From Nymphaea colorata (taxonomy: Eukaryota; Streptophyta; Magnoliopsida; Nymphaeales; Nymphaeaceae), in contig NC_045139.1 of NCBI RefSeq assembly GCF_008831285.2, positions 35,187,706-35,251,705 on the forward strand: DNA of 64,000 bases, read 5' to 3'. The translations under genes were made by a program, and so were the position numbers. Below are positions 1 to 64,000 of this stretch, in pieces. The notes beneath the pieces were generated by a model that saw only the letters and a program-made list of their open reading frames with translations, had not been told where the DNA came from and made no database searches. The first letter of the stretch is position 1. Every line of letters starts with the position of its first letter.

Positions 1-1639
1 AAGGCCTGATCATGGTAGTAAATGCTGTTAATCTGAACAGCAGAATATCAAATTGTGAATCTTACTGCGATTGCTGCATTGATGATCAATTTAATGAAGT
101 GAAACACAGTAATGATGTGAAGCACCACCCTCTTTCTTTAACACTCGCCTCATTAATCGCATATTAAACTTTAATGCCCTGGTCACCCCGAAAATGCACC
201 AAAATATAATAGCAATATTAAATGACCTTATAGGAAAACATATATCTATAAGGTCCACGTGTATATATTAGATTTTGATGGAAATCAGCTCGATTATCGA
301 CACTGATCAGGAGATTAACCTGAAAATATAAAACATGTTTTATATTAAATTAATCTTAGCAGAAGGTTGCCAATTTGTTTAAAACATTTTTTAACACGAA
401 TTTAAGAGGACTGGGTTTTATTCCTTATATATATATATATAATATATATAATTTTTATCAAAAAGCGTCAAATCATGTCTTTTTCTTGGACTTTAGGATA
501 TAGATATATGTGTGAGCCGTTGAATTCTGAATATTTGCTTCGTACACCTACTTTTGTGTTGAAATAAGTTGGCAAATTTAATGCCGAGTTCCTTCTAAAT
601 TAATGTCTTAAATCATATAAAAATTACCAAAAGGAATCTCAAAATTACCAAATAACGAGAGTCCATACCCTCCTTACCGTTAAACAACCAATCTATTAAA
701 TTAAAGTGTGAGGGTTAGCTGAACATCATCATCACTTGGATATCTCTAAGAAAACTTGTTCAAACTTTTTCTCCTTCAATTCAAAAATCATTTCGAAAGA
801 GTTGGTGCTGTGTTCCCCAACATAAGATCAACTCTGTGTTTCTCCTTTAAAAAGGCCGATAAAAATATCTGTCGGTCTGTTTAGGAAGGTCCACGCCCTC
901 TCCCCAAGTTGGTCTGGTGCTTGACCTAGCCTACACGCTCACTTTCCTTGTTTTTCCTAGGCCCAGGCTTGAGCCTATGCCTCGCCGACATGTCATGTTT
1001 TTGGTGTGTAAAAACATAAAATTATTCAAAACTTACAAACTTGTACAGTAATTTTACAATTTTTAATTTAAAGTACATAAAAATAAAACTTTTTTTTTTT
1101 AATGTTTACGCAGTATAAAACCCCTAACACCATACCCTTGTGCCTCCAAAGTTCTACTTTATATCGGTCGCCAACCATCCTATCGGATGTTGAACAGGAG
1201 AACGTGAATCAGACATTTTGCAGGGAAGATGAATAAAATCGATTTCTTGAAAATATAAACAGTTTTGGAGTGGAAATTCTGGGGAAGAAAAAGAGCATTT
1301 TGCAGAGGGCAAGTTTGCTTACACAGCTCAACTTGGTACATTCACATATTCAAGTTACTTTATTCAAAATGATCTGCACAACTGTGGTCCTCATGTCCAA
1401 AAAATTATAAGAACAAACACAAGATCATGCCATGCCCAACCCAAGTTATATAGTTATGGAGGTTGGTCATGTACTAGATTAGTTTATATGGCTGCCCTGC
1501 CCTGCACCGCCCACTCCGCGGCACGCACCTCAGCAGGCCCACTGCTAGGGCTGGTCGGGGCGGGGAACACGTGTCTAATGGGAGGGCATGGGGCGGAGGG
1601 AACACACTGTTTCAAAAATAGTCCTTTGTCATACATGCA
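1..1639. other. intergenic, no gene seen
   Basis: AT-rich sequence with a short TA run near 428-450. A GC-rich patch near 1488-1600 yields only an 85-residue open frame of compositional character with no recognisable domain. I see no splice-bounded coding signal or RNA gene. Confidence 0.6.
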
Positions 1640-1925
1640 CCCCGGATTGATGACTCCTTGGTTTCCCCAAGGGACATTTGTTTATGTCAGATATGAGATT
1701 CGAGGTGATTTGAGATTACTGAAGATCTCATGTCCGAGTATTTGAGGTCAGACCCCTTCTCATCGGAACTGAAATATGAGATTTTGTCTCTATACTGATG
1801 ATCTCAAATCTCCCTTTTTGCATACTGGTAAAAATCCACTGTTTGTTTACTCTGTGGGTTACACGTACAAGGGATTTTTAGTTCAGCCTCATGTTTGAAA
1901 TCCAAGACTATCAAACACGCCTATG
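1640..1925. repeat. dispersed GGATTT/GATCTCAAATC repeat, copy 1
   Basis: The segment is built of degenerate direct and inverted versions of words such as GATCTCAAATC and GAGATTTGAGAT, and ends near ACTATCAAACACGCC. The same vocabulary and a similar ACTATCAAACAC end recur near 12.1, 21.7, 30.2, 30.9, 46.7 and 57.7 kb. It resembles an old non-autonomous (MITE-like) family, but no clean terminal repeat or target duplication is visible. Confidence 0.4.
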
Positions 1926-2762
1926 TGACAACTCTCCAAATATGAGTTTCAACAAAAGATTATAACCAACAAGTGCAGCATTTTTTTAAGAAATGATGGT
2001 ACAATAGTCTCATTCTGTGACTATATAAGAAAATTAATTGTACTTATTTTTAAAGCCATCCCTACAGGATTTATCTGAAGTAGTGACAAAAAAATATAAG
2101 AAGTGATTTTTCAATAACTTGTAATGCAGCAGCTGCAGGGATCACTTGTTTGAAAAACCAACCTTTGCTATATAACGGTTGAACGAAATTTTTTATAACA
2201 AAGATATGTTCAATCGTTGCTGGTATAATAAGAAAGCTTAATTGAATTTGGGTTTATTTAGTTTGATGCCTGCTCCAAAGGTGACGTAGAGTGTTAAATG
2301 AATAACAAGAAATCGAAGGTTGAACATGTTTCTGTTATATATCAAAACTTGAGTCTGTTTTCGTTAGATTTTCTCATCTCTGTTTTCGTTAGATTTTCTC
2401 ATTCAGTTAGCAATCTCGATCCTTAGCTGCAAGTTGAAGAGATCCATCGATTAGTAGCTAGTTTCTGGTTTTAAGAAAGCTGAAGCCCCTGCTTTACTCA
2501 TGCCTCATGGGTTCAGAGCTGTGTCGATGCCTAAGATAGAGTCGGTGCACATTCAACTTTAACTAAAGCTTAGTTGAAAATGCAATAATCCGAATGTGAA
2601 TGTGACCTGCTTTTAATGCAAAGTTTTCATTCCAACATTTCTAAAGATATCTATGATCCATATAGAAGCGTCTTGAAGTAAGAAATAGTCATTTAAAGCT
2701 GTCACACAAAGATTAGCCCTTGAAAAAATGAAAGTTCCTTATTCATATTTACTCAATGGAAT

Positions 2763-2957
2763 CAAGGGCAAGTCAAGGGGGACCCTGCATTAGGTCGTGG
2801 CCTAACCTCAAAATTGTTTTTAGAAAAAAATTACATATAAATTTTAAAAAATTTTACTTGTTTTATATAAAAATTTTGAAAAATAATATCTCTATTATCC
2901 ATGTTAAAATTTAAAAACTTTAATTAGCTCTCCTCATAAAAAATTTATGGCTTTGGG
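2763..2957. mobile_element. hAT-type miniature element, family A (old copy)
   Basis: About 195 bp with the family A layout. It begins CAAGGGCAAGTCAAGGG, passes through a GTGGCCTAACCTC block and continues as a run of TTTTAAAAATTTT-like sequence. It matches the better-preserved copies at 34,655-34,849 and 55,316-55,508 in length and order. The ends are degraded and no certain target duplication remains. Confidence 0.5.
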
Positions 2958-3904
2958 CCCAATCAATGGCGTGATGTGGCCTGATCTTCACACGCAGACT
3001 TGAATTGACAACCCAATGACTAGACAATGAAGCACCCACGGCTACGCTTTTGTGCATGATTTTTTGTGCATAGAATGGTTATTGACTAAAATACCTTTAC
3101 TTTATACTCAAAAATAATTTTTTTTGTAAAAACAAAATTAAAAATAAAAAAAATACAAAGACTATGGTGGATATTTTCTTTTTAATAGATTAACAAAATA
3201 TTCTTTCCTTCTTCACGGCGCAGTGTGCGCCTGGTGCTCGTAGCTTCCTCCTATTCCTCTTTCTGCAGTCGACAAGTTGCACTGCCTGGTATGTGACCGG
3301 CCAATTTGCAAGTCGCCATCACTCGACTGCCAATTTACTAACGGAACAATCCTGCGTCGTGGATGTTGTTTTGTTTTGCAATGAAGGGATCATTAGGTGG
3401 GCGAGCGTTTTGGATCTTTCTCAATGGAAGTTTGGCCATGTATAGCAAAACAACAATGGTGAAGATGAGCAAGGGCTTCCACTTGTCTGGTCACGGTGAC
3501 TTTGAACCGGCGTCACTGACTGGTGGGCCGGCGGGAAGCTCACAAGTTTGAAGAGACTTTTACCAGTTGGAAGCCAATCAACGTGCAGTAGCAGACGGCC
3601 GTGGGGGTTTTTCATCGCTTGGATTCTATAGGGGAAAGACGAAGGAAGTTTCTCCAATGGTTGTGTGACGCGGTGTCTTCTTTCTTTCATTTCATTTTCT
3701 CGTACAGATTTGAACCTGTGGTTACAGAACTCTTCAGATCCTCGAGAGAGATACACGCAGAAGAGAATTCGTTATTGAATTCCTTTCCATCCCTTGAAAA
3801 GATAGGAGTAGATGTTACTTCATGACAATGGTCATATGCTCCAAATAATTAACTCTTGATGTTTGACGAAACCGAGTAACTTTCACGTGTAACTCTTCAA
3901 TCAC
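2958..3904. other. intergenic, no gene supported
   Basis: AT-rich sequence followed by a more balanced stretch (3230-3830) with overlapping 60-110 residue frames on both strands. None has a recognisable motif or plausible splice structure, so I annotate no gene. Confidence 0.5.
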
Positions 3905-4300
3905 AATGGGTTGGATTGGATTCGGATTTACTGTTTACCATACTTGATTTTATCGAATGTTTATATAATTGAATTCGAATTTGAATTTGTATAAAAAATA
4001 AGAAAAATCTATCTCATAGTAATCAGAATCCAAGTTTTAACTTCACAATTTAAATCCAATCTAAATCGTACGTACTTTTATTTTCACATTCACATTGAAA
4101 TCCGATTTTTAAATACATGACAACCGAGTCCGAACTATGATACGTTAAAATCCAATGTTCAAAGTATATGAATATTAAATTTAGTTGAAACTCAAGCCAA
4201 ATTTGATGTGATATTTATTTAAAACAAAAAGATGAATCTGTTCAGATGTCATTTCTTAAATCTAAATCGGACAAGATTCCTTGATTGGGTATTCAATATT
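3905..4300. repeat. GAATCCGAATC-rich dispersed repeat, copy 1
   Basis: The segment consists of degenerate repeats of words like GGATTGGATTCGGATT, AATCCAATCTAAATC and GAATTCGAATTTG. Similar segments lie at 5745-6125, 27,990-28,115 and 48,235-48,430. Two of the four copies have a GGGATGT(A/C)AA boundary. It is probably an old non-autonomous element with internal short-period repetition; no terminal structure could be fixed. Confidence 0.45.
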
Positions 4301-5744
4301 TTCTATATATGATTTTTTTTTGAAGCAGTTGGGCGGGATATGTATATCTGATGCTAATCCAATTCATTGACATCCCTGAGCAAACCATGATTACATTGTC
4401 AAGTCATTGGACTCAACATTATTCAACTTGAAATTAAGGTTTAAAGTTCAATTATCCTCCCAATTAGTGAATTAATGGATCTGAAGCAAGTGTCGGCTGG
4501 AATGCAATATTCAAGCAATTATGCATGCATTGCCATATAAGCGTAAAGCATAATAAAAAAGCACATCAACAAATCATGAAGAATTGAATTGAGATCTTCT
4601 GAAGATGAATGAGTGGCAGAATCTGATTGATTGCTCAAGGTGGGAAACATGTGTCACACTCTGTAATAATGGTAGTAGTGGTAGAGATGGTACAGGATGC
4701 TACGGAAGAAGCTAGGTTTTCTGGTTGCCTATCCTTGTTTATTCTACGTTCATGATATGCACGTTTTCATGGATTTGGTCAAATAGTTAAGCTTTTCAGT
4801 ATAATCTGTGCTGCTCATATTCATAAATAATATATTCAACATCTGCCATCAAAATTGGAACCCACTGTTAAAAAGTTCGCTCCAAATTATATTTTTTACT
4901 CTCAAGTACTCAATCCTTCCAACTTAAAAAGTTTCAAACGAGGGAACACATGTAACACAAACAAAACCAGACACACAGACATTTATCTACTGGAAAGGAA
5001 AAAGATACCCTGAAAAGGCCAAAGACTCTTCATTTTTTTTCTTTTTATCTATAGGACCTAGGGCTGCTTCAGAACCTGGGTGGGGAGCGGTTTACGGATC
5101 AACTAAAGGATCATACATTTTTCATTTACAGTCCAAAGGAATAGCGCCCATGAAAATTCAAACTAACAACTGGATTTCTCGTATCCGGCCAGTCCAACAA
5201 TGTTATATCCTTCAAAGCTTTTACATAATAGAAGGAGAATGTGCCAATTTTTGCTCCCCTAGAGACAAGTATTACGTGAATCAATTGAATTCTTCTGACC
5301 ATCATTTGAGGAAAATTGTGCTTGAGGTGTAGGGTTTTGATACCTAGAGGTGTTTTTGCTGACAACAAAAATGCATGTATATTGTTACTTTTTTTTACCT
5401 TAACATTTTTACACGCAAATAAATATATGAATAGTCAAATATATATTTTATAAGAAAAAATATTATATATCGTAAAACAAAGAACTATATATAGGATTTG
5501 ATTTGCGAAACAAGAACTTGAGAAAAAATAGCTCTCGTGCCAAAGCAGCTATACCCTTTTTATTAAAAAAAAGAGGGCAAATCTAAGAACTGGCTCTTTC
5601 TTCCCGACAAGAACTGGTACTTTCTACTTCAAGATGGCACGCCCAAAATTGACTCTTCTAGAGAAAAAGGTCTAGGTATGTCTACAAACTTTGAGTACTT
5701 ACTCCTAAATGGGAGTACCCACACGATAGCTCTATTCGGGATGT
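4301..5744. other. intergenic, no gene seen
   Basis: AT-rich sequence with no recognisable coding, RNA or mobile-element structure. The mirror-image open frames at 5126-5368 are short and carry no motif. Confidence 0.5.
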
Positions 5745-6125
5745 CAACTCATCGAATTCAAATCATATATATACTTTAGCATGTCTGTTTTTTTGGATAT
5801 GTATATATTCCAATTCGAATTTATATTTCAATGTAGATGAAGAGAAACTTATACGAATCTGAAAGCCAAATTCATAATATGAATCCAATCTGATCTAAAT
5901 CCAATTTTTAGATTACCATCTGAATTTGAATCTAATTTTTGAATTGATTTAACCATATTACAGACATTACGAATGAGATATCTATTTAAAACTATATCCT
6001 ATCTAAATCTGAATCCGAATCCGGTCAATCATTTTTTATATCCGAGTCTCATTTGAATTCTTGATTGAACGTTAATTTGTTTCATGTCCTATTTTTCTGT
6101 ATGGTTCAATCAGATATCAAATCTA
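5745..6125. repeat. GAATCCGAATC-rich dispersed repeat, copy 2
   Basis: It begins near CGGGATGTCAACTCATCGAATTC. It then continues as degenerate GAATCCAATCTGATCTAAATCCAA-like repeats and ends near CTTGATTGAACG. It shares its vocabulary and starting motif with the other members of this family in the window. Confidence 0.45.
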
Positions 6126-6974
6126 AACCAGATTTCTTGCATCCTTAAGCTCTACAACATCATCTAATACAGCACCTAATTAAGTATGATCGCAATCTCC
6201 ACTCTGTGATATATATGATTTCCTTACGTGCAGCAAATACCAACTTCTCATTTTCTCCCGACCACAAAATTGTTGATCAATTTAGTTTGGTAGATACTCT
6301 GATGAAAAAAGATTACTTACCAAACAATAGTTTCTGGTTTGCATGCAGGAGGAAGATAAAGGGTGTCAAAAATTATTGGATCATAATCAATTATCGAGAT
6401 ATCATGATATCACCAAAAAGTTGTAAAAAAAAAAGAAGAAACAAAAACATAATTGTTACTAAAAGTGAAATTAATATAACTTCTTTTCACGTAAAAAGCC
6501 TTTAGACAAACCCAGAATATGTGTGTATATAGAGTCAGTCAAAGAGAGAAATAAAGGGGATAAAGTTTAGCTCGGTTTTGAAGAATCGGTAGAAGCATCG
6601 AGCGAGCGAGAGACCAGACGAGACGCGGACTACGTGCTTTTCACTATGTGTGGGGTCCAGGGCTTGGTGGGGCCCAGCAATTTGTCGTTCTTCCTTACAT
6701 CTGTTATATGACAAAAGGAAGTTGATATGACGCGACCGGAGGGATAGGAATTAGTCGTGGTGGTGATGGCGGTGGGCCCCGCCGTCGTCTGCCTTTTCCG
6801 GTGCACCCGAGCCTGGCGTAAAGGTGCATGTTTACGTGGGTGTTCGGGTAAGAAAGAGTGTGCTACCATTTTTTGTTCTTCTCTCTTCGTTTGTACGGAC
6901 AAATTTTTTTCAACTTGTACATTTATGGTTTTGTCTTCTTTTTAATGTTTATTTAGGGAAAGCCGCTAAGCCAT
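6126..6974. other. intergenic, no gene supported
   Basis: AT-rich then GC-richer sequence (6590-6830) with overlapping small frames on both strands. The GC-richer part resembles plant promoter or leader sequence in composition, but I find no convincing TATA box or coding exon attached to it. Confidence 0.4.
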
Positions 6975-7065
6975 GTGTCATGTTCTGCAGCGACTATGAG
7001 ATTCGAACCTCAAATCTTTGATGTGAACTGTCTTATCGCTTAGTTGTGCTATGGCACAAAATTTT
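6975..7065 (-). repeat. tRNA-derived relic (SINE head or tRNA pseudogene)
   Basis: Read on the minus strand it contains GGTTCGAATCTC, a near-perfect Pol III B box and T-loop. About 35 nt upstream is TAGCACAACTAAGCG, a degraded A box and D-arm. Spacing fits a tRNA-derived head. Acceptor and anticodon stems do not fold convincingly, so it is not called a functional tRNA gene. Confidence 0.45.
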
Positions 7066-7542
7066 TAAAGGGAAAGTAGTAGTAAATCTTTGAGATTGGA
7101 TTTTGTTAAATTGTTGCGGTGGATAATATTACTTGAGCAACATATAATCCAGAGTATTCAATTACCTCGCATTTTAGATTCACTGAATATAACATGCTTT
7201 TGTTGATGTAATGAAATATTTATGAAAAATTCTTGGCTTATCAAATTGTAGATCTTATTTAACAATTGAGATTTATGGTTCTTATATACAACAACAACAG
7301 GTATAGCTCTTACCGTCGCTAATAAGACCTCCAGCCATTACCTATGATATTACTGACGACGACTTTCAACCTAATGGATAATTAAGACCAGCCATTGCCA
7401 TTTGCATGCTGCATTGAGTTGCTGCAAGGACGAGAACCGTTGTCAATAGTCTTATTGTACTATTGGCGATGGTTCCAGCCGCAGTCACATTGGAAACGAC
7501 TACGACCATTGCCAATGGTAATGTTAGTAGTCAGTTCCAGCC

Positions 7543-7545
<3 letters not shown>
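7066..7545. other. intergenic, nothing identified
   Basis: AT-rich sequence preceding a TA microsatellite. Short CCATTGCCA and ACGACCATT-like words recur (7330-7520), suggesting local duplication, but no gene is seen. Confidence 0.4.

Positions 7546-7615
<70 letters not shown>
7546..7615. repeat. (TA)35 microsatellite
   Basis: Uninterrupted alternating TA over 70 bp. Confidence 0.98.
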
Positions 7616-7618
<3 letters not shown>

Positions 7619-8034
7619 CAAATATTATAAAAAGGAAGTACTTAAGACCAAAAATTGAAAAATAAATGTGTCTGATCATGCTACAAACTATACAAAATCA
7701 CATAAAGACCCAAAAAGTCTACAAAAACTGTCACAACATTGACTACTCATGTCTAAGTTCTAAGTGCACCTCAAACCAGGACACCATCCACAAAGTCTAA
7801 ATTGATCTCTTGCTTCACCACATCTTCTTAGTCACCCAGACAAACCATGCCTTGGGTCAGTTTGCCCGCAAAAGTCTGCGGAGATCCACCATCAACACTA
7901 AATCTGCTGAAGATGCCATATCCCTTATTTGCAAATCCGATACTTCTAGAAGCTTACTGGTCCAACAGTTAACCCCTTTTAATGCTACATTCTGGTGCAA
8001 GTCCAGATATATACTGACTACATGAATTGCTATT
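7616..8034. other. intergenic, possible 3' flank of the remnant at 8.04-8.46 kb
   Basis: Read on the minus strand this follows the coding remnant below and is AT-rich, like a 3' untranslated region. It has no independent feature that I can support. Confidence 0.3.
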
Positions 8035-8036
8035 CA

Positions 8037-8460
8037 TCACGGGAACAGGGTTAGGAACCTGCAGCTCTGCAAGCTAGTGATGTTCTCAGCCAAGACCGAG
8101 CAGAATGACACTGCAGTTGACATAGTAATAGGTATTGGATAGCAACTAAGGAAACCAGCACTACTCTTTAAGTCACCATCTGATACCTGCTTCATTCCAA
8201 CTGTTCTGTTGCCTGCAGAAGAAGAAATCCTGGTATAGTCAACAATTGAGTTACCATTGAAACTTTGGTTGCGCTGATTATCAACGGAAATGTTTGTTTG
8301 TGCATAAGGTTTTGGCAAGTTGGACTGGGGCTTCATTAAAGGCTGAGCAAAGTTGAAGTGTATACTGGTCAGCTGGTGGGATTATGAAACTTACAGGGTG
8401 ACGACCAAGAATCTCTGCATGAAACGCAGCGAAAGTCGGGTATATGGGACCTGGAATTGT
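8037..8460 (-). pseudogene. unidentified coding remnant, minus strand
   Basis: On the minus strand two overlapping frames show protein-like, non-repetitive composition. One runs through about 8460-8290 and includes residues LGRHPVSFIIPPADQYTLQL. The other is a 99-residue frame (8336-8037) rich in Ser, Asn and Gln. The switch of frame near 8300-8340 could be a frameshift in a decayed gene or an exon boundary. I do not recognise the family. It may be a relic of a host gene or of a transposon-captured exon; I assign no function. Confidence 0.3.
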
Positions 8461-8639
8461 TGTTCACCTAAAAGTTAACCGGCATTAAATGTCTGGCATT
8501 CTAATATCCGGTATTTTAAAACCACGTTTTCAAATGTTGCCTTGATAAGAGAAGAAGAAATGGGCACCTGCAGAAAATTTCATGGTTCTTCTATATAGTC
8601 AAGTGTCAACAAAAAGAAATGACATTGTGAGATTGATAA

Positions 8640-9370
8640 GAGATATTGGGAAAACAGATGCTACCCGATATGCAAAGTGGTGCAGCGATCTAGCGAGATG
8701 CAAAACAGGTTGCTTACGTATGATAAGCTGAAACAGTATGGTATCTGTGTTGTTTACAGATTTGCCCTTTGTGTGAGAGATTTAGAGTCTCATTCTCTTC
8801 TGGTCACTGCTTGTTCAACAACTAAAGAGGTATGCCACCATGTAGGCGCATTTTTTTGTTGTGGAAATTAAGTTGAATGAGAGAGTTTTGGAGTTGTGAA
8901 AATGGTGGATGAAATTTAGATTCAGGGCTCAATGGATTAAAAAATATTGGCTTCTGCTGCTGTCTTTGGCATTGTGGTGCATATGGAAGTGCAGGAATGC
9001 TCGAATGCATGATACACAAGAAAGGATTAGTAAAATTTTTTGAAAAACCTTTTTCTTAGCGATTCCTGGCATAGATGGCATTATAATGAGATGTCTTTGT
9101 GCTTGGCCACAGGATTGAGGTCAGATCCATGGCCATCGTTTACAGGGCAAGGCTGGAAGAGTATATCTATTTGTATCTGCAGGAAAAAACGCACATAAAA
9201 TTGTAGTTGCCGTTCACTCGGAATCTCGGATATAACTGGATATATGTTTGCAGCAACGATTTGGAGAAGGGGCAGAATTAGAGATGGAGTCAGAGGAAAT
9301 AATTTTCGATCTACTGAGGCGTTTCATGAATGTTAGAGCCTTAGAAGAGATATTCTTCTGATCGGAGGGT
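8640..9370 (+). pseudogene. LINE C-terminal fragment (zf-RVT region), decayed
   Basis: The plus-strand translation near 8680-8860 resembles the cysteine-rich zf-RVT region at the end of plant LINE reverse transcriptases: a TYDKLKQYGI-like stretch, then CxxC- and SH-type residues, then an ACSTTKEV stretch. Downstream, near 8935-9010, is a tryptophan-rich LSLALWCIWKCRNAR stretch, typical of the LINE C terminus, and near 9240-9290 an ATIWRRGR stretch. Stops and frame changes interrupt it, and no reverse transcriptase core lies upstream. It is a separate and older insertion than the LINE at 13 kb. Confidence 0.6.
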
Positions 9371-9805
9371 CCTAGAAACGGACAAATAGATTGAAGAAGA
9401 TGTGCAAGGATCATTCTTATAATAATGATTTTGGGGTTTTTGAATTGAGAGAAGGCAATGTAAGGCTGAAAGTTATCAGAATAGGCCCTGAGTAATTGTT
9501 AAGCTGCTGATTATTAGAATGTATACATTCTGTCAGAGAATGGAGTCATCTTCCTGTGTCTTGATATTATGCACAAAAGTTGTATTACGTATTCTGCTAG
9601 CAGCTTGTAAATAGCCTGTATTTGTTGATTCGTGTCTACTAAAATTTGGAGGAATAACCTTCGGTAGGGCTGGATAGGAAAGTAATCAGCCGCTCTGACT
9701 CAAGTTGCATGCAAAACAGAAAACCCCAAACAACATATCTGTTGTTAATTTGAAGATGAAATTATAACATCGTTTTTTTGTCCTTGTTATAGGTTTAGTT
9801 CATGC
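9371..9805. other. intergenic, possible LTR fragment
   Basis: A stretch beginning TGTTAAGCTGCTG near 9497, with a CTTGTAAATAGCCTGT motif near 9604, looks like a plant LTR. I could not find a matching partner, primer site or target duplication, so no element is called. Confidence 0.25.
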
Positions 9806-9827
9806 CTCTCTCTCTCTCTCTCTCTCT

Positions 9828-9882
<55 letters not shown>
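9806..9882. repeat. compound microsatellite (CT)n(CA)n(TA)n
   Basis: Three dinucleotide tracts abut without spacer: CT at 9806-9828, CA at 9829-9862 and TA at about 9863-9882. Confidence 0.97.
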
Positions 9883-12044
9883 AGGATTGAAATTTCATGT
9901 ATTGCAGGTGACTAAAAATAAAAAGTTTGTCATTGAAAGAATTATAAACTGTTACTGACAGTCTAAAAGCACCAAAAATCATTGTTTTACCATAAAATGT
10001 AGTTAATCCTCATGTGGCGAGTGTTTATTAAGGATCAATTTTTAATTTTTAGTCACCCAATATTTTTTAACTTATCTATGTATACAAGCGCATTTCCTAT
10101 GTAGGTTGCTTTTAGCACAATTGTCCTTCCTTTTAGGTTCTGATTTCCTCAATCAATGCAGAGACAGATTTCTTTACTCATTTGATGGCCGAAGTGGAGA
10201 GGATTTTAACTTAATGGGTGTAGGAATACTGAGGAGGTGTAAGCTTATATATCTTACATCAACTGATATAATCACCGGTAATGCCAGTGTATGGCGTCCT
10301 TCAATCCACTCGGATCTCCCATACATCAAAAGAAGAAAAAAAAAATCCAGTTAATTTAGGCTTGGTAGTTAAATTTTCAAAAAAAGTTAAAAGTATAATT
10401 GTATAAAAGTTGAAACCAGTGTATTTAGCCATATGATCAATAAAAAAACGCATGATGGTTAACGAGGAAAGCATTGATTTAGGCAATCAGGTAGACGGAC
10501 CTCACTAATATCAGGCAACGAGATCCGGATATATTCATCAGAAAGCACCCTTTGCACTAAGTTGCACAAATTACAAAAGGTCCAGAATTCAAAATCCAGA
10601 TAGGAAATTTGATTTACCAAATCTTTCTAAATGAAGCAGTGAATCGATTCGATCCGATGTCTAAAAGTTATTTCACTGACTGAGACGCCTGCAAACAGGA
10701 TTCCAAGCCATGATTAAGAAATTAACCAGCCTTAAAGGGTGCTCAACGTTGACATTCACCAACATATTGTAGGAAGAAGATATAGGGCGTGTTTGAAAGC
10801 AAACATGGTAATGGACAAAGGAAAATTCAAAGTTTCTTTCACCAATGAAGCCTCCGTCCACTTGCATTTGAACAGTCTTTTAACCGGTATGTTCCTCAAC
10901 TTTCCGATTTTGAGGACACAGATTGAAATGTTTTATTGATTAACTGACGGGTTTTAAATGGCGAGGTCGTTGTGGGTATTTCTCGTCAAAGCTAAAGATC
11001 TTAGAAAAAGTTATGCCACTTTTTAAGAAAAGAACAAATCCTAAAAATTGGGGAAGGGTAATATAAATGAAAAACTTGGAAGAAAACATAAAAGAATAAC
11101 TTGATCAATTGATGTTTTAGTATTGATGAAAATGAAAATAACAACTTAACTTTAAAGTAAAAATAGTATAAAAGTAACGAGAAACAATGCTAGAAAAGTG
11201 CAGAAAAAAACTCAAAAATTCACTTTGGACTTAAAAAAAGGGGAAAAATAGGGATTTTAGACGGTTTTTTTTGTGACCAACTGCATGTTGCAAAATTGTT
11301 TATGTGGTATTGGCTCTTAGTTTTATACAAAGTGCAATTATATATCAGATCTTACTTCTTCAGTTAATCAGAATTGACGAGCTTAAATCATGAATGTTTT
11401 AAGAGTGTAGGTCATGCAACTACGGCTGGCTCCATAGAATAGAGACAAATCTAAGACTAATGGTGGCAACATATTTCAAACTTTTCACTGAAGCACGCCA
11501 CTTTTTTTATCATGGAAATCGATATGGTTTATAAATGTAGCGATTGTTTTAACCTTGCGTCAGTGTACCACACCAGCTCTTTAATTAGAAGAGCTCAAAA
11601 TAATATTATGATGACTATAAAATTATATCGGATACCCACACCAAACCCGGGCTTGTGACTTCCTCAAAATCTTGGTTCTGCCGCTGCCTTTTAGCCTGAT
11701 TGCTTTCTGCTCTGAGACATATTTTTGCATCTTCTCCATTGATTTCTCCTTGGGAATTATCGCCTTTAAGCGATGGAGTTGTTTAGGACATATGACGATA
11801 GTTTACGCCAGTACCTATGGCCACACCAGATATGGATGAAAACCAGCTGCCATCAATTTATATTGAAAGTTTTGTAATATATGGCATACTGCTAAATGAA
11901 GGTAGTGCCATATGAAACTTGTGGCTTCATGTGAAGATACTATGTCACCTATAAATACTGCATGGAGAGCGCCTTGCCGTGTTTGATAGATCCAAGGCTG
12001 GTTTAAAAGGTGTGCCACGTATGATCCCAACTTTAGACAAGGGA
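9883..12044. other. intergenic, no gene seen
   Basis: About 2.2 kb of AT-rich sequence. The open frames (60-82 residues) have no motifs and are frequently mirrored on the opposite strand. The stretch near 11,630-11,700 carries words like those at hAT-type element ends, without a paired terminus. Confidence 0.5.
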
Positions 12045-12330
12045 CATTTGATCAATCCGGATTAAGAATCATGGACCTGATGTGGATTTGACGTGGCATG
12101 CTTTGCATTTTAAAAATCTTGGATTTAAAATCCCAAGGGGGAGGTTGGAGGGGAATGGTGCTCACATCCTTAGGATCTCAAGTCCAATGCTATCAATCCT
12201 CCATATGGAATCTCAATAGCATGGATCTCAAATCCATGTTATATAGAAAAAACATTGGATTTCAAAACAGATGGAGAGGTCTGACCTTAAGATCACCAAT
12301 GATCTCAGATCTACGATGAACATACAAAAA
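12045..12330. repeat. dispersed GGATTT/GATCTCAAATC repeat, copy 2
   Basis: The segment has repeated words such as CTTGGATTTAAAATC, GGATCTCAAATCCATG and GATCTCAGATC, alternately direct and inverted. It matches the family described at 1640-1925. Confidence 0.4.
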
Positions 12331-12589
12331 AAGATTTTTTTTTTTTTTGGTTTCTCACTCTTTCTCAAACAAGCCCTAGATGAAGTTCAACATAAATGAT
12401 GCATCTTCTTTAGATGCAATGGAGCCCCAACCACCAAGCCTCGTGAAGCCAGCAAGAAAAAGAGGAAAAAAAAACACTCAATGAACAAATGAAACTTATT
12501 GAGGGTCTTCGGTTCGACACCCTTTCACATTTATTTCTGGCTGTCCGACTGATGATATTTATAAAATGGGGCCATTGATCAACCGAGTC

Positions 12590-12885
12590 ATATCTCAAAC
12601 TCTGCTTCTCTTATAACCAACATCCCTGGATCATTAATCCAGATGTAAGACACATATCAAGACACAAATTGGGGCTCCTTAAGAACTTCATGGTCCAGTT
12701 ATAGTTGCAGGGTTTTCTCTTCGCAACTGAACCCAAGTCTAACCCATTAGCAGCTTCCAATGCTGCACGTTTACACTGAAAATCACGACCCACATAACAC
12801 TGGGTCTAGTATTAGACATGGACCAGATTCAGGGCCGGAATATTGTCGTGGACCAGATTCAGGACCAGACGCATGGTCTTGGGGT
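12590..12885. repeat. dispersed repeat E, copy 1
   Basis: The segment containing CGACCCACATAACACTGGG, then GACATGGACCAGATTCAGG and GGACCAGACGCATGG, aligns with 28,915-29,150 (ACCCAGGCAACACCGGG, GACGTGGATCAGATCCTGG, GGACCCGACG). The two are diverged members of one family of unknown type. The motif GTGGACCAGATTCAGG is internally duplicated in this copy. Confidence 0.5.
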
Positions 12886-13041
12886 CCATAGCGGGGGAGG
12901 GAAGGGGTGTTAGCTAGACCTGGGCACCGGGCCGGGCCGCCACTGGGTACCCGGTAAGAACCAGGTCCATAAATATCATAAGTGTTGGATTCATTGTTTC
13001 TTTTATTCTTGTAGCCAAAGGCGGTATTTCAGTCTTTTTGG
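12886..13041. other. GC-rich GGGCCGGGCC stretch before the LINE
   Basis: The words GGGCACCGGGCCGGGCC and GGGTACCCGGTA recur in similar form near 52,750-52,800, so this is probably another dispersed repeat. It marks the upstream limit of recognisable LINE sequence. Confidence 0.35.
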
Positions 13042-13480
13042 TGTTTACCTCAATCCAGATTTTAGGATCAAAGAAGGTCTGCTTTCTAGTTTTAAGATGT
13101 TTGCTAACTTAGTAAGGAGACCAGCAGTGCTTGTTGGCAATTTCAATTCTACTGGGAAAAGTTCTGAGAATGGTGGAAGTGCTCCAACAGCTCAAGCTTG
13201 CTTTGCCTTTCTTGATTTCATAAATGAGAACAATCTTACTGAAGTTTTTGATCCTTCGTTCAAATTTTCATGAAGCAACTGTAGGTTGAGGAGGAAAATG
13301 TTTGCTCTCTCCTTGACAGGTGTTCTGTTAACAATGACTCAATGGACAATTTCTTGACCAGGTGTTCTAAAGTTGCTGCAACGAAGTGCATCAGATCATA
13401 ACCTCATTATTTTCAATGCTGATAGTAAGAGGGTGGACCTTCCAGAGAAAGGTGTTTTCAGGTTTATAATTACTAGCTAC
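13042..13480 (+). pseudogene. LINE endonuclease (EEP fold) remnant
   Basis: A readable frame from about 13,047 to 13,276 matches the middle of the LINE apurinic/endonuclease-like domain that nicks target DNA. It includes the core PAVLVGNFNSTGKSSENGG, where the family has GDFN, so the catalytic aspartate appears replaced by asparagine. After a stop near 13,275 the fold continues in shifted frames. The C-terminal S-D-H signature is visible as SASDHNLIIFNADSKRVDLP near 13,390-13,440. The N-terminal half is not recognisable. Nonfunctional. Confidence 0.7.
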
Positions 13481-13769
13481 ACATGCCAGGTTGTCAAAAT
13501 ATCATTAGAGATAACTGGAATATGAATGTTGAAGGTTGTTCAATGACAACATCCATTATAAAACTATAAGGAATTAAGAGGAATATTGGTCAATGGAAAA
13601 GCAGAAAGTTCATTTCTTTACAAAGTTTGATCCTCCAGGCCAATCAGAATTTGTAGGTCTACCAACAGGAGCTGGAATTAGGTAATCTTACTGCTAATTG
13701 GGAAGAGAGACAGTGGATGATGAAGTTAGAAAAGTTTCTTGTTATCGGAGAACTTTGAAGGCAAAAATC

Positions 13770-14960
13770 CCGTGTTAAATGGTTTCAGCTAGGTGACTTA
13801 AACACTTCCTTTTTTCATGCATCAGTCAGTGGTAGACGCAGTAAGAATTATATTCATTAGTTAAAAAGGGGGGATGAAATAGTAGATGATTCTAAAGGGA
13901 CTTTTTGGAAACTACTAAAGGTAATGGAGAGATCCTAGCTTGTCTTGTTGATGACTCATTGGTGTCTCAATCAAAAAATAATTTTCTGCAGAATCTTATT
14001 TCTGATGAAAAGATCCACCAAGCAGTGTTAGGCACTGATGGTGATTCTGCTCCTGGGCCTCACGGTTCCCATAACAACTTTTTTTAGTCAAATTGAGATA
14101 TGATGAAGGACGATATCAGCAAGGATATTTGCAATTTTTTCGTCACAGGGCGTATAGTCCGTAGTATTAATAAGACCCATATCGTGTTGATTCCTAAGGA
14201 GATTGGGGCGAATGAGTTTCTAATATGCGATCTATTTCCTTATATAACAGCCTTGACAAGTTTATTTCTAGGGTTATCGTTGCTAGAATGAAGCCAATAT
14301 TGCCTTGAATCAAAGTGCCTTTCTTCCCAAGAGTAATATTCAAGAGAGCTTCTTAATTGCACATGAGATAGTGCCTAAGTTAACTTGTAGGAAAGGAAAA
14401 TCCCTTTGTATTAAAGTGGATTTAAGCAAAGTTTATGATAGAGTGAATTGAGAATTCCTTGAGAAGGCTTTATTGAAGTTGGGCTTTAATAAAACATCAT
14501 GTTATGCTACGTGTCACGATAGTGACCTCTGTTGTTTTAGTGAGTGGGCATGAAGGAGACTGGTTCTCTAGTAAGAGAGATCTTAGACAAGGTGAGCCCC
14601 TTATACCATATCTTTTTCTGGTTGTTATGGACATGTTTTCAAGGTGCTTGGAATCCAAGGTCATGACAAAGAGAGTGAAGGTGTCGAATGTTGGTCTCAA
14701 GGGAGATTCCATTTCCTCCATTCTTTATGAAAATGATAGTTTACTTTTAGTACAGTTCAAAAGAAAAGTTTGAAAAATCTTCCTGGAGTTATCAAGGAGA
14801 TTTAAAAGGACTGGTGGCCTCAGTGTTAATTGTGGTAAAAGTGTGGTGATAGGATTCAACATGGAAGTATCCTTGCTTAATTCTCTTTTGAGTAGGTACA
14901 GTGCGAAAGTAGGAACCCTCCCATTATCTTATTTGGGATTCGAATCTGACCTTTGAGGGG
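13770..14960 (+). pseudogene. LINE reverse transcriptase remnant
   Basis: Linker residues resembling the family pattern ([16 protein letters not shown]) precede the polymerase. They are followed by the ISDEKIHQAV...SAPGPHG block (13,990-14,070), the THIVLIPKE block (14,178-14,205), the LCIKVDLSKVYDRVN block (14,405-14,450, containing one catalytic aspartate) and RDLRQGEPLIPYLFLVVMDM (14,577-14,640). The second catalytic motif, normally [FY]ADD, reads ILYENDSLLL near 14,722-14,750, so the first aspartate of the pair is lost. Several stops and frame changes interrupt the reading. The product would have copied LINE RNA onto nicked target DNA. Confidence 0.8.
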
Positions 14961-15001
14961 CAGATCGACCGAGATCCCTCCCTCTTCAGGACCAACAACT
15001 C

Positions 15002-16570
15002 TTGACAGATAAGTGTGTCCCTTTAGTTCAGAAAGTTAATAAAAAACTTGCAACTTGGAAGATTAAGCTTCTCTCAGCAGCAAGGTATGTCTTGCTTGTG
15101 AAGCATGTGTTGATGACCGTTCCTTCTTATTGGAGTTTATGTATCCGTATTCCTAAGGACACAATTAAAACTATTGATAGGCTTTGCTGTAAGTTCATTT
15201 GGGGGGAATCTGATGGTGAAAATCACTTATACCTAGTGAGCTGGTCTATGCTTTTGTTGCATAAGTTTGAAGGTGGTGTGAGATTGATAAATTTGGCAGA
15301 GTTTAACAAAGCTAACTAAGCTTTCTTAGCTTGTAGAGTTCTAACTGAAAGTTTAGTTTAGACCATAATAATCAAGACTAAGTATCTCAATCGGCATAAG
15401 TTGTGATCATACCATTCCTTGCCTAAGGCGTCGTTGACATGGAAAGCTATAGTGCAATCGTGGAGGAAGGTGTAACATGGAGTGTTGGAAATGGATAATG
15501 GTGAAGTTTTAGGTTGATTGGTGGTGTGGGCCTCCGCTCGCAGAGAAAGTTGCCGGGAAAAACTTTGGCCTCATTGAACATCATCTCATGAACTCAACTT
15601 CGGAGGTACTGAGATCATCACATCTTGTGGATATTGAGAGATTGGTGAACAGGAGCCTTCTTGAGACTATTGACAAAATTCGTTGGTCTGGGACAGATCA
15701 GCTAGTTTTTCAGGGTAAGTCTACTCAACCAATCAGTAGAAGAAATTTATGGGAGCAGTTTCGTAGTAAAGCTCCCCTTGACATGCACAACAAGTCTATC
15801 TGGTTAAAAATGGGTCTTCTGAGGGCCATCTGGACCCTATATATGGGGTGTGTTGGAAGGCTTCTAACAAAAAGCCGTCTCAAAAAATTAGGCTTCTCGT
15901 TGGGATCGCGTTATTATCTGTGTAACAAAACAGAAGAGGAAGATTGCCACCTATTTTTGGCTGTCCAGTGTCTAAAGAATTTTGGAGATTTTTTGTCTTT
16001 AAGTTTCAGGTGAATTGGAAAGCTACGAAGGGTGTTAAATCTAAACTCATGAGGTGGTGGAGGAAAAAAGTGGGTACAGGTTCTTTACAAAGCTGTTGAA
16101 ACATCGTCTTTCTTTTTGTGTTTTGGTATATCTCGAAGTCAAGAAACCTTTGTAGATATGTTGGCTTTAAGGTAGGGATAAATTACTCAAAGACTATATA
16201 GAAGGATTGTAAGGAGTTTATCAGCTCTATGAATTGGAAGAAGGGGGACATGCATAAGCTCGAGAATTGGCCAGTGACTGACAATAAATGTGGGAATTGG
16301 TTATAAAATGAGAGGGTGGAATGGTGTATCCATATTGCTGCTTGTCGTAAAAATGGAATGTTTTGTATTGCAGGTATGGTTGAAAGGAAGCTTGGTCAGT
16401 GTTGGTTTGCTTTGGTTAGATGGGAGGGAGCAACGGTGTTTGATTTACAGGATTGGGCTTTCGTGAAATGTATTGGTTTCTTCATCCACTTGGAAGGTCA
16501 GATTGTTGTGCAAGTGAGTGATGGGAGATGGAGAGGTAAACTACGTAAAGCCATTTTGAGAGCTTATCAG
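15002..16570 (+). pseudogene. LINE C-terminal region, interrupted
   Basis: A 105-residue frame (15,002-15,319) matches the region after the LINE polymerase: LATWKIKLLSAARYVLLVK, then CKFIWGES and a GGVRLINLAEFNKA end. A second frame (15,588-16,013) resembles the zf-RVT segment, with LCNKTEEEDCHLFLAVQCL as the cysteine/histidine part. A third (16,316-16,575) runs into the copia insertion and continues in frame-compatible coding text at 27,291-27,380. Nonfunctional. Confidence 0.7.
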
Positions 16571-16575
16571 GTTCC
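16571..16575. repeat. target-site duplication of nested copia, left (GTTCC)
   Basis: GTTCC precedes the left LTR and recurs immediately after the right LTR at 27,286-27,290. A following A is also shared, leaving a one-base ambiguity. Both copies sit in LINE sequence that becomes continuous when the insertion is removed. Confidence 0.75.
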
Positions 16576-16880
16576 AATTAAGAGAAAGGCACAAAGAGCA
16601 CACGAGAAAGAGAAGAACACAGGCGTAACGTGGTTCGGCTAAAATCAGCCTACATCCATACCAAAGACACTCTCTTCAATACAATACTTTTACAAGGGAG
16701 AACACAGTTATATATAGTCATTTTATACAGCTTAGATCCTTTATTTTAGTATCTATATTAACTCGACAATCTTGGGCAGGATTACAAGTGACGATTGAGA
16801 AAGATATTTCTTGATTTTTAGAAATAATATATTCTCCTTTGTAACGGACCATATCCATTCCATAATCATAGATCTTATCA
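16576..16880 (-). repeat. 3' LTR of nested copia
   Basis: About 305 bp. In element orientation it starts TGATAAGATC directly after the polypurine tract and ends CTTAATT beside the target duplication. It aligns along its whole length with 26,988-27,285. It holds a TATATATA-like motif and a shared CTGATTTTAGCCGAACC block. The terminal dinucleotide is not the usual CA. Confidence 0.88.
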
Positions 16881-16978
16881 TTCCCCCTCAAGCTGATCTT
16901 GATGTCAACAAGATTAAGCTTGCTCCTTAGATAATGAAACCGTGGTCCAGCCAATGCTTTGGTCAAGATGTCAGCCAA
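16718..16978 (-). pseudogene. copia pol C terminus reading into the LTR
   Basis: Minus-strand frame beginning ADILTKALAGPRFHYLRSKL, the conserved end of copia RNase H/pol. It then runs over the polypurine tract into the 3' LTR. Continuation of pol into the LTR start is common in this superfamily. Confidence 0.7.
16881..16889 (-). other. polypurine tract of nested copia
   Basis: GAGGGGGAA on the minus strand directly abuts the 3' LTR start. It is the expected primer for plus-strand DNA synthesis. Confidence 0.8.
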
Positions 16979-19900
16979 CTGTTCTTTTGAGGTGACAATT
17001 TCAATTTGAATTTCCTTTTTGGCGACTTTCTCTCTAACAAATTGAAAATCGATTTCAATATGTTTTGTTTTGACATGGAAAACATGATTGGCTGCAAGTT
17101 AAGTAGCTCCAAGATTACCACATCTAAGTATTGGTGGTCCGGTAATGGCAACCTTGAGTTCTTTAAAAAGAGACTTCAACCAAATAATTTCAGAAGCGGC
17201 AATCGCAAGAGCTTTATATTCAGCTTCGGTGCTTGAACGTGCTACAGTATGTCGTTTTGTTGATCCCTAAGAAATAATATTTCCTCTAAGCAAAGTAGCA
17301 AATCCACTGGTTGATCGTCGGTCATCTGGGCAACCAGCCCAATCAGCATTGGCATATACTTACAACGTCATAGATTGATTTCTTCGAATTTGAAGACCAT
17401 ACATGCTTGTGCCTTGTAGGTACCGAAGAATGCGTTTGACATGACCCCAATGGAGATTAGTAGGATCATGCATAAATTAGCATGTTTTATTAATAGCAAA
17501 CGGAATATCTAGTTGAGTGAGAGTGACATACTGTAAGGCTCCAACAATGCTCCTATAAAGTGTATCGTCCATGAGTCTCTCCCCTTCATGTCGTGCGAGA
17601 TGTAAGTTGGGAATAGCAGGTGTAACAACATCTTTACATTTCTCCATCCCAGCTTTGTTAAACACATCAAGGATATATTTCTTTTGTGAAAGAACAAGAT
17701 GATCTTTGTAAAAGTGTACCTTAATTCCAAGGAAGTAGTGAATTTGCCCTAAGTCTTTGATAGAGAATTGTTGACCAAGCTTCTCTAAAAACTTGTGTAG
17801 TTCTTTTTTGGAGTTGCCAGTCAAAATAATGTCATCGACATAGATCAAAAAATAAATAGTGCTGGAACCGAAACCACGAATAAAAAGTGACGAATCAGAC
17901 TGTGATTCCTGAAATCCTTCATTGATAAGAAACTGCTTCAAACTGTCAAACTAAGCTATGGGATCTTGTTTGAGTCCATAAAGAGATTTTTTTTAGTATG
18001 AAACATGATTAGGCAACTCTGAATTTTCAAACCCAGGTGGCTGAGTCATAAAAACCTCTTCTTTCAAAGTTTCGTGAAGGAAGGCATTATTGACATCAAG
18101 TTGTTGAATGCACCATCCATGACTGAAGGCAATAGACAAAACAAGTCGAATAGTGGTTGGTTTGACAACCAGACTGAAAGTATCAAAGTAATCCACTCCT
18201 TCTCTTTGATTAAACCCTTTAACCACTAATCTGGCCTTGTACCATGTAACAGTACCATCAAAGTGACGCTTGATTTTGTAGACCCATCTGCATCCAATGA
18301 CACTAAAGTGAGATTGTCTCGACACTAGATCCCATTTGTCATTTTTGTAAAGGGCATTCATCTTGCTGTTCATAGCATTAACCCAGTTGTGGTCCTGTTG
18401 AGCCTCTTTTAAAGAGGTAGGTTCAGTTTGAGGAGTGGTTTGGGTCAAGTAGGTGAAGACTCTAGGCCGTCGGGTTCCATCTTGGGACCTTGTTACCATG
18501 TGATGGGATCTTGTGGGCTCAACTAATTGGTTGTTAGGTGCACCATTGGAGGAAGACTCAAAGGGATTAGCACTGATTTGGATGGCTGAGGAACTTGGGA
18601 GAGTAGGAATAATTATGGGCAATTCAATAAGAGGCGATCTCACTTTTGGTTTGTCAAAAAGTCTAGATTCAATGCACTCAGATCTGAGTGACTCTAACCA
18701 TTTTGAAATGTCTGATGTAGTAATAGAAGAACCACAATGAGAGTATAAAAGACTTCCTTCATCAAATATAACATGTCTATATATGATAACACGATTGGAG
18801 ACTGAATCGTAACAGATATAACCTTTATGACAACTTCCATAGCCAATGAAGACGTAGGCTTGAGCTTTGGGTTCTAGTTTTGAAGCATGTCTAGGCCCAC
18901 TCAAAGGATAGATGGTACATCCAAAGGTTCTCATATGACTATACTTCGGAACTTCATGCAAGAGCTTCTCGTACGGCATCATTTTCAAGTCTGCAATAGG
19001 CAACCTGTTAATAAGATGAACAATTGTTTTAAAAGCATCAAACCAGAATTTTTGTGGCATATTGACATGGATACTCATGGTGAATCCCATTTCCACCAGG
19101 TGTCTATGTTTCCTTTCAACTATTCCATTCTGTTGAGAAGTGCAAGGACATGTTATCCATTGACGAATACATTGGTTTTCAAGAAATGTGGTAAATTCTT
19201 TGCTCATGAATTCCTCTCCTCCATTTAAGGAAAATTTTAATTTTTGTCTCAAGTTGACACTCTACTATGCTTGAAAAGGTTTTAAAACATTGAAACGTAT
19301 CATTTTTCTTGGACAAGGGAAAGATCCATGAGAAGCAAAAATAGTCGTCAATTATTAATAAATAATACGTGTACCCTTCTCGCGAAGCGCATGGTACTGG
19401 GTGGCAAAGATCAGCATGTAATACTTCAAGAGGTTTTGTGGCATGAAACTCAGCCTTAGAAAAAGGAATTTTATGCATTTTTCCATACACTCATGAAAAA
19501 CAAAAATTCAATTTATGTTTGTCATGAATGGGAATGAAACCAACAACTTTCAATGAATTCAATAACTGAAAATGAGCATGTTCTAGACGTAAATGCCACA
19601 ACTGAAAATCTGAACAAGAATTTTGTGAAATTAAAGACATATTAGCAGTCTTTTCTTCATCACTGATAGTTGAGTCCTTTCTCTCTCTTGTCCATCTATA
19701 TAGTCCTCCTTTCTCAAGCAGCCATGTGTGAATTTCTCAAGCAGCCATGTGTGAAGAATCATGCCCGTCTACACATTCTTAACAGCAAAACATTAAAGTC
19801 AAATTCAATAAAACACTTATTGTCTTTGGTAAACCTTGCAACTGACATAAGATTCTTGTGTGCTTTAGGAGCATGCAACACATTTTTCAAGATAAAAGAT

Positions 19901-20066
19901 GACGTTTTGCTATGTAGAGATGTGTTCCCTATATTCTTGATAGGCATTGTACAACCATTGCCAACAACAATAGAATTAGATCCATGATGGAGAACTTTAC
20001 CTTGCATATCTTGATCTGAGCTTGTCACATGATGAAAGGCACCTGGATACCAGGCTGAGTTGTGAG
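16890..20066 (-). pseudogene. pol remnant of nested copia (PR-IN-RT-RH)
   Basis: Minus-strand copia pol in order. Protease region (20,058-19,759): the expected WYPDSGA-type active site reads WYPGAFHHVT, so the catalytic Asp-Ser pair is deleted. Integrase (19,490-18,800): the central catalytic aspartate block reads SLNGGEEF where DNGGEF is expected, at a frameshift; the [13 protein letters not shown] block with the glutamate is intact. Reverse transcriptase (18,460-17,480): [12 protein letters not shown] and FLIYVDDIILTG carry the catalytic aspartates. RNase H (17,480-16,890): one tryptophan codon is now a stop and the CDN aspartate block reads CGN. Several stops and frame changes make it inactive. 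Confidence 0.9.
20059..20066. repeat. hAT target-site duplication, left (GTTGTGAG)
   Basis: Exact 8-bp copy of 25,446-25,453. Joining the flanks restores uninterrupted copia coding text leading into the protease region. Confidence 0.93.
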
Positions 20067-20159
20067 CAGTGGCAGGGGGGGTGGGCGCCTGGGCCATGGC
20101 CCAGGTGAGCTTCAGAAAAAAAAAATTATATTAAAAAAATCAGTTTTTTTTTTACTCTG

Positions 20160-20530
20160 GCCCAACCCGCGGATGGTCTTGGCCTGACCCGCTCACTCCC
20201 TCCCGTCTTTCGCCCCTTTCTCTCTCGCTCACTCCCTCTCTGCCCTACCCTATCTCATTTCGCCCCTCTGTTTCCCGCTTGCTCAGACGGTCCCCTCCTC
20301 TCTGGCCCACAATCGTAGCAAATAGCAGGGCCCTCTTTCTCATGCCCTCTCTCTCGCTGGCTCCTCTTTCCCTGCCCTGGCCCACAATCACACATCTCAC
20401 TGGCTCCTCCTTCCTTGCCCTGGCCCACACCACAATCACAGCTCTCGCTGCCCGCTGGCTCCCTTTCTCCTTGCCTTGGCCGACAACCACAGTACAGAGA
20501 CTTGGCGGAGGTAATTTGGGAGCATTCTGT
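20160..20530. repeat. GC/CT-rich imperfect tandem repeats in hAT 5' region
   Basis: Degenerate units built on CTGGCTCC...TTCC..TGCCCTGGCCCACAATCACA recur about three or four times between 20,300 and 20,500. The opposing 88-115 residue frames here are by-products of this composition. It may be the transposon's leader or promoter region. Confidence 0.6.
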
Positions 20531-20559
20531 ACTGCAACCTTTTGATTTTGAAGAAAGTA

Positions 20560-21679
20560 GATGCACGGCATAGACTTCATGTTTTACATCATTACATGCC
20601 ATTTTTATACTTGTTTTCTATTATAATTTGCAGCCTTATTAATTATGAGGAGGCTGGAGAAGGAATTCAAGGAAGGGAAGCTATTGTTGAGCTGCTAGAA
20701 TCCCGATTTTTTTTCTTAGCTGCAAATGCTCGGTTAACATTAAGGCAAGGTTCAAAGTGTTCGAGAGACCTTGTCAATAGTGTTGTAATATCTGAAGAAT
20801 TTTTGTCTTAATTCTGTCCAAGTAGATATTGGTCGACCTAATTCTGTGAAGCCCTAGTTCTGTTAACGTTGGTGTCTGTGTCTGTATAAGACCACTCGGT
20901 AGTTGCTTGATCATATGGGCATATTCTTTTCATATAACTGGAAATTGTGCTTTTTCTGAAATAGTTATGTGGTTGGATGTCTTTCTCACATTTTCTGCTC
21001 AATGTATCTTCTTCATCTTGCTTTCTTAGCCAATTCTCAAGAATGTGGTGTTATCAGCAACATTGTAGTTGATTATGCTAGAAAGTAGATTGCTTAGTTA
21101 ACTGTTACTTCAATCTATTTGTGGGAAAAGCTGTTAACTTAATTAAGTTTGTTTGGAAGGAGTAGTCATGTTATCTTTTTTTCATCTTGCTTAGTAGAAA
21201 TGATGTTTTTTTCTTCTGTGTTTTCTGTTATACTGTTTTTAGTATTTAAGTGCAGACTTTTACAGTTTTATACTACAAACTATATGCTGCTCATAACTTT
21301 GTATATTGCATAATGCATATGCCATATGCTTATATGCTCATATATATATGTGTGTGCTGCTTATAAGTTCTGTACATATTACTTATTTTTTTTAATCAGT
21401 CTTGTATATGTTATAGACAATATATGTTGTATATTTGTGCAGTTATAAACTTATAATACTAGATATATAACAATTACTTCTTTAATGCGCACTTATGATT
21501 GTAAAATCTGAAATCAGACTTCAGAGTATGTATATTACATGGAAGAAGTAGAGAACTATAGATTTGGAACTGATGGGGGTTTAGTGTAGCACCTGGTTGA
21601 AGTCTATTCTATGCAATCAAACTCAAGTTCAGACTTTGGATTAATTTGGCACTAGTTTTTAAATTGTATTTATATTCTA
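20560..21679. other. hAT transposon 5' noncoding region
   Basis: AT-rich stretch between the GC-rich end and the coding region, with no recognisable domain. It may hold a leader intron, since a plausible acceptor (TTTTAAATTCCAG) lies at 22,340-22,353 just before the first ATG. Confidence 0.5.
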
Positions 21680-21960
21680 CTTAACATCCGATATTTGTAT
21701 ATAATTAGGACAGATGTCATACATAAATTCGTAATGCTTGCATCTTAAATTCGTAATGCTTACATCATAAATTCGTAATGCTTGCATCTTAAATGTTGTC
21801 AATAAAGTCGGAACCCCTTTGAGATCCTTGGACTTGAAGAATTTTGAGGATCTTAAATCCATACTTTTGAAATCTATACATGTTCGGTTCCCTTGGATCA
21901 TTATTGAGATGGAGGCTTCTCAAATATGAAATACCATGTTTGAGAAGCTCCTGCTAGACA
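21680..21960. repeat. dispersed GGATTT/GATCTCAAATC repeat, copy 3
   Basis: Contains CTTCTAAATCC-like words and two direct copies of TAAATTCGTAATGCTTGCATC near 21,725-21,795. It shares vocabulary with the family at 1640-1925. If real, it is a fourth level of nesting, inside the hAT element. Confidence 0.35.
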
Positions 21961-21968
21961 GATCCTCA

Positions 21969-21973
<5 letters not shown>

Positions 21974-22028
<55 letters not shown>

Positions 22029-22055
22029 AACTCACACACACACACACACACACTA
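21974..22055. repeat. (CT)n(CA)n microsatellite
   Basis: CT tract to about 22,013 followed by CA tracts interrupted by an AACT word. Confidence 0.95.
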
Positions 22056-22382
22056 GTTAAGTGAGTAATGTTACTGCTGGAATAATGTCTTTAGGAAACA
22101 CAAGCTTAAAAGCTTTTTGTTGTATATGATGTCAACGACATAGAATGCCAAACATTTGAACCTAATTGTTTGGGTGCAATAAAGGGAAGAATAAAGATTA
22201 GGTTTGCATTAATATGTTCTTCAATTTTGTATGTTCACATTTTTTTATTGTTTGGCATCATGAGATCTTCATATGTTGCTTACATTGTGTTATGTTTATT
22301 GGGTTTGTATATATCTAAAATGTTTAAATCTTATTGTCTATTTTAAATTCCAGGTTTTTCATGTTAGTTTATTGAGAAGAAG

Positions 22383-24870
22383 ATGAAAAATATTCAAGAT
22401 TATTTAAAAAAAAAAACAAGTTATTGATCAAGAGGGAGAAAACCAAGAGGAAAGAAACCGAAGGGGAGAAAACCAAGGGGGAAAAAAGCAAAGAGGGAGA
22501 AAACCAAAATGTTGGTTGTTCTAGTCCGAAAGCTCTTGATCTTGTTCTTTGTGACTCAGATTCTCCACCTTTTAAGTATTCAAAAATTGAAACTGCAGAA
22601 AGCATCGTGCGTGATCCAAGGTTGCGACATCCTATATGGGAGATATCAGTAAATGAGAGAGATGAAGTTAGGCGAGCATATATTAATTATGGGTCATATC
22701 AACACATGCTTCATAGATATCCAGTGTCAGGTCCTTCAAATCATCCTCGTAAATTTCAAGATTCATGGTTTCAAAAATTTTCATGGTTAGAATATTCTCC
22801 CAAGACAGATAGTGCATATTGTTTGCCGTGTTATCTTTTCAGTACTCCATATTCAAATGATAGTCCATTTATTACAGAAGAATTCGGAGTTTGGAAGAGG
22901 GTGGGTGGTAGTGAGAAAACATGTGCATTTCGTATTCATGAAGGGACAAGTCAAAATTCACCCCATAATATGAATGTGAGTGCATTTAATGACTTAAGTC
23001 GTCAAAACAAATACATAGATAAAATGATTGAAAAGCAAAGTTCAGAGCTTGTTCACAACAACCGCTTGAGATTCAAGGCATCTGTAGACACAGTTCATTG
23101 GTTAGCATTTTAAGCTTGTGCTTTTAGAGGTCATGACGAAATTTAAGTTCAATGAATCAAGGTAACTTTATTGAGTTCATTAAAACTTTAGCTAGTTATA
23201 ATGACAGAGTTGCACAAATTGTCTTGGATAATGTTCTAAAGAATGTTCAATATACATCACCAACAGTTCAGAAAGAAATTTTACATGTTTTTGCAAGTAA
23301 AGTGAGAGCTAAAATTATAGAAGAAATTGATGATGCTAAATAGTGTATTATTATTGGTGAAGCTCGAGATGAGTTCAAGAAAAAGCGAACGACTGTTGTT
23401 CTTAGATTTGTTAATAAGCAAGATCAAGTTCAAGAGCGATTTTTAGATGTTGTGCATGTAAGGGATACCACAGCAATTACTTTGAAGAATGTAATTTCTA
23501 CTTTATTGTCTCAACATAATCTTAACATTCAAGATATAAAGGATTAAGGATATGATAGTGCTAGTAATATGCGAGGTGAATTGAATGGATTGCAAGCATT
23601 AATTTTGAATGAAGGTCCTTATGCATATTATGTTCATTGTTTTGCTCACAGATTATAACTTGCACTTGTTGCAGCTTCAAAAGAAGTTGGCCATGTTCAT
23701 AAATTTTTTGAACTGTTCACATATGTAATGAATGTTGTTAGTGCAAGCAGTAAACGTAATGATGAATTGCATGAAGCTCAAGCAAATGAATTTGCATTCA
23801 AAATTGCTATAGATGAACTTGAAACTGAAAGAAGACTTAATCAAATTAGATCACTACAGCGGCCTGGTGATACTAGATGGGGATCTCATTTTGTGTTTGT
23901 GTGTAGTTTAATAAAAATGTTCAATGCAACATGTGTAGTATTAGAAAATTTAAGAGACAATGGATCAACATCTCAAATACGGAGTGAAGGTCTTTCAGCT
24001 TATGACATGATCACATCCTTTGACTTTGTATTTATTTTACACTTGGTACAACAAATTTTGGGACAGAGTGATACTCTTTGTCAGTCATTGCAAAGGCAAA
24101 GACAAGACATTTTAAATGCAATATCTATGGTTTATAATTCAATAAAGTTTCTACAAGAACTTAGGGAGAATGATTGGGATTCATTTATAGATACTATGGG
24201 AGCATTTTGTGTGACACATGATATCCCTATTCCAGATATGGATGCTCAATATTTTGTCAGAGGATCACGTTCTCGTCGTGAATGCAATTTTATTACAGTG
24301 AAACATTATCATGTCGATATTTTTATTGCTACCATTGATTCTCAACTGGTAGTGTTGGATAGTAGATTTAATGAAAATTCTATGCAAATACTACGTTTGA
24401 TGTCGACATTCGACCCTAGAGATCAATATGAGTCATTTAATGAACAAGATGCGTACACTCTTGCAGAGAAGTTTTATCATGAAGATTTTTTAGACTCAGA
24501 TCTTATGAGTTTAAATTATCAGTTGAGGTATTATAAGAATGATATTTGTCATCATCCAAGTTTTCAAAATTTGGGTACACTATCAGATGTATGACAAGTA
24601 ATGGTACATAGTAGAAAAAGTGAAGGAAATCCTTATGTATACAGGTTGTTTAGTCTCATTCTAACGCTTCTTGTCTCTACTGCAACTACAGAAAGGGCAT
24701 TATTTGCTATGAAGCTTATTAAAACAAGGTTGCGTAACAAAATGGAGGATGAATTCTTTGTAGATCGTTTGCTTTTGTATATTGAGAAAGAAATTGCTCA
24801 AATGTTTGATTCCAATGATATTATTGATGCCTTTTACAAGATGAAAAGTCGTAGAGCACAATTGCAATAG
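22383..24870 (+). pseudogene. hAT transposase (TTF zinc finger, DUF4371-like, hAT dimerisation), broken
   Basis: The product would bind the element ends and cut and paste the transposon. A first ATG at 22,383 starts a MKNIQDYLKK-type N terminus, apparently thrown out of frame in an A10 run. The main frame then runs 22,424-23,113 and holds the TTF-type zinc finger: KFQDSWFQKFSWLEYSPKTD, then CLPCYLF, and SAFNDLSRQNKYIDK. A nonsense codon after HWLAF and a frameshift near 23,113-23,150 follow. The remainder (23,152-24,870) includes GYDSASNMRGE, then HCFAHRL, the GDTRWGSH block, and the C-terminal hAT dimerisation segment STATTERALFAMKLIKTRLRN. In-frame stops occur near 23,341, 23,546, 23,656 and 24,592. 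Several look like CAA-to-TAA or CGA-to-TGA changes. Inactive. Confidence 0.92.
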
Positions 24871-24966
24871 GTAAATAATTTTGTTGCATCATTTTTATAT
24901 TAATGTTTATTTGAGTTATTATTTGGTTTCAAGGATGCAGTTTTTGTTTATATTTTATTGTGCAGG
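24871..24966 (+). other. probable 3' terminal intron of the hAT gene
   Basis: GTAAATAATTTT at the 5' side and TTTATTGTGCAG at the 3' side bracket an AT-rich 96-bp segment directly after the transposase stop codon. An AATAAA signal follows near 24,997. Confidence 0.4.
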
Positions 24967-25325
24967 TGAATGAATAATGATATGTAACTATTTTCAATAA
25001 AAACAAAAGAAAAAACTGATTGTATTACATAAAAAGAATACAAAACTACTTGTTTTAGATAAGTAACATGTTTTGATTTTGAAGTTTATAGATGTATTTG
25101 TTTGCTATATTTTGAGTTGTGATATTTATATATCCACCTTATGCTCACTGCTTACACTTATGCCACTACACCTTATCTGCTGAGGACAGATCGCATTTTG
25201 TGCTAATGACACAACCACTTATTAAATGTGTCGTAGGACAGGTCGCGCTTCACGTTCATGACGTGGACAATTATATACGACATATGTTCACTTTTATTAT
25301 ACTGTAGTTTACAAATATTATCTAA

Positions 25326-25329
<4 letters not shown>

Positions 25330-25384
<55 letters not shown>
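25330..25384. repeat. (GT)n(AT)n microsatellite in the hAT 3' region
   Basis: A short GTGTGTGTGT tract passes into a long TA tract about 60 bp before the right transposon end. Confidence 0.95.
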
Positions 25385-25387
<3 letters not shown>

Positions 25388-25445
25388 ATTATAGTTCGTT
25401 AGATCGTTTGGCCCGCCCCTGAAAAAAATCCTGCCTCTGCCCCTG

Positions 25446-25453
25446 GTTGTGAG
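25446..25453. repeat. hAT target-site duplication, right (GTTGTGAG)
   Basis: Exact match to 20,059-20,066, immediately after the terminal CCCCTG of the element. Confidence 0.93.
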
Positions 25454-26453
25454 TATGGTTGACAGTTTCATGATTGCTAGATGTAGTGTCAGACTTTCCC
25501 ATGTTGAAAGCCATGGCCATAAATGCCTTTGGAATATCATAGCACTATCGAGTAGTGTGATTCCTTCTTCCACAATATTGACAAGTTACTTCTTGGCTAA
25601 ACTTGTTAGTACTATTATTTTTACCACAGTTTCTTCTTCCTCTATTATAAGTTCCTCTTCCTCCATTACGGCCTCTACCCCTGCCACCAATGTAGCTACC
25701 ACACCCGCACCCCTGGTCAGCAACAAAGGCACGCCCATGCCCTCGTTCAGCAATAAAGGTAGTAGTTGTGGCTTCAATCTGAGTAAGTTGGGATGCGGAA
25801 AGCATTCAAAGTCGCTGCTCTTGAGTAATCAACATATCATAAAGTTCAGACCATGATGGCAGATCTTTAAATGCAGTAACGGTGGTGATGAAATATTCAT
25901 ATTCAGAACTCAGCCCATTCAAAGTATAGAGAACAAGATCTGTGTCTGAGACAAAATATTGCACGGTGCTAAGACAATCATATAGAAAACTAATATGCTG
26001 AAGATAATCAGTCATGGACATTCCTCCCTTTTTGATGTTTTGTAGTTCTCTTTTCAGTTGAATAATATGGAAATTGTTTTGGGAGGCATAGTGTTTTTCA
26101 AGAATGCACCAAGTATCTCTAGTTGTGCTAACACGAACCAGTTGTGACATGATTGGTTGAGTAACAATGACTTTGATCCAACTTAATGCAAGTTTATCTT
26201 CACGGTACCATAAATCATAGGGAGGATTTTCTTGGGTGTGTGCTTCATCAAGGAATTCAGATAGCGAAGAACATTTTCCATTAACATACTTGATCAAATT
26301 TTGACTTTTTATAACACTTTCAAGTTGAGAATGTTAGAGAAGATAATTTGATCGATCAAGCTTAACTGAAACTAAACTTGAGAAGGCATTCCACTGTGTA
26401 CCTAGGGCAGCAAAAGTTGTTCGGATGACGTTAGAAGAGGATGAGGTAGCCAT
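25454..26453 (-). pseudogene. gag of nested copia
   Basis: Minus-strand capsid gene. The likely start is the ATG at 26,453-26,451 (MATSSSSNVIRTTF). All recognisable pieces are in one frame: LDRSNYLL, a stop near 26,334, the retrotransposon gag domain (TRDTWCILEKHYASQ and LNGLSSEYEYF), a stop at 25,806-25,808, then a Gly/Arg-rich linker and a CCHC zinc knuckle (CQYCGRRNHTTR). A stop codon lies inside the last spacer of the knuckle near 25,545. The hAT insertion follows about 90 bp further on. The protein would have packaged element RNA. Confidence 0.88.
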
Positions 26454-26974
26454 TTTGAAGCTTAGTTTCCTCCTTGGCAGAACTGAAGCAGGAACAAAAA
26501 CAGGGGCAGCAGTATGGGTGGCTGGATAAATAGCGATTCTGGCCGGAACCGACATCGATTCCGGTCGATCACCAGACCGTTGGAAGCACTACTCCTGAAG
26601 GATGCTGCACGTACAATATCTTGGAGAAAAACCTCTTGTGGAGACAATGCCGAACAAAAGAAGGAGGCTGGGAGGCGGCAGACACTGTTTTTCTTCAAAA
26701 AAAAAACAAGCAGTAAGAGAAAAATTGATTTCTCTTCACCGGTAGCTCCAAAAAAATTGAAATTTTACAGAGTGATTCTTGATATGCAGACAATTCTTTT
26801 GAATCCTTGCTCGATACCTAAGGTGGCCGGAGTTCATAACGTCGGCTGTTTTTCTTGCCGTCAGTATTCTCCCCTGTTCAACAATACAACACCTGCTGAA
26901 TGAGAAGACCTTGGTTGTTTTCCAATCTGTCAACAACGGCAAACCAAGGATAATGACAGAACTCAAAGGTTGTT

Positions 26975-26987
26975 GGCTCTGATACCA
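26975..26987 (-). other. primer-binding site of nested copia (tRNA-iMet)
   Basis: TGGTATCAGAGCC on the minus strand lies next to the 5' LTR. It is the standard copia sequence complementary to the 3' end of initiator tRNA-Met. Confidence 0.93.
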
Positions 26988-27285
26988 AGTTAAGAAAAAG
27001 ACATAAAGAGCAAACGAGAAAGAGAACACAGGCATAACGTGGTTCGGCTAAAATCAGCCTACATCCACACCAAAGACACTCTCTTCAATACAATACTGTT
27101 ACAACAGAGATATATATATATATATATAGTCATTTTAAACAGCTTAGACCCTTGATTTTAGGATCTAGATTCACTCGACAATTTTGGGCTGGATTACAGG
27201 AGACGATAGAGGAAGATATTTCTTGACTTTTAGAAATAATATCTTCTCCTTTGTAACGGACCATATCCGTTCCATAATCATATCA
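26988..27285 (-). repeat. 5' LTR of nested copia
   Basis: About 298 bp. In element orientation it begins TGATATGATTATGG and ends CTTAACT before the primer site. Relative to the 3' LTR it lacks a 7-bp AGATCTA word near the start and 3 bp elsewhere, has a different TA-rich patch, and carries roughly 29 substitutions counted by eye. Confidence 0.88.
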
Positions 27286-27560
27286 GTTCCAAAAAGCCTG
27301 AGGAGATGGACTGGTCCAATTTTTCAGATTTTCCTCGAATTCTGTGGGTTCTGCAAGCGAAGTCTGCAATCTCTTGGTTAGCCAAGGAGTTGCTCCTGAA
27401 TGTAAATATTGGAGATTTGAGGAATCTCCTGCGGCTGTTAGCACAAGTTAGTTGTGCTTGATAGAATTCCCTCATGGATTTGTCTTTAATTTTTGTTTTC
27501 GTTGATCATTCTTTGATTTTTTTTCTAATAAAAGTAGGAGGCCTACCACCAACATCTGTT
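27286..27560 (+). pseudogene. LINE 3' end, continuation after the copia insertion
   Basis: The LINE reading frame resumes as PKSLRRWTGPIFQ and ends at a stop near 27,379. A 3' untranslated stretch with an AATAAAAG signal near 27,528 follows. No clear poly(A) tail or target duplication was found. Confidence 0.65.
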
Positions 27561-27989
27561 CGTCATCGGAAGTTGTCTTTCTTTCGTGTTTGAGTTATTG
27601 TGTTTGTATCTTTTCATCCTTTTTGAAATTTACCGGGGTTCGAGTTTTTTGGGGCCATGTTCTTCAGATCTCCCCTCTCTTTTTCTCAACTGTTGTCGGT
27701 GACAGAAGATGGTATAGACAATCTGCGACTTAAAATCACATGATCTTAAAGAACCCAAAACTCATGTGGTCTTGGAAAAAATGCAACCAGAAACGTTTCA
27801 AATGTTTTAAGATATGGTTATAAAATTATAGTATTTTTGCCTATACAGAATTCCAGGGATCCAATACTTTAACCTGTGTTTCATGTTTAACATGATTTTC
27901 TGCATTGATGGCAAATGGATCCATTGTGAATTGAAAATTCATTTTTTGTTCTACTTGATTCAAACTCAAACTATATTTGTTCACTCCCA
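27561..27989. other. intergenic, nothing identified
   Basis: T-rich then AT-rich sequence without a recognisable feature. Confidence 0.5.
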
Positions 27990-28115
27990 AAGTAGGGATG
28001 TAAATGGATTGAATATATTCAAGGAAATATCCAAATTTGAATCCCTTAATCATATTTGGTTAAGAAATCTAAATCTGATCATTAATGATATTTAGATTGG
28101 ATATGCAATTTCATA
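27990..28115. repeat. GAATCCGAATC-type dispersed repeat, copy 3
   Basis: Begins TAGGGATGTAAATGGATTG and continues in ATCCAAATTTGAATCCC-like words. Short member of the family seen at 3905 and 5745. Confidence 0.4.
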
Positions 28116-28914
28116 ATTGCTGGTCACCAAGAATATTTTCTCATGAAAAAAGAAAACCAAAAAATAAACTACATGTTTTTAACACCAAATTGTACATTGA
28201 TCATGAAAACTTTTAAATTGTGTATTCTTAGCCACAATTTGTGGTCAAGACTTAACAAAGCGAAACCATATCGACTGTGCTTTGTTGTTCTGTATTCTAT
28301 CAGGTGAATTCAAAAAAGTCAGCAATCTTATAAACAACCAAGTAGTTTTTAGGTCACCCGAGCCAGAAAGAATCGTTTATCTATTGGGTCATAATCCAAG
28401 GTCCACCGAGTAAGTTTGGACCGTCAACGAATTACATGTTTTTTTTAGTCACATTTTGTTGAATATTAAAGTTTGCTCTTTTTTGAATTATGAGACATCA
28501 CAAACTTTACTACGTCTAGACATAAATTCATATTACATTTTATTCAGTTTTAATTGATGAAAAGATCAAGCAAGAAGTCCTGACAGACTTACCTTCTTCA
28601 TCTATTTATATAAAAAGAAAAATACATTATAAAAAGTTTATGAACTGAGTCATAATCCAACCGAGTCATGGAGTCTAACTTACTGACGTAGTGGCCTGGT
28701 CTCCAACTTACTGACGTCGTGGCCTGGTCTCCAACAAATATGAGCCTGAATCATGGGTTATCAACTATTCTCTCTCTCCCTCTTTCTTTTGTCCTCAAAT
28801 TTTTGTAATTAGGAGACTTCTTGTCTTCAAATTTTGATATAGATTCTCATTTTATCGGCTCTCTCTTGTGTTTTTTTTTTTTTCTCTCTCTGTGTAACAT
28901 CTTCGGATCAATCC
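28116..28914. other. intergenic, with a short tandem duplication
   Basis: AT-rich sequence. TTACTGACGTAGTGGCCTGG and TTACTGACGTCGTGGCCTGG stand as adjacent copies at 28,680-28,734 in units of about 27 bp. No gene seen. Confidence 0.5.
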
Positions 28915-29150
28915 AGACTAATGAATATCCAGAGATACGGATCCGACTCATTAAGAGTTTCACCATCCGGCTACAGTTTAGGGTTTAGGTCTTCGCTGCT
29001 GCTTTTCAAGTGACCCCAATTGTAAGCTGCCGCGCCGCCGCCTCGCTTCCAGCGCGACCCGTTCACGTCTAAAACGACGACCCAGGCAACACCGGGTCTG
29101 GTGGTAGACGTGGATCAGATCCTGGACCCGACGTATTGTAATGGGGACTT
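28915..29150. repeat. dispersed repeat E, copy 2
   Basis: Aligns with 12,590-12,885 through the ACCCAGGCAACACCGGG and GACGTGGATCAGATCCTGG words. This copy is more GC-rich and less eroded in its middle part. Confidence 0.5.
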
Positions 29151-29218
29151 GTTCATTCTTGGGTTTCACAGAGATCCGAGATCCAAACTCTTATGTTCTC
29201 TCTCTTACTCTCTCTCGC

Positions 29219-29264
29219 TATATATGCGTAAGTAGTGAGAGGGCGGCGGATTAAAAAACCCTAG
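29219..29264 (+). promoter_or_regulatory. TATA box and telo-box promoter of the snoRNA locus
   Basis: TATATAT at 29,219-29,225 is followed 31 bp later by AAACCCTAG (29,256-29,264). This is the plant telo-box, found near transcription starts of ribosomal-protein and snoRNA genes. A long CT-rich leader follows. Spacing would put transcription start about 29,250-29,256. The combination and the snoRNA about 225 bp downstream support a plus-strand Pol II unit. Confidence 0.6.
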
Positions 29265-29432
29265 CGTTTCTTCTCATTCCTCTCCTCGCCTCTTCTCCAT
29301 CTCTTGGTAGCTTCTTCTCTTCCTTCTCGTCTCTCTAGTGTTCCTGTTTTCTTCTCTTTACTTGCTTTTTCTGGTCTCCTGATTTCTTCTATTTCTGAAT
29401 CCAATCTCCGTGTTAGGCGTTCTTCTTCTTCT

Positions 29433-29439
<7 letters not shown>

Positions 29440-29464
<25 letters not shown>
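29440..29464. repeat. CT microsatellite in the snoRNA leader
   Basis: Pure alternating CT tract between the promoter and the snoRNA. Confidence 0.95.
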
Positions 29465-29489
29465 AAAATAGGCGGTTGGGTGTCTCCTG

Positions 29490-29569
29490 AGCAGGTGATG
29501 AATTTTTCTGCGAATGCAGTGAGGTCATCGATGATGCAACAAAATATCGAGCTTTTTAAAACTGATGCT
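29490..29569 (+). ncRNA. C/D box snoRNA, U36/snR47 type (18S 2'-O-methylation guide)
   Basis: Box C GTGATGA lies at 29,495-29,501 and box D CTGA at 29,562-29,565. A 4-bp terminal stem AGCA/TGCT closes them at 29,490-29,493 and 29,566-29,569. A C'-like ATGATGC is at 29,531-29,537. The 12 nt CGAGCTTTTTAA (29,548-29,559), two bases upstream of box D, are exactly complementary to the universally conserved 18S rRNA segment TTAAAAAGCTCG. By the fifth-nucleotide rule the target is the first A of the A5 run, which I believe corresponds to yeast A619 and human A668, the sites guided by snR47 and U36. Length about 80 nt is typical. Box D' is not clear, so a second target is not assigned. Confidence 0.85.
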
Positions 29570-29741
29570 ATGGGAGATGCCTCTCTTGTTTTCCTCTTTT
29601 TTGGGTTCCTATGGTGCTTTTCTCTCTGGACTTGGTTTTTTTTTTTTTTTACATTTCCATCGTCGTTTTGTCTTTGCGTCATTTCATCTCTTTTGAAGGT
29701 CTCTGTATTTTGAGTTTTTATGAACTTTTTGGGGTCGCGTT

Positions 29742-29818
29742 TTTCATTGAGGACTGAATACAATCCAACGCCTACTTGCTGAAAGCGTGAGGATAACAAA
29801 AATGTCCTTCTGATGAAA
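29742..29818 (+). ncRNA. candidate second C/D snoRNA, no target recognised
   Basis: Possible terminal stem TTTCA (29,742-29,746) with TGAAA (29,814-29,818), box C-like TTGAGGA (29,747-29,753), D' CTGA (29,779-29,782), C'-like GTGAGGA (29,787-29,793) and D CTGA (29,810-29,813). The order, spacing, 77-nt length and position 170 bp after a strong snoRNA fit a plant polycistronic cluster. The C boxes deviate from RTGATGA, and I cannot place either guide on an rRNA from memory. Confidence 0.35.
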
Positions 29819-29819
29819 C

Positions 29820-30159
29820 CAACGACGACGGCTCCCCTGTTGCGATTCTATGTTTTTGGGCTTCACGGTCCTTCCCACGATTATGGGTAATTTTTATGTC
29901 CTCCGAAGATACCTTTTTTCTTTTTGGTATTTTACCTGAGACTCTGAGAACCTTTTTTTCAATGTATATGCGTTTGTCTTTGGTTGTTCACAACTATCAA
30001 ATCGATAGATTTAAGCACATGATTTTTGTTGCCACCTACAACTATTTGGGTTGCAGCGTCAACATCTTTCGAACTTAGTTTTTGAATCAAAATAAGTTTT
30101 CTAAATCAGATTTTGATTTTTGATTAATTTTGGATTTGTTGCGTCCATTGTGGATCTCA
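29820..30159. other. downstream of snoRNA candidates, nothing further identified
   Basis: Mixed T-rich sequence, possibly the 3' part of the snoRNA precursor. No third C/D pair or coding exon was recognised. Confidence 0.4.
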
Positions 30160-30500
30160 GATTAATGGATTTAAAGTCGAACCCCACCGTCCGGTCTTAA
30201 ATTCTTGATGGATTTAAGATCGAACGTCACCATTGGATCTTAAATTCATCGATTTGAACATTAAACTCGTGGTTTTTTAACATGTAGCATGAATTGCAAA
30301 TCCATTTAGTTTGTTGAAACTGAAGATTTTTTAAAATACCAGCTTTCGATTGAGATCGGAGGCTATCAGCAAACCTTAAAAGGCTGCTGTTAATAGGCTT
30401 CTGTAAATAGCAGGATGATATTTTGAAGAAACGAAGTCCCTGTTGTTTGTCTATCATAAGAAGCACGGTTAAAACCATTAGACTACTAGCCAAACACAAA
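30160..30500. repeat. dispersed GGATTT/GATCTCAAATC repeat, copy 4
   Basis: GGATTTAAAGTCGAACCCCACCG and GGATTTAAGATCGAACGTCACC are near-direct repeats about 45 bp apart within the copy (30,168 and 30,212). A GTTGAAACTGAAGAT...TTTTAAAATA segment is shared with 57,700-57,725. Confidence 0.45.
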
Positions 30501-30829
30501 GTGGCATCGAAGACTGCGAGTTAGTGAATAAATTTGTATCAATTGCTGATCATTGATCAGAATGGTTTTTTTTTTTTTTCTTTCTTACAAAGAATAACTC
30601 AACACTCAACACTGTAGAAGGCAGTCCAGGAGAGAGGCGTTGCTAAATCCTACAATCGGTTTGGCTGATCGTGTCACTTGTGGGATGTTGTGTATATCAA
30701 GATGGGTTGATACTGGGCCGTTGGATCGATTTGGTTTTCATTTTTTCAAGATTATAACTAATTTAAAATATTTTAAATTTATTTTAAACTGAAAAGATAA
30801 TAGAATATAAACTCACATAGTCCCTCCGA
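30501..30829. other. intergenic, nothing identified
   Basis: T-rich and AT-rich sequence with no supported feature. Confidence 0.5.
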
Positions 30830-30970
30830 CATCGATTGATGTTTATAAACACACGCTAGTGTAAAAAGAATGGATTTGAAATCAGATGAGAGGGAGTCAA
30901 CTTGAAAGCCATAGATCACAGATCCTCGGTGATTTGAGATCACCACTGCGGACCTAATCAAACGCAGCCT
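30830..30970. repeat. dispersed GGATTT/GATCTCAAATC repeat, copy 5 (partial)
   Basis: Contains GGATTTGAAATCAGATGAGAGG and GGTGATTTGAGATCACC and ends near CTAATCAAACGCAGCC. Same family vocabulary. Confidence 0.4.
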
Positions 30971-33800
30971 TATAGAAATAAAATGCTTGTAGGAGCCCTA
31001 AGATGCTTATTGTGCCTAGTTTTTATTGTTCATGTTAAACATTTAATCATATCTAACAGTAGCTGGTGGATTGAGTAAATTACTAAGAGAGCATCACAGA
31101 TTCACAGGTGCAACGAAGAAAAAAATTATCGCAAGTCAGTGCTAGCTCTCCAAATGCGACAACCTTTGCTGTATAAAATCTGTGCGAAATCTGATGACAA
31201 AAGTTGTTTTCTGACGATTTGCACTTCTTGCATAAGGAACAGCTGAGATTTCTTATCACTTGTTACAAAAGCAACAACATTGGATTCATCAAGTAAAACA
31301 CAATTATTGTGGTTAATATATCATACTAATCGGTTATACCAGAGCTATATTGGATCCTTAGATGATTGTATCGACTGTATGTTGTCATATAATGTCTACG
31401 TAAATACAGATATGTATGATGTCAAAGAATGCCTGCCTAAGTACAGGTAAGTATCTTTTTTTATTTACAATACTAAAAAATGCAGAGGGGTTAGTAAGAT
31501 GCGAATTGAAAAGTCTAAAGAAAAGAAAAGTTGACATGTTGCAATGACTATATTTGATAGGGACAGTGATAACATGCAACAGCTGATAGGGAAGTCAAAC
31601 AGAACATTGGCTGTTAAATGACATCTTGAGATGATTTTATCATGTGTATTTTATCGAAGAACACATACAATATACAGGTGCCTTTGATTTTTGTGTTGCA
31701 ATACTGAGAATTGGGGAGCTGTTGTAGGAGGATTATTGAAAAGTACTGAAAAGGAAAAAGGGTGAGATGTTGCAGAGGTATATCTATAGTTGGAGCACAC
31801 TAAGCACATGTGAGAACTGGATTTGCAGGTCAATCAGAACATTGATTATTACTTGAGATTTTGGTTCGAATTTTTTGTCCCCGACTTAAGTAGTTTTTAT
31901 GGATGCTTTCCACTCTGTGTGTGTGAGAGAGAGAGAGCATGTCCTTTGAAAGTATGGATGTGTATAAAATTATTTTACAAGGGATTCAACATATTCGAAT
32001 GTCATTTGCCTGCTCCCCATCTATTTTGATCTTCAATTCTTGGAAGAATCTATGGAAGATGTGTCAGTACTCTCATGCTGCTATTGCACTGAGATGCGAA
32101 GGGAATGGGCAACGCCTGAGAACCTCTCCATAGTCTCTGTGAAGCGTTGGGTCAAATTAATGGCTGACGAAGAACCTTCACGTTGCAGAATTATACGTTC
32201 TAGACTCAATCATGACCAACTGAGTCCAACGACAGCATAAAACCATGGCAACTTGTCAATGCAAGGGTATGTATTTCCTGTCATTACATTTGAAAATTTG
32301 GATTTCCAATTCTCTGATGCTCCTAACCTCTTTTTTGGAAGAACTACATTAGTGTTGATCATTTTAAAGATAGAAGAACGTGAAGAAAAAACTCGTGTTT
32401 CTTTCCAATAGCTTCGTGGAGAAATGCGTTAGAACTTAGAAGCAGGATGCATTTAAAGCCTGTTAAATTGCTGAAGGAAAGCTAGCTTTATGTTGTCATG
32501 GAATTTGAGATAGTAATGATTGTGTATATCTCTATGGTAGTATCTTGTTCTGAGTGAATGGGTAAATAATTTTCTGTTAACTCTTGCACTAGTAGGAGAT
32601 TGACGAACCCCATAGTTTTTCAAAACTTGAACTTGTTTCTTTCTAAACGTTCAATTTCCAATCGGATATGATCCCAATTGTCCGGATTGATCAAGGCAAA
32701 TCAAATCTCCTTAAACTTTGGGCGTGGGTTTCGTATGTGATTCTATATGCACATGTGAATTGCACTTGATTTTTTAAATTTTTTGGTGAAACAGTCTTCT
32801 GGATTTTAACTAGGTTCCAATCAAGGTTAGATCATTATAATTATCCTCTCAAAACATAAGGGAATATTAAAAAAAAAAATCCCCCAACCATGTGAAGAAG
32901 AAAACTTGTCTACTCTACTTTACACAGCTTGATCATAATGCATTTCTTGATACTGCTGTCGCCATCGTATTCGTTTTCATTTTCATGCCTGAAGACATAT
33001 ACTAACAACAATCAATCACAAAATTAAAATAAAATAAATTGCTTTTATTAAAAGAATACTTCTCATCATAAAAGAGATGCAACAAACGAAAAATAGCACA
33101 CAGCCAAAAATTCTAAGTTAAAACAGGTCTTGTTTATCTGGCAATTACAAGGTATAATTAATCTAAAGAGAAAAACGGTAGTATAAGATGGAGTGAAGCA
33201 AACATGAAATTTAAGAAAATAAAGAAAAATAGTCTTGTCGATATCGAGCCTCTGTTCTTATTTGTGCTCTTCACAGGCCTACCTAAGCTTGTTCTGCTTT
33301 TTAAGTCTCATTACACAACTCTCTTTCCCAATGAAGTGTCTTACCAAAAGGATTGAAATTAGTGTTGTTAGATTGATGGAAGACTTAGCTAAACTAGCCT
33401 CGAAGGTTGAAGGTTGTATAGTTGGTCGGCCTGAGTGGCTTGTCGTTAATGTATCGTCAATTTGATTCTTATAGATATTATTTCTCTGAACCGTAAACTG
33501 CGGCATCCACGATGCTCCTCGAATTAAAGGGTGTACTATAAGAACGTCCAAGTCCATTTAAATGGCAGTTTCCTCCCTCTCACCAAAACTTTGTTTCGAG
33601 GACATGTCAGTGGGTTCCTGCACTTGCAGATGACTTCTCGGCGGCTATTAATCACTCACAAACACGTCTTTCTGTGTACATTTCCGCTTCATCCTAGTGA
33701 TTGTTCCTTCTCGCTCTCCTCTCGTATATGATGGACTTCACTCCTTGCCTTGATCCTTATCAAGAAAGGACAAGTAGTTCCTCTGCTAAATGGAGAAGGT
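30971..33800. other. intergenic, no gene established
   Basis: About 2.8 kb of AT-rich sequence. A frame at 32,040-32,240 (residues SVKRWVKLMADEEPSRC and others) has somewhat protein-like composition and could be an exon relic. It lacks a recognisable family, neighbouring exons or a good splice context, so it is not called. Confidence 0.45.
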
Positions 33801-34654
33801 TTTGTGCGCAAAACAATGGAGGTTGGGATATGAAGAGAAAGATGATATCATGTAAAATTAATATGTTGTCAACTCGTGGTATAAATTGAAGAACTCCAAG
33901 CTCCATCACATTTATTTTTCGTGTTGAAATATCTTTCATTGGAGAATCAAGAAAAAAAGTAAAACTAATTTCGAAAAGCACAGCTAATGAATTGGTAATA
34001 ATGAAAAACATACTAACCTTTTCGTATTGTTAGCTAAGTTCAAAAATAATCACTTAACCTTAAGTTATTACTCGCTCAATCTGGTTGGTCATAAACGACC
34101 AAAACCTCTACCTTTTCGAAAAACAAATTATTAGATAATTGTTTTGAGTTAGCTTCCCTCACTATATCCAACAACATCAATACATGATTTATTTATTCCA
34201 AGTAACTTATATGTGTCTATGAATATGTAAGATAGTCCTTTGAGTCTTTCTTATTAGCCATAGAAAAGCTTAGATGCGCTTCTAATAACATGACATTATT
34301 AGATATTTTTTGCTCATTGCTAATTCATGGATTGTGCTTCCGATCTCTTGCCAATTTTTTTGAGAAATTCCAAACAGAAAATAGTGGAATTTAGTCCAAA
34401 TAACATTATCGAGATCAATGTATCTGCATCATCGAACTTAAATTTATGTATCTGCATCGGAATTATGTCAACGTAATGGGAATAGTTACTTCCAAGTGGA
34501 ATTTGCAATAATTAAATAAAGATAATATATTAGTACGAGCCATTTCTTGAGCATGTCCAGACCTCAATGAGGCACACGTTTCCCTCGTCTTATTTAGTTA
34601 AATGGATGTAAATACATATGGCTAGCACACTTTAAGAGTTCGATGTACTTCAAA

Positions 34655-34849
34655 CAGGGATGGAGACAAGGTAGGGCCTGCTTGAGCGCTGGCCCCACCT
34701 CAATTTTTTTTTATAAAAAATTACATGTATATTTTAAAAAACTTTACTTGTTCGATATAAAAATTTTAAAAAGTGATCTTTCGGTCCTAATCAAAATTTA
34801 GAAACTTTAATTCTACTCACCTCATCAAAAATTTCTATCTCTACCCCTT
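34655..34849. mobile_element. hAT-type miniature element, family A, with an empty site in the paralogue
   Basis: 195 bp from CAGGGATGGAG to CTACCCCTT, so the inward-read ends are CAGGGATGGAG and AAGGGGTAGAG. Flanks are ACTTCAAA (34,647-34,654) and ACTGCAAA (34,850-34,857), an 8-bp duplication with one mismatch. The paralogous position near 50,383 reads GCACTGCAAAGG without the element, which confirms insertion after the duplication. Confidence 0.8.
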
Positions 34850-34857
34850 ACTGCAAA

Positions 34858-36179
34858 GACCAATGAACCACGAAAATTTTTCAAATAAGGGACATGTATA
34901 CACTGGCAGAGCTAGAAAAAATTTTTAGAGAGAGATTTCTATGTCAAAATAATGGAGGTCTATGTATGTATCAGAATAAGTATTTGAAAATGTTAAATAT
35001 AAAAATAAAGAAACATTGACGGGTTGGGGCTCCGTCTCTGCATCTATACCAATGCTGAAAGAAGAACATTTAGTTGCTTAGACACATATTGAAAGGAGCA
35101 TTGGGCTTGCTTGGTTGACACCCTTAAATGCGTTCTAGAAAGCAAAAATACTGCTTTGCCTCTAAAATGTGTTTTATTTAGATGAAGGTTGAAAACTGGG
35201 TCATTGACAAACCAAGTTTTGACACAACTTTTTCAAAAGAGTATGAATAAATCTTTTCGCAGGAACATCATTTTGATATTTGATCTTGCCATTCATACAC
35301 ACAAGCAGAGTTTTAAAAACTAACTAAAAGCTATGTTTTCAGCAAAAAAAAAAAAAAAAAACAACGTTTTTGATGGTGCCATCCAAACACAATCACTGTG
35401 TTACTATTCCAGAAAAAATGGTATGATTTTGAATATTGTTTCCAAATCCAACAATCAAACACCGGATATAAAAACATACCATGTTTCCTGAAAAATTGTA
35501 TTTTGTGGGTGTCATCATCACTTCTTGCACAAGCAAATGTTCAAAAAACATGGGGACAGAAGGATTCATTTTTAAGGGATTTTCTCCCTGTATCCTAAGG
35601 GGCATAGGTTTCCAATAAACTTAATTACTAGAAAAAGAGAAGATGAAAGACTACCTATGTTGAACCGTCCACTGGACATCAAGAAGCATTACCGCAGGCT
35701 CACTGCTCATTGCCGAGCTCCATCCAGTGAGCTAAGAACCTGGTTTAGTGTGGTGTGGTCCTCCGCCAAGCAATCCGGATCCAATAATAGAAGCTAATGC
35801 TTAATGAGTTTATCCTGTCCCTTGACCAGGGTAGAGGCAGGTGTGGGCAATTGCCCACACAAACTCATAAAGAGTGTTATTTTTCATATTGGTAATGGAG
35901 GGTCACTTTCTTCATCTACATATTGATGTCATTTAAAAATTTAAAATTTTAAAACTAGTGCCCCTTACCCTATTATTGTGCAGTAAAAGGTCCAGACAAG
36001 TCTTTTTAGGGAAGATAAAAGACAAGAATAATGCAGGGGAGATGGAAGGCACCCATTGGGGTTTCACACTAAGAGGTGCGTAACTATTAAAAAGCAATTT
36101 GGATGACAATATAAACCCGGTTTTAAACCCTAGTTAGACTGAGAAATCACGTCTCAGTTTAGAAAACCAACTCTGTATT
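34858..36179. other. block A spacer with possible hAT-type relics
   Basis: CACTGGCAGAGCTAG near 34,902 and GGGTAGAGGCAGGTGTGGGC near 35,830 look like hAT-type left ends. The second resembles 46,922 (GTGGCAAAGAC...GGGCAACTGCCC). Neither has a certain right end. No gene is seen. Confidence 0.4.
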
Positions 36180-36255
36180 GTTGCCAAGGGGCGCAGGCAG
36201 GGGCATGTGTGCAGCGCATCCCTAGTTCGACTCACGGGGCTATACTCTTATACCA
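36180..36255 (+). repeat. tRNA-derived relic (SINE-like)
   Basis: GGGGCGCAGGCAGGGGC resembles an A box. About 25 nt later CTAGTTCGACTCACGG resembles a B box and T-loop. No cloverleaf could be completed. Confidence 0.35.
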
Positions 36256-36389
36256 AAAAAATGGTGATTTCTACATATAAGTTGAAGCACGCGACTGTTC
36301 CACTATCTGACACTGAAGCAGCTTTGTACCCTGAAGGCAAGGGGAATGTAAGAAGCTTCGCCTCTGATGCTGAAACAGTCAAGTCATTG

Positions 36390-36980
36390 TTCGGTCGACA
36401 GTTGGCCGAATATGAATGCAATTTTCCTGTTCAGCCAGAAGCCAATTTATCTCTAGGGAGCCCTGTCCTACCAACCTTCAGTCAACAGATGAGGAAAAAT
36501 GAGGCCAACAATTTCTTTTTCCTTTTTGTTTGTTCACATTCACGGGCCAAAAAGTCTAACCTCTGAATTGAAGTGGGGCCAAACTGAACCTGAATCCAAA
36601 CAATATATGATACAACTAAAAATAAGCCAACTAGGGTGGGGCCATGGCCCACGCGCCCCCCCCCCCTCTCACCTTTTCCATGGCTAGATATCTTCCAGCC
36701 ACCCACCAGCCGAAAAAATAGGCCAACTAGCGGGGAGAACCTCCACAGTAAGCCCATTTGCTAGCCACACTGGCGGAGAAATAATGTGCTTCATTTTGTT
36801 TACTAGTTCTTTGGGTTTTGATTTCTTATGGCGTCCAAACACACCACAAAAACCGTGCCATTGGCAATCTTAGTTTTCCAAAAACTTGATTTTTGCATAG
36901 CAGATCCAGGAATTCATAAAACGGGGTTTTAGCCCATGCTTTTCAAACAGGACCATTACTTCATTCCTAGACAGGCACGT
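36390..36980. repeat. GGCCAACTAGCGGGG repeat unit, copy 0 (block A)
   Basis: Shares GAGGCCAACAATTTCTTTTT, TATCTTCCAGCCACCCACC and GGCCAACTAGCGGGGA with 50,770, 53,800 and 55,540. This copy carries an extra stretch of about 110 bp (36,545-36,660) starting near CCAAAAAGTCTAACC, including a C10 run, and has a degraded hairpin arm. Confidence 0.75.
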
Positions 36981-36984
36981 ACAA

Positions 36985-37275
36985 CGAGTCAAGTTAACTT
37001 GGGCTCCGACTTGAACTTGCCCATGTAATTTCGATTAGAGTTGGAATCATTTAATAAACAAGTTGGGCTCGAGCTTGAGTTAAAACTTGAGTTATAAATG
37101 AATCGGGCTCAAGTTGTACTAAATAGACTTGGCTCAATTCGATGGACTTGTCGATAATTTTTTTTTGTGAATTATATATATGACTATAAATATGAATATA
37201 TATATATATATATACTAGAGCTCAAGCCAAGCCAAGCAAATATGTAGCTGAAGCCAAGCCGGAGCTCAGCTTGCT
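36985..37275. repeat. CTCGAGCTTGAGTT dispersed repeat, copy 1
   Basis: Made of degenerate GAGCTTGAGTTAAAACTTGAG and CTCAAGCC words starting near CAGGCACGTACAACGAG, with a (TA)n tract at about 37,197-37,215. Aligns with 54,230-54,600 and 55,975-56,310. Confidence 0.6.
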
Positions 37276-38051
37276 TATTGTATAGAAAGTTACACTTTCT
37301 TGTCAACATTCTTTCTGCCAAATTGAACCTTCCCATGAATTGGTCTTCTAAGACAAATTACAGTTTATTTAAAGCATGGAAAAAGCACGGTATCCGCGTG
37401 AAATAGACTGCGACAAAAAGCTAACTACGCGGTAAGCGGATCACCGCCTCCACATTTGTTTGGAAAAGCATCCAAACTTTGAAGTTGTTATGTATTTACT
37501 TCCTTTAAATTCCATTTACATTGTCAAAAATAAACAATTTTCTGGAAATATTATTTTATTTTTTGACCTAAACACTGGCACATGCTTTATTTTAATTTAC
37601 CATGTGCCGCTGATTCTCATTCCTTCTTTGGATAGAAACGTTGATCTCCCGACCTCGCATTACATGACATCGCCCCTTAAGAATCCTCCTTTCAAGTTTC
37701 GAAAATTTAAATTTTACTTATTAACTTTTTCAAAAGTTCCATTTAAATTTTTATTTTATATAATAATCAAAAGATTATTATACCCTTTTAATATAAAATC
37801 ATGGTTTTGGTAGGATCAAGCGGATCGAACCAACAGATTCAATCCACTTGGCTCGCCTACGGGTGCCCAAGTGGCGGTTGATCATAAAATGTAAGAGTTT
37901 TTTTTTTTATAAAACAAAAATAAAAAGACAAAACCATATTTTATTAAAAGACAAAATACCATTCACACAATGAAATGGTGGATCTTGTGAAGAACATTTT
38001 ATATGAGTTGGGTGTTCACTGCCCTTTCAAGGCACGCAATTTAGTCATGTC

Positions 38052-38056
38052 GGCAG
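38052..38056. repeat. target-site duplication of young copia, left (GGCAG)
   Basis: Exact copy of 43,249-43,253 flanking the two LTRs. Confidence 0.93.
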
Positions 38057-38545
38057 TGTTAGAAAACGTAATGCGGGCCCTAACTCAGCTACAAACTCAA
38101 ATTTATGCGGAGAAAATCTAGCAGAGTCTCGACGTCCAAACTGATACTTAATAAGAACTCGACTCATGCAGTGAACTTCCACACCTAAATACCTCCAAGC
38201 CCGACGCTCTTGCACTGAGCACAACTCTCACACACCTCACAAGCTCACACACCTCATACGCTCACAAAGTGAGCACGTAAATGACTCAACCACACTCACA
38301 ATTTTTTCACACACACTCACTCTTTTTCACACGTACCCCTCAACCATCATCCCCTATTTATAGGAGAGGAGGTCGGTGGATGAAGCTTCCACCGATTTCC
38401 ACATTGTTTCTTTTTTAATTATTTTTCTTTCTTTTTAATCAGTACCGACATTATAACCACCGACTTAAAGGAGAGGCTCAAAGCCTCATGAGTCTTCTCG
38501 ACTCATCTCAAGAGAGTCGGTGGGAGAGTCGGTGATGACTCTACA
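38057..38545 (-). repeat. 3' LTR of young copia
   Basis: 489 bp. In element orientation it starts TGTAGAGTCATCACC and ends TTTTCTAACA, so it has canonical TG/CA ends. A CTATAAATAGGGG motif on the minus strand (near 38,350-38,363) is a good TATA box for element transcription. Confidence 0.97.
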
Positions 38546-40619
38546 ATCTCCCCCTCATTACCGACTCTCTATTTATGACTCCTAACATTCTTCGAAACTT
38601 GGTGAACGTTTGCACTGGCAGGCCTTTGGTAAAGATATCAGCAACTTGATCTTCTGAAGCGATTGGCTGCAATTGAATTTCTCCTCTGAGTACCTTTTCT
38701 CTGATAAAATGATGTTCTACTTCTATGTGTTTTGTTCGAGCATGGAAGACAGGATTTTCTGCAAGTCTGACTGCACTTTGATTATCGCAGTAGAGTCTCA
38801 CTGCATAATCCACGTCTTGTTTAATGTCTTTCAGCAGTCGCATCAACCACACACATTCTTGTGCTGCTTGAGATGCTACTCTATATTCAGCTTCTGTTGT
38901 AGACAGTGAAACTGTCGGCTGTCTCTTGCTGCACCATGAAATTGCATCACTTCCAAGACTGAATGTATATCCAGTGGTCGATCTTCGAGTTGATAAGTCT
39001 CCAGCATAATCCGCATCACAATGACCAACAACTTGACAAGTTGTCCCTCTTTCATAAAGTATACCAAAGTCAAGAGTTTCTTTGATATACCTTAATATTC
39101 TTTTTACTGCTTCTAAATGTGTTTTTCTTGGAGTTTGCATAAACCTGCTCACGACACCAACTGCATAGGCAATGTCTGGTCTTGTCAATGTTAAGTAGAT
39201 TAGGCTTCCAACTAGTTGCCGATACATAGTAACGTCTTCTAGCTTGTCTCCTTCGTCAGTTCTAAGCTTTGCATTTATCTCAATTGGTGTTGAGATAGGT
39301 TTGCATTCGAGCATACCAAACTTACGTAGTAAGTCGTGAGCATACTTCTTTTGACTTAAAAATAGTCCTTTAGATTCATAATCAATTTCCAATCCAAGGA
39401 AGTGTCGCAACTCTCCCAGCTCTTTCATTTTAAATCTCACTGTGAGATGTTCTCGAATAAGATTAATTTCTTCATTGTCATCTCCAGTGATAATTAAATC
39501 ATCAACATAAATTAACAAGATAGTAAGTTTCGTACCTCTTGCCTTGACGAAGAGACTTGAATCTGCTGAAGAGACTTGAAATCCACTAAACACCAAAAAC
39601 TCAGCTATTTTTCCATACCATGCTCTGGGTGCTTGCTTCAGTCCATAGAGTGCTTTTCTTAACTTGCAGACGTAGTCTGGTTTGTTTGGAGATTTGAATC
39701 CTTCAGGTTGCTCCATATAGATTTCATGGTCGAGATCTCTATATAAGAATGCATTTTTCACATCCATTTGCCATAGCTTCCAGGATTTGCTTGCAGCAAT
39801 GGCTATCAGAACACGTACGGATGTGATTTTCGCAACAGGACTAAAAGTTTCTTCAAAATCAATATTATACTGCTGAGAAAATCCTCTCGCGACTAGTCGA
39901 GCCTTATATCTATCAACTGAGCCATCTGTCTTTCTTTTTATTTTGTAAACCTACTTACAAGTAATGGGCTTTACTCCTGCAGGCTTTGGTACGAGCTCCC
40001 AGGTTTTGTTATGCTCCAATGCATTCATTTCATCTTTCATTGCTGATTGCCACTTTTCAACATCTTTTGCTTCTTCAAAAGAAGCTGGCTCGATCTCCTC
40101 CATAATGGCACAATCTGCATCTACATACTTGGGATTTGGTTTTCGTATTCTTGTTGATCTTCTTAGTGCTATCGGAGCCCCTTGTGGCTCTTCGAGTTGT
40201 GATGGTCTTTCTTCTTCTGCACTTCTTTGTCGGAATGGACTGACTCCTGTTCTCCATGGATCTGCACGTTCTTCTCGTCTTGGACTATGTTCAGGCATCT
40301 GAACTTGTTTCTCTAGTTGTCTTGCTTCTATGTCTTCAAACTGAGGCTCTCCTTGATTCATCTCAAACTGTATTTTGTTTTGAACGTCTCTTTCAAGAAC
40401 TGGAGATTCTGAAAGCGTCTTCTTTTCTTCTGACCACCACGACGATGCTTCATCGAAGATGACGTCGCGAGAAACATAAACTTGTCCTGTGCTAGGATTA
40501 GCACATCTCCATCCTTTCCGATATGGGTCATATCCGACAAAGACAGACCTCTCTGCCTTTTTGTCGAACTTAGTCCTGTGCTGCTCAGATATAAAAACAT
40601 AACAAACACAACCAAATAC
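38541..40619 (-). pseudogene. young copia pol: RT-RNase H part with one nonsense codon
   Basis: This frame is the direct continuation of the gag-IN frame after its stop. After the integrase C terminus (FVGYDPYRKGWRC and similar) and the acidic linker, the reverse transcriptase begins near 40,060. A TAG at 39,953-39,951 stands where the family has tryptophan (CKWVYK-type motif reads CK-stop-VYK). The remainder (39,950-38,541) holds [36 protein letters not shown] with the catalytic aspartates, and RNase H residues in [16 protein letters not shown] and YCDNQSA. It ends with DIFTKGLP. The terminal stop lies in the first bases of the LTR, so the polypurine tract is inside coding sequence. Confidence 0.93.
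38546..38556 (-). other. polypurine tract of young copia
   Basis: Minus strand TGAGGGGGAGAT directly precedes the 3' LTR. Confidence 0.85.
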
Positions 40620-42455
40620 TCAAAAATAACTCAGACATGACTTCTTTTTATAAAGCATTTCATATGGAGACTTCAAATTAAATCTTGGCATTGGTAGTCG
40701 ATTAATTACGTGTATAGCAGTGCTGACACACTCGGCCCAAAATCTTGGTGGCATGTTCTTTGCATGCATCATGCTTCGACACGTTTCTGCTATGTGACGG
40801 TTCTTCCGTTCTGCCACTCCATTTTGTTGAGGCGTATAGGCGCATGTAAATTGCCTACGAATACCATGTTGCTTCATGTACGCCATGAACATGTCTGATG
40901 TATATTCGCTACCATTATCGGTTCGTAGACACTGAATTCTATGCCCAAGTTCTTTTTTCACCATCTGGTGAAACTCCTTAAATTTTTCAAGTGCTTCAGA
41001 CTTTTCTTTCATAAAATAGACCCAAGTATATCTCGAAAAATCATCAATAAAAGTGATAAAATACCACTTACCTCCAACTGATGGGTCTGGTACTTTGCCG
41101 AATACATCTGAATGCACAAGTTCGAATGGCGCTTTAGCTCTATATTTTGATTCCTTGTATGGCCTCCTGTGCGCCTTTCCATATTGACATCCTGGGCATA
41201 CTTTATCTGTTCGTACCTCAAGCTTGGGCAGACCAATCAACTGCCCCTTATTAGACATCTCCCGAAGTTTGTTGTATCCAACATGAGCGAGTCTCTCATG
41301 CCAGATATCTGCAGTGTCATGCTTCTTTGCTTTGTCAATATATGCTGTTTGTACTAACAATACATATATTGACTCAACTTTTCTTCCTTCAAACACGGGA
41401 GTTCCTTGAACATCTTCGTCTTTATAAACTTTCACATCATTTGGGCCGAACAAAACATAGTGCCCTAAAGCTGTTAGTTGTGGCACAGACAACAAATTTT
41501 TTGTCATTCCTGGAACATGGTAAACGTTCCGTAAAATCCGGTCTTTACAGAAGTTGGCTACAACCTCTGCTTCTCCAATATGTGCCACCGGGAGCTTTGT
41601 GTTGTTAGCAGTAACAACAACTCGATTTCCATCATATTCTTTCATACTTACAAACTTGCTCTCATCACCAGTCATATGATTTGAGCATCCAGAATCAATT
41701 ATCCAATCAGTTTGATAATTGATTTTCTCTTCTTTTTCTTTTACCGGTTTTGTATGGGCGGAATTGCATCTTTCTTGTGTAATATCCTCTTTAACCTCCA
41801 TTGAGTACAGAAATGATTTTTCCTGTACAACTTCATTAGCTTCTCCATTTTGCTTACTTGTCATGACTGCATTTCCTTCATTTATTCTGACTCTGCAGTC
41901 ACGAGCAATATGACCCAATTTCCCACATCTAAAACATTTCACTTTTGGTCTCCACTGCTGTGTAGTTTCTCTTGTTTTCTTTTCTATATTTTTCTCTTTC
42001 TTTTCAGCAATATTCCTACTTGGAGACCGAATGACTGGCTTAACTGGCCATCGTGATCTCTGACCCTTACTAAACAAAGCTTCCTCATTATTTCCCTTGA
42101 GAGAAAGCCCAGCCATTTGTTTCGCTAATGTTTCTTGATTGATCAAGAGATTCTCTAACTCCAACAAAGTTGGTTGAACTGGCCAGCCTTGAACACCAAT
42201 TATGAAACTGCCAAATTCTGGACGAAGTCCGCGAATAAGTATTCTCCGCATACGGGCCTCACTAATTTTAGACTCAGGGTCGATTTGAGATATCTCTCTA
42301 CAAATATTTTTAACCTTCATAAAATATTCTGCTATCGACATGCTTCCCTGAGTTAATGTAGCTAGATCATTTTCTAATAATTGTAGGCGGGCATCATTAG
42401 CTCGTGAAAATAGAGTTGCAAAAAGCATCCCATGCTTCTTTAGGAGTTGTAGCAT
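40620..42455 (-). pseudogene. young copia gag C-part, protease and integrase
   Basis: 611-residue open frame counted from an internal ATG. It holds the gag domain end (LRPEFGSFIIGVQGWP), a CCHC knuckle CFRCGKLGHIARDC (residues 174-187), the protease active site IIDSGCSNHMTG (D254), the GAG-pre-integrase zinc site H386/H391/C420/C423, and the integrase DDE triad D450, D513 and E549 with canonical D35E spacing. It ends at a TGA (40,622-40,620) where the family has arginine (SYF-stop-VFGC), a probable CGA-to-TGA change. The frame continues unbroken beyond. Confidence 0.95.
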
Positions 42456-42696
42456 CTCGTATAAGCTCTAATAAATCTTTCTCAATTGATACTTTAATTG
42501 CAAATAGAGCTTTCCCTGCTTTGATCATCCACTTCTTTTTAGCTTCTTCATCGACAGAAATATTACTGTCAGATCCCAATACTATCTCCCATAATTTTTG
42601 TCCTAAAAAATACGACTCCATACATGATTTCCAATAGCCGTAATTGCTATTGTTAAGTTTCTCAATATTGTTTAATGCAACTGCTAATGTCACCAT
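42397..42696 (-). pseudogene. young copia gag N terminus, frameshifted
   Basis: Starts MVTLAVALNNIEKLNNSNYG, the natural gag start, with LWEIVLGSD and TPKEAWDAF blocks typical of plant copia capsids. The frame is lost at a run of five A (plus strand 42,420-42,424) where four would keep it. Downstream gag continues in the neighbouring frame. It is therefore one gene with a single 1-bp insertion. A sequencing or assembly error in the homopolymer is an alternative. Confidence 0.9.
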
Positions 42697-42745
42697 AATT
42701 TCAGGATATAACTATTCCAATAAATCGGCCCTCGAACAGAACCTC

Positions 42746-42757
42746 GCTCTGATACCA
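42746..42757 (-). other. primer-binding site of young copia (tRNA-iMet)
   Basis: TGGTATCAGAGC on the minus strand, two bases from the 5' LTR. Confidence 0.95.
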
Positions 42758-42759
42758 AT

Positions 42760-43248
42760 TGTTAGAAAACGTAATGCGGGCCCTAACTCAACTACAAACT
42801 CAAATTTATGCGGAGAAAATCTAGCAGAGTCTCGACGTCCAAACTGATACTTAATAAGAACTCGACTCACGCAGTGAACTTCCACACCTAAATACCTCCA
42901 AGCCCGACGCTCTTGCACTGAGCACAACTCTCACACACCTCACAAGCTCACACACCTCACACGCTCACAAAGTGAGCACGTAAATGACTCAACCACACTC
43001 ACAATTTTTTCATACACACTCACTCTTTTTCACACGTACCCCTCAACCATCATCCCCTATTTATAGGAGAGGAGGTCGGTGGATGAAGCTTCCACCGATT
43101 TCCACATTGTTTCTTTTTTAATTATTTTTCTTTCTTTTTAATCAGTACCGACATTATAACCACCGACTTAAAGGAGAGGCTCAAAGCCTCATGAGTCTTC
43201 TCGACTCATCTCAAGAGAGTCAGTGGGAGAGTCGGTGATGACTCTACA
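42760..43248 (-). repeat. 5' LTR of young copia
   Basis: 489 bp with the same ends and TATA motif as the 3' LTR. It differs from that copy at five positions, two G/A and three T/C, with no indels. Confidence 0.97.
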
Positions 43249-43253
43249 GGCAG
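43249..43253. repeat. target-site duplication of young copia, right (GGCAG)
   Basis: Exact match to 38,052-38,056. Confidence 0.93.
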
Positions 43254-43398
43254 CATGGCAATGAATGAATAGTCGTTTTCGAAAACGAGTTTCTGCCAAT
43301 TTTTCTCACTTGCAGGCAATTGACAAACTTCTGCCTTATTGTATTGGAAAAATCCAGATCTTTCAGTTTAGGTTTTGTGCATGTTTGGGAAAGAAAAC

Positions 43399-43524
43399 GA
43401 CTCTTACCTGTGAAAATCTGACCTCAAAGTTAGAGAAAGAGACGTGGACACTTGCAAACATGACTCTTACCTGTGAAAATCTGACCTCAAGGTTAGAGAA
43501 AGAGGCGTGGACACTTGCAAACAT
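43399..43524. repeat. 63-bp tandem duplication (2 units)
   Basis: Units 43,399-43,461 and 43,462-43,524 each start GACTCTTACCTGTGAAAATC and end CTTGCAAACAT, and differ at two positions. Only one unit is present at the paralogous sites near 52,020 and 57,480, so the duplication is private to block A and recent. Confidence 0.93.
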
Positions 43525-44913
43525 AACAAGGCAAGAGATTGTGAATTGACAAAGTAATCGATGAACTTGAAAGAGATTGGAGTAGAAGAAATCAAACAGA
43601 AACTTGGAAGCATCGAATTTGCCGTGTGTGAAAAGAATTGAGGCCATCGTTTTTATCTTTGATGTAGAGAAACTGACAACTTTCACCTTCCAGCTATCTA
43701 AGAATCGCGGAACTATTAAAAACTTGGGCGAAATCAGGATTTCATCTTTAAGGGGGCTGAACAGTCTTGCGACCACCAAATAAAATTTTCTAAAAAATAT
43801 TTAACAGAGGCTAACCTCTACTTTTTCTGATGTTTTATGGGGTGTATAACTAAAATTGCTGAGAAATTTAACTAGTTTTTTCTTGGGAAATTTTTCGCAA
43901 ATTAAACATGTTCATTATAAGCTATAATCTAAGGTCATGTCAGAGATGTGGTAGAAAAATTTAACCACATGAGAGTCTGGTACCTGAGTTCATCCTATAG
44001 GCTGAAAGGCAATGTTTCAAAAGTCTATATGCCTTAAACTGCACGAGTATAAATGAATAAACACAAGCCGACATGTAACTTCACCGGTGCCGTAAAGAGG
44101 AGTTAGGCAGATCTCTACCAATTATACCAGAAAACACAAACATTGAACTCTTGACCATCTCCAAACAATATTTTCTGAAAGTAATTGATATATTCTCTCT
44201 ATTAATGGCCTCCTCTCTGGCGATCAAAAGTTGTGGTCAGCTTGGCTTTGGCAGCTGGGAGACCAAGCATAAGCCATTTTCTGGTACAAGTCCATGTCTA
44301 TGCTGTCACATAGGAAAACTTTTCTTACTTTCTTTTATTTCTCAGGAAATATACCTCTTTTGAATAGAAAATCATGGCAGTCTCTTGCTCAGCTTGGCTT
44401 TCTTCCGTGACCAAGTGGGTCGTGTTATTCCTATATCTCGCACTAATCTAAGCAAAATCGTGATTGCTGAACAACCAAATAAAAGGCTTTCATGGTCACA
44501 GAACTTCTAAAAGGTGAAAAGGTGGTGGGTGACCTGACCTTCTTATCTAATGCACATAATTAAGGAGCTAGATTTTTTCCACAAAAATGCATCCAATCCT
44601 GTGTTTGGAAGCTGTAGGTGGGATGCTTCGAATACAGAAAGTGAAGAATGCCCAGATCCAGAATTAGCTGGAAATTGGAAGAGTTGTCTTGACTTTTTGG
44701 ACACTGGTTCCCGGTAGAGTTTCCTGGTGGGAAAATCCGACTGAAAGATTTGATTTGTTTGGTAGTTTTCATCATTAAAGTTCCTGGTCTCAACTTTTTA
44801 TCGAGTGGCAAGCACATTTCTTTAGTTAAAGATGACAGAAACCTGGCGTTAAAAGCCTAGCAACATTTGTCGGTCGGGAATACTTTCCCGCGATTATTGG
44901 GTGCGGTACAGAG
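43525..44913. other. block A noncoding sequence
   Basis: Partly collinear with 57,560-58,900 (for example AACCACATGAGAGTCTGGTAC at 43,960 with AACCACATGAGAATGTGGTAC at 58,740). No gene seen. Confidence 0.55.
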
Positions 44914-45061
44914 CAGTAGTGGAGCCAGAATTTTTTCACAAAAGGTTCATGAGTTGGCGACATGCATAGCATGCAATGTGATCTTGATAGGCTGTAGCAA
45001 AACTTTTGTTGGGTTGATGTGGTTAATTGCCTACACCAGCCAACAAGTAGCTCCGCCACTG
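44914..45061. mobile_element. hAT-type miniature element, family B
   Basis: 148 bp with inverted ends CAGTAGTGGAGCCAG and, read inward from the right, CAGTGGCGGAGCTAC. These are near-consensus plant hAT termini. The 8-bp flanks GTACAGAG and GTTCGGAC match only partly. Related sequence occurs at 60,893-61,072. Confidence 0.65.
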
Positions 45062-45688
45062 GTTCGGACCAACTTAAAAAATGGGAATTTGGAATTCCCA
45101 GCTATACAGCGCTGCTTCCAAACGACAATCACCAACACCTCCGGTTTTTTTTTTGGGCGATGGTTTTTTAACTTCCTGTTTACCCGAAGTACAGAATAGA
45201 ATTGAATATGTTTATGTCCTACAGTAGGGCTTAAAAGGTCGTCTCACAAGTATTATTCTACTTTGATATTTTATTGTTTACGTGCACCGAACGCGTAATC
45301 AACACAACTTTTGCATGATATAAAAAGTACAAATTATGTATTTTATTGACCAAACAAGCATGTGACCGGCATACCAAAAGAATGCATTTTTTATTTGAAT
45401 ATATTGTAACCATGTCAATCACATGACAAACAAATACCAACTTCTTTCAATCACACATATGTCCATAGTGGCTTGGGTACGGTAGCGGGTTGAGTTGGTA
45501 GGAATGCGTTACACTTGATATGTGTCTCATTTCTCACTCAAAATTGAAGTAACCTTAACCTCGAACACAAGGGAAAGAGAACAAATGGCCATACATATGT
45601 CCGTAGTAAGGAAAGCTGACGGTATCCTATTTGAAGCACAAAATAAAGGTTCTGGCAGGTTAGATTTGACCCAATAACATATATTATG

Positions 45689-45691
<3 letters not shown>

Positions 45692-45754
<63 letters not shown>
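45692..45754. repeat. (TA)n microsatellite
   Basis: Uninterrupted TA over 63 bp. The paralogous position near 59,890 has ordinary AT-rich sequence, so the expansion is specific to copy A. Confidence 0.97.
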
Positions 45755-45756
<2 letters not shown>

Positions 45757-46389
45757 TTGTTATTTAAAAATATATATTATACATATTTTTTATTATTTTC
45801 TATTCAAGCTTAGACCGAGTTAGGGCTAAGTCCTTGATGGTTGAGCGGGAGCAGCAAGCCCAGGCTGTGAGTTGGACCGACCCCCAGCCGTGCATTTTCA
45901 GTTTAGGACAAGGCAATAAAATATTCATTTGGTAAAAAGCAAAAGTTCTTTATATTAATAAAAATTAACGCGGCATCGAATAAACAAAAGTATGAAGAAC
46001 TTGATGAAGAAAAGAGAGATCAGAAGGCTTTCAAGATAGGACCTTACAGTCTGATTACTTTCATATTGAAAATATCAAAAATTCAGAAATGCCAGAGTCC
46101 TCTGGGTCGTCCATGCCATCATTTAATCCACATTTACAAACAGTAGCCGAATTAAAAATTCTCACTAGGGATACTATTTGTTTAGCTTTTAAATTTTAAA
46201 GAGCACTTGTATATAATACAATATTTTTCATACAAAATATAGAAGTTTTTTGTTCATCATATATGATCTACATACTTTTTAATTTTAAAAAGTTCTATTA
46301 AGGTAACTATAAATAATTAAAGTTCTTTGGCACCTCAATGAAAAATCCGTCACCACGGTGGCAGATTTAAACCATGTGACAAGTAAGCC

Positions 46390-46680
46390 TAAGCATTGGG
46401 CACTGGTACCCACGCCCGATGGGGCTTGAAAAAATCGACTCAATAAGGTATCGGGCCAGCTGACGGTAGCTCGACAGGGCTCAATTTAGCCAGATTTATT
46501 TTTAATAGTTTTTTATTTAATAATGATATATATTTTATTATTAAAAATATATTTTATATTTAAATTTTTTTATTTTATATTTTAATTTTTTTTTTTTCAT
46601 TTTAACCCAGCCGAGCTGAGTCGGTTTCGGCCTAGAATATGGGGTATCAGGTGAAGTCGATTTTCAGGTGTCGGTCAACC
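46390..46680. repeat. GGGCACTGGTACCC / GAGTCGG dispersed repeat
   Basis: Begins near TTGGGCACTGGTACCC and ends near GTCGATTTTCAGGTGTCGG, enclosing an AT-rich core. The beginning resembles the GGGTACCCGGTA words near 12,930 and 52,770. It is absent from the collinear position of copy B, so it is probably an insertion. Confidence 0.4.
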
Positions 46681-46800
46681 CAAACTAAACTCTTATGAGT
46701 TATGTGGATCTGAAATCCATGATTCTCAGGATTTGATATACCCCTGATCTCATATCAGACTTGATGTCATATCTGAGATACAGCGCTATCAAAGGCCATC
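46681..46800. repeat. dispersed GGATTT/GATCTCAAATC repeat, copy 6 (partial)
   Basis: Contains GGATCTGAAATCCATG and TGATCTCATATCAGAC and ends GCGCTATCAAAGG, like the ends of other family members. Confidence 0.35.
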
Positions 46801-46921
46801 CACAGCATCTTTTCCCTTGCATAAATAAGCTCTACTTTGGGAGAGAGAGAGCGATTTAACATACAAATAATGTCCTTTCTTTGCGCTTCTTGTACATCCA
46901 TAGAGAAAAAGCACTATAGTC

Positions 46922-47093
46922 CAGTGGCAAAGACACATGTGGGGCAACTGCCCACACAGTCCAATAAAATTTTCTTATTTACATATTAGTTGACCCTAAA
47001 TTTTTACATATTTATATATATAATGCCCCTCAAATACATGGTTTGTGCCCCTCACCAAAAAAAACATGATTAACTAATATATTGCTACCTCTG
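46922..47093. mobile_element. probable hAT-type miniature element, family C
   Basis: Starts CAGTGGCAAAGACAC followed by GGGGCAACTGCCCAC, and ends CTACCTCTG (inward CAGAGGTAG), 172 bp. Similar left ends occur near 35,830 and 63,105. It is absent from the collinear place in copy B near 61,945. No clear 8-bp duplication. Confidence 0.5.
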
Positions 47094-47606
47094 GTGCAAT
47101 CTAAGTAAGGTCTCCGTTTTCACAAGCACCATGTCATTGTTTTAAGCGGTATTTTCATTCTTGCTAAAATCTAAAAGCTGACCTTTCTTTTTCTTTTTTT
47201 TTTTTTACTTTTTGTCTTTATAAAAAGTGCTTTTACTGCTATAATGTTTTTAATATAGAGACTCCAACACCATGACTTGCTCCTAAATTTATCGGTTCCA
47301 TCCACTTGATCAAGAAGTTGGGCCTAACATTTTTCTAAGGGTTCAATGTCGGCAAATGTATATTCTTTAATATGACCGACATTTCTCGCTCCCTAAGTTA
47401 CACAATTCTGTCAAACTATTTCTGCATGCAACAACTACTTCACAAGCCCACACCAAACTCCACCCTTGGTTTTAAAATGTGTTCTCAGCTTAAGTGGCCA
47501 AAAAGCAAACACGTCTATGAAACAAGGTCCATATGTTCATATTTGATAATTAATCTCCAGAAGCTTTTGGGGAATAATTTACCCTATTTGCATAGTCGAT
47601 ATCTAG

Positions 47607-47632
47607 AGAGAGAGAGAGAGAGAGAGAGAGAA
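47607..47632. repeat. (GA)n microsatellite
   Basis: Alternating AG tract of about 26 bp. Confidence 0.9.
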
Positions 47633-47765
47633 TGGCATGAGAAATGATAGCTTGCTAATAAATATATTGTTTGATTTTAAAAAATGACAAAAATATAATC
47701 AAGTGTGATCTCTTGGTCACCAACTTGTTAACAAAATATACTGCATCTAGATGTTTGTTTGTTTT

Positions 47766-48234
47766 AAATATTCATTGGTAATTTCATGTTATAAGATTAA
47801 CTTTATGTTGGGTGCATAAGAGTAGTATTTGATTGTGTCATTCAACAAAAGGGCTGAAGCCTCTGTGGAACTCACGCACAAAACCGCGTGGTTGAAGTCA
47901 CAAATATCATTTTCACATTTTAAATGGAATGGATTTTTTTTTGTATAATAGAAAGAGCTAAAAAACAAAAGGAAAAATATGCTAAACTTTAAAAATTTTT
48001 AAAAATATGATAAATAAAAAAAAACAAATGAGAAACTAATAAGACAATATCAAAAAATAAGTAGACAAGCGACAAATAAAAATTAGAAATAGAAACAAAC
48101 AATTTGGCATAAAAATTTTTGAGGGAAAAAACAGCATCTTTTTTCTTTTTTGAGAGACTTATTTTCACGTTTTACTGTGTGTTTTTCCGAAAAATGCATT
48201 TTTTATGACTATGGTAGAAAGAAATGTCCAATAG
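47766..48234. other. intergenic, nothing identified
   Basis: AT-rich sequence between the end of block A and the next repeat. Confidence 0.5.
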
Positions 48235-48430
48235 GTTGTAACGTTTGATTTCACATCTGAATCCAAATTAGACTTTTGAATACACAACCAAATTTGATTG
48301 TATTCAGATCTAAATCCTTATGGGATGTTATTTCTTAAGTCCTAATTCCATCTGATTTCCTAATCATATATTAATTTTTTTGTATGTGACTCTTCTAATA
48401 TCCTATCCGAATCCAATCCATATATTGACA
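48235..48430. repeat. GAATCCGAATC-type dispersed repeat, copy 4
   Basis: Begins AGGTTGTAACGTTTG and holds CTGAATCCAAATTAG, AGATCTAAATCC and CCGAATCCAATCC words. Confidence 0.4.
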
Positions 48431-48966
48431 TGCTATTGTTATCTTAGAATTTGACGTGGTAATTCTTGAATTGAAGGAAGATGAAGTCAATAGGACAACT
48501 TAAAACATGATAAATGTGCACCTCCCAAGTCAATAGGTCTTACAAGTCCATGGTTTTCATTTATTGGAAACCAAAATCATTGTGATCACATCTTTTGAAG
48601 GTGGAATAGAATGAGAACATCCCAACCAAAAATTTCCTTCAATTTGTTTCGATCTTGTAGACTACCATAGGTGAATATGTTGTTATTAATTAGTTTTTTG
48701 TGCCAATTTGTACTAGATTTGATTAGAACCAATTTTTTTAATCACTGATTCTTTCCATACAGTTCTATTCTTAGTGTTATTTTTCTGATCCCCCATGCAT
48801 TAGAATTTGATCAGCCTGTGTAAAACAAGATGAACATATCTGACATATTGGTCAAGAATTCAACCTAACCAAGAATGATGAGAGATAAACTGTTCGAAGG
48901 TCCTCACGAACAGAGGAGGCCCACTGCCCGGCATAGAGCTCAAGCTGCTCTCATCCCAACCTCTTG
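48431..48966. other. intergenic, nothing identified
   Basis: AT-rich sequence before the TRIM-like array, with no supported feature. Confidence 0.5.
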
Positions 48967-49585
48967 TGAAACACCCCAAAAGTTTAGCTTGAAGATTTTG
49001 AAAGATCTTTAAAGGTTTATAGATAATGTTGTTAAAGTCATTAGTTGTTTGGTTCATAACTTTTTCATTTTTCGGGTTAAAACCAAAACTGTCAGGAGCG
49101 CCAGATCAGGGACCTGAACTCAAGAGCGAGTCAAGTTGTTACAGTGGTATTAGAGCACGGTTCAACATTCAGACCTAGGGTCCCACATGCATGGCCGCAT
49201 GTGGTTTAAGAGGGATAGATTAGAACACTCCAAAAGTTTATTCCTGTATTGAAAATTTAGAGAGATGTTCAAGGGCATATAAAGAAGGTTGTTAAAGTTG
49301 TTGGCTGAAACGGAAATTGTTAGGGAGCAGGTTGGAACCCCTCATAACAGAAACCTGAGCTTGGGTTTGGGTCAGGTTATTACAGTGATATCAGAACCTA
49401 TGGTCCTATAGATGCGTGTGTTTTAAGAGAGGTAGATTGCAACACCCCAAAAGCACTTAATCCTATATTAAATTTTTTACTGTTCATGTTGTTTGTTGTT
49501 TCTAACATTTTTCCAACTAAAACGAAACTTCCATGAGGCAGGTTGGGATCTGCCAAACCAAGATCGGAAGTAGGTCAAGTTTGTA
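48967..49585 (+). mobile_element. tandem TRIM-like retroelement array (three LTRs, two tiny internal domains)
   Basis: Three diverged copies of a short LTR (about 48,967-49,143, 49,221-49,384 and 49,438-49,585) start near an AACACCCCAAAAG word. The first two end in TTACA. Directly after the first two lie GTGGTATTAGAGCAC and GTGATATCAGAACC, degraded forms of the tRNA-Met primer site. The internal pieces of 77 and 53 bp end in a purine tract (TTTAAGAGGGATAGAT and TTTAAGAGAGGTAGAT) before the next LTR. This is the structure of a terminal-repeat retrotransposon in miniature in tandem form. No coding capacity. It sits between the two segmental copies. Confidence 0.72.
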
Positions 49586-50594
49586 AGTTTGGTCTGAAAA
49601 AGGTGTAATAAAGAAATGAAGATAGGAGCTTTGCAACTTATATGAAACAATAAAATAATAGACATGAATAACAATAACGAGATGGGGCGGTGGATCTCTT
49701 TTCATAAAGAAATTAAGAAAAGAAAAGCAAGAAGAATTTTAAATAACACACCAAATTAATTAGTAATAATCAAATTGTCAGCTAAGGTTTATCATAAATT
49801 ATGAAAATATATACTCTTTAAAAGACAAGTGATCTATTTTGCATGAGATTTCTTAACTGTATCCAATTACATTAGTACATGCTTAATTTTGTCCAAATAA
49901 CTTATACTTTTCTATGAATATTTAAGATAATTATTTGAAGTTCTCAAAAATGGTCCTTCGATAATCTTTCTTATAAGCCATAGAAAAACTTAGATGCACT
50001 TTTAATGATATGAACAGGTTATGTATTTATTTTGCTTATTGCGAATTCTTGAATTGTGCTACCTAAAATTTTAGAAAAATACTCAAATCACTTGGCAATC
50101 TTCTTTAGAAACCCAAAAGAAAAAAAAAATAGTGGAATTTAATCCAAAGAACATTATCGAGATCCATGTATCTGCATCATCCAACCAAGATTTTTAAATG
50201 GAGATTGCTATCTCCAAAGGAAATTTGGAATAAATAAATGAAGATAATATATTGGCTAGTAGGGCAACTTCTAGCGCATATCCAGACCTCAATGGAGTAC
50301 ACGTTTTTATGTCTTATTTTAGTTAAATGGATGTAGACACATGTGACTAGTACATTTTCTAGAGTTCAATGCACTGCAAAGGCCATTGAACCACGAGGTC
50401 TTTGAAATATGAAACTCTCTCCAAAGTGGAGCCTACTTAATTGCTCGGATTTGTTAAAAATAATTAAATCCACTAAAGAAATCCATATGTGAAGGATAAT
50501 AAAAAAGTGATCCCATATGCAGTGAATCTAAATCTCAACTATTAATATGATAAGGATCCAATACAAGATTGCATATAAATGGGGTCCTGGCCAT

Positions 50595-50735
50595 CGGTCA
50601 ATTATTTTTTTAAAATAGACATATAAAATTTTTAAAAAATTTATGTATTTTATGTTAAAATTTTGAAAAATGATATTTCAGGCTTTGTCAAAAATTTTAA
50701 AACTATAATTGGGTCATTCTCACGAAAATTTTTTG
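50595..50735. mobile_element. hAT-type miniature element, family A (left-truncated)
   Basis: Retains the TATGTTAAAATTTTGAAAAATGATATTTC core and the right part up to TTTTTTGGCATCTGAGATGCTGG, but lacks the CAGGGGC start. Confidence 0.55.
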
Positions 50736-50769
50736 GCATCTGAGATGCTGGGCTGGAACCGTCTCAAGT

Positions 50770-51055
50770 CATTGTTTATTAGCATGAATGCAATTCGTTA
50801 TCCAGCGAGAAACAAACTGATCTTTAGAGAATTCTCACCGACCTACCTTTCAGTCAATGGATGGAAGAAAAATGAGGCCAACAATTTCTTTTTTCCTTTT
50901 TGTTTGTCCACATTCATCATACCTTTTCCATGGCCGGATATCTTCCAGCCACCCACCAGCCGGGAAATGGGCCAACTAGCGGGGACAACCCCCACAGTGG
51001 CTGGCCCATTTCCCGGCCACATTGGCCAGGGAATAACGTGCTTCGTTTGTTTAGC
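50770..51055. repeat. GGCCAACTAGCGGGG repeat unit, copy 1, with perfect 16-bp hairpin
   Basis: Contains GCCGGGAAATGGGCCA (50,959-50,974) and its exact reverse complement TGGCCCATTTCCCGGC (51,002-51,017) around a 27-nt loop. The TATCTTCCAGCCACCCACC word precedes and GGGAATAACGTGCTTC follows. This is the best-preserved hairpin among four copies. Confidence 0.8.
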
Positions 51056-52049
51056 AAAATGGTGATGAGATTGTAAGATTCTTCTACGTGGTTAGCGGAT
51101 CACCTTCAAATTCAACTGCAATATAATCATTTGTTCAGAGAATTTGTTCAGAGAAGCATCCAAACTTTAAAGTTGTTAAGCATTTTTTTTTTTTTTTTTT
51201 GAGTTCTTTACAGTCCATTTGCATTATGAAAATTTAAAATTTTTTTGGAAATATTATTTTATCTTTGGATGAAAACACAGACACATGCTTTATTTTAATT
51301 ATTATGTGCCACTGATTGTTTTTTTTTTAATGACCGTTATACCTTTCTAATATAAAATCGTGTCTTTGCCCCTACCCACAGGCCATGTGCCAAAGATCGA
51401 TCGGGCCGACATATTTGATCGAAAAATGAAAAAAAGTAAGAGCTCTTTTTATAAAAACAAAAAAGATAGACACAACCATCCTTTAATAAAAGACAAAATG
51501 CCATTCACACAGTCAAATGGTGGAAGAACATTTTGTGTGAGTTGCGCGTTCACCACCTTTTCAAAGGCACGCAAGGCTGTCATGTCGGCGGACTCACCCA
51601 TGGTTGACTCGTCGAGTTGGTTAGGAATTGCTTGAGTCAGCTCAGATCACTAGAAAATCTAGCCACAAGTCAAGGTTGGCTCGGTTGGCTCGGCTTGGCT
51701 CGACTCGTTTTGCCATGACTCGGCCCGTCTTGACCTGATTTGACCCGATTCACGTTATTTTAAAACTCAACTGAGTCAAGGAATCAATTCGTTGACCTGG
51801 TGATCTGGTCATTGCTGATCGGAACCCGAGTCATGGATTTGTTAGATATAACTAGCATGACAATGTATGAACTGTTGTTTTAGAAAAAGATTTTTTGACA
51901 AATTTTCATTGAAAGGGATTTTTGCCAAATTTATCCAATTGACAAACTTTTGTCTTACTGTATTAAATAAATCAGAGTCTTTTAGTTTGGGTCTTGTGCA
52001 CAGTTGGGCAAAGAAAATGACATCTACATAAGAAAATTTCAGTTCAAGG

Positions 52050-52195
52050 GGTGTAATGCTTCAAGAATTTAGTCTCGTATTAAAGATTATGAGAGATTTT
52101 CAATGACGGTTATTAATGAAATGAGTATGCTGGTTCTTAGCCTTTTTCAAGTTCAAGCCGAAACTGTTAGGAGGCGTGTTAAGATCCGCAAAACT
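52050..52195 (+). mobile_element. solo LTR relic of the TRIM-like family
   Basis: GTGTAATGCTTCAAGAATTTAGTCTCGTATT and the following AAGTTCAAGCCGAAACTGTTAGGAG word align with the LTRs at 48,967-49,585, without primer site or partner. Confidence 0.5.
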
Positions 52196-52734
52196 ATCAA
52201 ACGTAACTTTAAAAGAAACCATCCCATAATTTAAGAATTTGGAGAGTGTGAAAAGAACTAGAGGCAATAGTTTACCCATTGTTCAAAGAAGAACCTTGGA
52301 TGTCAATCGGAGAAAACGACTGTCAACAAGGAGAAAAGGACTGTCAACAAGCGTATTCTAAACGTCTTGTATATCTTGGAGTTGATAGAATTCGGTCTCT
52401 TTTACAAAGACATCATATCATTTGACGATGGCGTCATGTGAGAAACATGTGAAGTATATGACTAATCCCATAATGAAAGCTTAGTAAGTGCACTCGACCA
52501 CGCTACCACAAGACAAATGATCTTCTAGGTAAAGAAAATCAAGATCCAATATTATAATCGTTTCTGAGGCAAATTTTTCAAAAGAGAATTTGAAATGTTT
52601 AAGAACACGTCCAAGTCTAATTTTTTGGGGATTCTGTTTGTAGACTTTTACACTTTTTCAATAGAAGTTTTGAAATTTTCAATTTGTATTTTAAATTCAT
52701 TAAGAGTCAAGGCTGCCCGTGGCCTCCATTTGCT

Positions 52735-53000
52735 TTTGACTGAGAACTGCTGGGCATCGGGCCGGGCAGCCAGCAGGTACCCGGTATCCAGCCTGGTCGG
52801 GCCCGGACTCAGGCCAGGCCCAAGCCCAATGATGCGGCCCGTCCCCACTCCTCCTCCTCCCCCCCCCCCCCCCCTTCCGCCTCCACCTCCTCCCTTTCTT
52901 CCCCTTCCTCCCCATCTGGCCCTCTCCTTCTTCCCCCCTTCCCCTCATCGGGCCCAACAGGCCGGGCCGGCTCGGCCCGTTGCCCACTCCTATGGTACAA
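52735..53000. repeat. GC-rich GGGCCGGGC block with polypyrimidine tract
   Basis: GGGCATCGGGCCGGGCAGCC and GGTACCCGGTA words like those at 12,920 are followed by a TCC-rich tract containing a C16 run (52,859-52,874) and a second GGCCGGGCCGGCTCGGCCC word near 52,962. Long frames on both strands here are low-complexity artefacts. The paralogous spot at 58,320 lacks the block, so it is an insertion in this unit. Confidence 0.6.
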
Positions 53001-53629
53001 CACCCTTTCTCATATTTTGGAAAAAAAATGTTTATATTTTTAAAAATTTTTAACTTGGCATATGTAAAAATTTTGAAAAAATATTGTTTTGCCCTTATAC
53101 AAATTTCAAAAATACTATTCAGCCCTCTCTCAAAAAAAATTTCTCGCTCGGCCCCTAAATAAATAAGACCCAGCTTTATGGTCATGAACCCTAAGCTCAA
53201 TTTTTCTCTCAAAATTTATCTGAAGTCCCAAATGAAAAAAAAAAAAAAAAAAGTTGCCCACACCAACCCACATATGCTTCACTACAACTATGTCCCATGA
53301 GTATGTGGTGCGAGTGCCGGATAACAAAAAAGGAAAAAAAAAAATATTTTAAACTAGGCTGCAGTTGAGGTGCATGTCAAAGCAGCAACATCATAATATT
53401 TTAACCTCCTGCTTGCCTTAACTTTCGATGTATTGTTGCCTTGTTGGTGAAGATGTCAGTGGTTATTTGCTCAAATTTGTTAAAAATAATTAAATCCACT
53501 GAAGAAATCAAGATGTGAAGGATAATAAAAAACTGGTCCCTTATGAAGTAAACATAAATCTGAACTATTAATATGATAAGGATCAAATAAAGACTCAGCA
53601 AGATTGTATATTAAGGTTGCATCTGATTT

Positions 53630-53790
53630 GGGGCAGAGCCAAGGGGTGACGGCAAGGGCCCTCGCCACCCCTTAATTTTTTTAAAAAAAAAAAGATACAT
53701 AAGTTTATGTATTCTATTTAAAAAATTAAAAAAAATGATATTTCAACCTTTGTCAAAATTTTAAAACTATAATTCGGTTCTCCTTGAATC
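53630..53790. mobile_element. hAT-type miniature element, family A (right end eroded)
   Basis: Starts GGGGCAGAGCCAAGGGGTGACGG after GCATCTGAT, the same target word as the intact copy at 55,316. It was therefore copied as part of the tandem unit, not inserted separately. The right terminus is lost. Confidence 0.65.
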
Positions 53791-53794
53791 TATT

Positions 53795-54215
53795 CAACAT
53801 GAATGCAATTTCTTTTCTAGCTAGAAACCCAATTTATCTTTAGAGAATCCTCACCTACCTACCTTTCAGTCAATGGATGGAGGAAAAATGATGCCAACAA
53901 TTTCTTTTTCCTTTTTGTTCGTTCACATTCATCGAACCTTTTTCATGGCCGGATATCTTCCAGCCAGCCACCAGCCGCAAAATGGGCCAACTAGTGGGGA
54001 CAAGCACCACAGTAGCTGGCCCATTTCCCGACCACACTGGCCGGGGAATAACGTGCTTCATTTTATTTACTAGTTTTTTGGGTATTGATTTCTTATCGCT
54101 TCCAAACACTACGAAAACCATGTTCTCCGTTTTCCAAAAACTTGAGTTCTGCAGGGTAGAGTCTACAATTCATAAAACCAAGTTTTATTTATTCTCACTT
54201 TGCAAACAGGGCATT
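53795..54215. repeat. GGCCAACTAGCGGGG repeat unit, copy 2
   Basis: Same order of words as copy 1. Hairpin arms are GCCGCAAAATGGGCCA and TGGCCCATTTCCCGAC with two mismatched pairs. Confidence 0.75.
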
Positions 54216-54229
54216 TATTTCACTCCTAG

Positions 54230-54600
54230 GTAGGGATGTACAGTTCAGGCTCGACTTAGACATGCTTGTGTAAGCTCGATTCGTGCTCTACTCATTTAAT
54301 AAACAAGTCAGGTCTAGCTTGAGTTAAAACTTGAGTTATAAACAAGTCAAGATTGACTTATAGAAATCGACTTGTTTAAACTTGCCTCGGCTCATGTCTT
54401 TCCAATTTGTTAATCTTCAAGAGCATGTCGGTGATTTTTGATGAATTAACACATTTTTATGGTTGTAATTTTTATTTGAAAACTCAAAAGAAACAAAGCT
54501 GATACAAGTCGAACTCGACTTGCCTCGTAAAGCTCAACTCAAGTTCGAGCCAAGCAATATGTGACTCAAACCGGATCTCAAACTCGGTTTGCGGGGCATG
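54230..54600. repeat. CTCGAGCTTGAGTT dispersed repeat, copy 2
   Basis: Starts TAGGGATGTACAGTTCAGGCTCG and holds TAGCTTGAGTTAAAACTTGAG and CAAGTTCGAGCCAAGC words. Confidence 0.6.
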
Positions 54601-55315
54601 TCAGCGAAATTGAACTTTAGCATTGGTCCCTTTAATTGGTCTTCTCAGATAAACAAAAAGCAAAAGATGATAAGATCGTAAGATTCTTCTACGTGGTAAA
54701 CGGACCACCTTCACATTCAAGTGCAAGCTTTCATGAACTCTGAGCTCAATTTTTCTCCCAAGATTTATCTCAAGGCCCAAATGAAAATAAAAAAAGTTAG
54801 CCCACATATCGCTTCACCACAGATGTAAAACTATGTCCCATGAGTATGTGGTGCGATTGCCGGTGTGGGTGCAGACGCGGGTGCCACTACGCACATCCTG
54901 AACAATTTAGATTCGGGTGTGTATATATATATATGTTAAGCGTGTTTCTTTGCATCGTTGTTTTTACTTTTATTACTGTACATAAAGAAAGAAAGGATAA
55001 CAAAAAAGGAAAAAAAATATTTTAAACTAGGGTGCAGTTGAGGTGCATGTCAAAGCAGCAACGTCATAATATTTTAACCTCCTGCTTGCCTTAACTTTGG
55101 CTGTATTGTTACCTTGTTGGTGAAGATGTCAGTGGTTATTTGCTGGGATTTGTTAAAAATAATTAAATAGACTAAAGAAATGCTGATGTGAAGGATAATA
55201 AAAAACTGAGCCCTTTTATGCAGTGAATCTAAATCTGAACTATTCATAAGACAAGGATCAAATCAAATCAAGACTCAGGCACTCAGCAAGATTGTATATA
55301 AAGGTTGCATCTGAT

Positions 55316-55508
55316 CAGGGGCAAAGCCAAGGGGGACGGCAAGGGCCCTGGCCACCTCGCAATTTTTTTAAAAAATATATATATATAAATTTTGAAAAAT
55401 TTTATGTATCCTATGTAAAAATTTTAAAAAATGATATTTTGGCCTTTATCAAAATTTTAAAACTATAATTGGGTTCCATCTCATGAAAAATTCTTAGATT
55501 TGCCCCTG
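55316..55508. mobile_element. hAT-type miniature element, family A (best-preserved copy)
   Basis: 193 bp bounded by perfect 10-bp inverted ends CAGGGGCAAA and TTTGCCCCTG. It is flanked by exact 8-bp duplications CATCTGAT (55,308-55,315 and 55,509-55,516). It contains GGGCCCTGGCCACC and an AT-rich core and has no coding capacity. The terminus CAGGGGCA resembles the right end of the hAT element at 25,445 (inward CAGGGGCAGAGG), so that family could have mobilised it. Confidence 0.9.
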
Positions 55509-55539
55509 CATCTGATGCTGGGATGAAGTCACTGTCTAT

Positions 55540-55960
55540 TCAACATGAATGCAATTTCTTATCCAGCTGGAAACCAATTGATCTTAATCCTCACCTACTT
55601 ACCTTTCAGTGAGTCAATGGATGGTGGAAAAATGAGGCCAACAATTTTTTTTTCCTTTTTGTTTGTTCACATTCATCCGACCTTTTCTATGGCCGGATAT
55701 CTTCCAGCCACCCACCGGCCGAAAAATGGGCCAACTAGCGTGGAGAACACCCACAGTAGCTGGCCCATTTCCGGGCCATACGGGCGGGGGAATAATGTAC
55801 TCCATTTTATTTACTAGTTTTTTTGGGTTTTGATTTCTTATCGCTTCCAAACACTATGAAAACCGTGTTCTCCGTTTTCCAAAAACTTGATTTCTGTTGG
55901 GTTGATTCTACAATTCATAAAACCACGTTTTATCCTCACTTTGCAAACATGGCATTTATT
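55540..55960. repeat. GGCCAACTAGCGGGG repeat unit, copy 3
   Basis: Hairpin arms are GCCGAAAAATGGGCCA and TGGCCCATTTCCGGGC, with the GGGCCA/TGGCCC core kept. Downstream TTGATTTCTTATCGCTTCCAAACAC is shared with copies 0 and 2. Confidence 0.75.
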
Positions 55961-55974
55961 TCACTCCTATGTAG

Positions 55975-56310
55975 GGATGTATAACGGGTCGAGACAACTG
56001 GGGGATTCACTCGAACATGCCACTGTAAGCTCCATTCCAGGAGTTCTACTTGAGTTAAAACTCGGGTTATAAACAAATTGAGATTGAATTATACGATATC
56101 GGCTCGTTTAAACTTGGCTCCGCTCATATCTTCCCAATTTGTTAATCTTCAAGGGCATGTCGGTGAATTTTTTATGAATTAACACAGTTCTTGTGTGGTT
56201 GTTATTTTTATTTGAAGTCTCAAGTGAGACTAGCTTATACAAGTCGAACTCGGACTTGCCTCGTAAAGCTTAACTCAAGGTTCGAGCCAGTGACTCAAAC
56301 CGGAGCTCAA
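55975..56310. repeat. CTCGAGCTTGAGTT dispersed repeat, copy 3
   Basis: Starts TAGGGATGTATAACGGGTCGAG and ends near AGGTTCGAGCCAGTGAC. Aligned with copy 2. Confidence 0.6.
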
Positions 56311-57604
56311 ACTCGTGTCCTCTGCCAAATTGAACTTTAGCATTGGTTCCTTTAGTTGGTTTTATGAGACAAATTACAGTTTATTTTAAGCGTAAAAATT
56401 TCCATTCGAAAAAGCAACATGTCCACGTGAAATGGATTGCGACAAGCAAAATCATTTTTTCTTCCGCAAAAAGGCAAAAGATGATGAGATTGTAAGATTC
56501 TTCTACGTGGTAAGCGGATCACCCTCACATTCAACTCCAATAGAAGCATTTGTTTAGAGAAGCGTCCAAACTTTAAAGTTGTTAAGCATTAGCTTTTTCT
56601 TTTTTGGAGTTCTTTGAAGTCCATTTACATTGTGAAAATTTAAAAATTTTCTGGAGATATTATTTTATTTTTGGACAGAAACACTGACAAATGCTTAATT
56701 TTAATTATTATGTGACACTGATTTTTTTTTTTCAAATAAAAACGAATCACCCAAGCTGCAACCAATTTGTCTATCTTCTTGTCCATTTCTATTATGCATG
56801 ACATGCATGGGCCATCAACCTCCCTCTCAAGTTTGGAAAATTTAAATTTTACCTGTCAAAACTTTTCAAAGTCTAATTTAGTTCAACCCTTATACAAGTT
56901 TTGAAAAGGTATGGGTTGTTTTTCATTAATTTTTTTTAAATTGTTCATTAGTAATTACAGGACTCTTATACTTTTTAATATAAAATCCTGGCTTCGCCCC
57001 TACCCATAAGCCATGTGCCAAACCTGGTTTTGGGTTGAGCCGACGGATCTATCGGGCCGCCATATTTAACTCACTTGGCTTGTCTCTGGGTGCCCAACTG
57101 GCAGAAAGCTGCCGTTGATAGTAAAAAGTAAGAGCTCTTTTCATTTATGAAAAGAAAAAAGAAAGACAAAACCATCCAAGACAAAATGTCATTCACACAG
57201 TCAAATTAACTAAGTCAACTAAGTCGACGAATTAATTTGTTGACCTAATGATCCGGTCATCTGCCGATCTGAGTCCGACTCATGGATTTGCCAGCTATAA
57301 CTAGCATGACAATGTATGAACTGTTGTTTTCGAAAATGAATTTTTGCAAATGTGCATTGAAAGGGATTTTCGCCAAATTTATCTCACTTACAGGCAATTG
57401 ACAAGCTTCTGCCTTGTTGTATTAGAAAAATCAGGGTCTTTTTTAGTTTAGGGCTTGTGCACATTTTGGGAAAAGAAAATGATTCCTACCTAAGAAATTT
57501 GACCTCAAGGCGAGACAAAAAGATTTGGGCACTCCCAATGAAGGCAAATAATTGTAAATTGGCAAAGTCATGCATGAGTTTTGAAAGAGATAAGGGTGTG
57601 CTTG

Positions 57605-57780
57605 TTTCACCATAGATCTTAGATCCACGGATTTAATGTCAGACTGATCTTAAATCCATAGTTTTTCACATATAACGTGGATTTAAGATTCTCAATTTGT
57701 TTAAACTGAAGATATTTCAAAACACACATTTTCATGCAGCCTCGAATGTCATATCCCAAACTATCAAACACAACTTTAAA
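57605..57780. repeat. dispersed GGATTT/GATCTCAAATC repeat, copy 7
   Basis: Contains ATAGATCTTAGATCCACGG, CTGATCTTAAATCCATAG and the ending CAAACTATCAAACACAAC. A private insertion relative to 43,560 in block A. Confidence 0.45.
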
Positions 57781-58299
57781 GTAAAACAGATCATCCCCTA
57801 AAAGAATTATATGCAATAGTTTTCCACTTTGATAAAGATTCACATGTTGTGAGATAGCCCATTGTTCAAAGAACCTTAGTTGTCAATCGGAGAAAAGGAC
57901 CGTCAACAAGGAGAAAAGGACCGTCAACAAGCGTATTCTAAACGTCATGTACATCTTGAAGTTGCTTGACGATAGCGTCATGTGAGAAACATGTGAAGTA
58001 TATGAATAATGAAAGCTTAGTAAGGGCACTCGACCACGCTGCCACAAGACAAATGATCCTCTGGGTAAAGAAAAACAAGATCCAATATTATAATTGTTTC
58101 TGAGGCAAATTTTTCAAAAGAGAATTTGAAATATCTAGACTTTTTAGGAACACGTCCGAGTCAAATAGCGATGATTTGACTATTAATAAAAAAAATTTGG
58201 GGATTCTGTTTATAGATTTTTACTCTTTTCCAATAAAAGTTTTGAAAAATTCAATTTGTATTCTAAATTTATTAAGAGTCAAGGCTGCCTGTGGCCACC

Positions 58300-59532
58300 A
58301 TTTGCTCTTCACTGGGTACAGGCAGGTGACAAGCAAGACGACGGTGTGAGAAGTGCAATAAATCCAGGAGCCTTCACCCTTTCTCACATTTTGAAAAAAA
58401 AAAATTATGTTTATATTTTTAATAAATTTTAATTTGGTATATGTAAAAATTCTAAAAAAATATTGTTTGGTCCTTATACAAATTTCAGAAATACTATTCA
58501 GCCCTTCTTAAAAGAAATTTCTAGCTCCGCCCGGCCTAACTCTATGGTCATGAACCCTGAGCTCAATTTTTCACCCAAGATTTATCTCAAATCCCAAATC
58601 TACTTTTTAAAGAAAGCTTTTTTCTGGAAAAAGTTTCTCTAGTAAAACATGTTCATTCACAGGAGTATAGGCTTTAGTCGAAGAAGGTCATGTCAGAGAT
58701 GTATGATCATGGTCGTAGATTGAGGTACCCAAAAAATTCAACCACATGAGAATGTGGTACTTGAGTTCTTCTTGTAGTGGCAACCTTTCTTTCTTATGCA
58801 AAAGCCATGGCAGATCCGGAGCTGAAAGACAGTATTTCAAAAATTTTTACACTTTAAAAGGGCATGAATATAAAGGAATAAGCAAATTGCTCAAGCACCC
58901 ACATGAAAATAAAAGAAAGTTGCTCACAGCAGCCCACATTTTACCTGCACAGCTATGTCACTTGAGTGTGGGGTGCGAGTGCCGGTGCAGGTGCAGACAC
59001 AGATGACCGCACGGCACATCCGTATATGGCACTGCTTTCAAATGATAATCACCAAAACTGTAGACGAATATAGGTTTGAACACTATCCGGGAGGTCTGAG
59101 TGTCTCTCTTTTAGGTAGTGTATCTTTTCTACGTGGCGGATTGTTAACCTCTTATTCACCGAAAATGAATATAAGTTTAAACACTTTTTTTAATTATACA
59201 TGAGGGCCTAAAAAGTCTTATCTTTTTTAGTTGTAAGGGGCACAAGTATTCTTCTATTTTCATATTTTGATGTTTATGTGACACATAATCAACACAAATT
59301 TTGCGTGATATAGAAAGTACAAATTACGTATTTTATTATTGCCCAAACAAGCATGTGAATGACGACACGTTCTTTTATTTTTATTTGAATTTGTTATAAC
59401 CATGTCAATCACATGATCTACTAGCGTTGTTGTTTTCTTCCTAAACAAATATAAACTTCCTTTGAGTCACACATATGTCCATAATAATAGTGAGATGCAT
59501 AAGTATAGCTGGCGGAGCTGACAGGTTGGTAC
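58300..59532. other. copy B noncoding sequence
   Basis: Contains a degraded AT-rich family A-like core (58,390-58,550) matched by 53,010-53,150, and CGAGTGCCGGTGCAGGTGCAG words shared with 54,850. No gene is seen. Confidence 0.5.
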
Positions 59533-59722
59533 AAGTCTAATAGTTAGTTCAATTCTTGTGAGTGCTACTTTTCTAAAATGCAAATGGTAAATCTGTTGCA
59601 CTCTAGTTTATGAGTGTTCGGCTTTACAAGCCTAATCGTTAGTTCAATTCTTGTGAGTATTACTCTTTTAAAATGCAAATAGTGAATGTGTTGCACTTTA
59701 GTTGACGGGTGTTCAGCCTTCC
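59533..59722. repeat. 95-bp tandem duplication (2 units), possibly tRNA-derived
   Basis: Units 59,533-59,627 and 59,628-59,722 both contain TTAGTTCAATTCTTGTGAGT, a B-box-like word, and AAAATGCAAAT. They differ at roughly 15 positions. Only one related stretch lies at the collinear site near 45,490. Confidence 0.8.
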
Positions 59723-60165
59723 ATGCAGATCCCAAAGTATTCCTAAACCTTGGGAGCAAGAAAAAGAGGTGAGGAGAGTTTGGAAATCTCCACAACATAT
59801 CCATAATGAGTAAACCTAACCGTACCCAATCCAAAACGGGTTGCCCCTGGGCCATAAAATCGGACTTGGGGCAGGCTGGCTTGACCCGATAACATATATT
59901 TTAAATTATATTTATTATATATTTACATATTTTTTCATTGCAATTATTTATAAATATATACCAAATTAATATATTTTATATATTATTTATTATATCTGGG
60001 TTGAGCTTGGGCCCGGGCCGCTAGCACAAGCCAGCCCACTGAGTGCATTTTCAATTTATGACAAGTAATAAAAATACTCATTTGGTTCAAAACAAGTGTT
60101 ATTTATGTTGAATAAAAATTAACATGCTAAACGTGAAACAAAACCATAGCGAATAATCTGATTAT

Positions 60166-60313
60166 ATATATATATATATATATTGGAAATGGTTTTGGGG
60201 AAAGCGTTTGATTGATGCCAGGCAAAATATCAAAATCTAAACGTGCCAGAGGCCTTTAGGTCGTCTATGCAATCCTTAATCCACATGGAGAATCTTAAAG
60301 CACGGCCCAAATG

Positions 60314-60350
<37 letters not shown>
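60166..60350. repeat. two (TA)n microsatellites
   Basis: Alternating TA tracts at about 60,166-60,182 and 60,316-60,350. Confidence 0.92.
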
Positions 60351-60351
<1 letters not shown>

Positions 60352-60892
60352 TAAAAAAGGGCACTACTTATTTAATTTTTAAATTTTAAGAGGCACTTGT
60401 ATATAAATAAATAAAAATTGGGGTTGTAACACATCTTAATAGGGGGGCGGTGTGGGCAATGGCACGCACTGCCTCCGCAAATGATGGAGAAGAAGGGTGC
60501 ATGAAAATCCTCATAAAAGAAAATTTCAAGGATGCTTCTGGCAGCACCTACACCCAATTACAAAAAAGGTTTTTATTTTTTTCATGAAACATAAAAGAAT
60601 TTTGTTCATCTAATCTTTATAGATAAGATGTACATGCATTTTTTAATTTAAAAAAAAAATTGATCATGTAATTATAATTAGCACCTATGGTAATGCCATG
60701 GCTAAAGATCTTGGGCACCACGCACGGTCGGACTCACCACAATGGCAGAACTAAACCATGTGACGAGTTCAAAAAATGCGGATTTCGGTCCCTTCGTGGC
60801 CGCAGAAATTGCTTTAATTACACATTAAGACCTTAGTCAATTTTATTTATCTATAAGTGCCCCTTCAAGTTTTTCTTGGACACTTGTAAGCA

Positions 60893-61072
60893 GTGGCAAG
60901 TGGCAAGGCCAGAATTTTTTTTTTTAGAAAGATATCCATTCACAATCATATCCGGTAGGGCATTTATATATATGACATTGCAAACATTTGAATATGTTAA
61001 TATAAAAACGAAGAAATATTAAGGGGCTGGTGGTGTCGGCAGTTGCCTACATCGTAGCTGCGCCTAGCCTTT
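60893..61072. mobile_element. hAT-type miniature element, family B relic
   Basis: Starts CAGTGGCAAGTGGCAAGGCCAG and ends near GTAGCTGCGCCTAGCC, about 180 bp. Shares its left end with 44,914 and its interior (AATATAAAAACGAAGAAATATT, GGGGCTGGTGG) with 34,960-35,040. Confidence 0.5.
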
Positions 61073-62269
61073 TGTAAATATATGTTTTGGCTATCAACCC
61101 TTTATTTTGAGATCGTCCATGAGTGTTTCATGAATCAATTAAAACTTAATAATAAAAAAATTACAAAACAAATCAATTCTCAACTTTGAAAAGCTGACAT
61201 ACAAATAGGCACTTTTTCGGAGAAAATTCTGAAAGAGTTTGCAGCTAATAGGAAATATTAATTTTGGCATAAAAATGACCAATGTAATCCGTCTGGAGAA
61301 AAAAAAAAAATCTTTCGTCTGTGAAGAAATGAGTGGTCCTTTAAAAGGAGTATTTTCTTAAGCAATTTATATCAAAAACTTTATACCTATCCCAAAACCA
61401 ATTTTTGGAAGTAAAAAAATAGTTTTACTTCAAAAATGCCATTTTAAGCATCTTTGGTGACTATATTAAAAATGGGTTTTACCAAAACTCATTTTTGGAA
61501 AAATTTGATTTTCCAAAGAGAGTGAATTATTACCTGGCACCTCAGGTTATTGAAAAAAAAAAAAAGAAAGTTTTGGTCATATTACCCAAATTCACAAACT
61601 AGTTTTCCGAAACTGATTAGAAACCAATTTTGTACGAAGCTAATTTTCACGAAACCATTTTTTTTTAGTGTGTTATTCAAAAAATACCTTATTGTTTTCT
61701 CTTATCAACGCTCTTTGAAGGTTCGTTTGAAAATTTAGATGGATATCACGACTTTTACAGTTGAACAGTGATTTGTTATTTGCTCAAATATTTTAGGTGC
61801 CCTTTTGTGATTTTTTTAATAAAAAACATTATGAAATCAAGTATTTAAACACAAAAAACTCAGAAATTTTTCATGATTGCCCACATCCAAAAAGTTGGAC
61901 TAGAGAACCAGAAATCGTGACTGGTAAAGATTTCCAGTGCTGTCTAAATTGTAAGGTGGCCGTTTTCACAAGCATCATTTCATTGTTTTAAGGGTTATTT
62001 TCTTTCTTGCGAAAAGGTGAATTTTAACTTTTTTTTTTATTTTTATCTTTATAAAAAGCGTTTTTACTCTATTAACTTTTTTAATATAGAAAACTCCAAC
62101 ACTCTCTCTGGGTTACGAGCCCATTCACATCCACTTGATTAAGAAGTTGAGCCTAACATTTTTTGAAGGATTCAATGTCCGCAAAGGAGTATTCTTTAAT
62201 GTAACCGACATTTCTCGTTCCTTAAGTTAGACAATTCTGTCAAACTATTTCTGCATAGAACAATGTGTG

Positions 62270-63120
62270 TTCTTGTTTCTCACGTGAAGAATTGGTCGAA
62301 TTTGGTCCACCCACTTGATATTGTATGCCCTCTAGACTGGCACAAATCCCAAAGGGGTTGGTGCAATAGTCGGAGTAGGGGTTGGAGCAGGGGTTGATAG
62401 GCGACCAGTTTTTGTTTTGTTCTTTCGTGGTGTCAATCCTCTGTACTACAAATGAGGAGACACCGATATGCAAATAGTGCATAGCGGGAACACTTGTTCG
62501 AGACACTAAAACAACTCTAGACCGAGCTAAAGGGGAAAGGCGGGTGGCAGCCAAAGCCTTCACTTGAGTAGTGTGATCAGTCTCTTGCTCACCCGAAGCA
62601 ATAAAAGGAATGGTCTCAGCTGGAGTCGACTCTAAAATTCAAGAGTTGCTAGGCTCAAACATGAGCAGGAGTCTAAGAAAATAACACTTATAAGAATCAA
62701 ACCGACGATGCTCTGTCTATGTGCCCGTTTGATCTACCAGCTATGCTACGTTCCTTAAGGCAAGAATATAAGAATCAAACCGACGATGCTTTGTCTATGT
62801 GCCCGTTTGATCGACCAGCTATGCTACGTTCCTTAAGACAAGAAAGTACCACGAGACACATGTTTGATTTGGTTGTTTGTGGAACAATGCAATTCCTTCT
62901 CAATGTCATACCGTATACTATGCATGCAGGCTTACATCATTAAAAGTACAGTGTTTATTTGTTTGGATGAAATATCTGGGACATGGGTTTTAAGCAGTGG
63001 CTCAATCGTGTAGTTGGGGGGAACTAACATATTAACTCTTTACATTAATCGAGGAGTACCAATACATAATCATCAATATGTAAATAAGATAACTTTTGTG
63101 GATCAATGTGGGCAACTGCC
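62270..63120. other. insertion in copy B of about 0.85 kb
   Basis: Block A is continuous from TTTCTGCATGCAACAACT to CTTCACAAGCCCACACC (47,420-47,455). Copy B instead carries about 850 extra bases between TTTCTGCATAGAACAATG and GGGCAACTGCCCACACC. The insertion holds the tRNA-like tandem repeat below. No terminal repeats or coding domain were recognised. Confidence 0.6.
62691..62846 (-). repeat. 78-bp tandem duplication carrying tRNA-like Pol III boxes
   Basis: Two units (62,691-62,768 and 62,769-62,846) differ at three or so positions. Each, on the minus strand, contains an A box (unit at 62,691: TAGCATAGCTGG, a perfect match to TRGCNNAGYNGG) and, about 35 nt later, GGTTTGATTCTTAT, a near B box. 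The spacing is tRNA-like. No complete cloverleaf is apparent, so a SINE head or a tandemly duplicated tRNA pseudogene is likeliest. Confidence 0.6.
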
Positions 63121-63440
63121 CACACCTAATTCCGCCCCTGGTTTAAAGATATGTCGTCTCATTTTAAGTGGCCAAAAAACGAACACGTCTATGCTCGTCT
63201 ATGTACACATGGTCCATATGTTCATACTTGGTAATTAATCTCGAGAATGTCCTGTTTCTTGTCTCAGTTGCTCAAGATCTTGTGTATGAAAAGTACTTAT
63301 TCCCGAATAATTTACCTTGTTTGCTTTGTCGTTAAGGTCTTACCAGAATACACTCTAGACTTTTCGGATGTAAGGAAAAACGACAAGAAAATAATCACGA
63401 GCGATCTCTTGGTCACCAACTTGTTAACAAAATATACTTT

Positions 63441-64000
63441 GATAAACTTTCATTGATAATTTTAGCGGGAGCCTTGATTTTTTTCAGGGGCAGGTCAAAC
63501 AGTCCAATCTCAAATTCGATGTAGGGTCAAACTGAACCCGAATCTAAAAAATGTATTTCACAACTAAATTCTTTTAATTTTTTTAATATATACATTTTTT
63601 TTCAATTAATTGAGGTGGAACCATGGCCTAGTGCCCCCCTCCCCCTGAATAATTTGATGATGTTATTGGATATGCTTTATGTTGGGTGAATAACACTTCA
63701 TCATACCACCCAAGCCTCTTTTCCGTGTTTGGAGGTGATACCTCTGGTATGCAAACTTTGTATGGTTATTGTTGGTGTATATTCAAAGTATATTTAATAT
63801 AAAAAAAATTCAAGCTAATATATAAAACCACTTTTTTGGAATAATTAATTTTGATTTCTTTGAGACCTCCTTGCCAGGCCCACCTATGCTTTTTTTCAAG
63901 AGTTGTGCTGTTCATGATAATATGCTACGGAGTAATTAATACATATGATCAGTGTTCAACCAAGACAAATAAAGCTTGGTTGGGCTGGGTCACACCTTGT
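63441..64000. other. intergenic, nothing firmly identified
   Basis: AT-rich sequence beyond the duplicated segment. GGGGCAGGTCAAACAGTCC at 63,489 and CATGGCCTAGTGCCCCCC at 63,622 may be remnants of hAT-type elements. Confidence 0.4.

Follow-up and report, generated by a model that had tools for sequence, protein, structure and literature searches.

Human U36 copies sit in introns of RPL7A. Chicken U36 copies are likewise placed in RPL7A introns in the table of PMC2653536, a source in which human U36A and U36C split the 18S and 28S targets and the two guiding functions are described as joined or split between lineages. U36 has already been described in plants, and the same table gives the 18S site to plant U36Ia and the 28S site to plant U36IIa. 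Among the aligned sites in PMC8817022, the 18S base concerned appears as Am619 in yeast (snR47), Am668 in human (U36A/B), Am621 in Arabidopsis, in that paper's own numbering, and Am612 in Dictyostelium, and it is listed as methylated in all four. Yeast snR47 is given as serving both 18S Am619 and 25S Am2220 (PMC5199042), and the Arabidopsis methylation table assigns 18S A623 to U36 (PMC8053127, Table 1).

The Nymphaea colorata locus described here resembles these systems on the 18S side. Like Arabidopsis U36, it is a plant C/D snoRNA in which D+5 points to A623 (PMC8053127), the base also served by human SNORD36A/B as 18S A668 (PMC8817022, PMC2653536) and by snR47 as A619 (PMC5199042, PMC8817022). 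The spacing between guide and box D is that of the Rfam consensus, as in human SNORD36A/B. In contrast, 25S A2221 and G2237 are among the assigned targets of Arabidopsis U36 genes (PMC8053127), and snR47 also guides 25S A2220 (PMC5199042), whereas no such guide was found at the Nymphaea locus.

The window, by which we mean the whole 64-kb stretch analysed (C2:35187706-35251705 of an assembly of 408 Mb and 783 contigs), was scanned with cmscan against 4227 Rfam families. The sole match above the gathering score was to SNORD36 (RF00049), at 29489-29571 on the plus strand, with 40.7 bits against a gathering cut-off of 30 and positions 1-77 of the 77-position model aligned. The E-value was 0.0038 for 4227 families over 64 kb (0.00023 at 4 kb and 0.00094 at 16 kb); rescaled arithmetically to one family over 408 Mb, it is about 0.006. 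A covariance-model check with the Rfam SNORD36 model had been proposed in a preliminary description of this DNA, and the assignment made there is borne out by this score. The locus is confirmed at the sequence level as an intact-looking plant U36 (SNORD36 family) box C/D snoRNA, predicted to guide one 18S rRNA methylation, and is very probably a working U36 snoRNA gene targeting 18S A623 (Arabidopsis numbering). It is a new but ordinary member of the known SNORD36/U36 family, lying amid transposon remains. The parts of the snoRNA are as follows.

29489 to 29571, plus strand: extent of the snoRNA according to the Rfam SNORD36 model (40.7 bits, gathering 30)
29490 to 29493, plus strand: 5' arm of the closing stem, AGCA, pairing with 29566-29569 (letters; fold)
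29495 to 29501, plus strand: box C, GTGATGA (letters; aligned in the Rfam match)
29519 to 29522, plus strand: candidate box D', GTGA, one mismatch to CTGA, with no convincing guide before it
29531 to 29537, plus strand: candidate box C', ATGATGC, one mismatch to RTGATGA
29548 to 29559, plus strand: 12-nt antisense guide to 18S, TTAAAAAGCTCG, with base 29557 as D+5, opposite the first A of AAAAA
29562 to 29565, plus strand: box D, CTGA (letters; Rfam match)
29566 to 29569, plus strand: 3' arm of the closing stem, TGCT (letters; fold)

Box C, box D and the 4-bp closing stem read exactly as first described, and the exact 12-nt guide to 18S, CGAGCTTTTTAA at 29548-29559, does end two bases before box D. 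A small hairpin, CTGC-GAAT-GCAG, occupies 29508-29519, roughly at the position of the 25S guide and box D' in the family consensus.

The guide fits this genome's own 18S fragments (L005/L018, L014/L019 and L016) exactly, and the base opposite D+5 is the known U36/snR47 site, so that the earlier identification of the complementary segment as the 18S target of U36 and snR47 stands. Specifically, base 29557 lies opposite the first A of TTAAAAAG, which corresponds to Arabidopsis A623. With that A set to 623, the stated letter is found at 5 of the 5 listed Arabidopsis sites between 545 and 615. Of the full set of 17 18S sites listed as far as 623, 7 have the stated letter, against 12 when the numbering is shifted by one (first A = 622); we attribute this to the 18S copy used here differing in length by one base somewhere upstream of 545. 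The rRNA genes met in the assembly are truncated or degenerate pieces, with fragmented 25S, among them L018 (C3:246000-255900), L028 (C11:22793600-22803500) and L024 (C7:12038500-12048400). In them, 18S breaks off after ~775 nt; the final 1000 nt or so of 18S lie outside the comparison. Among 129 neighbouring 80-nt plus-strand stretches, none reaches 12 or more Watson-Crick pairs to the L018 18S piece, and two reach 11.

Taken singly, the elements of the locus are weak evidence. The 12-mer guide alone occurs 36 times in the assembly, no more often than its reversed control (45), or about 0.006 times per 64 kb by arithmetic, and the boxes with a closing stem of at least 4 bp occur at three places in the window on both strands, the U36 locus included. 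Such counts speak for a chance arrangement of boxes and an 18S-like 12-mer; such an arrangement is nevertheless scarcely credible, given the score and E-value of the family model, the combined pattern of box C, guide and box D, and the fall of D+5 on a known methylated base. What lifts the locus above chance is the family model, together with the guide and its position next to box D. In the 408-Mb assembly, this was the only place found with exact boxes and the full guide; the patterns demand exact boxes, and a copy with altered boxes could escape them. Box C with a 9-nt guide core and box D was found at three places, against one for the reversed control, and the other two lack the CGAG half of the guide. 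Guide plus box D with up to two mismatches gave four places, against 14 for the reversed control; the three near matches (one on C7, two on C10) lack a TGATGA in the 90 nt before them.

The preliminary description had called the locus U36/snR47 type. The likeness holds for the 18S base, which is shared, and not for the 25S A2220/2221 guide of snR47, which is absent here. While the Rfam SNORD36 consensus spacer before box D' fits 25S, a guide to 25S A2220/2221/3703 at D' is missing from the Nymphaea locus, the duplex reaching -3.8 kcal/mol against -16.7 for the consensus spacer (25S letters not drawn from the genome's own pieces). A 25S guide is not a required feature of U36, since human U36A and U36C divide the two targets; with one recognised guide, directed to 18S, the locus resembles U36A/B and not the double-headed yeast snR47. 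A 25S-directed U36 elsewhere in the genome was sought with two exact guide patterns, built on the Rfam consensus and those same 25S letters, and neither gave a match (0 and 7 for the reversed controls). The genome's own 25S pieces, which are degenerate or truncated copies, were searched for the 25S segment expected to hold the U36 site, without success; D' may have a target elsewhere in rRNA. Two further matches were discounted, one of 12 nt close to the 3' end of degenerate 25S copies and one of 9 nt in L023, within a stretch unlike 25S by eye.

The decay of the 25S guide relative to the family consensus, together with the transposon remains all round, could be read as the mark of a dead or retroposed U36 pseudogene, the active gene being elsewhere. 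No second copy was found, however: a 101-nt query with the snoRNA matches itself alone in the assembly, and in a 1701-nt query with its surroundings the snoRNA and the sequence upstream match only themselves, bar one 30-nt match in the CT-rich stretch. The latter query has 18 matches in all, the others being itself and 16 short ones within 30208-30339. Moreover, the boxes, the stem and the 18S guide are all intact while the intervening sequence departs from the consensus, and a promoter-like stretch is present. A pseudogene is accordingly highly unlikely, and U36 is most likely present here as a single-copy gene. A genome-wide RF00049 search, in which 70 of 104603 candidates were scored, missed even the known copy, returned nothing in its 14 control genomes either, and bears on copy number in neither direction. 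Beside the locus, no second U36 of a rice-type cluster (U36Ia-U36IIa-U36IIb, as given in PMC5122169) scored above the Rfam gathering score in the window. Cluster mates sought by Rfam and by boxes plus stem likewise included none above its family cut-off, the only other snoRNA matches between 22000 and 38000 being weaker ones (ceN65, 20.2 bits against 48; SCARNA7, 18.2 against 65).

A second pairing to 18S involves 29540-29552, where 13 nt (12 Watson-Crick, one G-U) fit 18S at about 234-246, some 386 nt upstream of the guide target, and overlap the guide by five bases. The snoRNA could in principle act as a switch or chaperone, holding one 18S region and then handing over to the other. When the shared guide bases are removed, the best 18S pairing is 8 Watson-Crick pairs, which 92 of the 129 neighbouring stretches also reach, and for this reason our already low estimate for such a role was lowered somewhat further; we consider it very improbable. 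The 13-nt pairing may well be chance.

Outside the snoRNA proper, the fold extends the closing stem into an outer stem that the preliminary description did not mention, and motifs that may belong to a promoter lie upstream.

29480 to 29488, plus strand: 5' arm of the outer precursor stem, 9 bp with 29572-29580, three of them G-U (fold; role putative)
29572 to 29580, plus strand: 3' arm of the outer precursor stem (fold; role putative)
29219 to 29224, plus strand: TATATA, a TATA-like box some 270 nt before the snoRNA (role putative)
29256 to 29263, plus strand: telo box AAACCCTA, shortly after the TATA-like box (role putative; PMC3022908, PMC4660826)
28976 to 28989, minus strand: second telo motif, GTTTAGGGTTTAGG as read on the plus strand (role putative)

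The fold as a whole has a z-score of -1.76, its stability being matched in 11 of 200 shuffles. The flank duplex has -16.3 kcal/mol and is equalled in 5 of 9129 same-spacing placements taken every 7 bases; scanned at every base, 33 other placements, at nine other places in the window, are as stable. Telo motifs number 10 in the window, two of them in the 600 nt preceding the snoRNA, a concentration equalled by random placement in 0.33% of 10000 trials. No Site II element (TGGGCY) occurs in 28400-29489, the nearest one, at 29857, lying downstream. Telo boxes, often with Site II elements, are reported at plant snoRNA genes, both intronic and independent (PMC3022908, PMC4660826), and Table 3 of PMC3022908 counts snoRNA loci with a telo box but without Site II association.

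A protein-coding host near the snoRNA was sought among 10 frames between 28978 and 33889, none of which has a match above the Pfam cut-off; the one match is DUF6699, at 14.8 bits against a cut-off of 24.1. The frame at 36138-36563 also has no Pfam family above cut-off. Because TATA-like and telo motifs lie upstream and no Pfam family exceeds the cut-off in the 10 nearby frames, we favour an independent non-coding transcription unit, the snoRNA probably being the product of its own gene rather than of an intron. In this it would differ from human SNORD36A/B, intronic in RPL7A, as the Nymphaea locus has no recognised protein host. An account that departs from ours only in how the RNA is made would have the same working snoRNA cut from an intron of a coding or non-coding host gene, the CT-rich stretch upstream being the 5' UTR. 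That sequence is indeed leader-like, and telo boxes are likewise a mark of plant genes for ribosomal proteins and of those that carry snoRNAs in their introns (PMC3022908). The lack of a Pfam family above cut-off in the 10 frames and in the frame at 36138-36563 argues against it, although a host with small exons or a non-coding one would escape such a search, and we regard an intronic origin as unlikely.

The preliminary description had also presented the snoRNA as the only feature in 64 kb with the look of a functioning host gene. The Pfam scan comprised 40 stretches, two of which repeat a frame with other ends, and it agrees with this claim insofar as transposon domains alone exceeded the cut-off: zf-RVT, RVT_2 (twice), SH3_retrovirus, Pol_BBD, integrase core, gag and zinc-knuckle. 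For the window as a whole the claim is backed in part, the scan having reached 29 of the 61 open frames of at least 95 aa plus nine shorter ones near the snoRNA; small exons would escape it. Two 300-nt direct repeats, 38057-38356 and 42760-43059, are 99% alike and 4703 bases apart, and between them lie copia-type frames (RVT_2, integrase, gag) on the minus strand; together they make up a young-looking LTR element. A decayed coding region at 22376-24860, in which the frame 22376-23110 is weakly like DUF4371, below cut-off, may be a remnant of a hAT-like transposase.

From the boxes, the stems, the family score, the exact fit to the genome's own 18S and the uniqueness by pattern, all observed directly, we infer how the predicted U36 may be transcribed, processed and used in methylation. 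Pol II would start near 29250, at a putative TATA/telo-box promoter, and produce a non-coding precursor in which the outer 9-bp and inner 4-bp stems join the ends of the snoRNA. Boxes C and D would be bound by the C/D proteins, the 12-nt guide would pair with pre-18S rRNA, and fibrillarin would then 2'-O-methylate the A opposite D+5, that is, 18S A623 in Arabidopsis, A619 in yeast and A668 in human.

The value of the finding is mainly one of annotation, as this is probably a functional non-coding gene within a transposon-rich stretch that an annotation based on open reading frames would miss. It is also the sole place found in the assembly, by the patterns used, that could guide the 18S methylation common to yeast, human, Dictyostelium and Arabidopsis, and it would for that reason be a clean single-gene target for testing the role of this methylation in a plant.
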